From a virus, in the IMG/VR virus record IMGVR_UViG_3300009703_000046, positions 1 to 37,869 of that record: a stretch of 37,869 nucleotides of DNA, one strand, 5' to 3'. Shown here piece after piece: positions 1 through 37,869 of the stretch. The translations under genes and the position numbers were made by a program. Every line of letters begins with the position of its first letter. Within the stretch, counting starts at the first letter, position 1. Under the pieces are notes generated by a model. The model was not told the DNA's origin, searched no databases, and saw only the letters and a program-made list of their open reading frames with translations.

Positions 1-120
1 GCAGGTGAAGGTGGATTCCGAATTACAGTAGATAAAAAAGAATACTTTGTAACAGAGACGGATTTTTACAAATTACAAAAAATAAGAAAAATGAGTTTTA
101 ACGCACCATTTAGGAGATGA
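1..120 (+). CDS. C-terminal end of an unidentified protein (partial)
   Basis: Frame 1 is open from the first base of the window to a TGA at 118-120, giving the last 39 residues of a protein whose start lies outside the window. The visible tail is basic and ends in SFNAPFRR. It has ordinary coding composition and is followed by a 9-base gap and the next gene, so it fits the same-strand operon. I do not recognise a family from so short a tail. Confidence 0.6.
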   Translation, partial: AGEGGFRITVDKKEYFVTETDFYKLQKIRKMSFNAPFRR

Positions 121-129
121 TAACGCATA

Positions 130-402
130 ATGAAACTAACCAAATCAAAACTAAAACAAATCATCAGAGAAGAAATACAACTATTGAATGAAGCTGATTG
201 GACAGTAATAAAAACTGGTGAAAAAACATTAAACAAGAAGGTTTGGGCTCAGGTAAAAAAGATGTTTCCAAACATGAAACCAAAAAAACAGCATGTTCCT
301 GGTGTAGGGTATGTTTATTATTTCAAAAATGCTAAAGGTGATAATATAGGAATGGTAAGTATTCAAAAACCAGGCGGTGTTGAAATTAGAATAAGGAAAT
401 GA
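130..402 (+). CDS. small protein with conserved MKLTK leader (copy 1)
   Basis: A 90-residue protein. Residues 1-17 are the leader shared with the genes at 900, 1169 and 1448 (M-K-L-T-K-S-K-L-K-Q-I-I-R-E-E), followed by L19-N20-E21-A22. I12-R13-E14 and L19-N20-E21 both fit the (I/L)-x-E rule for cleavage by T4-type prohead protease gp21. The body (from residue 23) is short, basic and unlike the bodies of its neighbours, with a beta-rich look (GVGYVYYF, GGVEIRIRK). From T4 internal proteins, whose short N-terminal propeptides target them to the capsid and end in I-x-E, I infer a head-packaged protein. No enzyme motif is visible, so its function after packaging is unknown. It is the first of five tandem genes. 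Confidence 0.75.
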   Translation: MKLTKSKLKQIIREEIQLLNEADWTVIKTGEKTLNKKVWAQVKKMFPNMKPKKQHVPGVGYVYYFKNAKGDNIGMVSIQKPGGVEIRIRK

Positions 403-406
403 GACA

Positions 407-871
407 ATGAAAAAAGTAACAATCAAAGAAGTGCGAAGGTGGATGAAAACATTAGAAGAAAACCGATACAGAAAAATCGTAAATGCAGATGCAAGACGGA
501 TTGCTTGGTTTGTTAATAATTCAATGTCAGAAAATTATGATGATATGCCTGAATCAATGAGAAAGAAATGGGTTAAAGCGGAATATAAAAAAGAACGATA
601 TATGGCAAAAAAATTCTTGGAATCAAAAAAACAGAATGAAAGTGTTGAAAACAAAGTAAGACAAATCATCAGAGAAGAATTAAACGAAGCATCCGTTGAC
701 CCAGAAGATGCCGTTAGATTATTAGATAATGCATTAGAAGATTTGGCATATGTTGTGGAAAAAATGAAACCACAAAAGGCAGAGAAATATGCTGAAAAAC
801 ATCATAAAAGTATTCCAGGATTGTTAGATTCGCTGGAACGAATAACCAATTTTATAGATAAACTAAAATAA
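407..871 (+). CDS. two-part protein with internal leader motif
   Basis: A 154-residue protein in two parts. Residues 1-78 are a charged, mostly helical region (basic and aromatic: VRRWMKTLEENRYRK, MRKKWVKAEYKKERYMAKKFL). At about residues 81-95 comes the leader motif of the neighbouring genes (VRQIIREELNEA), here internal, followed by an acidic helical tail of about 60 residues. The DNA of the motif matches the leader of its neighbours, so the gene looks like a fusion of an upstream domain to a leader-type gene. L-N-E/A is a candidate prohead-protease site that would separate the halves. The start at 407 follows the previous stop by 4 bases. An in-frame ATG at 601 lacks an obvious ribosome binding site. 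Function unknown. Confidence 0.7.
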   Translation: MKKVTIKEVRRWMKTLEENRYRKIVNADARRIAWFVNNSMSENYDDMPESMRKKWVKAEYKKERYMAKKFLESKKQNESVENKVRQIIREELNEASVDPEDAVRLLDNALEDLAYVVEKMKPQKAEKYAEKHHKSIPGLLDSLERITNFIDKLK

Positions 872-899
872 AAAAACAACAACTTAGGAGGTTGAGAAA

Positions 900-1169
900 A
901 TGAAACTAACAAAAACACGATTAAAACAAATCATCAGAGAAGAACTGTTAAAGGAAGAATCAGATGTTCAAGTATCAGTTATCAATACAGACCACGGTAA
1001 ATTGAGTAATACAGTTGATGGAGATAAAGGTGTATTGAAATTAGATAATAAAGTTATAGCCACTTACGAAGTTGGAGGTGGTGGAGTGACTAAAGGTAAA
1101 GTTAAAGATTTCAATCGGTTGATTGATGCTATTGGCAGCATCATTTGGGAAAAAGGACGACAATCATAA
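900..1169 (+). CDS. small protein with conserved MKLTK leader (copy 2)
   Basis: An 89-residue protein preceded by a near-perfect ribosome binding site (taggaggt at about 884-892). Residues 1-16 are the shared leader, followed by L-L-K-E-E. I12-R13-E14 and L17-K18-E19 fit the (I/L)-x-E rule for T4-type prohead cleavage. The body has a glycine stretch (VGGGGVTKGK) and a short hydrophobic C-terminal helix (RLIDAIGSIIW), with no recognised domain. Its TAA stop (1167-1169) overlaps the ATG of the next gene by one base, so the two are probably translationally coupled. A head-packaged protein is inferred, as for its neighbours. Confidence 0.75.
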   Translation: MKLTKTRLKQIIREELLKEESDVQVSVINTDHGKLSNTVDGDKGVLKLDNKVIATYEVGGGGVTKGKVKDFNRLIDAIGSIIWEKGRQS

Positions 1170-1444
1170 TGAAACTAACTAAATCAAAACTTAAACAAAT
1201 CATCAGAGAAGAAATTCAAAATTCTAAATTAACATCTATTTTAGATAAATTATCAAATGATAGCGTGAAAAAAGAAATGATAAAAAAATATAAGAATCAA
1301 TCTGCATTTAAAACATATTTATTAGCAAAGAATGAAAAAGACCAAAAAAAGTGGTGGAGTGCTCTTCTTATAAGTAGGTCTGATAGCGAAGTCAATAGAT
1401 TTTTAGCAGACATAAATAAATTAAGTAAACGGTACGGGGGTTAG
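1169..1444 (+). CDS. small protein with conserved MKLTK leader (copy 3)
   Basis: Encodes 91 residues from the ATG at 1169. A longer frame opens at 1145, but the leader begins at 1169, directly on the stop of the previous gene and with aaagga upstream, so I chose 1169. Residues 1-17 are the leader. Here only I12-R13-E14 fits a prohead cleavage site, since the L-N-E found in other copies is absent. The body is highly charged and helical, with KKWWSALLISR in the middle. No known domain. Its divergent body on a conserved leader is the rule for this cluster. Confidence 0.72.
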   Translation: MKLTKSKLKQIIREEIQNSKLTSILDKLSNDSVKKEMIKKYKNQSAFKTYLLAKNEKDQKKWWSALLISRSDSEVNRFLADINKLSKRYGG

Positions 1445-1447
1445 AAA

Positions 1448-1711
1448 TTGAAACTAACTAAAACAAGACTAAAACAAATCATAAGAGAAGAAATTCAAAA
1501 GTTGAATGAAGTAAAAAGGATTCAATTCATCATTCCTATGCGAGATAGAAAAAAAACAGCACAAATCTTAAAGAGAACAAGATTGAAAGTCGGAGAAGAC
1601 TATGATTTTGGTGTTGGTAAAGGTGCAACGTTTATATTAGATATAGATGTTCAGCATAGAAATAAATTTGTAGAATTGGCAATAGAAAATGATATTGCTG
1701 TTAGAAGTTAA
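1448..1711 (+). CDS. small protein with conserved MKLTK leader (copy 4, TTG start)
   Basis: An 87-residue protein starting at a TTG codon at 1448. The start is fixed by alignment of the leader with the three other copies. Residues 1-17 are the leader, followed by L19-N20-E21/V22, a candidate (L/I)-x-E processing site. The body (FIIPMRDRKKTAQILKRTRL ... ATFILDIDVQHRNKFVELAIENDI) alternates beta and alpha and looks like a small compact alpha/beta fold, but I cannot name it. It is the last of the leader cluster; about 60 bases follow before the repair-like cassette. Confidence 0.72.
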   Translation: MKLTKTRLKQIIREEIQKLNEVKRIQFIIPMRDRKKTAQILKRTRLKVGEDYDFGVGKGATFILDIDVQHRNKFVELAIENDIAVRS

Positions 1712-1772
1712 TGCGATTAAATAAAGTTATAATTCGTTTGGTCTATATAATGAAATCTTCTTATATTATACT

Positions 1773-3473
1773 ATGTTAGATATATCAATAAAACAAATTC
1801 ATAAAGTTGTAACAACAACATCTAAGGCATCATCTTTTATTAAACAGTATATGGATATACAAGAAAAGATTGATGGGACTAAACTTACTTTAATTAGAAA
1901 TAAAAATCCATATAATAAAGATTATACAAAAAATTGGATAGTATCATATAAGAATAGTATCATATGGTCATCTGAATTTGCAGGTCTAAAGGATTTAAAA
2001 TCAGTTAAAACCAAATCAATTGGAACTAGCCAATATAAATTTGTACACGATCATTTAAAGAAAATCCACTCCAAAACAAAATCAATTCCAAAAGGTACTG
2101 AATTTTTTGTAGAATTTGTTCAAAATAAAAAAACCCTAACACGAGATTATAAACATAAACATGGATTATTTCTTGTTGGGTTTGGAAAAACAAATTTTGA
2201 TATCAATAAAGGTACTTTAAACTCAGTAGGTGCTAATTTAAATACTGATGAGAAATTGGTTAATAAATATGCAAAGATATTAAATTTTAATATATTCCCA
2301 ATTTTATTCAGAGGGACTTGGAAAGATGAAAATTCAATAAGAACCGGATTTAAGAATAATGAGTTATTAAGATTATTTAATAAGTATTCAAAATATATTG
2401 ATTTTGATGATCCATTATCCATTGTAAATGGGATGTCCAGGGTTTGTGTAGACTTTCAATCAGTACTTGGTGGGAAACCAGAGGGTGTTGTAATAAAAAC
2501 AAAAGATGGTAAAATATATAAAGTTGTTCAGAGCGATCAATATGATAAATCTACCAGAGGTTCCAAAAAAGCAAGATATGAATTATCAAGAGAAGAGGAA
2601 ACTCAATATTGGAAAGATATAAAAACATTTACAGATAAGATTGTTAAGAAATTAAAGTTAAATAAATCAATTCAAGATATATTAGGTGACTTTTCAAAAG
2701 TAGTTTATTCCCTGAAATCAGTGCCGGTGAAACATTCAAAAAAAGATTTAATAAACTTTCAAGATGATATATTTCTTACGGGCAAAATAGATATTAATAA
2801 AAAACTTGATTTAGCTAAGGTAAATTCCAAGTCGGTTGCATTATTTCCAATGGCCGGGAGACCAATTCACGCAGGGCATTGGGCGGTAATAGAAAAAATG
2901 GCAAAAGATAATGATTCTGTTATTGTTTTTGCATCAACAAAGGATAGGGTGAAAGGATCAGATTTTACTATAACTGGAGCTCAAATGCAAGATGTTTGGA
3001 TTGATATTCTAAAGAAATATTTACCAAAAAATGTAACATTAAAGTATTCAAACTTACCAGTTAATGATATTAGGCGAGAATTAAAGTATTATGATTCAAA
3101 TATATCAAAGAAGACCCCAACACTATCAGTATATTCAGATACGGAAGATATAAAGAAGTGGGAAGTTGATATTAAAAAATTAGCTCCAAATTTAGTAAAT
3201 AGAAAATTAGCTAAGACCGTTGGGATACCAAGAACATCTACAGTAAATATTAGTGGTACGGAAATGAGACAATTTTTATCAAAGAATGATAAGGAAAGTT
3301 TTATAAAATATTTACCCAAAATATCATCAGCTGATAAAGAAAACTATTGGTCAATATTAACCGATCAAGTTTCGATTACCGATTCAATATTAGCAGCGAC
3401 AACAGATTATATAAAAGAGGTTATATTTGAACAGAAAAATAGTACTGACATCAGATCATCACTTTCTTCATAG
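1773..3473 (+). CDS. ligase-like nucleotidyltransferase fused to NMN-adenylyltransferase-type domain
   Basis: A 566-residue, two-domain protein. The N-terminal half has the signature of covalent nucleotidyltransferases (RNA/DNA ligases, capping enzymes): motif I E31-K32-I-D34-G35 with the lysine that would carry AMP, a motif III-like GTEFFVEF at 108-115, IIIa-like HGLFLVGF at 130-137, motif IV EGVVIK at 237-242 and motif V lysine K250. The second half (about 350-540) has the HxGH nucleotidylyltransferase motif (RPIHAGH, 363-369) and the matching ISGTEMR motif (493-499), as in NMN adenylyltransferases (NadM-like). Inferred roles are nucleic-acid end joining and NAD synthesis or turnover. The fusion is unusual; order and spacing of motifs support both calls. 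The end overlaps the next gene by 47 bases. RNA versus DNA substrate cannot be told. Confidence 0.7.
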   Translation: MLDISIKQIHKVVTTTSKASSFIKQYMDIQEKIDGTKLTLIRNKNPYNKDYTKNWIVSYKNSIIWSSEFAGLKDLKSVKTKSIGTSQYKFVHDHLKKIHSKTKSIPKGTEFFVEFVQNKKTLTRDYKHKHGLFLVGFGKTNFDINKGTLNSVGANLNTDEKLVNKYAKILNFNIFPILFRGTWKDENSIRTGFKNNELLRLFNKYSKYIDFDDPLSIVNGMSRVCVDFQSVLGGKPEGVVIKTKDGKIYKVVQSDQYDKSTRGSKKARYELSREEETQYWKDIKTFTDKIVKKLKLNKSIQDILGDFSKVVYSLKSVPVKHSKKDLINFQDDIFLTGKIDINKKLDLAKVNSKSVALFPMAGRPIHAGHWAVIEKMAKDNDSVIVFASTKDRVKGSDFTITGAQMQDVWIDILKKYLPKNVTLKYSNLPVNDIRRELKYYDSNISKKTPTLSVYSDTEDIKKWEVDIKKLAPNLVNRKLAKTVGIPRTSTVNISGTEMRQFLSKNDKESFIKYLPKISSADKENYWSILTDQVSITDSILAATTDYIKEVIFEQKNSTDIRSSLSS

Positions 3474-3984
3474 AAATATAAGTAAGTATTGCAATCGACC
3501 ACATTTAGATGAATATGATATGGCCGATTTAATGATAGAGAGGTGGAATGAGGTAGTTGATAAAAATGATACTGTATTATATCTTGGAGATTTTTCTGCA
3601 GGGCTAAAGGGTAGAAAGGCTGAGTTAATTGAAATTGCAGATAAATTAAATGGGAAGAAACATTTAATTAAAGGAAATCACGATTATCTTGGAACGGATT
3701 TTTATCTAAATAAATTGGGATTTGAGTCAGTTGAACCGTTTTATATTTATAAAGATTATTTCTTTTGTCATTACCCATTAATTAAATATGAAAAATATCC
3801 AAATGTTGAGGTCAATTTATTAATTGACGTGTTTAATGGTGAAAAGTGTAAATATACATTTCACGGACACCAGCATTCAAATGAGCCACCTGAACATAAA
3901 GATCATTTTAATGTAGGCGTGGATAGAAATAATTTTAAGCCGGTTATATTTATAGATAAGATAAAAGAATTGGGATGGGGATAA
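3427..3984 (+). CDS. calcineurin-like metallophosphoesterase (TTG start)
   Basis: A 185-residue protein of the binuclear metallophosphoesterase superfamily. All signature blocks are present in order: SDHHFLH (9-15; D10, H12), GDFS (54-57), GNHD (83-86), a later FCHYPL histidine and FHGHQH near residue 142. It starts at TTG 3427, with aagagg 7 bases upstream, inside the end of the preceding gene, so the two are coupled. The family hydrolyses phosphomonoesters or phosphodiesters. Between a ligase-like gene and a kinase gene, an end-healing phosphatase (2',3'-cyclic or 3'-phosphate) is the natural guess, as in bacterial Pnkp, where kinase, metallophosphoesterase and ligase domains form one protein. 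The substrate is not shown by the sequence. Confidence 0.85.
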   Translation: MNRKIVLTSDHHFLHRNISKYCNRPHLDEYDMADLMIERWNEVVDKNDTVLYLGDFSAGLKGRKAELIEIADKLNGKKHLIKGNHDYLGTDFYLNKLGFESVEPFYIYKDYFFCHYPLIKYEKYPNVEVNLLIDVFNGEKCKYTFHGHQHSNEPPEHKDHFNVGVDRNNFKPVIFIDKIKELGWG

Positions 3985-3987
3985 TAA

Positions 3988-5697
3988 TTGGCAAAACCTA
4001 TAAAAATGGCAGATATAACAAAATTAGATAAACCAGTATTTGTTCTATTTATGGGTGGTGCTGGCTCAGGCAAATCATATGCGGCCAATAAATTTTTTAA
4101 AGGGAAATTGCCGATATTAGATATTGATATTATTATACAAAAAATAGGAAAAGGAAAATATGATAGAAAGAATTTAAGTAAAGGATTGCAAGTAACTAGA
4201 AAAGCAATAGATACTTGGATTAAAAAAGGTAAATCATTTATCCAGGCAAGTACTGGTGCTAATTTTAAAGGGACATATAATAAATTTAAATTGGCAAAAG
4301 AAAATGGCTTTAGCACAATAATGGTCTTAGTTAATGTTCCGATGAAACACGCAATTGCACAGGATTTAGAGAGAATGGCAAGAGGCGAGAAGGGTTTGGG
4401 CAAAGATCTGGAGTGGAAGGTGAAGAAAACTTATAAAGGTGCAATTGATACATTTAATAAATTAAAATCAGAAAGTGTAGTGGATTATATGATAAATTAT
4501 AAAGTGAATAAAAATATAAATGAAGAAAAGGAGTTATTGTTAATGGGTGGAAATACACGAGCCATTGATAGAGAAACCGGAGAAACAATTGCATTAGCGC
4601 AAAAGGTTGATTTACAGAAAGTAGATAGAGCTACATTTGTAAAGGAAATGAAGGTTGCATTTAAAAAATTAAATAGTTTATTTAAATCGAGATATAAAGA
4701 GCCAATTTGGCCAGATTTTAAAGTTATAACGAGTGGGCTGGCATTTAATGGATCATCTGAATTCTTATTTGATAAGGGAATTTCAGATAAAGAATTTGTA
4801 AAATATAAACCAAAAGTTGGTGATATTGACGTTACGATTCCACATGAACATTTAAAGCCTATATTTGATTTATTAGCATCACTGGAAAATAAAAAGATTA
4901 CAAATAAGTTAACTTATATTGGTCAAAATAAAAAGACTCAAGGTGGCCATCAAATTAATGCATTATTTAAATATAAAGATGGTGATGCCATTGCAATGGC
5001 ACAGGTTGATTTTGAGGGGGTTGAATATAAAAATAATGAACCCGATGAGTTTGCTAAATTTTCACATAATAGTAATTGGAATGATATAAAAAATAATTTC
5101 AAAGGGGTGGCTCATAAATTTTTATTAATAAATTTAGTTCGAGGTATTTCAATGAGAAAGGATATTGTTATACTTACGGCAAAATCACCAATCGATCCAA
5201 ATGATAAGAAATTTAGAGTTAAAAAAATAAGTGGCGTTCCAAGGGAAATGGCATTTTCAGTAGACAGGGGTTTGAGAACTAAACTATATCAGATATTTGA
5301 TGAAAATGGCGATGCGGTTAAAGTTGATAATAAATTTGTATTTAAAGAAAAGCCAACAGCCGATTCGGAATATAAAAGAGATTTGCCAATTATATTTACA
5401 ATGTTATTTAAGAAAAAACCATCAGGTTCAGACTTAACATCATTGAAATCTTTTCTTGGATTGATAACTCTTATGAAAACTCACTTAGATAGTAAATTAA
5501 TTAATAGGGTATTTGATCAATTGGTTACAATTAATCTATTCGGTCCTGCTGCACAAAAATTAGATAGAGACGCAGCGCGAGTTGATTATAAAGTTAAAAT
5601 TGCCATGGTTAATAGAATGTATAAAGAATTTTCATTCTTAAAGAAACATAAAACGAATGTTAAGAAATTGGCATTAAATTATTATAAAAATTATTAG
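3988..5697 (+). CDS. P-loop kinase fused to nucleotidyltransferase-fold domain (TTG start)
   Basis: A 569-residue protein beginning at TTG 3988, three bases after the phosphoesterase stop, with gggga upstream. Residues 15-175 look like a P-loop nucleotide/polynucleotide kinase: Walker A GGAGSGKS (23-30), DIDII (45-49), VLVNVP (113-118) and an arginine-rich lid (LERMARG, 127-133). After residue 210 comes a region with pol-beta-type nucleotidyltransferase features: SGLAFNGSSEFLFD (249-262), G278-D279-I-D281-V and a third acidic D341 (AQVDFEG). tRNA-type nucleotidyltransferases and related enzymes have this pattern. It would supply 5'-end phosphorylation and nucleotide addition next to the ligase and phosphatase genes. 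The kinase call is firm. The second domain is less certain and could be a catalytically divergent relative. Confidence 0.65.
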   Translation: MAKPIKMADITKLDKPVFVLFMGGAGSGKSYAANKFFKGKLPILDIDIIIQKIGKGKYDRKNLSKGLQVTRKAIDTWIKKGKSFIQASTGANFKGTYNKFKLAKENGFSTIMVLVNVPMKHAIAQDLERMARGEKGLGKDLEWKVKKTYKGAIDTFNKLKSESVVDYMINYKVNKNINEEKELLLMGGNTRAIDRETGETIALAQKVDLQKVDRATFVKEMKVAFKKLNSLFKSRYKEPIWPDFKVITSGLAFNGSSEFLFDKGISDKEFVKYKPKVGDIDVTIPHEHLKPIFDLLASLENKKITNKLTYIGQNKKTQGGHQINALFKYKDGDAIAMAQVDFEGVEYKNNEPDEFAKFSHNSNWNDIKNNFKGVAHKFLLINLVRGISMRKDIVILTAKSPIDPNDKKFRVKKISGVPREMAFSVDRGLRTKLYQIFDENGDAVKVDNKFVFKEKPTADSEYKRDLPIIFTMLFKKKPSGSDLTSLKSFLGLITLMKTHLDSKLINRVFDQLVTINLFGPAAQKLDRDAARVDYKVKIAMVNRMYKEFSFLKKHKTNVKKLALNYYKNY

Positions 5698-5705
5698 AGG
5701 ATAAT

Positions 5706-5930
5706 ATGCAAGTAAATAAAAAAAATAAAAAATCTACAGGTATGAAAGTAGATGTGTTTAATAATAATATTGAAGGGGCTTTAAAGATATTAAAACGGAA
5801 AGTAAAAGATTCTAATTTAATGCAAGAACTGAGAAGTCGCCAATATTTCATTAAAAAATCAGATTTAAAGAGACAAAAGAAAAATATATCCTCCCTCAGA
5901 CAACAATACCGGCAACAAAAACAAAAATAA
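5706..5930 (+). CDS. rpsU: phage-encoded ribosomal protein bS21
   Basis: A 74-residue, strongly basic protein. From about residue 20 it follows the bacterial bS21 pattern: ALKILKRKVKDSNLMQELRS lines up with the bS21 ALRRFKR...G.L.E.R.R helix, then Q-Y-F/F-Y-x-K-x-x-x-x-R-x-K and a basic tail (RQQYRQQKQK). The start at 5706 has agagg 8 bases upstream. An internal ATG at 5742 would give 62 residues beginning at the conserved part. bS21 sits on the 30S platform near the anti-Shine-Dalgarno and influences initiation. Phage bS21 genes are known, and host-ribosome retuning is the accepted hypothesis. Its position directly after the repair-like cassette gives the segment a translation theme. Confidence 0.8.
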   Translation: MQVNKKNKKSTGMKVDVFNNNIEGALKILKRKVKDSNLMQELRSRQYFIKKSDLKRQKKNISSLRQQYRQQKQK

Positions 5931-5964
5931 ATAAAAAAAAATTATTGTTTTTATAAGTATCTTC

Positions 5965-5980
5965 TATATTTATATACGAT
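5965..5980 (+). promoter_or_regulatory. putative phage promoter element upstream of scaffold gene
   Basis: Contains tatatttatatacga, a member of the recurrent ATATTTATA element found before many gene units here. It lies in the 160-base gap before the scaffold/capsid unit. The rest of the gap is A+T-rich with no gene or strong hairpin. The complementary strand reads TATAAATA, the T4 late promoter consensus. Confidence 0.45.
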
Positions 5981-6091
5981 AATTAATACACGATAACTGG
6001 TCGGACTTTATATCGTGTCTAAACATTCCGAAAAACTTTATTAAGTTTCCTAAATAAACTTATTACTACATACAATATGAGGAGAAATATC

Positions 6092-7072
6092 ATGGGTGAT
6101 ATTTTAAAAGAAGCAATTGCTGACGCTAAAGCTGTACGCGCTACTGCACTAGCAAACGCAAAGATGGCGTTAGAAGAAGCATTTACGCCTCAATTAAAGT
6201 CTATGTTATCTGCTAAACTTCGCGAAGAAGATGAAGATTTTGAAGATGAAGCACCGGTTGAAGATGAAGAAGACTTCGGTGGTGAAGAAGAAGAATCTTT
6301 TGAAGAAGGTGAAGATTTTGAAGATGAAGCACCGGTTGAAGATGAAGAAGACTTCGGTGGTGAAGAAGAAGAATCTTTTGAAGAAGGTGAAGATTTTGAA
6401 GATGGCGCAGAGTTTGATGGTGAAGATGAAGAAGAAGGTGAAGAACTTGATTTGGAATCAATCATTAAAGAACTTGAAAGCGAACTTTCTGAAGACGAAG
6501 ATATGGATTATGAAGAAGATGGCGATGAAGAAGAATTTGAAGTTGATGAATCTGTTTTTGAAGAAGAAGAAGATTTTGAAGTTGATGAATCTGTTTTTGA
6601 AGAAGAAGAAGATTTTGAAGCTGAAGACGAAGATGATTTTGATATCGACGAATCTATATTTGAAGAAGATGATGACGAGACTTATAATGAGGATATTGAG
6701 GACATTAAGACTGAATTGAAGCAGTATAAAGAAGCAATCAATTATATGAAAGATAAATTGCATGAAGTTAATATCTTAAATGCAAAATTATTATTTACTA
6801 ATAAGATTTTTAAAGAATTTGTTCTTAATCAGAATGATAAATTTCGAGTTGTCGAAACATTTGATAGAGCAAGTACCACTAGAGAAATTAAATTGGTATA
6901 CACAACATTAGCAGAAAGCTTTAAAACTGGAAATTCAGTTAAAAGAAAAAGTATTAAAGAATCAGCAAGCGCCAAATCGGGCTCAACTAAACCAACACGT
7001 AAGATAATTACTGAAGAGGCTAAAGTTGCAAATCGATTTAGAGAGTTAGCTGGTATAAAAAAGATAGTTTAG
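6092..7072 (+). CDS. 22: prohead core/scaffold protein (gp22-like)
   Basis: About 327 residues from the ATG at 6092, which has aggag 8 bases upstream. The frame also opens at 6077, but that ATG overlaps the ribosome binding site. The N-terminus (about 1-45) is helical and alanine-rich. Residues 45-200 are extremely acidic, built of repeated Asp/Glu/Phe units (see repeat entries). The C-terminal third is a charged helical region (TELKQYKEAINYMKDKLHEV) ending in a conserved-looking segment (ANRFRELAGIKKIV). Acidic, helical scaffold cores directly before gene 23 are the T4 rule, and the 10-base gap to the capsid gene supports this. Sequence similarity alone would not prove it. The core is normally degraded by the prohead protease during maturation. 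Confidence 0.75.
   Translation: MGDILKEAIADAKAVRATALANAKMALEEAFTPQLKSMLSAKLREEDEDFEDEAPVEDEEDFGGEEEESFEEGEDFEDEAPVEDEEDFGGEEEESFEEGEDFEDGAEFDGEDEEEGEELDLESIIKELESELSEDEDMDYEEDGDEEEFEVDESVFEEEEDFEVDESVFEEEEDFEAEDEDDFDIDESIFEEDDDETYNEDIEDIKTELKQYKEAINYMKDKLHEVNILNAKLLFTNKIFKEFVLNQNDKFRVVETFDRASTTREIKLVYTTLAESFKTGNSVKRKSIKESASAKSGSTKPTRKIITEEAKVANRFRELAGIKKIV
6236..6404 (+). repeat. in-frame 78-bp tandem repeat in scaffold gene
   Basis: Units start at 6236, 6314 and 6392 (period 78 bp = 26 residues). Units 1 and 2 appear identical by eye; the third breaks off after about a dozen bases. Each unit encodes DFEDEAPVEDEEDF followed by a Glu/Ser-rich stretch. Near-identity at the DNA level suggests recent duplication and possible copy-number variation. 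Confidence 0.85.
6533..6622 (+). repeat. in-frame 39-bp tandem repeat in scaffold gene
   Basis: Units start at 6533, 6572 and 6611 (period 39 bp = 13 residues), encoding F-E-V-D-E-S-V-F-E-E-E-E-D. The first two are nearly identical; a diverged copy (DFDIDESIFEED) follows. 39 is half of 78, so the two repeat arrays may share an ancestral 13-residue unit. Confidence 0.8.
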
Positions 7073-7082
7073 GAGAAAAACA

Positions 7083-8705
7083 ATGAGTAAATATATAAAC
7101 GATGCCTTATTAGGCACGAATCCTAATAAAAAGCGTCAAGCAGAAACCAAAATTCTTGTTTCTAAATGGGAAAAGTGCGGTTTACTTGATGGTTTGAGTG
7201 AAGGATATGAAAAAAATAACATGGCCCAGCTTCTTGAAAACCAAGCAAAGCAATTAATTTCGGAAAATTCTAAAACCAACCCAACGGGCGGTTCTGATGA
7301 AGAATGGTCCGGAGTTGCATTGCCACTGGTTAGACGGATTTTTGGGGAAGTAGCAGCACAGGAATTAGTTTCTGTTCAACCAATGAACTTACCATCTGGT
7401 CTAGTATTTTATTTAGACTTTAAATATGGTAGTGCATTAAGTGGAAGAACAACTTCTGAATCATTAGCTGGTAAAACTGGACCAAATAGCCCAGAAGGTT
7501 CAACGTCACCATTTGGTGTTGATGGATTGTATGGTGCTGGTCAATTTGGATATTCAGTATCGGGTTCAAAAACAGTAACCCATGATTTACCTGCCGATGG
7601 TACAGCAGCTTCAGCATTATCAGTTTGGAATCAAGATAATGCAGAATCAGCTTCAAATGCGGCAAATGGTAGTTACTTTACATTAGCAGTTCCAACATCA
7701 TCATTATCTGGTAGTATTGATGAAAAAGCAGTTAGATCATATATTATTGAGAGTGCAACACACATTCATAGTTTCTTGCCAGCATTTACAACATTATCTG
7801 GTGGAAATGTGACATTCTTAGTATCAGGTTCAAGTGCAAAAAATATTACTGGTAGTGTAGATGTAACATATTATAAACAACCAACAGATACTACAAGAGG
7901 TGATTTTGAAGATACAGGTGGCGATGCTACAGTGGATTCATTAAATATACCTCAAGTTGACTTACAATTAAATAGTTCAGCAATTGTTGCTAAAACTAGA
8001 AAGTTGAAAGCTGTATGGACACCTGAATTAGCACAAGATTTAAATGCTTATCATTCAGTTGATGCTGAATCTGAATTAACTTCAATGTTATCAGAATATG
8101 TATCAATGGAAATTGATTTAGAAATTTTAGATATGTTAATTCAAGATGCTACTACAACTGATTATTGGTCAGCAAAAGTTGGTAAGGAATATAATTCTAG
8201 TACATCAGCATTTGAAGATAATTCGAATCAAGGTTCATATGCATATACTCGATTTGATTGGTATCAAACTTTAATTGAAAAGATCCAAAAAGTATCAAAT
8301 GAAATTCATAAATTGACATTAAGAGGTGGTGCTAATTTTGTGGTTTGCGGACCAAAAGTTGCAACAATCTTAGAATCGATTCCAGGATTTGGAGTTAATT
8401 CGGGCGATGTTGATCAAAAATCATTTGCAATGGGCGTTCAAAAAATTGGTGCTCTGAGTAATCGTTGGACTGTATATAAGAATCCTTATATGAGTGAGAA
8501 TACATTGTTAGTTGGTTTCCGAGGAAATAATTTCTTAGAAACTGGTGCAGTATATGCTCCATATGTTCCATTAATTATGACACCATTGGTATATGATCCA
8601 TCAGACTTTACTCCGCGTAAAGGTGTGATGACAAGATATGCTAAGAAAATGATTAGACCTGAATTTTATGCTAAGATTCATGTAGCTGATTTAAATATAA
8701 TTTAA
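7083..8705 (+). CDS. 23: major capsid protein (gp23-like)
   Basis: A 540-residue HK97-fold capsid protein of the T4 type, with a strong ribosome binding site (aggag). It follows the scaffold gene and has the length of T4 gp23 (521). The N-terminal 60 residues look like the removable propeptide (KILVSKWEKCGLLDGL...), ending at I59-S60-E61/N62, which fits the (I/L)-x-E prohead-protease rule. Then come conserved gp23-like stretches: WSGVALPLVRRIFGEVAAQE, QPMNLPSGLVFYLDF, ARKMIRPEF-like YAKKMIRPEFYAKIHVADL at the end, and APYVPLIMTPLVYDPSDFTPRKGVMTRY-type sequence before it. The capsid shell is assembled from its hexamers. A terminator follows. Confidence 0.95.
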   Translation: MSKYINDALLGTNPNKKRQAETKILVSKWEKCGLLDGLSEGYEKNNMAQLLENQAKQLISENSKTNPTGGSDEEWSGVALPLVRRIFGEVAAQELVSVQPMNLPSGLVFYLDFKYGSALSGRTTSESLAGKTGPNSPEGSTSPFGVDGLYGAGQFGYSVSGSKTVTHDLPADGTAASALSVWNQDNAESASNAANGSYFTLAVPTSSLSGSIDEKAVRSYIIESATHIHSFLPAFTTLSGGNVTFLVSGSSAKNITGSVDVTYYKQPTDTTRGDFEDTGGDATVDSLNIPQVDLQLNSSAIVAKTRKLKAVWTPELAQDLNAYHSVDAESELTSMLSEYVSMEIDLEILDMLIQDATTTDYWSAKVGKEYNSSTSAFEDNSNQGSYAYTRFDWYQTLIEKIQKVSNEIHKLTLRGGANFVVCGPKVATILESIPGFGVNSGDVDQKSFAMGVQKIGALSNRWTVYKNPYMSENTLLVGFRGNNFLETGAVYAPYVPLIMTPLVYDPSDFTPRKGVMTRYAKKMIRPEFYAKIHVADLNII

Positions 8706-8733
8706 ATATAATTTAAATCTTAAATAATCAATG

Positions 8734-8765
8734 AAAAAAAGAGGAATTAATTTTCCTCTTTTTTT
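8734..8765 (+). terminator. rho-independent terminator after major capsid gene
   Basis: Hairpin AAAAAGAGGAA (8736-8746) / TTCCTCTTTTT (8753-8763) with a 6-base loop, running into a T tract. It lies 30 bases after the gene 23 stop. Confidence 0.85.
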
Positions 8766-8774
8766 ATGTTTGTT

Positions 8775-8790
8775 TTATAATTATATGTGA
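8775..8790 (+). promoter_or_regulatory. weak promoter-like element before homing endonuclease
   Basis: Reads ttataattatatgtga, a looser variant of the recurrent element, between the capsid terminator and the start of the endonuclease gene. It would allow separate transcription of that gene. It lacks the exact TATTTATA core. Confidence 0.25.
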
Positions 8791-8812
8791 ATACACCAAT
8801 ATGAGGTATAAA

Positions 8813-10582
8813 ATGAATAGTTGTAAAATATGCACCAAAGATACTAAATGTAAGATTTATTGTTCAAATAAATGTAAATTTTCTGATAATGAGTATAATA
8901 AAAATAGATGTAAAAAAACTAAAAAAAACATTAAAACGAAATTATTAGAATGCAATAAATGTAAATGGGTATCAAAAGATATACACAATCTATCGGGGTC
9001 AATTAAAAAACATTGCAAGAAGTGTTACGATATAGATAATATAGATTTTAATCTATTTACAACAATAAATGCACCAATTAAAGAAAGATTTAAATGTCCG
9101 TTATGTAAATGGGATACTGTAGATTTAAATAATAAATCTGGCCAATTTACAGTGCATATAAAACGAAAACATAATTTATCTATAGATGAATTTTGTAAAC
9201 AATTCCCAGAATTAAAGAAATTATGGTCACAATATTTTAAAAATAAAGATTATGTTAAATTTATTAATTCAGATTTAAATAATCAAATTCAATGCAAAAT
9301 ATGTAATAAAAATTTTAAAAAAATATCAAATACTCATTTACGTACACACAACACAACTCCAACTGAATATAAAGAAAAGTATGGTATAATATCTACAGTA
9401 TCAAATACCACATCAGAAAAGCAATCATATTATTCAAAACAACACAATGCTAAGATGAAGGAATTTTATACTGAAAATGATCTACCAATGCCATGGCACA
9501 CTGAAGATGTATATTTAAAGAAAGTTAAAAACAATTTTAAATATTATAGTACTAAATATAATGATAAATTTATATTACATTTTGACTTTCAGCAATATTG
9601 GAGAGGTAATAGTTTTGATGTAACTTGTAAGAATTGTACAAATAGATTTACTAGTCATAGTAGAGATTTGCGATGTTATTCATGTAATCCAAAAATTAAA
9701 GGTTTTAGTAAGGAAGAAAAAGAGCTGAAATCGTATTTAGTTGATGAGTTAAAATTAAATGTAATTGAAAATGATAGAAAGATATTGCATCGAAAAGAAA
9801 TCGATTTTCTAATTCCAGAATTTAATATTGGGATTGAATATAATGGGTTATATTGGCATTCTGAATTAGAGGGTAAGACTAAAAATTATCATCTTGATAA
9901 AACAGTTCTTGCAAATAAGAATGGCATATCTTTAATACATATTTTTTCAGATGAATGGTTAAATAAAGGGGATATAGTAAAAGGTAGATTGCAAAATATT
10001 TTTAATAAAATTAATACTAAAATTTATGCAAGAAAATGTAATATTGTTGAGATTAAACCTAAAATAAAAGATGTATTTTTAAATAAATATCATATACAGG
10101 GGAAAGATAGATCATCAGTTAAATTGGGAGCATATTATAATGATGAATTGGTTGCAGTAATGACATTTGGTAATACTCGACGAGCATTGGGATCTAAAAA
10201 TAATATTGTAGGTGAATATGAATTGATTCGATTTTGTACTAATTATAACTATTCTGTCGCAGGTATAGCGAGTAAATTATTAAAACATTTTATAAGAAAA
10301 TATAATCCAAAATCGATAATTTCTTATGCTGATAGGCGTTGGACGTTAAATTCTATGGATAATTTATATACAAAAATTGGATTTAATTTAACATCAATAT
10401 CATCACCGGGGTATTGGTATTTAGATGATTATTTATATAGATTACATAGATTTAATTTTAGAAAAAATGTTTTAGTAGAAAATGGATCAGATCCAAATAA
10501 AACTGAGTGGGAAATTATGCAAGAAGAGGGGTATACTAGAGTATGGGATTGTGGTCAATTTAAATATGAATTAATAATATAA
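8813..10582 (+). CDS. free-standing homing endonuclease, zinc-finger and VSR-like nuclease type
   Basis: 589 residues from the ATG at 8813, chosen over 8801 because tgagg lies 8 bases upstream. The N-terminal half is a string of CxxC-type zinc fingers (CKICTKDTKCKIYCSNKC, CNKCKWV, CPLCKWD), including two Ros/MucR-like units with HNLSIDEFCKQFP and HNTTPTEYKEKYG. The middle has a VSR/PD-(D/E)XK-like nuclease core (EIDFLIPEFNIGIEYNGLYW, then HIFSDEW). The last 180 residues form another domain often found with such phage endonucleases (KCNIVEIKP ... YADRRWT). It lies between capsid and neck genes with its own terminator-bounded slot, as mobile endonuclease genes do. It shares finger and nuclease types with the endonuclease at 35483. 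The gene is richer in A+T and lysine than the flanking structural genes. Confidence 0.75.
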   Translation: MNSCKICTKDTKCKIYCSNKCKFSDNEYNKNRCKKTKKNIKTKLLECNKCKWVSKDIHNLSGSIKKHCKKCYDIDNIDFNLFTTINAPIKERFKCPLCKWDTVDLNNKSGQFTVHIKRKHNLSIDEFCKQFPELKKLWSQYFKNKDYVKFINSDLNNQIQCKICNKNFKKISNTHLRTHNTTPTEYKEKYGIISTVSNTTSEKQSYYSKQHNAKMKEFYTENDLPMPWHTEDVYLKKVKNNFKYYSTKYNDKFILHFDFQQYWRGNSFDVTCKNCTNRFTSHSRDLRCYSCNPKIKGFSKEEKELKSYLVDELKLNVIENDRKILHRKEIDFLIPEFNIGIEYNGLYWHSELEGKTKNYHLDKTVLANKNGISLIHIFSDEWLNKGDIVKGRLQNIFNKINTKIYARKCNIVEIKPKIKDVFLNKYHIQGKDRSSVKLGAYYNDELVAVMTFGNTRRALGSKNNIVGEYELIRFCTNYNYSVAGIASKLLKHFIRKYNPKSIISYADRRWTLNSMDNLYTKIGFNLTSISSPGYWYLDDYLYRLHRFNFRKNVLVENGSDPNKTEWEIMQEEGYTRVWDCGQFKYELII

Positions 10583-10608
10583 TTGCTGTTAAATTTTACT
10601 ATAAATTA

Positions 10609-10624
10609 CATATTTATAAATGAA
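10609..10624 (+). promoter_or_regulatory. putative phage promoter element before neck genes
   Basis: Reads catatttataaatgaa, 30 bases before the neck operon start. It contains TATTTATA (TATAAATA on the other strand) and also overlaps a sense TATAAAT. Confidence 0.45.
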
Positions 10625-10653
10625 TATAATATTGTTATTATTAGGAGAACTTA

Positions 10654-11826
10654 ATGTCAAAATTTGACTACACATATTCAGATCCAGCCAACGGCGCAAG
10701 CGGGTCAACCCCCTACGGGATATATGATGAAGATGCAACATTTGCATCAGAAAGTATTGATGTTTGTAAATGGGTTGCACGTAGACTAGGGCATCCAGTA
10801 ATGCAACTTGAATTTAATAGTGCTTCAATTTACGCTATGTTTGAGGAGGCAGTTTCAGAATATTCATTACATATAAATAATTATAATATGAAAAACTGGA
10901 TGTGGGATTCATATGGAAGTGGAACTAAAATATCAGGATCTCTTGGTACGGGCTCTACTGAACCACAACATCCAAATTTAGGAATGACAATTGCACTGTC
11001 CCAACAATATGGTACATTGGCTAATGTAGGTGGGGATGTTACGTTATATTCAGGGTCAATTACATTATCATCAAGTAAACAAGAATATGATTTAGAAACC
11101 GAATCTACAATTAGTGCATCACATTCAAGTGAGAGATTGGAAATACAAAGAGTATTTAATTACGGTCCTGCCGCAATAACAAGATTTTATGATCCGTATG
11201 CCGGTTCATATGATCAACGGCAAATGCTAGATTCGTTTGGGATGGGTAATGTATCCCCCGCAGTATCATTTGTATTGCGACCAATTTCTTATGATGTAGC
11301 AAGGGCACAAGCAATCGAAACAAATGATAAAATACGAAAATCTGCACATTCATTTGAATTGGTAAATAATAAATTAAGAATATTTCCAATCCCAACTAGC
11401 GGTGCAGATGGTGATAAGATTTATTTTCAATATTATGTTAGAAGTGAGCGGGGTGCAACGACCAGATCATTTACTAATAATAAAGTATCAGACCCATCAA
11501 ATGCGCCATATAAATTTATTACATATACAGAAATTAATGCACCCGGTAGACACTGGATAAGAAAATTTGCATTAGCATTATCAAAAGAATTATTGGGTAT
11601 TATAAGAAGTAAATATGCCTCAATGCCAATACCAAATGGTGATGTAACATTAGATGGTGACGCATTAAAAGCAGAGGGTAGGGAAGAAAAACAACTACTA
11701 TTAGAAGAATTAAAAGAATTTCTCGAAGCATTATCATTATCTGAAAAATCACGGCAAGAATCAGAACAAGCTGACGCCAATCAACAAGTATTAAATAAAA
11801 TTCCTCTTGGAATTTTCATTGGGTAA
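10654..11826 (+). CDS. 13: neck / head-completion protein (gp13-like)
   Basis: A 390-residue protein with a good ribosome binding site (ttaggag). It opens the neck operon. The part after residue 35 (VCKWVARRLGHPVMQLEFNS, then YAMFEEAVSEYSLHINNY) looks like the helical connector motif of phage head-tail joining proteins, followed by a central beta domain and a charged helical C-terminus (LLLEELKEFLEALSLSEKSRQ). T4 gp13 is 309 residues and forms the neck ring with gp14 below the portal. Position immediately before a gp14-like and a gp15-like gene is the main argument. Gene 13 is the best assignment, though a different neck component is possible. Confidence 0.6.
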   Translation: MSKFDYTYSDPANGASGSTPYGIYDEDATFASESIDVCKWVARRLGHPVMQLEFNSASIYAMFEEAVSEYSLHINNYNMKNWMWDSYGSGTKISGSLGTGSTEPQHPNLGMTIALSQQYGTLANVGGDVTLYSGSITLSSSKQEYDLETESTISASHSSERLEIQRVFNYGPAAITRFYDPYAGSYDQRQMLDSFGMGNVSPAVSFVLRPISYDVARAQAIETNDKIRKSAHSFELVNNKLRIFPIPTSGADGDKIYFQYYVRSERGATTRSFTNNKVSDPSNAPYKFITYTEINAPGRHWIRKFALALSKELLGIIRSKYASMPIPNGDVTLDGDALKAEGREEKQLLLEELKEFLEALSLSEKSRQESEQADANQQVLNKIPLGIFIG

Positions 11827-11832
11827 TTATAG

Positions 11833-12303
11833 ATGGCAGTAAATAATAAACCATTCTTTACGCCACAAAAGGATATAAATCTTTTTGATGCAATTAATGA
11901 GGAATTAATTGATGAACTCATTGGCCAGAGTGTCGATGTATATAAAATATCAGTTGAAGATACTGAATCAAATATATACGGAGAATCATCTACTAAATAC
12001 TATACTGATGGTTTTAGGGTTAATTGTTTAATTCAATATAATGACCCAGAGACATTGCAGGAAGAATTTGGACCGGATGTTAATGCAACAATTGAAATGT
12101 ATTTCCACAGAACAACATTATCAGAAGCAGGATTTTATCCAGAGGTTGGTGACATTGTTGATTGGAATGATATTTATTGGGAAATGGGGTCGGTAACGGA
12201 ACCACAATTAATATCAGGGCATCAAAATTTTAAACATCAGATAAAAGTAATGGCACATAGAATGCGATTATCAAATCTGCAGATTGAAGAGAGATCGAAA
12301 TAA
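11833..12303 (+). CDS. 14: neck protein (gp14-like)
   Basis: A 156-residue protein starting 6 bases after the previous gene. A helical N-terminus is followed by a mostly beta domain (VDVYKISVEDTESNIYGE, YTDGFRVNCLIQY, FHRTTLSEAGFYPEVGDIVD, DIYWEMGSV), typical of head-tail connector/stopper folds that bind the tail completion protein. It is shorter than T4 gp14 (256). The assignment rests mainly on its place between gp13-like and gp15-like genes. Its TAA overlaps the ATG of the next gene by one base (taatg), indicating translational coupling. Confidence 0.5.
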   Translation: MAVNNKPFFTPQKDINLFDAINEELIDELIGQSVDVYKISVEDTESNIYGESSTKYYTDGFRVNCLIQYNDPETLQEEFGPDVNATIEMYFHRTTLSEAGFYPEVGDIVDWNDIYWEMGSVTEPQLISGHQNFKHQIKVMAHRMRLSNLQIEERSK

Positions 12304-12725
12304 TGGCAGTTGAAATAATAACTAAAAAAACGATAACAAAATATGATGAGAGAAATCCAAATTATGTTCCAACTAATGAGGTAACTGAAATTGATGGTAA
12401 TGTTAAAGTTGATGATAGTGAACATGATATTTACGGTGAAAAGATTTATCAAGCCCCGACTGAAGAAAATGGAAATCTGAAATTAGAAGAAATGATGAAT
12501 AGAATGATGGGTAAGATTGATAGGTTTGGAAATGTAGTTGGTGAAACTAAATCACATACAGGTACAGAAGCCGTTGAGGTAGATATTCAAAGAGAAATTG
12601 CTATTGGTAATGTTGATATGAATGCGGTTAAATCAGAAGTAACAACTGGTAAGGTATTAACTAAAAAAGATAAATTAAAAGCATTACGAATTAGAGAACG
12701 AAGACGAAAAGGTGTTAAAGTATAA
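12303..12725 (+). CDS. uncharacterised protein in neck operon
   Basis: A 140-residue, charged, probably largely unstructured protein. It begins MAVEIITKKTITKYDERNP and ends in a basic run (LTKKDKLKALRIRERRRKGVKV). Start and stop each overlap a neighbour by one base, so it is co-translated with the gp14-like and gp15-like proteins. I do not recognise a family. Its place suggests a neck or connector accessory factor; the basic tail could contact DNA or the acidic portal region, but that is a guess. Confidence 0.6.
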   Translation: MAVEIITKKTITKYDERNPNYVPTNEVTEIDGNVKVDDSEHDIYGEKIYQAPTEENGNLKLEEMMNRMMGKIDRFGNVVGETKSHTGTEAVEVDIQREIAIGNVDMNAVKSEVTTGKVLTKKDKLKALRIRERRRKGVKV

Positions 12726-13591
12726 TGGCTGTAAAAAATATAACTAACAAGCAAGTAGTTTCAACGACTCAAATTAATAGAGCAAATCAAGTCTCAAATA
12801 AAGACTTATCTACTAAGGGCGGGAATCGACAACAAACGGTAAATCCTGGTATAGATTTTGATGCTGGATATTCTATAACATTAAAAGATGTCGATACTGC
12901 AATAATTTCTCATATAAAAAATATAATTAGACCAAAAGTACGAGAAGCGAATGAGACTGTAGATGTTACAGTGATGTATGGTAATGAGGAAAGATGGGTA
13001 TCGGTTAGAAAGCGCGGGGTATTGAGAGATAAAAATGGTTCAATTATATTACCTCTAATTATGTTAAAGCGCACATCCATTGAAAAGAATACAGAATTAA
13101 ATCAAGGATTTGAGCATGATGTGCAAAGAAAATTTGCAGAAGTATTAAGACAATCTACGTGGTCTAAAACAAATAGATATGATAGTTTTGCAGTACAAAC
13201 TGGAATTAAACCTGTATATGAAAATCTTTTAACTACAATGCCAAATTTTGTTAATATTACATATGAATTTATTTTATGGACGGCGTTTATTGAACAGATG
13301 AATCCATTAATTGAAACATTTGTTGAACATAATAATACATATTTCGGAGATTCTGAAGAATATAAATTTTTAAGTACAATAGATTCCATCAGCGATTCAT
13401 CTGAAATGTCTGCAGAAGGGGAACGGTTTATAAAATCTACATTTAGTTTAACAACTAAGGCATATTTATTGCCAGAATATACAAATTCAGTAGTTACAAA
13501 TAAGATATCACAGATCCAAAAGAGTTTATCACCATCAAAAGTAGTATTCGGATTTGAAGGTGATGCTACGGATCATCAAGTAGGAAAATAA
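12725..13591 (+). CDS. 15: proximal tail sheath stabiliser / tail completion protein (gp15-like)
   Basis: A 288-residue protein, close to T4 gp15 (272). The order of conserved features matches: a beta strand pair VDVTVMYGNEERWVS, a SIILPLIMLKRTS segment (the T4 'LPRINLHL' region), NITYEFILWTAFIEQMNPLIETF (the T4 'IYELSIFTRYEDDMFQIVEQ' region) and FSLTTKAYLLPE near the end. gp15 caps the tail tube and joins it to the neck. The start overlaps the previous stop by one base. The position just before the sheath/tube unit fits. Confidence 0.7.
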   Translation: MAVKNITNKQVVSTTQINRANQVSNKDLSTKGGNRQQTVNPGIDFDAGYSITLKDVDTAIISHIKNIIRPKVREANETVDVTVMYGNEERWVSVRKRGVLRDKNGSIILPLIMLKRTSIEKNTELNQGFEHDVQRKFAEVLRQSTWSKTNRYDSFAVQTGIKPVYENLLTTMPNFVNITYEFILWTAFIEQMNPLIETFVEHNNTYFGDSEEYKFLSTIDSISDSSEMSAEGERFIKSTFSLTTKAYLLPEYTNSVVTNKISQIQKSLSPSKVVFGFEGDATDHQVGK

Positions 13592-13621
13592 TAAGTTACA
13601 AATAACATAGGAGGTTATATA

Positions 13622-13903
13622 ATGTCAGAAGGCGTAAAATTCGATCAAGATGAATTGGATACTATAAATAAAATACAAGAAACATATCTTGAACTTCAAC
13701 AAAAACTCGGGCAAGTTTCACTCACTAGAGTTAAAATAGAACAACAAATTGAAACATTAAATGAACATGAAGATGCGTTATTGGTTAAATTTAAAGAAAC
13801 TCAAACTGATGAAAAGGCATTCGTTGATGCAATAACAAAAAAGTATGGTGATGGGACTTTAGATCCGGCAAATGGCGTATTTACGCCAAATGAAGATCAA
13901 TAA
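13622..13903 (+). CDS. small coiled-coil protein before the sheath gene
   Basis: A 93-residue protein with an excellent ribosome binding site (taggaggt, 7 bases before ATG). Residues 8-65 form a long heptad-type helix (INKIQETYLELQQKLGQVSL, RVKIEQQIETLNEHEDALL), prefoldin-like in appearance, followed by KKYGDGTLDPANGVFTPNEDQ, a conserved-looking extended tail. No known domain. It could be a tail assembly chaperone or neck accessory; the evidence is only its coiled coil and position. Confidence 0.65.
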   Translation: MSEGVKFDQDELDTINKIQETYLELQQKLGQVSLTRVKIEQQIETLNEHEDALLVKFKETQTDEKAFVDAITKKYGDGTLDPANGVFTPNEDQ

Positions 13904-13929
13904 ATACAATCGGTTTGGCCTTTTAGTTA

Positions 13930-13944
13930 CATATTTATATACGA
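13930..13944 (+). promoter_or_regulatory. putative phage promoter element before sheath gene
   Basis: Reads catatttatatacga, almost the same as the element before the scaffold gene at 5965. It begins the leader of the sheath gene. Confidence 0.5.
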
Positions 13945-13948
13945 TACG

Positions 13949-13965
13949 ATCCCATTAAATGGGAT
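13949..13965 (+). promoter_or_regulatory. 5' leader hairpin of tail sheath mRNA
   Basis: Perfect 7-bp inverted repeat ATCCCAT (13949-13955) / ATGGGAT (13959-13965) with a 3-base loop, just after the promoter-like element and about 43 bases before the sheath ATG. There is no T tract, so it is not a terminator. It may stabilise the 5' end of an abundant mRNA. Confidence 0.45.
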
Positions 13966-14007
13966 ACTATAACATAAACATTAACTTAAAACTTTAGGAG
14001 AACTATA

Positions 14008-16164
14008 ATGGCCGAAAAAATTGTAAGTCCTGGTGTATTTGCGAATGAAATAGATCAATCATTTTTACCCGCCGCTATTGGGGATATCGGTGGTGCAATA
14101 ATTGGACCAACTGTAAAGGGACCAGCTCTCGTACCAACAGTAATAACATCATATTCAGAATTTCAACAAATATTTGGAGACTCATTTAAAAGTGGATCCA
14201 ATTATTATCAATATTTAACATCGCATACTGCAGAAAATTATTTAAAACATTCAGGTAAATTAACCGTCGTTAGAATATTAGATGGTTCATTTAATGAAGC
14301 AACAGCGAGTGTTGCAATTACCGGTAGTGTTACAGGTGCTACTTTTGCTAGTGGTTCATTGACAATTGTTGGTTCATTTGGTCAAACCGCGGAAGATGAA
14401 GTACAAATTACTGTTGGTGGGACTGAATATAGATTTATAGCAGCTGATCCAGACGGCGGTATTCCAGTAGATAGTTCGCCAATATTTTATCATAACACAG
14501 GATCGACTGCAGCAGATTATTTAGATCAATTGGTATCTGAAATAACTAACGCAGAAATAGGGGTTATTGCTGTTGATGGTGCAACTGAATTGATTTTATC
14601 CGGGTCAACAGCAGGAACGCACGGTAATAGTATTACAGTTGATACTGGGTCCGGTGCAACATTTAGTGATGTATTAGCATTAGAAGGTGGTACCGATGCT
14701 ACATCAACCGGAACATCATTTAAATTGCATACAATCGCTGATGGTGCTATAATGAATAATGCTGGGACGTCCGGTACAAATAATACCTTATTATCAGGAT
14801 CAAAGCATAATTTAAGATGGGAAGTATCAGCTATTAATGAAAAGAAAGGTACATTTACATTATTAGTTAGGCAAGGTAATGATACCATTAAACGAAAACA
14901 AATATTAGAAACTTGGAATAATTTATCATTAGATCCAAATTCTAATAATTATATTGGCAAGCGAATTGGTGATTCAAAATGGGCAATCAGAGGAACAACT
15001 TCAGATCCATATTTGCAATTGAGCGGCTCATATCCAAATAAATCAAAATATGTTTGGGCGGAAGTTTTAGAACAGACCGTTGATTATTTAGATGAAAATG
15101 GAAATGTGAGAGTTCCAAGTGCATCGGGATCATTACCTAAAGTTGGTAGTGGATCAGCTCATGGTGCATTTGGTGAAGGTGATAATGGATATGCTGGATT
15201 TGATGCGCTTGGAAGTCCGCAAGGAACAAAAAGTGGTGTATATAGTTTCTATGATAAAATCGATGGAACTGATTCTCAAGGATATACTCCCACTGATAGT
15301 ACAACCGGCGATGGTGGGGTAGCATATACACAAGCATTAAATTTATTATCAAATCAAGATGAATATGATATTAATATGATTATGTTACCTGGTATTTTAA
15401 GAGATGTACACACATCGATTATTACAAAAGCAATTGATGTTGCTGAAAATAGAGGTGATACATTTGTAGTTATTGATCCAGTGGTATACGGATCATCATT
15501 AACGGATGCAACCACGCAATCAGAAGCAGTAGATACTAATTATGGTGCAATGTATTGGCCGTGGGTACAAGTTCCTGATAACCAAACAGGAAAAAACAGA
15601 TGGGTTCCACCATCAGTTGTAATTCCTGGAATATATGCATTTAATGATAAAGTTGCTCATCCGTGGTTTGCACCGGCTGGTTTGAATAGGGGTGGAATTG
15701 ATACTGCAATTCAAGCTGAACGTAAATTAACACATTCAAACAGAGATGATTTATATGAATCAAGTATGAATCCAATTGCTACATTCCCAGGGCAAGGTGT
15801 TACTGTATGGGGTCAAAAGACTTTACAGAAGAAAGCATCGGCACTTGATAGGATTAATGTGAGACGGTTGTTAATTAAAGTTAAGAAATTTATTGCATCA
15901 AGTTCAAGATTCTTAGTATTTGAACAAAACAATGCTGCAACGCGAAGACGATTTCTTAATATAGTAAATCCATTCTTAGAACAAGTTCAATCAAATAGCG
16001 GGTTAACTGCATTTAGAGTTGTAATGGATGAAACAAATAATACACCGGATGTGGTTGATAGAAATATTTTATATGGACAAATATTTATACAACCAACACG
16101 TACGGCAGAATTTATTGTTCTCGATTTCACGGTACAGCCAAGTGGTGCGACGTTTCCTGAATAA
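14008..16164 (+). CDS. 18: tail sheath protein (gp18-like)
   Basis: A 718-residue contractile sheath protein (T4 gp18 has 659). The N-terminus SPGVFANEIDQSFLPAAI is the standard sheath opening, with a GPAxxPT segment (GPTVKGPALVPTVI). Residues about 110-240 form a repetitive, Gly/Ser/Thr-rich surface insertion. The C-terminal half holds the conserved core: NMIMLPGILRDVHTSI, WPWVQVPDN, WVPPSVVIPGIYAFND, PWFAPAGLNRGGI, and the last domain RINVRRLLIKVKKFIASSSR plus VLDFTVQPSG. It surrounds the tube and contracts on infection. Strong ribosome binding site (taggagaac) and its own promoter-like element and leader hairpin. Confidence 0.95.
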   Translation: MAEKIVSPGVFANEIDQSFLPAAIGDIGGAIIGPTVKGPALVPTVITSYSEFQQIFGDSFKSGSNYYQYLTSHTAENYLKHSGKLTVVRILDGSFNEATASVAITGSVTGATFASGSLTIVGSFGQTAEDEVQITVGGTEYRFIAADPDGGIPVDSSPIFYHNTGSTAADYLDQLVSEITNAEIGVIAVDGATELILSGSTAGTHGNSITVDTGSGATFSDVLALEGGTDATSTGTSFKLHTIADGAIMNNAGTSGTNNTLLSGSKHNLRWEVSAINEKKGTFTLLVRQGNDTIKRKQILETWNNLSLDPNSNNYIGKRIGDSKWAIRGTTSDPYLQLSGSYPNKSKYVWAEVLEQTVDYLDENGNVRVPSASGSLPKVGSGSAHGAFGEGDNGYAGFDALGSPQGTKSGVYSFYDKIDGTDSQGYTPTDSTTGDGGVAYTQALNLLSNQDEYDINMIMLPGILRDVHTSIITKAIDVAENRGDTFVVIDPVVYGSSLTDATTQSEAVDTNYGAMYWPWVQVPDNQTGKNRWVPPSVVIPGIYAFNDKVAHPWFAPAGLNRGGIDTAIQAERKLTHSNRDDLYESSMNPIATFPGQGVTVWGQKTLQKKASALDRINVRRLLIKVKKFIASSSRFLVFEQNNAATRRRFLNIVNPFLEQVQSNSGLTAFRVVMDETNNTPDVVDRNILYGQIFIQPTRTAEFIVLDFTVQPSGATFPE

Positions 16165-16184
16165 ATCAAATCAATAAATAAAAT

Positions 16185-16225
16185 AAAAAAAAGCCGTCAT
16201 TATCAAATATGAGGGCTTTTTTTTT
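16185..16225 (+). terminator. rho-independent terminator after sheath gene
   Basis: Stem AAAAGCCgTCAT / ATGAgGGCTTTT with one mismatch and an 8-base loop, ending in nine or more T. Confidence 0.85.
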
Positions 16226-16233
16226 GTATTTTT

Positions 16234-16250
16234 CAATATTTATATATGAA
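16234..16250 (+). promoter_or_regulatory. putative phage promoter element before tube gene
   Basis: Reads caatatttatatatgaa, placed between the sheath terminator and the tube gene, 33 bases before the start codon. Confidence 0.5.
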
Positions 16251-16282
16251 TTTATACTGTTAATATTAAACGGAGAAGTTAG

Positions 16283-16771
16283 ATGGCAGAATTATTAGAA
16301 GCAAATGATGTGATGTTTACGGCGTTTGAGCCAAAACTCAAAAATAGGTTTATAATGCAAATAGATGGTATCCCAGCATATACTATCAAATCAGTTGCAC
16401 GTCCGAGTATTGATTTTGATGAAGTTGAATTAAATCATATGAATACTAAGCGTTGGGTAAAGGGTCGTGGTCAGTGGAACACTTTAGATATAACTCTATA
16501 TGATCCAGTTGTTCCATCAGCAGCTCAAGCTGTAATGGAATGGATTCGATTGGGGCATGAATCTGTAACTGGTAGAGATGGGTATTCAGATTTTTACAAA
16601 AAAGATGTCAGTATTAATGTATTAGGTCCAGTTGGTGACATTGTTGAAGAATGGACACTTAAAGGCGCGTGGATTAAATCTGCTAATTTTGGTGATTTAT
16701 CATTTGATGATGCAACTCAAGTTGAGATAACTGCAACATTAAGATATGATTTTGCAATATTGCAGTTTTAA
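16283..16771 (+). CDS. 19: tail tube protein (gp19-like)
   Basis: A 162-residue protein, the same length as T4 gp19 (163). It shows the tube-fold pattern: NRFIMQIDGIPAYTIKSVA, RPSIDFDEVELNHMN, a WNTLDITLYDPVVPSA strand-loop (T4 'FDDWTVTVMND'), VMEWIRLG, EEWTLKGAWIKSANFG (T4 'KEIEIKGLWPTNVG') and VEITATLRYDFA at the end. It polymerises into the inner tube through which DNA passes. It directly follows the sheath gene, as in T4. Confidence 0.9.
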   Translation: MAELLEANDVMFTAFEPKLKNRFIMQIDGIPAYTIKSVARPSIDFDEVELNHMNTKRWVKGRGQWNTLDITLYDPVVPSAAQAVMEWIRLGHESVTGRDGYSDFYKKDVSINVLGPVGDIVEEWTLKGAWIKSANFGDLSFDDATQVEITATLRYDFAILQF

Positions 16772-16791
16772 TAAAACGAGGAGATAATAAA

Positions 16792-17799
16792 ATGAAACTA
16801 ACTAACTTTAAATTAAGAAAAGCCATTCGCGAGATAATAACTGAATTGGATTTTAAAGATCAAGATGCATTTAAAAAATATAAATCTAAACATAATATGA
16901 GAAGTTCTACAAAGATTACTATTGCGGGCAACGAAACGACTGTTGGTACTGCCACTGGTAAGGGTAAGTCTGATGATATATCGGGAAATCAAACATCTAA
17001 ATCTGAACAAAAGAATAAATTAGTTAAGTTAGCATCAAATGCGAATACTATAGGTATTGAGGGGATGACGGCCGTAGCATCAATAACGGGCGATCCCAAC
17101 TATTCAGATATATCTAAGGCATCAAATATGTATGATTCCAATAAAGAGTTGATAAACCCAACATGGAAATATAAGCATGCATTAAATATGGCAACCGCAA
17201 ATAATCCTAAACAAAAAAAACAGCTTAAAGCATTGGATCGTGAACTATTTAACTCATATTCTTTGCATGATGTTGAGGTGAAAATTGCAGCACGAAAATT
17301 GAAGGGTGAACTGTCTTCAAAATTAAATGCGAAAGGGTTAAATGCTAGTGCGAAATCAAAATTAACTGCACAATATGATAAGCGAATATTAGATTCGAAA
17401 AATAAAATAACCAAAAAACATATAAAACAAATAACACCTAAACTGAAAAATGTCATGTCAGTTTTAAATAAAATTGCAGATCATCATAATATACCCCCTG
17501 ATGCAGATTTTATTCGTAATGAAGTCAAACCTGCGTATATTGCACAAATGCAAAATAAATCAAATCCCAAATCAACGGCAAAATCAATGGCATCTGCTGT
17601 GAAGAATATAGTTTCTAGTTATAAAAAAAGTGAGAAAAGGGGCAACGAAAAGCGCGGGATGGATAATGTCTATGATGATATACATGATTATATGAGAGAT
17701 GACTTGGGGATGCACCCTGGCGATAAAAAATGGGATGGTGTGATGAATAAGTTAACTACTAAAATAATGCGCCAACTTTCGACTAAAAAAACTAAATAA
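16792..17799 (+). CDS. basic protein with MKLTN leader, possible packaged protein
   Basis: A 335-residue, lysine-rich, probably DNA-binding or packaged protein. Its N-terminus MKLTNFKLRKAIREIITEL is a diverged form of the leader of the genes at 130-1711, with I12-R13-E14 and I16-T17-E18 as possible (I/L)-x-E prohead cleavage sites. After about residue 100 it is helical with many Lys (RILDSKNKITKKHIKQ), ending DKKWDGVMNKLTTKIMRQL. No enzyme motif is seen. The gene takes the place that portal gene 20 has in T4 after the tube gene, but it does not resemble a portal protein. Excellent ribosome binding site (gaggag). A terminator follows. Confidence 0.65.
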   Translation: MKLTNFKLRKAIREIITELDFKDQDAFKKYKSKHNMRSSTKITIAGNETTVGTATGKGKSDDISGNQTSKSEQKNKLVKLASNANTIGIEGMTAVASITGDPNYSDISKASNMYDSNKELINPTWKYKHALNMATANNPKQKKQLKALDRELFNSYSLHDVEVKIAARKLKGELSSKLNAKGLNASAKSKLTAQYDKRILDSKNKITKKHIKQITPKLKNVMSVLNKIADHHNIPPDADFIRNEVKPAYIAQMQNKSNPKSTAKSMASAVKNIVSSYKKSEKRGNEKRGMDNVYDDIHDYMRDDLGMHPGDKKWDGVMNKLTTKIMRQLSTKKTK

Positions 17800-17808
17800 A
17801 CATATAAG

Positions 17809-17840
17809 AAATCCTCAATATTTTTATTGGGGATTTTTTT
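17809..17840 (+). terminator. rho-independent terminator
   Basis: Stem AAATCCTCAATA (17809-17820) / TATTGGGGATTT (17825-17836) with a 4-base loop and one G-T pair, then a T run. Confidence 0.85.
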
Positions 17841-17844
17841 ATTT

Positions 17845-17863
17845 TATATATTTATATATAAAT
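17845..17863 (+). promoter_or_regulatory. putative phage promoter element before lysozyme gene
   Basis: Reads tatatatttatatataaat: both TATTTATA and the sense T4-late-like TATAAATA are present. It abuts the ribosome binding site (gagg) of the lysozyme gene, so the leader would be very short. Confidence 0.45.
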
Positions 17864-17876
17864 AGAGGTTTTAAAT

Positions 17877-18359
17877 ATGTCAAAAAAAGTAACATTTGAA
17901 GAAATAATAGAAACGGTTTTAGCACATGAAGGTGGTTATGTCAACGATCCAACAGATTTAGGTGGTGAGACGAATTGGGGGATTACAAAAAGATTTTATC
18001 CGACTGTGGATATAAAGAACTTAACTCGAGAACAAGCAAAAAAGATTTATCATCAAGATTATTGGAAACCAGCAAAATGCGATGAAATCCCACCGAGATT
18101 GCGACACATTTATTTTGATATGTGCGTCAATCAAGGAAGAGGGACTGCGGTAAAAGTTTTACAAAGAGCTGCAAATGCAATGGGTGGTGATTTAAAAGTT
18201 GATGGTGGAATGGGACCAAAAACAATAAACGCGATACAGAATGTTGAGGTGGATAGAGTTAGATGCTATAGACTTAAACATTATTATGATTTAGTTAATA
18301 AAAAACCGGAACAAGAAAGATTCTTATACGGATGGTTTAGAAGAGCAATGGGAGTATAA
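17877..18359 (+). CDS. peptidoglycan muramidase, GH108 type
   Basis: A 160-residue lysozyme of the GH108 type. The catalytic motif E18-G-G-Y (VLAHEGGYVNDPTDLGGETNWGI) is complete, followed by the family's IYHQDYWKPAKC, FDMCVNQG and a C-terminal peptidoglycan-binding-like segment VDGGMGPKTINAI. No signal peptide or membrane segment is visible, so release would need a holin, or the enzyme is a virion-associated tail lysozyme. Its place directly before baseplate hub genes makes a tail-associated role attractive, as for T4 gp5, but the protein lacks the gp5 needle domains. A soluble endolysin is the alternative. Confidence 0.85.
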   Translation: MSKKVTFEEIIETVLAHEGGYVNDPTDLGGETNWGITKRFYPTVDIKNLTREQAKKIYHQDYWKPAKCDEIPPRLRHIYFDMCVNQGRGTAVKVLQRAANAMGGDLKVDGGMGPKTINAIQNVEVDRVRCYRLKHYYDLVNKKPEQERFLYGWFRRAMGV

Positions 18360-18361
18360 TT

Positions 18362-19114
18362 GTGGTAGAAAAACAAGAACATCAATATCCAAGTGAAATG
18401 ATAGATTTGCCAAGTGAAGGTAGATTATATCCAAAAGACAATCCATTATCAGATGGTAAAATTGAAATTAAATATATGACAGCAAAGGAAGAAGATATTC
18501 TAACATCCCAGAATCTTATTAAAAAGGGTATTGTAATAGATCAATTATTAGATTCTCTTATATTAACAAAAGATATTTCTGTTGATGATTTAGTATTAGG
18601 AGATAAGAATGCTGTTATGGTCGCAGCAAGAATTTTAGCTTATGGTCCTGAATATGAATGTGAGATAGAAAATCCAAATACAGGTAAAACATTTAATCAT
18701 GTTTTTAACTTAGCAGATTGCCCATTTAAAAAAATACCAGATGATATATTTGGTAATGAATTTGAAATTAAATTACCCGTTTCAAAAACCAAAGTTGGAT
18801 TTAAATTGCTTACTGGCAAAGAAGAAAAATTAATTGATTCTGAGTTGAAGAATATTAAAAAAACTGGAACTCAAATTAGCCCGGAATTAACAACTAGATT
18901 AAGGCATACTATTACATCAGTAGATGGTGATGGTAGTATAAATGTAATTAATCAATTTGTTCAAAATATGCTTTCAAGAGATTCATTAGCATTAAGAAAA
19001 CATATCAATAAAATATCCCCTGATATAGAACTTATTCAAGAAATAGAAATTGAAGGAGATTCCGTCAAGGTTAATGTACCAATGACGGTAAACTTTTTTT
19101 GGCCTAACTCCTAA
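18362..19114 (+). CDS. 26: baseplate hub protein of T4 gp26/gp51 family (GTG start)
   Basis: A 250-residue protein starting at GTG 18362, two bases after the lysozyme stop. The N-terminus (PSEMIDLPSEGRLYPKDNPL, then IEIKYMTAKEEDILTS, NLIKKGIVIDQLLDSLI) is the hallmark of the T4 baseplate family that includes gp26. A central region YGPEYECEIENPNTGKTF resembles the metal-binding-like segment of these proteins, though with only one early Cys. It ends VNVPMTVNFFWPNS, the FFWP-type terminus. gp26 is needed for hub assembly. The last codons include a run of seven T (19094-19100) at which a second frame opens (next entries). Confidence 0.8.
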   Translation: MVEKQEHQYPSEMIDLPSEGRLYPKDNPLSDGKIEIKYMTAKEEDILTSQNLIKKGIVIDQLLDSLILTKDISVDDLVLGDKNAVMVAARILAYGPEYECEIENPNTGKTFNHVFNLADCPFKKIPDDIFGNEFEIKLPVSKTKVGFKLLTGKEEKLIDSELKNIKKTGTQISPELTTRLRHTITSVDGDGSINVINQFVQNMLSRDSLALRKHINKISPDIELIQEIEIEGDSVKVNVPMTVNFFWPNS

Positions 19115-19319
19115 ACACCAACCACAAATTCATAATGAAATATTTGAATTAATTTATTTCGGAAGTGGATTCACACACTCAGATGTTTATAATATGCCAG
19201 TATATTTAAGGCGATTTTATTATAAAAAGCTATCAGATACTAAACAAAAAGAAAATGACGAAATTCAAAAGGCAAAGCAAAAATCTAAGCCGTCAAATAT
19301 GAAATCAAGATTTGGTTGA
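19092..19319 (+). CDS. 51: gp51-like baseplate hub assembly ORF without own start (frameshift extension of gp26)
   Basis: An open frame of 75 codons overlapping the end of the gp26-like gene in the +1 (equivalently -2) frame. Its upstream in-frame stop is at 19089-19091. It encodes LTPKHQPQIHNEIFELIYFG, GFTHSDVYNMPVYLRRFYYK and then a charged helical tail ending in KSRFG. The VYNMPVYLRRFYYKKL block looks like a real conserved phage motif. No ATG, GTG or TTG precedes the conserved part; the first ATG (19194) lies inside the motif and has no ribosome binding site. The simplest reading is expression by ribosomal frameshifting at the T7 run, giving a gp26-51 fusion, as in tail assembly chaperone pairs of other phages. 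Confidence 0.6.
   Translation, partial: TFFGLTPKHQPQIHNEIFELIYFGSGFTHSDVYNMPVYLRRFYYKKLSDTKQKENDEIQKAKQKSKPSNMKSRFG
19094..19100 (+). promoter_or_regulatory. candidate ribosomal frameshift site (T7 run)
   Basis: The gp26 frame reads aac-ttt-ttt-tgg across seven T. A -2 slip on TTT, or a +1 skip, enters the 19092-19319 frame. The overlap between the two frames is exactly here, since the second frame's upstream stop ends at 19091. A homopolymer sequencing error is the alternative. Confidence 0.5.
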
Positions 19320-19336
19320 TAATTTTTCATATCTTT

Positions 19337-19352
19337 TATATTTATATATGAG
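19337..19352 (+). promoter_or_regulatory. putative phage promoter element before tail assembly unit
   Basis: Reads tatatttatatatgag, 18 bases before the ATG at 19370, with tggag as ribosome binding site in between. Confidence 0.45.
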
Positions 19353-19369
19353 TAAATGGAGAAAACTTT

Positions 19370-19627
19370 ATGTCAAAGAAAAAATCATATATGAATAAAT
19401 CCAATCTGTTAAGTGAAGGATTTTTCGATAAAATATCTCAATTTTTTAAAAATAGGCCAAAAGTTGATGGTAAGAAGAAATTGGGAATATTGAAATCTTT
19501 AAAATTAGCGCTCAATGTTTCTGGTTTGAATAGTTCAATCAGTAATTATGAAAAATTAATCAAAAAGCAATTGGGTGATGATTATCCTGATTTACCAAGA
19601 TTTAAACCGTCGGATTTCATAAAATAA
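19370..19627 (+). CDS. small basic protein with possible prohead cleavage site
   Basis: An 85-residue basic protein. The N-terminus SYMNKSNLLSEGFFDKISQF contains L14-S15-E16/G17, which fits the (L/I)-x-E prohead protease rule, so it may be another head-packaged protein with a removable leader, though different from the MKLTK type. The rest is helical (LGILKSLKLALNVSGLNSS) and ends PDLPRFKPSDFIK. No known domain. It heads the tape-measure unit just after a promoter-like element. A tail assembly factor is the alternative. Confidence 0.6.
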   Translation: MSKKKSYMNKSNLLSEGFFDKISQFFKNRPKVDGKKKLGILKSLKLALNVSGLNSSISNYEKLIKKQLGDDYPDLPRFKPSDFIK

Positions 19628-19635
19628 GGTAAATT

Positions 19636-21573
19636 ATGGCTAAAAATTTAACAAAAGCACAAGAGAGATTACTTAAATTAAAGCAAGCTGAACAAAATCT
19701 CAACGATCAACTAATATCAGATGCTGAAGAGTTGGTAGATTTGGGCGGAAAATTAACTGATATTCAACGAAAGCATATAAGTGATTTAAAAGTTGAAAAA
19801 ACTCTTAGAATTGAAGCGGTATCTTTAGAAAAACAATTAACTAAACAATCACAATCTTCAAATGTAAAAAAATCAAAAACAGCCTCTTTAGCTAAAGCAC
19901 AATTAGATTCTTTAAAAAAATCTTTAAAAACTAATGATATAACAACTGAACAATTTAAATCTCAAGTAACTATCATTGAAGAAATATCTTCAGGTAGAGC
20001 TACTTCAGCTGAAATTCAACAAACTATAAATGATTTGGGTGAAGATGCTACAGAAGAAATGAAAGCATATTTGACGCAGGCTAAAAAAACTGCAAAAGTT
20101 CAAGAATTATCAAAAGAGCTTACAAGTGAAATGGATAGTATTTTTAGCGGAATGGGTTCTAAGATAAAAGGATTTATGACTAACCCATTAACAGCGGCAG
20201 TTGCTATATTACTTACATTCAACGCACAACAGGAAGCTATAGCCGATCAATTTGGTGCTATAGGCGTAACCGAATTTAGGATAGAATTAGCTGAAGCATC
20301 GCAAGAATTTGTTAAATTGGGATATAGTTCAGCCGAGGCTCAAACTACAATATCATCCATAGCTAATGACTTTGGAATGGGAGTATCTCATGCGGCTCAT
20401 ATGGCAGATGAAGTTGCTGATTTAGCTAAATCTACAGCAACATCCGTTTCGGATAGTGCAACGCTGGTTGGTTTATTTACAAAAACACAAGGTTTAACTG
20501 CTGAACAAGCTATGAACTTGTCAAAATCTGCAGTGGCTTTGGCTAATGCTAATGATGTAGCGCCTGATAAAGTTTTGAATGATGTAGCTAATAATACTGA
20601 AGCGTTTGCTAAATTTGCAAAAGATGGTGGTGGAAACCTTTTAAGGGCAGCCATTCAAGCTAAAAAATTGGGAACAAATTTAGGCACCGTGGCTGGTATT
20701 ATGGATAATATGTTAGATTTCCAAAGTTCAATAGAATCTGAAATGAACGCATCAATAATGATTGGGAGGCAACTTAATTATCAGAAAGCTCGGGAATTGG
20801 CATTAAATAATGATATTGAAGGTGCTATGTCTGAAATAGTTTCACAATTAGGTGATGAAGAAGAATTTAATAAACTAAATGCATTACAGAGAAAAGCATT
20901 AGCATCATCGATTGGTGTAAGTGTGGATCAGATGGCAAAATTTGTATCTGCTGAAAAAGAAGCACTTACTTTATCGGGTGCTTTATCTACTGCGGCCAGT
21001 GAAACTATAATACCGGAAAAAACCCTTACTGCTACTGCTCAAGTTATTAATGATTTAAAATCTATTGGGATGGAATTAGCTGAATCCGTTGGACCTGCAT
21101 TTAATAGTATTTTAAAATTTGTATCAGGAATAACCGGATTTTTATCAGAAACTAAATTATTATTACCTGCAATTGGGGTTTTATTAGGGGCCATGATAAC
21201 AAAATCGGCAGTATTATTCGCATTACAAGCAGGTCTGACTTATGCTAAAGGTGCAGCATTTTTGGGCCCAGGTATATTACCGGCATTATTAGCGGCACCG
21301 GTAGTTATCGGTGGGTTAGTTGGAACGATGATGAATGTGGCTTCAGCCAAAGAAGGTGGTATCACATCACAAGAAGGTTTGGTTAATGTCCACCCGCAGG
21401 AAGCTATCATTCCAATTGAAAAATTGGGTGAAATGATTGATTCGTCTATGAAACCTGTAAAGGATGAAATATCTATGTTAAGGCAAGAAATGAAAGGTTA
21501 CTTTGGGTTTGGCGGAACGGCCGTTAAGGGTATTGGAAAATCAGTTGTCGGTGGTATAGAAGCCGCCACATAA
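19636..21573 (+). CDS. 29: tail tape measure protein (gp29-like)
   Basis: A 645-residue protein (T4 gp29 is 590). Residues 1-150 are long coiled-coil helices (KAQERLLKLKQAEQNLNDQL, LEKQLTKQ). A hydrophobic segment near 180-195 (NPLTAAVAILLTFNA) is followed by an Ala-rich helical middle with a pattern common to tape measures (YSSAEAQTTISSIANDFGMG, KTQGLTAEQAMNLSKSAVAL). Further hydrophobic stretches lie near 495-560 (LLLPAIGVLLGAMI, LPALLAAPVVIGGLVGTMM), before the typical EGGITSQEGLVNVHPQEAII segment and a C-terminal helix. Tape measures occupy the tube lumen and set its length. Its order after gp26/51 and before tube-cap-like genes agrees with T4. Confidence 0.85.
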   Translation: MAKNLTKAQERLLKLKQAEQNLNDQLISDAEELVDLGGKLTDIQRKHISDLKVEKTLRIEAVSLEKQLTKQSQSSNVKKSKTASLAKAQLDSLKKSLKTNDITTEQFKSQVTIIEEISSGRATSAEIQQTINDLGEDATEEMKAYLTQAKKTAKVQELSKELTSEMDSIFSGMGSKIKGFMTNPLTAAVAILLTFNAQQEAIADQFGAIGVTEFRIELAEASQEFVKLGYSSAEAQTTISSIANDFGMGVSHAAHMADEVADLAKSTATSVSDSATLVGLFTKTQGLTAEQAMNLSKSAVALANANDVAPDKVLNDVANNTEAFAKFAKDGGGNLLRAAIQAKKLGTNLGTVAGIMDNMLDFQSSIESEMNASIMIGRQLNYQKARELALNNDIEGAMSEIVSQLGDEEEFNKLNALQRKALASSIGVSVDQMAKFVSAEKEALTLSGALSTAASETIIPEKTLTATAQVINDLKSIGMELAESVGPAFNSILKFVSGITGFLSETKLLLPAIGVLLGAMITKSAVLFALQAGLTYAKGAAFLGPGILPALLAAPVVIGGLVGTMMNVASAKEGGITSQEGLVNVHPQEAIIPIEKLGEMIDSSMKPVKDEISMLRQEMKGYFGFGGTAVKGIGKSVVGGIEAAT

Positions 21574-21585
21574 TGGAGAATTAAA

Positions 21586-23913
21586 TTGGGTTTAGAAAAT
21601 CTTAAAAGTATATTTTCAGATAATGCAGGAGTAAATCAAAGTCTATTAAGTGGTAGACATAACAATCCAGACCAATCTTATGCTGAATATGGATCTCTTG
21701 CAACAGAATTCAATATTGATAATACTCCAATATTTGAAACTACTCCTATAACAGAACTATCAACTACATTAAATGATCCAAGTAGTGATATACGATTTTC
21801 TGCTGGAATAGGATTTCCACCTGCAAAGATGAAATTATCAGTTGCAACCGAAGGTGCAGAATCAAGTTTATTTTATATAAATACGCCAACAGGCGATACA
21901 TTAGGTATAAGCGGTGCAATTAATAAACTCGGCAAATTATCCAAACTGCTTACTAAAGCCGGATTGGATGTCCCAAATATACCATTCAGTGCCGATTTAT
22001 CAGAATTATTTCCAGTACAAGATTTACGATATCAAAATACAGTTTTTGAATTAATTAATGGGACTAATACCCCAACAAACGATGATGCTCAAAATATTGA
22101 AGGTGAGGGTTCCAATTATGGAATTCCTACTTTTAAAAACCCACATAGAGGTGTAGCATTTCAAGTATTAGGTGATAATAGTTATGATACGCCAGTTAGA
22201 TATGGCGATGCACTACCACCCGAGGGCACCAACCTTGAATGGGCAATTGATCCGAAAATGGGATATCAACCACTGGGGACAAATGATCCTGGATTTACAA
22301 ATATTCAACAAATAGATTTTGGGGTAGATGATGACTATCCATATTTTGGATATCTCGATAGCGTTCACAATACATTAAGATTAAATATTACAAATCCGAT
22401 TCTTAATTTCACACCAGGTAATATACAATTTAAACATATAGATATTGGGTTAGATAATGTAAAATCAAAATTATCAAAATTATCATTAAACAATATAAAA
22501 GATTATTTAGATAAAAATATTAAATTAAAAAATCCATTTGCTGGTGTCAAATTATCAGATTTTAAGGGTATTAAAATAAAATTTAAATTAGAAAATGATA
22601 TTATCCAAGATATTGGAAAATCATTAGGTGGGTTATTAGATGGTGTAAGTGGATTTGGTAAGAAGTTTAAAGGGCCCGATTTATCATTCCTAATACCACA
22701 AGGATTTGGTTCAAGATTCGCTGGGTTTGGGAGCAAGGCAATGGCATTTGGAAAAAAAGCGGTTGCTGCGGGAAGTAAACTTGCCGATAAAGCCGCGGGC
22801 GTGGCCGGCGATGTTATCGATTTTGCACAAAAAATTAATCCAATTGAAAGTTTTACATTACCAGAACTTGATTTACAAAATCCATTTAGTATAAATAAAA
22901 CAGAATTCGGTGGGCAAGCATTTTTTAATAATAATGTAACCTCGAGATTACCAGATACAACATTAAAACCGAACAAGCCAATTAATTTTAGCAGGTCAAT
23001 TTCAAGAAGGGTGATGAACCCATTAGGTGGTTCTGAGTTGGGATCAGCTGTACTAAAACAGGGCGCAGATCAACGTGGGTATGTTGAAAATGATAAATCA
23101 CCCCCATATGAACAGCTCGGATTAACTAAATATGCTGGTGTTGGTAATGTAGGAAATTTAAAACCAATTTCTGAATATTATCCGAATAAGAGTATGGATG
23201 AAAAGGCAGGTGGAGATCGAATGACGATGGCTAAAATGTTATCGGGTAAAACACTATCAACTGCAGGATATGGAGTTACAAATGGGGTAAATGTAGAATC
23301 TGACTTAGAGGGATATCCATTCTATATTAAAGATTTGCGAAATGATACTTATATTATATTTAGAGCTTATTTAGAAGGACTAACGGAGGATATATCCCCA
23401 GCGTGGACACCTGAAAATTATATAGGAAGAAGTGAACCAGTTTATATTTACGAGCGCGCTGAAAGATCAGTTAATTTTACGTTAAATTTATTTGCACAAA
23501 CAGCTGGTGAATTAAATACAATTTATGATAAATTGAGAGCACTTACATCATTATGCTACCCAATGTATAAATCAGATTCACATTTTATTTCAAGTACAGG
23601 TGGCGCTGATACTGCAAATGTAACGGAGGCTATTGATACTGAAATTGAAATTCCGGGTAAGATTAGAATGAGCCCACCATTCATTTCATTTAGAATTGGT
23701 GAATTATTTGGAAGTAATCATTTTAATCAAACTGGGTATATGAAAAGTATAAGTTATTCATATCCCGATAATTCGCCATGGGAATATAGAGAAGGTCAAC
23801 GGGTGCCAAAATTTATTAAGGCAAATATTGGGTTTCAAATATTACATAGACAGGCACCACATATTGGTACTAGATTTTATGGTTATTCTGATATAAGCGT
23901 TCTTGATAAGTAA
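21586..23913 (+). CDS. large baseplate/tail-tube-associated structural protein (gp48-like?) (TTG start)
   Basis: A 775-residue protein starting at TTG 21586 with tggag upstream. The N-terminal 550 residues are unfamiliar, partly Gly/Lys-rich with helical stretches (FGSKAMAFGKKAVAAGSKLADKA). The C-terminal 220 residues look like a conserved tube-like domain: YPFYIKDLRNDTYIIFRAYL, GLTEDISPAWTPENYIGRSE, VYIYERAERSVNFTLNLFA, YDKLRALTSLCYPMY, then MSPPFISFRIGELF and GYMKSISYSYPDNSPWE. In T4 the gene after the tape measure is 48, the tail tube cap, whose fold is tube-like, and that is my best guess. It is twice the length of T4 gp48 (364), so the N-terminal part would be an addition. Confidence 0.5.
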   Translation: MGLENLKSIFSDNAGVNQSLLSGRHNNPDQSYAEYGSLATEFNIDNTPIFETTPITELSTTLNDPSSDIRFSAGIGFPPAKMKLSVATEGAESSLFYINTPTGDTLGISGAINKLGKLSKLLTKAGLDVPNIPFSADLSELFPVQDLRYQNTVFELINGTNTPTNDDAQNIEGEGSNYGIPTFKNPHRGVAFQVLGDNSYDTPVRYGDALPPEGTNLEWAIDPKMGYQPLGTNDPGFTNIQQIDFGVDDDYPYFGYLDSVHNTLRLNITNPILNFTPGNIQFKHIDIGLDNVKSKLSKLSLNNIKDYLDKNIKLKNPFAGVKLSDFKGIKIKFKLENDIIQDIGKSLGGLLDGVSGFGKKFKGPDLSFLIPQGFGSRFAGFGSKAMAFGKKAVAAGSKLADKAAGVAGDVIDFAQKINPIESFTLPELDLQNPFSINKTEFGGQAFFNNNVTSRLPDTTLKPNKPINFSRSISRRVMNPLGGSELGSAVLKQGADQRGYVENDKSPPYEQLGLTKYAGVGNVGNLKPISEYYPNKSMDEKAGGDRMTMAKMLSGKTLSTAGYGVTNGVNVESDLEGYPFYIKDLRNDTYIIFRAYLEGLTEDISPAWTPENYIGRSEPVYIYERAERSVNFTLNLFAQTAGELNTIYDKLRALTSLCYPMYKSDSHFISSTGGADTANVTEAIDTEIEIPGKIRMSPPFISFRIGELFGSNHFNQTGYMKSISYSYPDNSPWEYREGQRVPKFIKANIGFQILHRQAPHIGTRFYGYSDISVLDK

Positions 23914-23924
23914 GGAATATAATA

Positions 23925-24215
23925 ATGAGTAGATATAAAAATACGGGCATAAATAAATCAAAAATAACAGTAAATAGGCGACAAAAAGTCTTAAAATATA
24001 ATACTACAGTTTTTGATCCAATCCCAGAACGAAATGATGATATTTTTGTAATTGCACAAGAAGGAGATCGATTAGATACACTAGCATCTCAATTTTATGG
24101 TGATTCACATTTATGGTGGTTTATAGCAAAGGCGAATAATATATATACAATGAATATACCAGCGGAGACATCATTAAGGATACCAATTTCCATTGAAAAT
24201 GCAAAAGGTGATTAA
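23925..24215 (+). CDS. 53: LysM-like baseplate protein (gp53-like)
   Basis: A 96-residue protein. Residues 41-90 make up a LysM-type module (FVIAQEGDRLDTLASQFYGD, LWWFIAKANNI, ETSLRIPI). Small LysM proteins such as P2 gpX and the LysM part of T4 gp53 bind at the hub/wedge junction of contractile baseplates. Ribosome binding site aagga. It lies between tube-associated and hub genes, 11 and 8 bases from its neighbours. The wedge name gp53 is by analogy; the LysM call is firm. Confidence 0.7.
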   Translation: MSRYKNTGINKSKITVNRRQKVLKYNTTVFDPIPERNDDIFVIAQEGDRLDTLASQFYGDSHLWWFIAKANNIYTMNIPAETSLRIPISIENAKGD

Positions 24216-24223
24216 AATAAGTT

Positions 24224-27200
24224 ATGGCAGTTAATATTAATAAAAGAGTGTTCGGTGATGATATATTACCAAATGTTAAAGAAAAATTAAAAATCCGGCA
24301 GGCGTTAGCCTCAGCACCTGCACCACTAGATAGCCTCCAATCAACCGACAGTCTATATAATAGTAATTTTATAGATTCAGGGGATAATATTTTATTTGAG
24401 TTATCATCAAGGACTCCGTTTGCGAGAATATGGACTGCAGTTGAAATTCGAACTCATACGTTTGAGGAGGAATTAGATGAAATGCCATCAGAGGCCGAAA
24501 AATCAGATGATAAAATTTATATTTGGAATGACCATAATAAAGTTGATGTAAAGAAGGTAGAGTCTTTTGAAAAAATTGTATATGAAATTGGCAATCATAA
24601 TATTAATATATTCTCATCATCCCCTAATGAGCGTATGAGTTCAAAAAATAAATTTGAGAATTCTTCTAAGATTTTACCAAATGTGTTTGAATCAAATGAT
24701 AATGAATTTGCTAAACCACCAGCCGGAATCACATCAATTACATCTGGGACTGAGGGTGCATTAGGTACTATAAAGAAAACTACAGTAAATTTTACAATCC
24801 ACAATTTTCATGATTATGATAAAATATATTCACGATATTTCCTAAAACCAGGGGCTCAAATTTTTATTGATTTTGGTTGGGATACTGCGACATTATATGA
24901 TCCAAGAAATTTAATTGATGATACTACCCGATCCAAACTTAAACGGGGAACTACATTAGAAGATATTTTATTTGGAGATAAAGGGTATGTAACAGAATCA
25001 AATGGGGATTTAGAAACATTAATTGGATTTGTTACTACATTTGATTCTAAAATAAATGTAAATGGTAGTGTAGAATGTTCTTTAGAAATTATATCAAAAA
25101 ACGCAGCATTATTGCAACATGATTATGGCGGAAGCAATAAATTAAAAAATAGAATAATGCACTTATTAGATGCAGAAGTAATCAATTTCGCAGCAAAGCA
25201 TTTTACTGCATTTACAGATAATGAATTATTAAATCCAAATTGGACTAATAGTGCGGAATCTATAAATGATTTTAATAAAGTTGCACAATTATTCGCAGCA
25301 TCCAATTTAAAGGGTGTGCATAATATACCTACTGAAAAATCAACATTAACTGGTGTGTATTGGCAAGCGGTTATAAATTCTGCCGGAGAAACCTTACCTG
25401 GTAGTACAAAAAATATATATATTTCATGGGGATTATTTGAAGATAAAATATTAAATGGTGAATTTGGTATAGGTACAGATTTAGTATCAATTTTAGGGCA
25501 TAATAGCGAAAGTGGTAATTTTGAATCAAGATTTGATTCATCGAATACATTTATTAGGTGGGATAAAAATTTATTTTTAAGGCAAAAAAATGAAAAAGAT
25601 CCCACTAAATTAAGATTTATTTATCCAGACAATTGGGATAAAACATACAATTCTATACGAGGGATGATTCCAGTTGAGCACAAGCGTGCCAAAAATACTA
25701 TAAAAAAAGCAAAAAGTGATGCAGAACGATATTCTACATTCGAAGCACAATATGATCCAGGGGATGTAAATGAGGATGCTAGAACTGATTTAGATTCAAC
25801 CAGTGATTTAACCACTAAGAGGATACCATTCCGGGAAATGTTTATTTCATTAAAAGAAATAAAGAATGCATTTAATAATAATAATACAATATCCGGTGCA
25901 TTAAATTCTTTATTAAAAGCGATTAATTCAGATTCATATGATATTTTTAATTTACAGTTATCAAATACCAGACAAGATGCCACTCAAATATCAATCATAG
26001 ATAGAAATTTTGTGTATGCTGATAATGGAATAGATAGTGCAGATTTCTTTGATAATTTATTTATATTTAAACCACTATCCCCCGATTCAATTATAAAGAG
26101 TTATAATTTATCAATAACTACTCCAAAGGATGATTTACAAAGTATGATTGCTATACAATCATTACCCGCTGGAAAGAAATTATTTCCACTATCCCCGGTA
26201 ATTGATAGATACTTATCTATGAAAGCATCAAATTTAGAAAAAAATGAAAATGCCAATTCTAACCAGGGGATAGGGGTTAGTTATTTGCCAGAAATTGGAT
26301 CCTATTCTGGGGATAAAATAGAAGAAAATAATTCATTAGATAGTTCAATTTCATTCAATTTCAATAAAGATTCAATTTTTACAGAACAGACAAATTCATC
26401 TAAGACGTCGATATTAGATCAATATTCAGAAACTCTCGGTAGGGTGGTGGGTGAGGCTGTAGTACGCAACGCTATTGACAGGGCAAATGATCCCAATGAG
26501 GTGGTATCGGGTGGTAATAGTGAAAATTCAACTGATATGGATGATAGTCAACAAGAAGAGTTATTATCTAATGTTAAAATTGCATCTTCAATTGCAGAAT
26601 ATTATGGGTTTGTGGCAAAAAAAGATTTCATGGTTGATGAATTATCGACAATTATACCCGCAACACTATCTTTAAGTATTTATGGAATATCATCATTAAT
26701 TCCCGGAGATCTACTTAGGATAGATTATCTACCAGAACGTCAAAGAGAGATGATTTATTTTCAAATAACAAAGGTATCTCATAATATTGGATCATCGACA
26801 TGGACGACTGAAATTGAAACGGTTCCGAGACTACGAGCTATAAAAAAATTAAAAAGTGGATTATATTATAAACCAAAAGAAATTGCACTAACAAAAGTTA
26901 TACTAGATGATTTAAAATTATTAAAGATAGATAATTTATATGGGCACAATATAAAGAAATTTATTAAAAAACTAAAAATAGTTGACGTTCCAGATAATTT
27001 ATCTGAATTCGATTGGATGATGCAATTTGAATCAAAAGTAGATCAAGAAATTAATGTTAAACAATTACCGGGCGGTACTAAAGTGAGTCGCAAATTAATT
27101 AAGCCATATAAAAATGATTTTATAATACACAATATAAACAGTAAGATAGTCGATTCCGAGGGGTATTTTAATTATTTTAATGATACCCTTTCATATGATA

Positions 27201-27391
27201 TTAAATTAAAAATTGGTTCATTATATAATCTTTTAGTTGTTGGTCGTGAATGGTTGATTGTCCCATATTATTTATCTAGTATTGATTTACAAAAAATCAA
27301 TAAGTTTTTTATTAAATCACGGGAAACTACGCAACGGGTTGTAGAAAAGGCTGCGCAGGTTGATAGGATGGTAACTTATAGAAAAATCTAA
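24224..27391 (+). CDS. very large baseplate hub structural protein
   Basis: A 1055-residue protein, the largest in the window. Residues about 165-240 (PPAGITSITSGTEGALGTIK, TTVNFTIHNFHDYDKIYSRY, FLKPGAQIFIDFGWDT) and the section DLETLIGFVTTFDSKINVNG look like gp27/gpD-type hub beta domains. Near residues 790-870 the late part ATLSLSIYGISSLIPGDLLR, YLPERQREMIYFQITKVSHN and TWTTEIETVPRLR resembles the final domain of contractile-tail hub proteins. About 170 further residues follow. It is far longer than T4 gp27 (391), so it may combine hub functions. Position after the LysM gene and the tape measure supports a hub role. No lysozyme motif is seen. Confidence 0.6.
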   Translation: MAVNINKRVFGDDILPNVKEKLKIRQALASAPAPLDSLQSTDSLYNSNFIDSGDNILFELSSRTPFARIWTAVEIRTHTFEEELDEMPSEAEKSDDKIYIWNDHNKVDVKKVESFEKIVYEIGNHNINIFSSSPNERMSSKNKFENSSKILPNVFESNDNEFAKPPAGITSITSGTEGALGTIKKTTVNFTIHNFHDYDKIYSRYFLKPGAQIFIDFGWDTATLYDPRNLIDDTTRSKLKRGTTLEDILFGDKGYVTESNGDLETLIGFVTTFDSKINVNGSVECSLEIISKNAALLQHDYGGSNKLKNRIMHLLDAEVINFAAKHFTAFTDNELLNPNWTNSAESINDFNKVAQLFAASNLKGVHNIPTEKSTLTGVYWQAVINSAGETLPGSTKNIYISWGLFEDKILNGEFGIGTDLVSILGHNSESGNFESRFDSSNTFIRWDKNLFLRQKNEKDPTKLRFIYPDNWDKTYNSIRGMIPVEHKRAKNTIKKAKSDAERYSTFEAQYDPGDVNEDARTDLDSTSDLTTKRIPFREMFISLKEIKNAFNNNNTISGALNSLLKAINSDSYDIFNLQLSNTRQDATQISIIDRNFVYADNGIDSADFFDNLFIFKPLSPDSIIKSYNLSITTPKDDLQSMIAIQSLPAGKKLFPLSPVIDRYLSMKASNLEKNENANSNQGIGVSYLPEIGSYSGDKIEENNSLDSSISFNFNKDSIFTEQTNSSKTSILDQYSETLGRVVGEAVVRNAIDRANDPNEVVSGGNSENSTDMDDSQQEELLSNVKIASSIAEYYGFVAKKDFMVDELSTIIPATLSLSIYGISSLIPGDLLRIDYLPERQREMIYFQITKVSHNIGSSTWTTEIETVPRLRAIKKLKSGLYYKPKEIALTKVILDDLKLLKIDNLYGHNIKKFIKKLKIVDVPDNLSEFDWMMQFESKVDQEINVKQLPGGTKVSRKLIKPYKNDFIIHNINSKIVDSEGYFNYFNDTLSYDIKLKIGSLYNLLVVGREWLIVPYYLSSIDLQKINKFFIKSRETTQRVVEKAAQVDRMVTYRKI

Positions 27392-27434
27392 AAAAACCCT
27401 TGTTTCATAACAACAAAAATGGTTATATTATTAT

Positions 27435-28667
27435 ATGTATTATATCGTTATTCCAATATTTTCTGATCCAATATTGCACCCACTGCACGTGGATAATTTT
27501 TTATCATTATTATATGTTAAAGAAATTGGTGAAAATTCAAAAATGCTTACATTCAATCACACAGATTTATTATCTGAAGATTCATTTGATTTTTTAAAAG
27601 ATAAGATTATACTTACTCCAAATAAAAAGGAATTATTAACATTATATCCTTTCAAAGAAATATATGATATTAATTTATTAAATTTTTGGATTAATAATAA
27701 ACCATTAGCTTTGGATGATATTAAGTGTGATGTAATTGATATATTTCATAATCGATATTATAATTTAAAGAATATAAATGTACTAATTCCAATATATAAA
27801 CATCTTGAATATTGTGATAAAGTTTCTAAATTATTGGAAGATGTTTGGGGTAAAAAAGATTCAATTGAGTTTGATAGATATGATATATATAATAATGATT
27901 CAATATTAGCATTATATTCAATTGAACGAAATGGGATTGAAATGTCAGATGATGTATTAGATATTTTTGATGCGAGGGTGGAGAAGCATATATCAAATAA
28001 TAAACTATATTCTGATTACTTTTTATATACAAGCACGGGCCGACCATCAAATGCATTTGGCTCAATTAATTTTGCAGCATTAACGAAAGATCAGCAAAAG
28101 GCAATTATACCAGAAAATGATTATCTTATTGAATATGATTATGATGCATATCATCTAAGATTAATTGCAGATTTTATAGGATATACTTTTCCAGAAGGTT
28201 CGGTGCATGAGTATTTAGCAAGTTTTTATGGTGTAAATTATAAGGAATCAAAAGCGATTAGTTTTAGGCTCCTATATGGCGGTATAAATAATGATATAGC
28301 GAAATCAATACCATTCTTTGGAAAAGTGCAACAATTTATATATCAACTATGGGATACTTTTAATAAACAAAAATATATAAAAACGCATATTTATAATAGA
28401 AGACTATCATTAGATAACTATACTGATATGAATATGAATAAATTATTTAATTATTTATTACAAGCACATGAAACTGAATGTAACATAAAAACGATAATTG
28501 AACTTCAGAAATATTTATTTGGTAAGAAATCAAAATTAATATTATATAGATATGATAGTTTTCTATTTGATATTTCAAAACAAGATGGGGATAATATGTT
28601 ACAAAAAGTAAAACAAATTTTAGAAAGAAATGGACATCCAGTTAAATCGAGTGGGGGTATTATATGA
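27435..28667 (+). CDS. miniature, divergent family-A DNA polymerase
   Basis: A 410-residue protein with family-A polymerase motifs in correct order. Present are: a Pol I-like LYSIERNGIEMSDDVLD (161-176), TSTGRPS (199-205, Pol I TATGRLS), motif A D235-Y-D-A-Y-H240-L-R, motif B K273-AISFRLLY281-G, YIKTHIYNRRLSL (314-326), a LLQAHETE glutamine region (341-348), and motif C YRY-D374-S. Both metal-binding aspartates are kept, but the steric-gate Glu of motif A is His240 and the motif C His-Asp-Glu is Tyr-Asp-Ser. The distance from IERNG to TGR is about 35 residues, against over 100 in Pol I, so the thumb is nearly absent. No 3'-5' exonuclease motifs are recognised in the first 150 residues. No clear ribosome binding site. 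It could be active on special substrates, or a relic. Confidence 0.7.
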   Translation: MYYIVIPIFSDPILHPLHVDNFLSLLYVKEIGENSKMLTFNHTDLLSEDSFDFLKDKIILTPNKKELLTLYPFKEIYDINLLNFWINNKPLALDDIKCDVIDIFHNRYYNLKNINVLIPIYKHLEYCDKVSKLLEDVWGKKDSIEFDRYDIYNNDSILALYSIERNGIEMSDDVLDIFDARVEKHISNNKLYSDYFLYTSTGRPSNAFGSINFAALTKDQQKAIIPENDYLIEYDYDAYHLRLIADFIGYTFPEGSVHEYLASFYGVNYKESKAISFRLLYGGINNDIAKSIPFFGKVQQFIYQLWDTFNKQKYIKTHIYNRRLSLDNYTDMNMNKLFNYLLQAHETECNIKTIIELQKYLFGKKSKLILYRYDSFLFDISKQDGDNMLQKVKQILERNGHPVKSSGGII

Positions 28668-29926
28668 AAATAGATTTAGATGATATAATATCTAAATGGT
28701 CATTTGAAGTTTCAACTGGCATGCCGGATGTTAACAACCCAGCACATCTTGTAATTCTCGAAAATATACTTATGAAATTGGGATATGAGGAAATATCTTC
28801 AGAGTTATTATCTAACTTACGGGGTGAATTTAAATTGCATACAATTAAAGAAAATACTCTAGATGAGGGAATTATGGCCCAAACTACAAAACTTATTGAT
28901 TATATAACAGGTGCATTTAATGCCGGTAAAGTTTCTAATTTAAATATTTTAAATAAAATTAAAAGATTAGTAGATACGGATGCTGAGTTATATGGCGATA
29001 CAATAGATATTATTACAACATTTGGAATTCCGAATAAGTATGCTACTGAAATTACAAGACAAGCATTTAAAATGACGGATCCAACTGCATTTAATAAATA
29101 TTTACATAACCGCACATTAAATGTTTCGGATATAGGTGGTACATCATTAGTAAGTGCATTACAAAAAACTGGGATAGATAAAAAGTTTCTTGCGTGGTTA
29201 GTTGAATATAATTGGGTTGGGAATCCAACTATTGGGAAAGCTGAAGCTGCATTAGCAATTTTATTGAATGGCGCTTATAAGCCAAAATCGGGCGGTGATA
29301 TTCAGGTAAATGGTGCGGAAGTTGAGATTAAATTAAATGGTGGTAGAGTAAAGGGTCAATCAAAGAGTTCCGGTGGCGTAGGGGATGGGAATTTAGCTGC
29401 AAGTGTATTTAAAACTCAATTTGAATCTTTAATAAAATTATTTCCCAAAGATGTGCAAAAAGATTTATCGATACCAACTAAAACCGATTGGAATTTAACT
29501 GCCAATAATTGGGGGGTTGAGTCGTTCGGGTCAAAATTAATTGCAATGGCAGGTGAGCATAAATTAACATCAAAAATAAATAAATCAAAAATTGTAGATA
29601 TTTGGGTAGCTGGGTTTCAAAATGTATATAATGGGATATCCAATGATTATTTAAATTTCGTTGATAAACTTGTAAATAAAGATGGTAGTATCTCAAATAA
29701 GAAAAAGTTTTTAGATGGATTATTTGTTGCATTATTTAAATTCTATTATGATTTAGAAGGTTGGCACGCAATTATTGTAATGGATAAGGGGGCTACTAAA
29801 ATTGCAGTATTAAAAGGAACCGATGCTCATAATGAATCTAAAATACTAAAAACTTTTAGACACGATACTTCGCCAAGTTATGCATCAACTGCAAGCAGTT
29901 CAACCTTTAAGATCTTTCCGAAATAA
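28664..29926 (+). CDS. PD-(D/E)XK nuclease-like protein coupled to polymerase
   Basis: A 420-residue protein whose ATG overlaps the polymerase stop (atga), so the two are translationally coupled. The N-terminus KWSFEVSTGMPDVNNPAHLV and the following 180 residues are helical. In the middle lies a PD-(D/E)XK-like core: helix with E194 (GKAEAALAILL), then SGG-D212-IQVNGAEV-E221-I-K223, the G-D-(x)n-E-x-K arrangement of restriction/repair nucleases, followed by beta and helical segments (WHAIIVMDKGATKIAVLK). Likely a DNA nuclease. Its neighbours are a polymerase and baseplate genes. It could be a repair, defence-evasion or virion protein; the sequence does not decide. Confidence 0.6.
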   Translation: MKIDLDDIISKWSFEVSTGMPDVNNPAHLVILENILMKLGYEEISSELLSNLRGEFKLHTIKENTLDEGIMAQTTKLIDYITGAFNAGKVSNLNILNKIKRLVDTDAELYGDTIDIITTFGIPNKYATEITRQAFKMTDPTAFNKYLHNRTLNVSDIGGTSLVSALQKTGIDKKFLAWLVEYNWVGNPTIGKAEAALAILLNGAYKPKSGGDIQVNGAEVEIKLNGGRVKGQSKSSGGVGDGNLAASVFKTQFESLIKLFPKDVQKDLSIPTKTDWNLTANNWGVESFGSKLIAMAGEHKLTSKINKSKIVDIWVAGFQNVYNGISNDYLNFVDKLVNKDGSISNKKKFLDGLFVALFKFYYDLEGWHAIIVMDKGATKIAVLKGTDAHNESKILKTFRHDTSPSYASTASSSTFKIFPK

Positions 29927-29928
29927 TT

Positions 29929-30327
29929 ATGAGAACGCAATTACTCGCAACCTTTACGGATAAGGAAAGTTTAGATGATATCTTAGAACAAATTGAAGAT
30001 AAATATCCGATTGTCTTTAATAAGATTTATATTTTACAAAATGAAGATTCTATTAATGATTTAATTTGCACATATAATATAGATTTTGAAACTTCGGTAG
30101 ATTATAATTTAGTTTCAAATACAATATCATTACATAGAAAAAAACATTCAAATACATTATATACAATAAATGCGTTGAATGAAATTGTCGCGGAATTAAA
30201 TAATGGGGTGGTGGATAGTAAATTTATAGTACCATGGGAAAATTTTAAAAATACGATACTAGTTACAAATTCAGAAGGCTTAAATAAAATTAATACAAGA
30301 ATTTTTAAAATAATTAAAATAAATTAG
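29929..30327 (+). CDS. uncharacterised small protein, third gene of polymerase-nuclease unit
   Basis: A 132-residue acidic alpha/beta protein starting two bases after the nuclease-like gene. It begins MRTQLLATFTDKESLDDILE, then KIYILQNEDSINDLICTYNID, HSNTLYTINALNEIVAELN and a C-terminal basic tail. The alternating pattern suggests a small ferredoxin-like or RRM-like fold, without catalytic motifs. It ends the polymerase-nuclease unit, followed by a promoter-like element. Function unknown. Confidence 0.65.
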   Translation: MRTQLLATFTDKESLDDILEQIEDKYPIVFNKIYILQNEDSINDLICTYNIDFETSVDYNLVSNTISLHRKKHSNTLYTINALNEIVAELNNGVVDSKFIVPWENFKNTILVTNSEGLNKINTRIFKIIKIN

Positions 30328-30344
30328 TTGTTTGGGTAATTTAT

Positions 30345-30363
30345 TATATATTTATATATATAA
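30345..30363 (+). promoter_or_regulatory. putative phage promoter element before thioredoxin-like gene
   Basis: Reads tatatatttatatatataa, about 20 bases before the ATG at 30382, with taggag in between. Confidence 0.45.
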
Positions 30364-30381
30364 CACATAGGAGAAACGGTT

Positions 30382-31092
30382 ATGTCGAAAACAGAAGAAA
30401 CTCTACAAGTTGTAGAAGAAATAGAAGAATTATCACCTTTATATTATTTCTATTCAGTAGGATGTGGTTGGTGTAAAAAATCAGAACCAATCATTGATGA
30501 ATTGATTGATGAAGGGCACGATATTCTTAAACTTGATTTATCTGATCCAGAAAATAAGAAAATCAATGATGAATTAAAAAAAGAATTTAACACACAGTGC
30601 GGAACGCCGTGGTTAATTAATGCTGATACAGGTCACCAAATCTGTGGATTTCGTGAAAAAGATATTGTATTGAAATGGGTGAATGGTGAAGATATTCCTC
30701 AACCACCCAAACCAAAAGGTCCGCCACCTCCACCACCACAAGATTTTGATAATAAAGAACAAATTAAAACTTGGAAAGTAGAGTATGAAAAGTGGGTTAA
30801 AGAAAATAAACATATGCCAAATTTACCAAAAGCGGATGATATGTTAAATCGTTTGAAACAACAAAAGCAAATGATGGAACAACGACAAGCCCAGCAACAG
30901 GCAGGTGGTGATGATAATGTTAGATTAACAAATCTTGAAGTTAAACTTGATGCTTTGATTAAACATTTGGGTGTTAAAATAGACCCATCCAAATTGGCTA
31001 AGTCTAAACAACCTGTAATTCCACAAAAACAAAACTTTAAACCACCACCAGCTTCAAACAAACCACCAAAGGTAAAAAAAGGTAAGAAGTAG
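30382..31092 (+). CDS. thioredoxin-like protein with proline-rich and coiled-coil extension
   Basis: A 236-residue protein. Residues 18-105 form a thioredoxin/glutaredoxin fold: LYYFYSVGCGWCKKSEPIID with active site C28-G-W-C31 and the cis-proline motif CGTPWL. The fold is followed by a proline-rich linker (PKPKGPPPPPPQ), a helical region, a short coiled coil (VRLTNLEVKLDALIKHLG) and a basic proline/lysine tail. The domain reduces disulfides, for example in ribonucleotide reductase; a class II reductase gene begins at 37656. The extension is uncommon for phage thioredoxins and suggests attachment to a partner or to the virion. Its stop overlaps the start of the next gene. Confidence 0.85.
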   Translation: MSKTEETLQVVEEIEELSPLYYFYSVGCGWCKKSEPIIDELIDEGHDILKLDLSDPENKKINDELKKEFNTQCGTPWLINADTGHQICGFREKDIVLKWVNGEDIPQPPKPKGPPPPPPQDFDNKEQIKTWKVEYEKWVKENKHMPNLPKADDMLNRLKQQKQMMEQRQAQQQAGGDDNVRLTNLEVKLDALIKHLGVKIDPSKLAKSKQPVIPQKQNFKPPPASNKPPKVKKGKK

Positions 31093-31511
31093 TGGCAAAG
31101 TTCAGACCTAAAGTAACAAAAGATAGACAGGCTACTGAACAAGAATTAAACTGTATTGACAAAACCGAAAAGATGTTAGGGGGAGAACAGAAACTCCCTC
31201 CAGCATCTCAGATGGTTAGAAATATAGCAGTTGAACATTGGAAGGGTTTAAAGGCCTGGTTAAAAGGTTCACAAGTAATTACAACACAAGAAGAAGCACA
31301 GCGAAGATGGGATATATGTACAAAATGTCCACATCTTAAATATGATGAAACAAATCCAGATACTAATAAAAAAGATGGTAGATGTACTCATTGTGGGTGT
31401 TTTATGAATGTGAAAGTTCATTACGCTACAGCAGAATGTCCTATTAAAAAATGGACAAAAGATTGTGGTCATGAATGTGATTGTGGGTGTGATGAAAATT
31501 GTGAAAAATAA
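31092..31511 (+). CDS. cysteine-rich zinc-ribbon-like protein (GTG start)
   Basis: A 139-residue protein starting at GTG 31092, which overlaps the thioredoxin stop by one base. A basic N-terminus is followed by ERRWD-type helix (EEAQRRWDICTKCPHL), then CTHCGC, AECPIKKW and a Cys-rich tail (CGHECDCGCDENC). The CxxC pairs with a fourth cysteine fit zinc binding. No catalytic domain is recognised. It is co-translated with a thioredoxin-like protein, so a redox-linked zinc or metal protein is possible. A DNA- or RNA-binding ribbon is an equal alternative. Confidence 0.65.
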   Translation: MAKFRPKVTKDRQATEQELNCIDKTEKMLGGEQKLPPASQMVRNIAVEHWKGLKAWLKGSQVITTQEEAQRRWDICTKCPHLKYDETNPDTNKKDGRCTHCGCFMNVKVHYATAECPIKKWTKDCGHECDCGCDENCEK

Positions 31512-31545
31512 ATAAAAAAAAACTGGTGGTTTTGAAAATTACCAT

Positions 31546-31560
31546 CATATATATACATGA
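31546..31560 (+). promoter_or_regulatory. weak promoter-like element before gp32 gene
   Basis: Reads catatatatacatga, a variant of the recurrent element without the exact TATTTATA core, placed at the start of the gp32 leader. Confidence 0.3.
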
Positions 31561-31563
31561 ATA

Positions 31564-31632
31564 GGTTATATGGTTATAAGAGTTAACCAATAAACGATAA
31601 ACAATAAACGATAAACAATAATACAATAGGAG
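31564..31632 (+). promoter_or_regulatory. candidate gp32 autogenous translational operator
   Basis: The leader of the gp32 gene has a GGTTA (31564-31568) / TAACC (31584-31588) inverted repeat, followed at once by two perfect copies of aataaacgataaac (31589-31602, 31603-31616), then an A+T-rich stretch and the ribosome binding site (taggag). T4 gp32 represses its own translation by binding a folded nucleation element followed by an unstructured A/U-rich stretch up to the ribosome binding site. The layout here is the same in kind, with different sequence. Inference. Confidence 0.4.
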
Positions 31633-31639
31633 AAACAGA

Positions 31640-32404
31640 ATGGATATTTCTGCAATCAAAGCAAGGTTACAACAACTTCAAAATACAACTTCAACAAAAA
31701 ACAATTTCTGGAAACCAGAACCGGGTAAAACTACAGTTCGTATTGTCCCTTATAAACATAATAAAAGTAACCCATTTATTGAGTTATTTTTTCATTATAA
31801 TTTGGGTACAAACAAAACATATATTTCACCAGTATCATTTGGCAAACCAGATCCTGTTGAGGAGTTTGCTCGTAAATTAAAATCAACTGGTAATAAAGAT
31901 GAATGGATTCAAGGTAAAAGATTAGAACCTAAAATGAGAACATTTGTTCCGGTAGTAGTTCGTGGTCGTGAAGATGAGGGCGTCAAATTTTGGGGCTTTG
32001 GAAAAACGGTCTATCAAGAATTATTAAGTTTTATCGCTGATCCTGATTATGGTGATATTACGGATGCATCCACTGGACGCGATATTTCAGTTGAACATCA
32101 AACACCAGCAGAAGCAGGCAATCAATATGGTAAAACTACAATTCGAGTTAAGCCAAATCAAACACCAATTGTAGACGATGATGTTAAATTGCAATCATTA
32201 TTTGATAATCAAAGCAATTTAACTGAGTTATATACAGAACCCACATATGATGAGTTAAAGGACGTTTTGAAAAACTATCTTACACCTGATAGTGAAGATA
32301 CAACCGAAGCATCAGCGCCGGCACCAGCAAAAACAACAGCATCGCCATCTGCAACATCTACAGATAATGTTGATGATGCATTTAATGAGTTATTTAATAG
32401 TTAG
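31640..32404 (+). CDS. 32: single-stranded DNA binding protein (gp32-like), no zinc cysteines
   Basis: A 254-residue gp32-like protein (T4: 301). The N-terminus has basic and helical parts (IKARLQQLQNT), then the conserved core opening FWKPEPGKTTVRIVPY, ELFFHYNLG, KFWGFGKTVYQELLSFIADP with GDITDASTGRDI, and YGKTTIRVKPNQTP. The C-terminus is the expected linker plus acidic tail (DNVDDAFNELFNS), used for contacts with replication proteins. T4 gp32 binds zinc through one His and three Cys. This protein has no cysteine at all; the corresponding segment reads SPVSFGKPDPVEEF. It leads the recombination/replication block and is followed by a terminator. Confidence 0.9.
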   Translation: MDISAIKARLQQLQNTTSTKNNFWKPEPGKTTVRIVPYKHNKSNPFIELFFHYNLGTNKTYISPVSFGKPDPVEEFARKLKSTGNKDEWIQGKRLEPKMRTFVPVVVRGREDEGVKFWGFGKTVYQELLSFIADPDYGDITDASTGRDISVEHQTPAEAGNQYGKTTIRVKPNQTPIVDDDVKLQSLFDNQSNLTELYTEPTYDELKDVLKNYLTPDSEDTTEASAPAPAKTTASPSATSTDNVDDAFNELFNS

Positions 32405-32424
32405 AAATAACTATAATCGATATT

Positions 32425-32466
32425 GATAGGGTAGGGTTCCGTCCCACCCTATCTTATCATTTTTTA
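32425..32466 (+). terminator. strong rho-independent terminator after gp32 gene
   Basis: GATAGGGT-a-GGG (32425-32436) pairs with CCCACCCTATC (32443-32453) around a 6-base loop, with one bulged A, then TTATCATTTTTT. It is the most GC-rich hairpin in the window. Confidence 0.85.
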
Positions 32467-32477
32467 GGAGATATACT

Positions 32478-33602
32478 ATGACAAAAAAACGAGATGATTT
32501 GGCTGGGATTATCGCTGATGAAATAAATAAGACATTTAAACATCAACAAACTGCATTTTTTCTTGGGGGTGATCAAGAAACTCCAACAGATATAAGAGGG
32601 TTTGTTTCAACAGGTTCAACGATGTTAGATTTAGCAATAGCCAATAAACCGAATGGTGGTTTGGGTGTTGGTAGGATTACAGAATTAAATGGTTTAGAGG
32701 GAAGTGGCAAATCATTAATTGGGGCACATGCATTAGCAGATTGCCAAAGACAAGGTGGAGTTGCAGTTTATATTGATACAGAATCTGCAGTATCTGAGGA
32801 ATTTCTTAGAGCCATCGGAGTGGATACAAAAAATATGTTATATGTTCACTTAGAAACCGTTGAGGAAATATTTGAAACAATTGATACTATTGTCACGAAA
32901 GTGAGAGAATCTGATAAAGATAAATTGGTTACAATATTAGTAGATAGTTTAGCCGCGGCATCTACAAAAGTGGAAATGGATGCTGAATTTGATAAAGATG
33001 GATGGGCAACTTCAAAGGCAATTATTTTAAGTAAAGCTATGAGAAAGATTACTCAAATGATTGCTCGACAAAAAGTATGCTTGATATTCACAAATCAGTT
33101 GAGAGTTAAGCTCGGTGTTATGTTCGGTGACCCGTGGACTACTTCTGGGGGTAAGGCATTACCATTCCACGCATCGACGAGAGTTCGATTAAAGAATGCC
33201 GGTCAAATAAAAGATAAAGCGAATAATACAATTGGTATTAAAATTAAAGCCCAGGTCATTAAGAATCGATTGGGTCCTCCAATGAGAACTGCCGAATTTC
33301 CATTATACTTTGATACTGGAATTGATAATTATGGTAGTTGGTTATTGACTATGAAAGAACATAAACTCCTTAAACAGGGCGGTTCATGGTATACAATAAC
33401 GGAAATTGATATGGATACCGGGGAAGTTATAAAAGATCATAAATTCTTATCAAAGAATTTTGAAACCTTAATGGAATCGAATCCGAAATTAAGAGATCAA
33501 TGTTATCAGCAAATATGCGATGCATGTATATTAAAATATGATTCAAAACAACTCGGGGTCGATGATGTAAAAGAGACCGGCGAGGTTGTTGATGAGCTTT
33601 GA
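32478..33602 (+). CDS. uvsX: RecA-like recombinase UvsX
   Basis: A 374-residue protein (T4 UvsX 391). Walker A is GLEGSGKS (72-79) in ITELNGLEGSGKS, and Walker B is LVTILVDSLAAA. Other RecA-type elements are VYIDTESAVSEEFL, the IFTNQLRVKLGVMFGDPWTT loop and GGKALPFHASTRVRL. It forms the presynaptic filament with gp32 and ssDNA, driving recombination-dependent replication. Ribosome binding site taggag. The 3' end overlaps the next gene by 11 bases. Confidence 0.95.
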   Translation: MTKKRDDLAGIIADEINKTFKHQQTAFFLGGDQETPTDIRGFVSTGSTMLDLAIANKPNGGLGVGRITELNGLEGSGKSLIGAHALADCQRQGGVAVYIDTESAVSEEFLRAIGVDTKNMLYVHLETVEEIFETIDTIVTKVRESDKDKLVTILVDSLAAASTKVEMDAEFDKDGWATSKAIILSKAMRKITQMIARQKVCLIFTNQLRVKLGVMFGDPWTTSGGKALPFHASTRVRLKNAGQIKDKANNTIGIKIKAQVIKNRLGPPMRTAEFPLYFDTGIDNYGSWLLTMKEHKLLKQGGSWYTITEIDMDTGEVIKDHKFLSKNFETLMESNPKLRDQCYQQICDACILKYDSKQLGVDDVKETGEVVDEL

Positions 33603-34659
33603 TAAATTTGATCCAAAATATATATCGTTTTTAGATCAACTTGAAGATAGTGAGGGTGCACATAAAACTCACTTGAATGATAAGGTGTTAATTGTTGATG
33701 GATTGAACACCTTCATTAGAGCATTTGCGGTCAACCCAGCAATAAATGATGATGGTCTTCATATTGGTGGGTTAATTGGATTCTTAAAATCATTAAGATA
33801 TTCAATTGATATAATTAAACCCACAAGATGTATAATTGTATTTGATGGTAAGGGTGGATCAGTAAAACGACGAAAACTTTATCCTGAATATAAAAATAAT
33901 CGAAAAGTAAAATCAAAATTAAATAGAAATGTAGATTGGGGAACCGCACCGACAACTGAAGATGAATCGATGAAACTTCAAATTGGTCGATTAATTGAGT
34001 ATTTAGAGCAATTACCTGTTACCTTAATTTCAGTTGATAATATTGAAGCTGACGACGCAATGGCATATATTTCAAAACAATTATTGGTTGATAGTAAAAT
34101 GGTATTAATGTCAACGGATAAAGATTTCTTACAGTTAGTGGATGATAGAATAAATGTATGGAGCCCCACAAAGAAAATATTATATACACCAGAAAAAGTT
34201 AAAAAAGAGTTTGGAATACCGTCACATAACCTACTAATTTATAGGGTATTAGATGGTGATAAATCAGATAATATAAATGGTATAAAGGGTGCGGGATTAA
34301 AATCAATAATTAAATATATAAATCCAATTGCAGAGGATGATATTTTTTCTGCAAAGGATTTAATTGATTATGTAGAATCACCCCCAAATAAATCAAAACT
34401 TTTAGAAAATATAAAAAATAATCTTAGTATTGTTAAGAGAAATTATTTATTAATGCAATTAAGTGATGTGGATATAAGTAAACATATTAAACGAAAATTG
34501 CAAGAATCTGTTAATAGGGAAATACCGCAATTGATTAAACATAAATTACAAGTTATGTTCTTACATGATAAATTATCATCTCAAATTCCAAATTTTAGTA
34601 ATTGGATGGTGGAGTTTATCCGTTTAAGTAGATTTAAGGGACTATCGCGTGACAAATAA
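33592..34659 (+). CDS. rnh: 5'-3' exonuclease / RNase H, FEN family
   Basis: About 355 residues from the ATG at 33592 (gagg 6 bases upstream); a TTG-TTG extension to 33586 is possible but less likely. Metal-site motifs of the FEN family are in order: VLIVDGLNTFIRAF, VFDGKGGSVKRRKLYPEYK with the basic cluster, DNIEADDAMAYIS, STDKDFLQLV, and the helix-hairpin-helix DGDKSDNINGIKGAG. T4 Rnh (305 residues) removes RNA primers and flaps. The gene overlaps UvsX upstream and the helicase downstream (start at 34649), forming one translated unit. Confidence 0.9.
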   Translation: MSFDKFDPKYISFLDQLEDSEGAHKTHLNDKVLIVDGLNTFIRAFAVNPAINDDGLHIGGLIGFLKSLRYSIDIIKPTRCIIVFDGKGGSVKRRKLYPEYKNNRKVKSKLNRNVDWGTAPTTEDESMKLQIGRLIEYLEQLPVTLISVDNIEADDAMAYISKQLLVDSKMVLMSTDKDFLQLVDDRINVWSPTKKILYTPEKVKKEFGIPSHNLLIYRVLDGDKSDNINGIKGAGLKSIIKYINPIAEDDIFSAKDLIDYVESPPNKSKLLENIKNNLSIVKRNYLLMQLSDVDISKHIKRKLQESVNREIPQLIKHKLQVMFLHDKLSSQIPNFSNWMVEFIRLSRFKGLSRDK

Positions 34660-35434
34660 ATTATTGGATTTTGGACATTCATTTCAGATAAAGATTATCG
34701 CAAGTTTAATGATAAATTCTCAATTTCTATCTCAAATTTATGATATATTAGATGAGAAACATTTTGATAGTGATTCTTTAAGGTGGATTGTTGAGAGGTG
34801 TAAAAAATATTTTATAGATTATAAGAAACCAATTACTTTAGATGCATTTAAAGTTGAAGTTGGTGATATTGATAATGATGTATTAAAAACTACAGTTCTT
34901 GAACATTTAAAGGAAATTTTTAGATTTCTAACTGCACCTGATTTAGAATTCATTCAAGATAAAGCATTAGATTTTTTTAAGAATCAAGCTTTAAAAGGTG
35001 CAATATTACAATCAGTTGATATTTTGGAGCGTAGTAGTGATTTTGATCAAATAAAGACACTAATAGATGATGCTATGAAAGCTGGTACGGAGAGGGATGT
35101 TGGTCATGAATATATTAATGATATTGAAGATAGATATTCTGAAACCGCGAGATCGACGGTTGAGACTGGGTGGCCGGTGATAGATGAATTAATGCAAGGT
35201 GGTTTGGGTCATGGTGAATTAGGGGTTGTTGTAGCTCCTGCCGGTATTGGTAAATGCATTGGTGGTGATACTAAAATAGAAATTCAATACGAAGATATAG
35301 GATTTAATATTACAGATGAATTGACATTATGGTTTAAGCCTTGGGATATGATTTATGTAAATGATAATCTACAGTTAACAGCCTCTGATGTTAGTATTTT
35401 ATTATCACGAGTGGGTATTGGAAAAACATCATAA
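34649..35434 (+). CDS. 41: gp41 replicative helicase, N-terminal part plus N-intein (fractured gene)
   Basis: A 261-residue product starting at GTG 34649 (aaggga upstream). Residues 1-202 are the N-terminal half of a DnaB/gp41-type helicase, ending in the Walker A motif APAGIGK (196-202). Residue 203 is Cys, followed by IGGDTKIEIQYEDIGF: an intein N-terminus (block A: C1, then G-D-T-x-I). After 59 intein residues the frame stops. The Walker A motif is completed at 36753 by the other half (GIGK + SWT). The helicase would be restored only by trans-splicing. The N-intein is short and contains block A only, with no block B. It ends in the odd sequence RVGIGKTS, which resembles the extein P-loop. 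Confidence 0.88.
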   Translation: MTNKLLDFGHSFQIKIIASLMINSQFLSQIYDILDEKHFDSDSLRWIVERCKKYFIDYKKPITLDAFKVEVGDIDNDVLKTTVLEHLKEIFRFLTAPDLEFIQDKALDFFKNQALKGAILQSVDILERSSDFDQIKTLIDDAMKAGTERDVGHEYINDIEDRYSETARSTVETGWPVIDELMQGGLGHGELGVVVAPAGIGKCIGGDTKIEIQYEDIGFNITDELTLWFKPWDMIYVNDNLQLTASDVSILLSRVGIGKTS

Positions 35435-35450
35435 GTTTTTCATTTTTTAT

Positions 35451-35468
35451 GATATTTATATATAGAAA
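35451..35468 (+). promoter_or_regulatory. putative phage promoter element inside fractured helicase gene
   Basis: Reads gatatttatatatagaaa between the N-intein stop and the endonuclease ORF; ribosome binding site tgggag follows. The endonuclease gene may therefore be transcribed separately from the helicase halves. Confidence 0.45.
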
Positions 35469-35482
35469 ATGGGAGATTTAAT

Positions 35483-36349
35483 ATGAAACTTTTGAAATGT
35501 AAAATGTGTGGTTATGAAGCAAAACAATTACATCAGCATATAAAATATAAACACGATTTAAGTAGTGATGAATATAAGAAAAAATATGATGTTGATAAAT
35601 TACAGATAGTAACGGAAGAACAATGTAAGATGAGAAGTGAAATAGCATTGAATGGTGGGTCAAATAGACGAGTAGAATATTGGATAAATAGAGGATATTC
35701 ATTAGAAGATGCTAAAATTCAAGTAAGTAAGATACAGTCTAATAATGGGAAGCATAGAAATGGTGGAGAATCATCAACTGCATTTCAATATAAATGGTGG
35801 ATGAGAAAACATAATTTGACAGAAGAAGAAGCTATACAGAAAGTATATGAAATACAATCAAAGAATAGTAGTAAATCTAAAAAGTTTTCTGGAAAGAAGC
35901 ATTCTGACACATCAAGGCGACAGATTTCAATATCTATGAGCAATCATATTTCAAATGTTGGAAAAAAAGAATGGATTGAACATTTCGGTGATTTTTCTAT
36001 GTACTACAGAAGTAAACCAGAAATTGAATTATTTAACTATATTAGAGATAATATAAATGAAAATGTAGAATGTAACGTTTTTGTTGGTAGTAGAAATGTT
36101 GATATTTTATGTGGTAATAAAATAATTGAATTTTTTGGTGATTATTGGCATTGTAACCCAAATAAGTATAAAAAAGATTATTTCCATTCGCGGATAAAGT
36201 TATTAGCTGAAGAAATTTGGGATAATGATAATGATAAAATAAATTATCTAAAATCTAAAAACTATGATGTATTAGTTATATGGGAAAATGAATGGAGTAA
36301 AAATAGAGACGTTGAAATATCTAAAATAAAAAGGTTTTTGAATGATTAG
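35483..36349 (+). CDS. homing endonuclease between split-intein halves, VSR-like
   Basis: A 288-residue protein. It starts with a Ros/MucR-like zinc finger (CKMCGYEAKQLHQHIKYKHD, LSSDEYKKKYD), then a basic linker with repeated helices. The C-terminal third is a VSR-like nuclease: YRSKPEIELFNYI, then RNVDILCGNKIIEFFGDYWH, CNPNKY, EEIWDNDNDKINYLKSKNYD, VLVIWENEW. This is the endonuclease family described for fractured genes in marine metagenomes, in which a split intein is separated by a free-standing endonuclease gene. It should cut intein-free gp41 alleles and so spread the whole arrangement. Its stop overlaps the C-intein ATG by 8 bases, so C-half translation is coupled to it. Confidence 0.85.
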   Translation: MKLLKCKMCGYEAKQLHQHIKYKHDLSSDEYKKKYDVDKLQIVTEEQCKMRSEIALNGGSNRRVEYWINRGYSLEDAKIQVSKIQSNNGKHRNGGESSTAFQYKWWMRKHNLTEEEAIQKVYEIQSKNSSKSKKFSGKKHSDTSRRQISISMSNHISNVGKKEWIEHFGDFSMYYRSKPEIELFNYIRDNINENVECNVFVGSRNVDILCGNKIIEFFGDYWHCNPNKYKKDYFHSRIKLLAEEIWDNDNDKINYLKSKNYDVLVIWENEWSKNRDVEISKIKRFLND

Positions 36350-37502
36350 TGTAACAAAAAGAGAAGTTACAGAAACGGTAAATATAAAGGGTTTATTTAA
36401 ACAAATGAATATTCCAGATGTAGCTGAAACTGAATATAATGTAAAGTTTGATTTGAAAGTTAAAACACCATACGGTTATCATAAAGTACCAACTTTAATC
36501 AGAACGGAGTTGCAGAAAAGTATTCGTGTTTATTTTAACAATAATAAAACACTGGAATGTAGCTGGAAACATAAATTGAAAGCTAATGGTGAATGGAAAA
36601 TGGTAAGGGATATAAAAAATGGCGAAGTAATTGAAACTAAAACTGGCATAACTACTATTAAAAAAATACGAGAAGGTAAAGATAAAATATTATATGATTT
36701 ATCAGTTGATAAAGTTCATTGTTTTTATTCTAATAGTATTTTATCGCATAATAGTTGGACTGTTGCGGCTATTGGGTGTAATGCATTACAAGCTGGTAAT
36801 TCTATAGTTCATTATACTTTAGAGTTAAATGAGGCATATGTTGGGTTGCGATATGATTCAATATTAACTGGAATTTCCAATCAAAATTTAAAATATCATA
36901 AAGAAGATGTTATTGATAAGGTGAATAATATAGATGGTGATTTAATCATCAAATATTTTCCAACGAAGACTGCATCAGTAAATACATTATCTGCACACTT
37001 GCAGAGGTTAACTACATTAGGTACAAAAGTTGATATGGTGGTAGTTGATTATGCAGATATAATGAAAGATGTTGGTCTTGCAAAAGAAGTAAGGCATGCA
37101 CTTGGAAATATTTATGAAGATCTAAGAGGGCTTGCTGGGGAATTTCAAATACCAATTTGGACTTGCAGTCAAGCGAATAGGAGTGCACTTGATGAGGATG
37201 TGATTGAAGCACAAAAGATTTCAGAATCATATCAAAAGATTATGACTGCGGATTTCGTTATGTCGCTTTCGCGTAAAGTTGAAGATAAAGTTGCTAATAC
37301 AGGTAGATTTCATGTTATCAAAAATAGATTTGGTCCTGATGGTATTACATACCCAGCAATGGTAAATACCAACACCGGTAGGATTGAAATACATGAAACG
37401 AATACGGTAGTAGGAAAGCAGACGCAAAATAAAATTGACAATCGAGATAATATGGCAAGAAAATTATTATCTAATAAATTTAATGATTTAATGGGGGATT
37501 AA
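36342..37502 (+). CDS. 41: C-intein plus C-terminal part of gp41 replicative helicase (fractured gene)
   Basis: A 386-residue product. Residues 1-137 are an intein C-part: VKTPYGYHKVP, block B (S74-x-x-H77, CSWKHKLK), VRDIKNGEVI, block F (ILYDLSVDKVHCFYSN) and block G (ILSHN137), followed by Ser138 as +1 residue. Residues 138-386 are the helicase C-half: SWTVAAIGCNALQAGNSIVH completes the P-loop, Walker B is DMVVVDYADIM, then CSQANRSAL, and KNRFGPDGI near the end. With the N-half the spliced protein would have 451 residues, like T4 gp41 (475). All splicing residues (C203, H77, H136-N137, S138) are present, so trans-splicing is likely. Carrying block B on the C-part is atypical. Confidence 0.88.
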   Translation: MISVTKREVTETVNIKGLFKQMNIPDVAETEYNVKFDLKVKTPYGYHKVPTLIRTELQKSIRVYFNNNKTLECSWKHKLKANGEWKMVRDIKNGEVIETKTGITTIKKIREGKDKILYDLSVDKVHCFYSNSILSHNSWTVAAIGCNALQAGNSIVHYTLELNEAYVGLRYDSILTGISNQNLKYHKEDVIDKVNNIDGDLIIKYFPTKTASVNTLSAHLQRLTTLGTKVDMVVVDYADIMKDVGLAKEVRHALGNIYEDLRGLAGEFQIPIWTCSQANRSALDEDVIEAQKISESYQKIMTADFVMSLSRKVEDKVANTGRFHVIKNRFGPDGITYPAMVNTNTGRIEIHETNTVVGKQTQNKIDNRDNMARKLLSNKFNDLMGD

Positions 37503-37504
37503 TA

Positions 37505-37609
37505 ATGACACCTACAATTATCAGTTATATAGAAATACCAGAAGATTATTGGGTTACATCGGTACCCGAAAATATTGAAATAGAATATATAATTATTGAA
37601 GAAGAATAA
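37505..37609 (+). CDS. tiny acidic ORF (34 residues)
   Basis: ATG 37505 to TAA 37609, two bases after the helicase stop. It encodes MTPTIISYIEIPEDYWVTSV and an acidic end (IEIEYIIIEEE). It has no clear ribosome binding site of its own, but could be translated by coupling to the helicase. Function unknown; it may be a chance frame. Confidence 0.35.
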   Translation: MTPTIISYIEIPEDYWVTSVPENIEIEYIIIEEE

Positions 37610-37622
37610 TATTTATAAGTGA
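37608..37622 (+). promoter_or_regulatory. putative phage promoter element before ribonucleotide reductase
   Basis: Reads aatatttataagtga, with the TATTTATA core, 34 bases before the next ATG; the ribosome binding site taggag follows. Confidence 0.4.
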
Positions 37623-37655
37623 CCCAAATCAAAGGTTTAATATAGGAGTTATAAA

Positions 37656-37869
37656 ATGGATATATCATCACAAATTTTATCAGATATTACAGTTTATATG
37701 AAATACGCAAGATACTTACCTGAATTGAAAAGGCGAGAAACTTGGCATGAATTGGTTACGAGAAACAAATCAATGCATATAAAACAATATCCTGATTTAA
37801 AAGACGAAATAAATAAAGTTTACAAGTTGGTTTACGATAAAAAGATACTACCATCAATGAGAAGTATGC
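37656..37869 (+). CDS. nrdJ: class II (cobalamin-dependent) ribonucleotide reductase, N-terminus (partial)
   Basis: The ATG at 37656 follows a good ribosome binding site (taggagt). 71 residues are visible before the window ends: SSQILSDITVYMKYARYLPE, then KRRETWHELVTRNKSMHI and a final VYDKKILPSMRSM. The Y-A-x-Y-L-P-E-L-K-R-R-E-T-W and L-P-S-M-R-S-M strings are typical of the start of adenosylcobalamin-dependent reductases (NrdJ/RTPR), which make deoxynucleotides without oxygen or a metal-radical subunit. The active-site cysteines lie beyond the window, so class is inferred from this start only. It continues the nucleotide and DNA metabolism block. Confidence 0.7.
   Translation, partial: MDISSQILSDITVYMKYARYLPELKRRETWHELVTRNKSMHIKQYPDLKDEINKVYKLVYDKKILPSMRSM

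What the first reader, a model, noticed from the sequence alone, without database searches (positions are those of the whole stretch)
34649..37502. Fractured gp41 helicase with a split intein in the Walker A motif and an endonuclease gene between
N-half ends APAGIGK-C, C-half resumes HN-SWTVAAIG; block A, B, F and G residues are all present. A zinc-finger/VSR-like endonuclease gene lies between them, overlapping the C-half start. The type was described from marine metagenomes, where split inteins in gp41 were found and later proved very fast. A helicase that works only after trans-splicing makes phage replication depend on the mobile element.
Basis: partly seen in the sequence, partly recalled or inferred. 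Interest (0 to 1): 0.85.

Follow-up and report, generated by a model that had tools for sequence, protein, structure and literature searches.

The report
Split helicase joined by two-piece intein
In this virus of bacteria the gene for the DNA-unwinding helicase is cut in two by a mobile element: each half carries part of a self-splicing protein (an intein) predicted to join the halves, with a DNA-cutting 'homing' gene between them, and relatives show the element empty, split, decaying and re-fused.

Summary
The gp41/DnaB-like helicase is broken at Walker A (GIGK|S). The N-half carries a 59-aa intein piece and the C-half a 137-aa piece. A 288-aa zinc-finger/VSR-fold endonuclease gene lies between them and overlaps the C-half start by 8 nt. 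In 79 related phage contigs the helicase is uninterrupted at exactly this codon boundary. I found 24 further filled loci, all at the same site: 21 split and 3 unsplit. Intein and helicase trees conflict, so the element moves horizontally.
This is not the fast gp41-1 type. It is atypically split near its N-terminus, nearest VidaL in fold, with a conserved N-piece extension that known short N-pieces lack.
Two results are new to me. (1) The family runs from intact endonuclease through decayed or lost endonuclease to single-ORF inteins, and the unsplit forms lie apart on the tree, so split and unsplit forms interconvert. (2) Upstream of the endonuclease lies a DNA copy of the Walker A target core (11 of 22 split loci; 3 of 152 control regions). 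Here a promoter-like box also sits in the loop of a hairpin that hides the ribosome site, as in I-TevI control. Splicing, cutting and regulation are predictions.

The parts
34649..35254 (+). N-extein: helicase residues 1-202, ends ...VVAPAGIGK (first part of Walker A)
   Evidence: ORF; PHROG 19 E 1e-25; contiguous with the C-extein in 79 relatives
35255..35434 (+). N-intein, 59 aa and stop: Cys1 + Hint start CIGGDTKIEIQYEDIGF, then conserved extension with W-x-K-P-W-D
   Evidence: aligned with relatives; unsplit L125, L141 and L152 carry the same extension inside one ORF
35414..35428 (+). target-site-like element GGTATTGGAAAAACA: copy of the Walker A DNA (GIGKT) upstream of the endonuclease gene
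   Evidence: 11 of 22 split loci vs 3 of 152 control regions; PWM P=0.013 here; only perfect match in window
35432..35480 (+). predicted RNA hairpin, 20-bp stem (arms 35432-35451 and 35461-35480); right arm holds the endonuclease Shine-Dalgarno GGGAG 35471-35475
   Evidence: z about -4, 0 of 200 shuffles as stable; equivalent hairpin in L082
35453..35460 (+). promoter-like box TATTTATA in the hairpin loop
   Evidence: 9 intergenic copies on + strand of window vs 0.8 expected, mostly 28-46 nt before gene starts
35483..36349 (+). homing endonuclease: N-terminal Ros-type zinc finger, helical linker repeats, C-terminal VSR/EDxHD nuclease (invariant E180, D207, G219, W222, H223, W267, E268; D220 and D249 nearly invariant)
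36342..36752 (+). C-intein, 137 aa: rest of the Hint fold, block B (S-W-K-H77), block F, block G SHN
36753..37502 (+). C-extein: Ser+1 and rest of the helicase ATPase domain (249 aa); second known intein site SQANR|S is empty

Best explanation
A mobile split-intein cassette of 1,498 bp sits in the Walker A motif of a T4-like phage replicative helicase. The two precursor proteins are made separately, their intein pieces associate into one Hint fold, and class-1 trans-splicing (Cys1, Ser+1) rebuilds the intact P-loop. The free-standing VSR-fold endonuclease between the halves cuts intein-free helicase genes at the same P-loop and the whole cassette is copied in (homing). The insertion site, halves, catalytic residues, empty sites, horizontal movement and nuclease fold are shown by computation. 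Splicing, cutting and homing are inferred. I also infer, with less certainty, that the endonuclease is held off early and made late: a hairpin in read-through transcripts hides its ribosome site, a promoter-like box in the loop would give hairpin-free transcripts, and a target-site-like element upstream would let the enzyme repress itself. The C-half has its own AAGG ribosome site inside the endonuclease 3' end.
For: Exact empty sites in 79 relatives. 25 distinct filled loci including this one, all at the same GK|S/T. Catalytic residues conserved; C-piece H77, H136, N137 invariant. Unsplit homologue L125 models as one Hint fold, pLDDT 95.7, best PDB match VidaL (E 1.3e-7, then gp41-1). Intein tree puts the window with L124/L119/L127/L148; the helicase tree rejects W+L124+L119+L127 as a clade (p-AU 1.7e-4). 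Nuclease: VSR E 3e-5 by profile, I-Bth0305I top fold match. Regulation; I-TevI precedent in PMC2988022.
Against: No splicing or cleavage data. The strong ribosome-site hairpin is clear only in the window and L082; most other loci lack it. The target-like copy is absent from clade L130/L133/L138/L139/L142/L145, and no strict copy was found in L119, L153 or L157, so it is not essential to the family. Target-like similarity covers mainly 12-13 nt. TATTTATA as a promoter is an inference from position only.
Confidence: 0.88

Rival explanations
1. The halves no longer splice: the helicase is a broken gene and the phage uses another helicase.
For: The window is a 37.9-kb fragment, so another helicase cannot be excluded.
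Against: Splicing residues conserved here and in the filled relatives; no frame damage; the two exteins stay close to intact relatives (C-extein 68-80% identity) down to the exact junction; relatives with a decayed endonuclease keep both halves open.
Confidence: 0.05
2. The target-like copy and nearby elements upstream of the endonuclease are not regulatory but a relic: the endonuclease gene was captured into an unsplit intein at a target-like sequence, or brought half of its old target along.
For: Only the left half of the target is copied and the invariant TGG on the right is missing; absent from one clade; collaborative-homing models predict capture of endonuclease genes by inteins or introns (PMC2988022).
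Against: Copy kept in divergent clades after it lost the N-intein reading frame or fell behind the stop (L128, L129, L151, L154, L156, L158, L159), usually 57-70 nt before the endonuclease start; a relic should fade. Unsplit L125, L141 and L152 show no such copy in their intein sequence.
Confidence: 0.4
3. The unsplit members are ancestral and the gene was fractured several times independently at the same point, rather than being re-fused after loss of the endonuclease.
For: The tree is unrooted; L152 and L125 branch near the base of the window's clade; keeping L141 outside the L133-L145 clade is not rejected (p-AU 0.22).
Against: Helicase tree pairs unsplit L141 with split L142, which holds an endonuclease remnant (100/100); intermediates exist: remnants (L119, L142, L153, L157) and an endonuclease-free split with an 11-nt gap (L145). 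Unsplit forms are not one clade (p-AU 1e-11).
Confidence: 0.3

Closest known systems
Fractured genes with split inteins and a VSR-like endonuclease family (Dassa et al. 2009, NAR; paper not held, known from citations and memory)
   Same: Host gene split by an intein, free-standing VSR-like endonuclease gene between the halves, phage replication genes including gp41
   Different: N-terminal split with a conserved N-piece extension; unsplit homologues at the same site; target-like element and hairpin upstream of the endonuclease; I could not check whether this insertion site is among those they list
gp41-1 / gp41-8 split inteins
   Same: Same host protein family; C-piece profile matches gp41-1 (6qaz, E 4e-10)
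   Different: Canonical split (N-piece about 90-100 aa with block B). gp41-8 sits at SQxNR|S (memory), the second site here, empty in the window and filled in relatives. The fast rate cannot be transferred
VidaL and PolB16 OarG (split after beta-2, 'S1')
   Same: Split between beta-2 and helix 1; long C-piece starting just before the helix; VidaL is the best fold match
   Different: Their N-pieces are 16 and 15 aa, and naturally atypical N-pieces are given as 15-37 aa (PMC13014065, PMC10189870); here 59 aa (33-74 in family) because of an inserted subdomain
AceL-TerL and GOS-TerL (split after helix 1, 'S2')
   Same: Short N-piece, long C-piece, phage genes
   Different: Here the split lies before helix 1; the S2-like arrangement is seen instead in L083, L085 and L086
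M. smegmatis DnaBi1 (P-loop intein, PMC6195587)
   Same: Replicative helicase, intein in the P-loop, P-loop Ser is the +1 nucleophile
   Different: Unsplit class 3 mini-intein in a bacterium
I-TevI, I-TevII, I-TevIII and MobE regulation in T4-like phages (PMC2988022)
   Same: Homing-site-like sequence upstream of the endonuclease ORF, promoter near or inside a hairpin that hides the ribosome site
   Different: Those are intron-encoded or free-standing GIY-YIG/HNH enzymes; here a VSR-type enzyme in a split intein; not tested experimentally
I-Bth0305I (EDxHD homing endonuclease, 3r3p)
   Same: Same nuclease fold (top match)
   Different: Intron-encoded; different DNA-binding parts

Membership tests
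Class 1 split intein | Cys1, block B (T/S)xxH, block F, HN at block G, nucleophile +1 | tested here: met
   Cys1 at 35255; S-W-K-H77, H136, N137, Ser+1; H77, H136, N137 invariant in 16
Class 1 split intein | halves on separate ORFs matching one intein | tested here: met
   unsplit L125, L141, L152 join both pieces; model of L125 pLDDT 95.7
Class 1 split intein | trans-splicing | not testable with these tools
   needs expression of both halves
Fractured gene with homing endonuclease | free-standing VSR-like endonuclease gene between the halves | tested here: met
Fractured gene with homing endonuclease | intein-free alleles with intact target | tested here: met
   79 contiguous empty sites
Fractured gene with homing endonuclease | horizontal movement | tested here: met
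   helicase tree rejects the intein clade, p-AU 1.7e-4
gp41-1/gp41-8 canonical split inteins | split at the endonuclease position (N-piece ~100 aa with block B) | tested here: not met
   block B is on the C-piece; N-piece 59 aa
VidaL-type (S1) atypical split | split between beta-2 and helix 1 | tested here: met
   alignment and model: beta-2 ends ~20, split ~50-56, helix 64-70 in L125; VidaL best fold match
VidaL-type (S1) atypical split | N-piece ends directly after beta-2 (short N-piece, 15-37 aa) | tested here: not met
   conserved extension; N-piece 59 aa, 33-74 aa in the family
EDxHD/VSR homing endonuclease | VSR-like fold with conserved E, D, H | tested here: met
   E180, D207, H223 invariant, D220 and D249 nearly so; I-Bth0305I top fold match
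EDxHD/VSR homing endonuclease | cleaves intein-free target | not testable with these tools
   enzyme assay needed
I-TevI-like control | homing-site-like operator upstream of the endonuclease ORF | tested here: inconclusive
   sequence element significant; binding unknown
I-TevI-like control | promoter placed so that late RNA escapes an RBS-hiding hairpin | tested here: inconclusive
   clear in window and L082, weak elsewhere; promoter inferred from motif position

The most novel reading that the evidence does not exclude
A split intein whose fracture is reversible: it is held open by an endonuclease that regulates itself through a copy of its own target (operator) plus an RNA hairpin with the promoter in its loop, and when the endonuclease is lost the two intein pieces re-fuse into a single-ORF intein, repeatedly in evolution.
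Probability: 0.4. Interest if true: 0.75.

Novelty: new variant of a known kind. Interest (0 to 1): 0.6.

Why it matters
How split inteins arise and whether they can go back is open. This family places empty, split with endonuclease, split without endonuclease and unsplit forms at one codon of one gene, so the steps can be ordered and rebuilt in the test tube. The N-piece extension is a new natural solution for an early split and a candidate tool for protein ligation. The target-like element and hairpin would extend T4 intron-endonuclease control to split inteins, and binding and translation assays can test it directly. Several relatives have the helicase in three pieces with two unrelated split inteins, a natural test of orthogonality.

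Tried and rejected
(1) The tail ...VGIGKTS at the end of the N-half first looked like a chance ending or a protein-level P-loop mimic. The protein-level idea was dropped because the copy is out of frame or behind the stop in 7 of 12 loci. (2) A search for an own-target match with a simple DNA score was weak per locus; the PWM and translated-pattern tests with controls gave the signal. The wider pattern was chosen after looking; one search repeats it with plain GxGK and GxGK[ST]. (3) An inverted target copy in L138, L139 and L142 was suspected by eye and not supported by a test. (4) A conserved RNA structure downstream of the copy: not consistent across loci. (5) N-intein alone finds nothing in the PDB. 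(6) No relative of the C-intein in the genome collection by pattern scan, and in annotated phages only one weak one (Rhodococcus phage NiceHouse DnaE, 31%). (7) The Dassa 2009 and VidaL papers are not in the library.
Full report
WHAT IS THERE. The window ends in a replication module of a T4-like phage: UvsX/RecA-like gene, 5'-3' exonuclease, helicase, and the start of a further gene that looks like a nucleotide reductase. The capsid protein is 52-55% identical to Flavobacterium phages 'immuto' and Microcystis phage Mel-JY01. The helicase is in two ORFs. The N-half (34649-35434) ends its helicase part at APAGIGK and goes on with 59 intein residues. The C-half (36342-37502) begins with 137 intein residues ending SHN and resumes at SWTVAAIG. 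A 288-aa endonuclease ORF (35483-36349) lies between and overlaps the C-half start by 8 nt (ATGATTAG).

THE SITE IS EXACT. Of 80 relatives found with the C-half, 79 have the two exteins joined with no residue missing, most as VAPAG[VIA]GK|[TS]W. These are the intein-free alleles, at 68-80% identity to this helicase in the C-extein. No second helicase is in the record, which is a fragment.

THE FAMILY. Scans with the endonuclease, the C-intein and its alignments gave 24 further distinct filled loci besides the window (L082, L119, L124-L130, L133, L138, L139, L141, L142, L145, L148, L151-L154, L156-L159; the rest are near copies), all in the same codon gap of this helicase. With an endonuclease ORF: window, L082, L124 (5' end damaged), L126-L130, L133, L138, L139, L148, L151, L154, L156, L158, L159. 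Remnant only: L119, L142, L153, L157. None, with 11 nt between the halves: L145. One unbroken ORF: L125, L141, L152. In the remnants it is the 3' end of the endonuclease gene that survives; this is where the ribosome site of the C-half lies (AAGG just upstream of 36342 in the window), so I infer selection for C-half translation.

ANATOMY OF THE INTEIN. Unsplit members show what the two pieces make: a Hint fold with a 30-45-residue subdomain between beta-2 and helix 1, and the fracture lies at the end of that subdomain. The model of the L125 intein has pLDDT 95.7 and matches VidaL best, then gp41-1. A 2026 paper gives natural early split sites directly after beta-2 (VidaL, PolB16) or after helix 1 (AceL, GOS TerL), with N-pieces of 15-37 aa (PMC13014065). 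Here N-pieces are 33-74 aa because of the conserved subdomain (W-x-x-P-[WF]-[DE] and, in most, a GWQ motif). In the window's clade GWQ is replaced by LTAS or a similar ITAS.

MOVEMENT. The intein tree joins the window with L124, L119, L127 and L148 (96/90; 99/98 in the smaller set). The helicase tree puts the window among intein-free phages, and the data reject grouping it with L124, L119 and L127 (p-AU 0.000165). The intein was therefore acquired horizontally. Unsplit forms do not form one clade (p-AU 1e-11); L141 pairs with split L142 in the helicase tree at 100/100. Repeated re-fusion after endonuclease loss fits best; repeated fracture is not excluded.

ENDONUCLEASE. Ros-type zinc finger, helical YW..GY repeats, and a C-terminal VSR-fold nuclease. 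Profile hits: VSR 1odg E 3e-5, Ros 2jsp E 0.011, I-Bth0305I 3r3p E 0.011. Fold search: I-Bth0305I first. E180, D207 and H223 are invariant in 11 family members. Similar enzymes sit in split inteins at the Walker A motif of other phage ATPases: L085 (helicase), L086 (SbcC/gp46-like), L083 (UvsW-like) (gene names by eye).

CONTROL REGION. The N-half ends in VGIGKTS, a copy of the Walker A just upstream of the endonuclease. In 22 split loci, GxGK in any frame occurs in this stretch in 11, against 0.5 expected from shuffles and 3 of 152 other gene-upstream regions in the same loci. GxGK[ST] occurs in 4, against 0.04 and 0 of 152. With a wider pattern it is 12 of 22, of which 7 are out of frame or behind the stop, mostly 57-70 nt before the endonuclease start. 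Similarity covers GGTnnnGGTAAA and stops before the TGG that is invariant in the real target. The loci are related, so the counts are not independent events, but several distant clades have it. In the window a 20-bp hairpin (z about -4) pairs 35432-35451 with 35461-35480, the latter holding the Shine-Dalgarno, and its loop is TATTTATA, a box found nine times in intergenic DNA of this window against 0.8 expected. L082, from another clade, has the same layout (z about -2.3); most others do not. The layout is that described for I-TevI: operator resembling the homing site (15/20 nt), late promoter, and an RBS-hiding hairpin formed only on read-through RNA (PMC2988022). I take this as a hypothesis at about even odds.

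TWO FRACTURES IN ONE GENE. In L119, L122, L124, L127, L128 and L133 the helicase is broken a second time at SQxNR|S by a canonical split intein of gp41-8 kind, so three polypeptides and two splicing events are needed. L148, L151, L157 and L158 show the second N-piece. L125 combines an unsplit intein at the first site with a split one at the second. In the window the second site is empty.

VERDICT. As a find it is a new variant of fractured genes with split inteins; the unsplit, apparently re-fused forms and the target-like control element are the parts a specialist would not expect.

Noticed in passing
L119, L122, L124, L127, L128, L133 (second site SQxNR|S); L148, L151, L157, L158: Helicase gene broken twice: an early-split intein at Walker A and a canonical gp41-8-like split intein downstream, so the helicase would be assembled from three proteins.
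   Followed up: partly
L119:199-1725: UvsX/RecA-like gene in the same phage carries an in-frame mini-intein (WCVDPLSTKIKI...RLHHNT), so neighbouring replication genes are invaded too.
   Followed up: no
L083, L085, L086 around 3000-5000: Split inteins with related VSR-like endonucleases at the Walker A motif of other phage ATPases (UvsW-like, gp41-like, SbcC/gp46-like), split after helix 1 as in AceL-TerL; the element class seems to favour P-loops.
   Followed up: partly
window 5967, 10611, 13932, 16237, 17849, 19339, 30349, 35453, 37610: TATTTATA box on the + strand in 9 intergenic gaps (0.8 expected), mostly 28-46 nt before gene starts: likely a promoter motif of this phage group.
   Followed up: partly
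window 8801-10582: A second large homing-endonuclease-like gene (PHROG 3339, Ros-type zinc finger) directly after the major capsid gene, with no split gene around it.
   Followed up: no
window 130-1711 and 16792-17799: Several otherwise different proteins share an N-terminus like MKLTK(S/T)xLKQIIREE(I/L); it resembles the capsid-targeting leaders of T4 internal proteins (from memory).
   Followed up: no
window 35413 / L123 end: The near-identical contig L123 breaks off exactly at the start of the target-like element, perhaps because populations differ downstream of it.
   Followed up: no
window 27435-28667: 410-aa family A DNA polymerase-like protein with a weak Pfam match (E 1e-5) to the polymerase domain only.
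   Followed up: no
L159 598-849: An extra 83-aa ORF lies between the N-half and the endonuclease gene.
   Followed up: no
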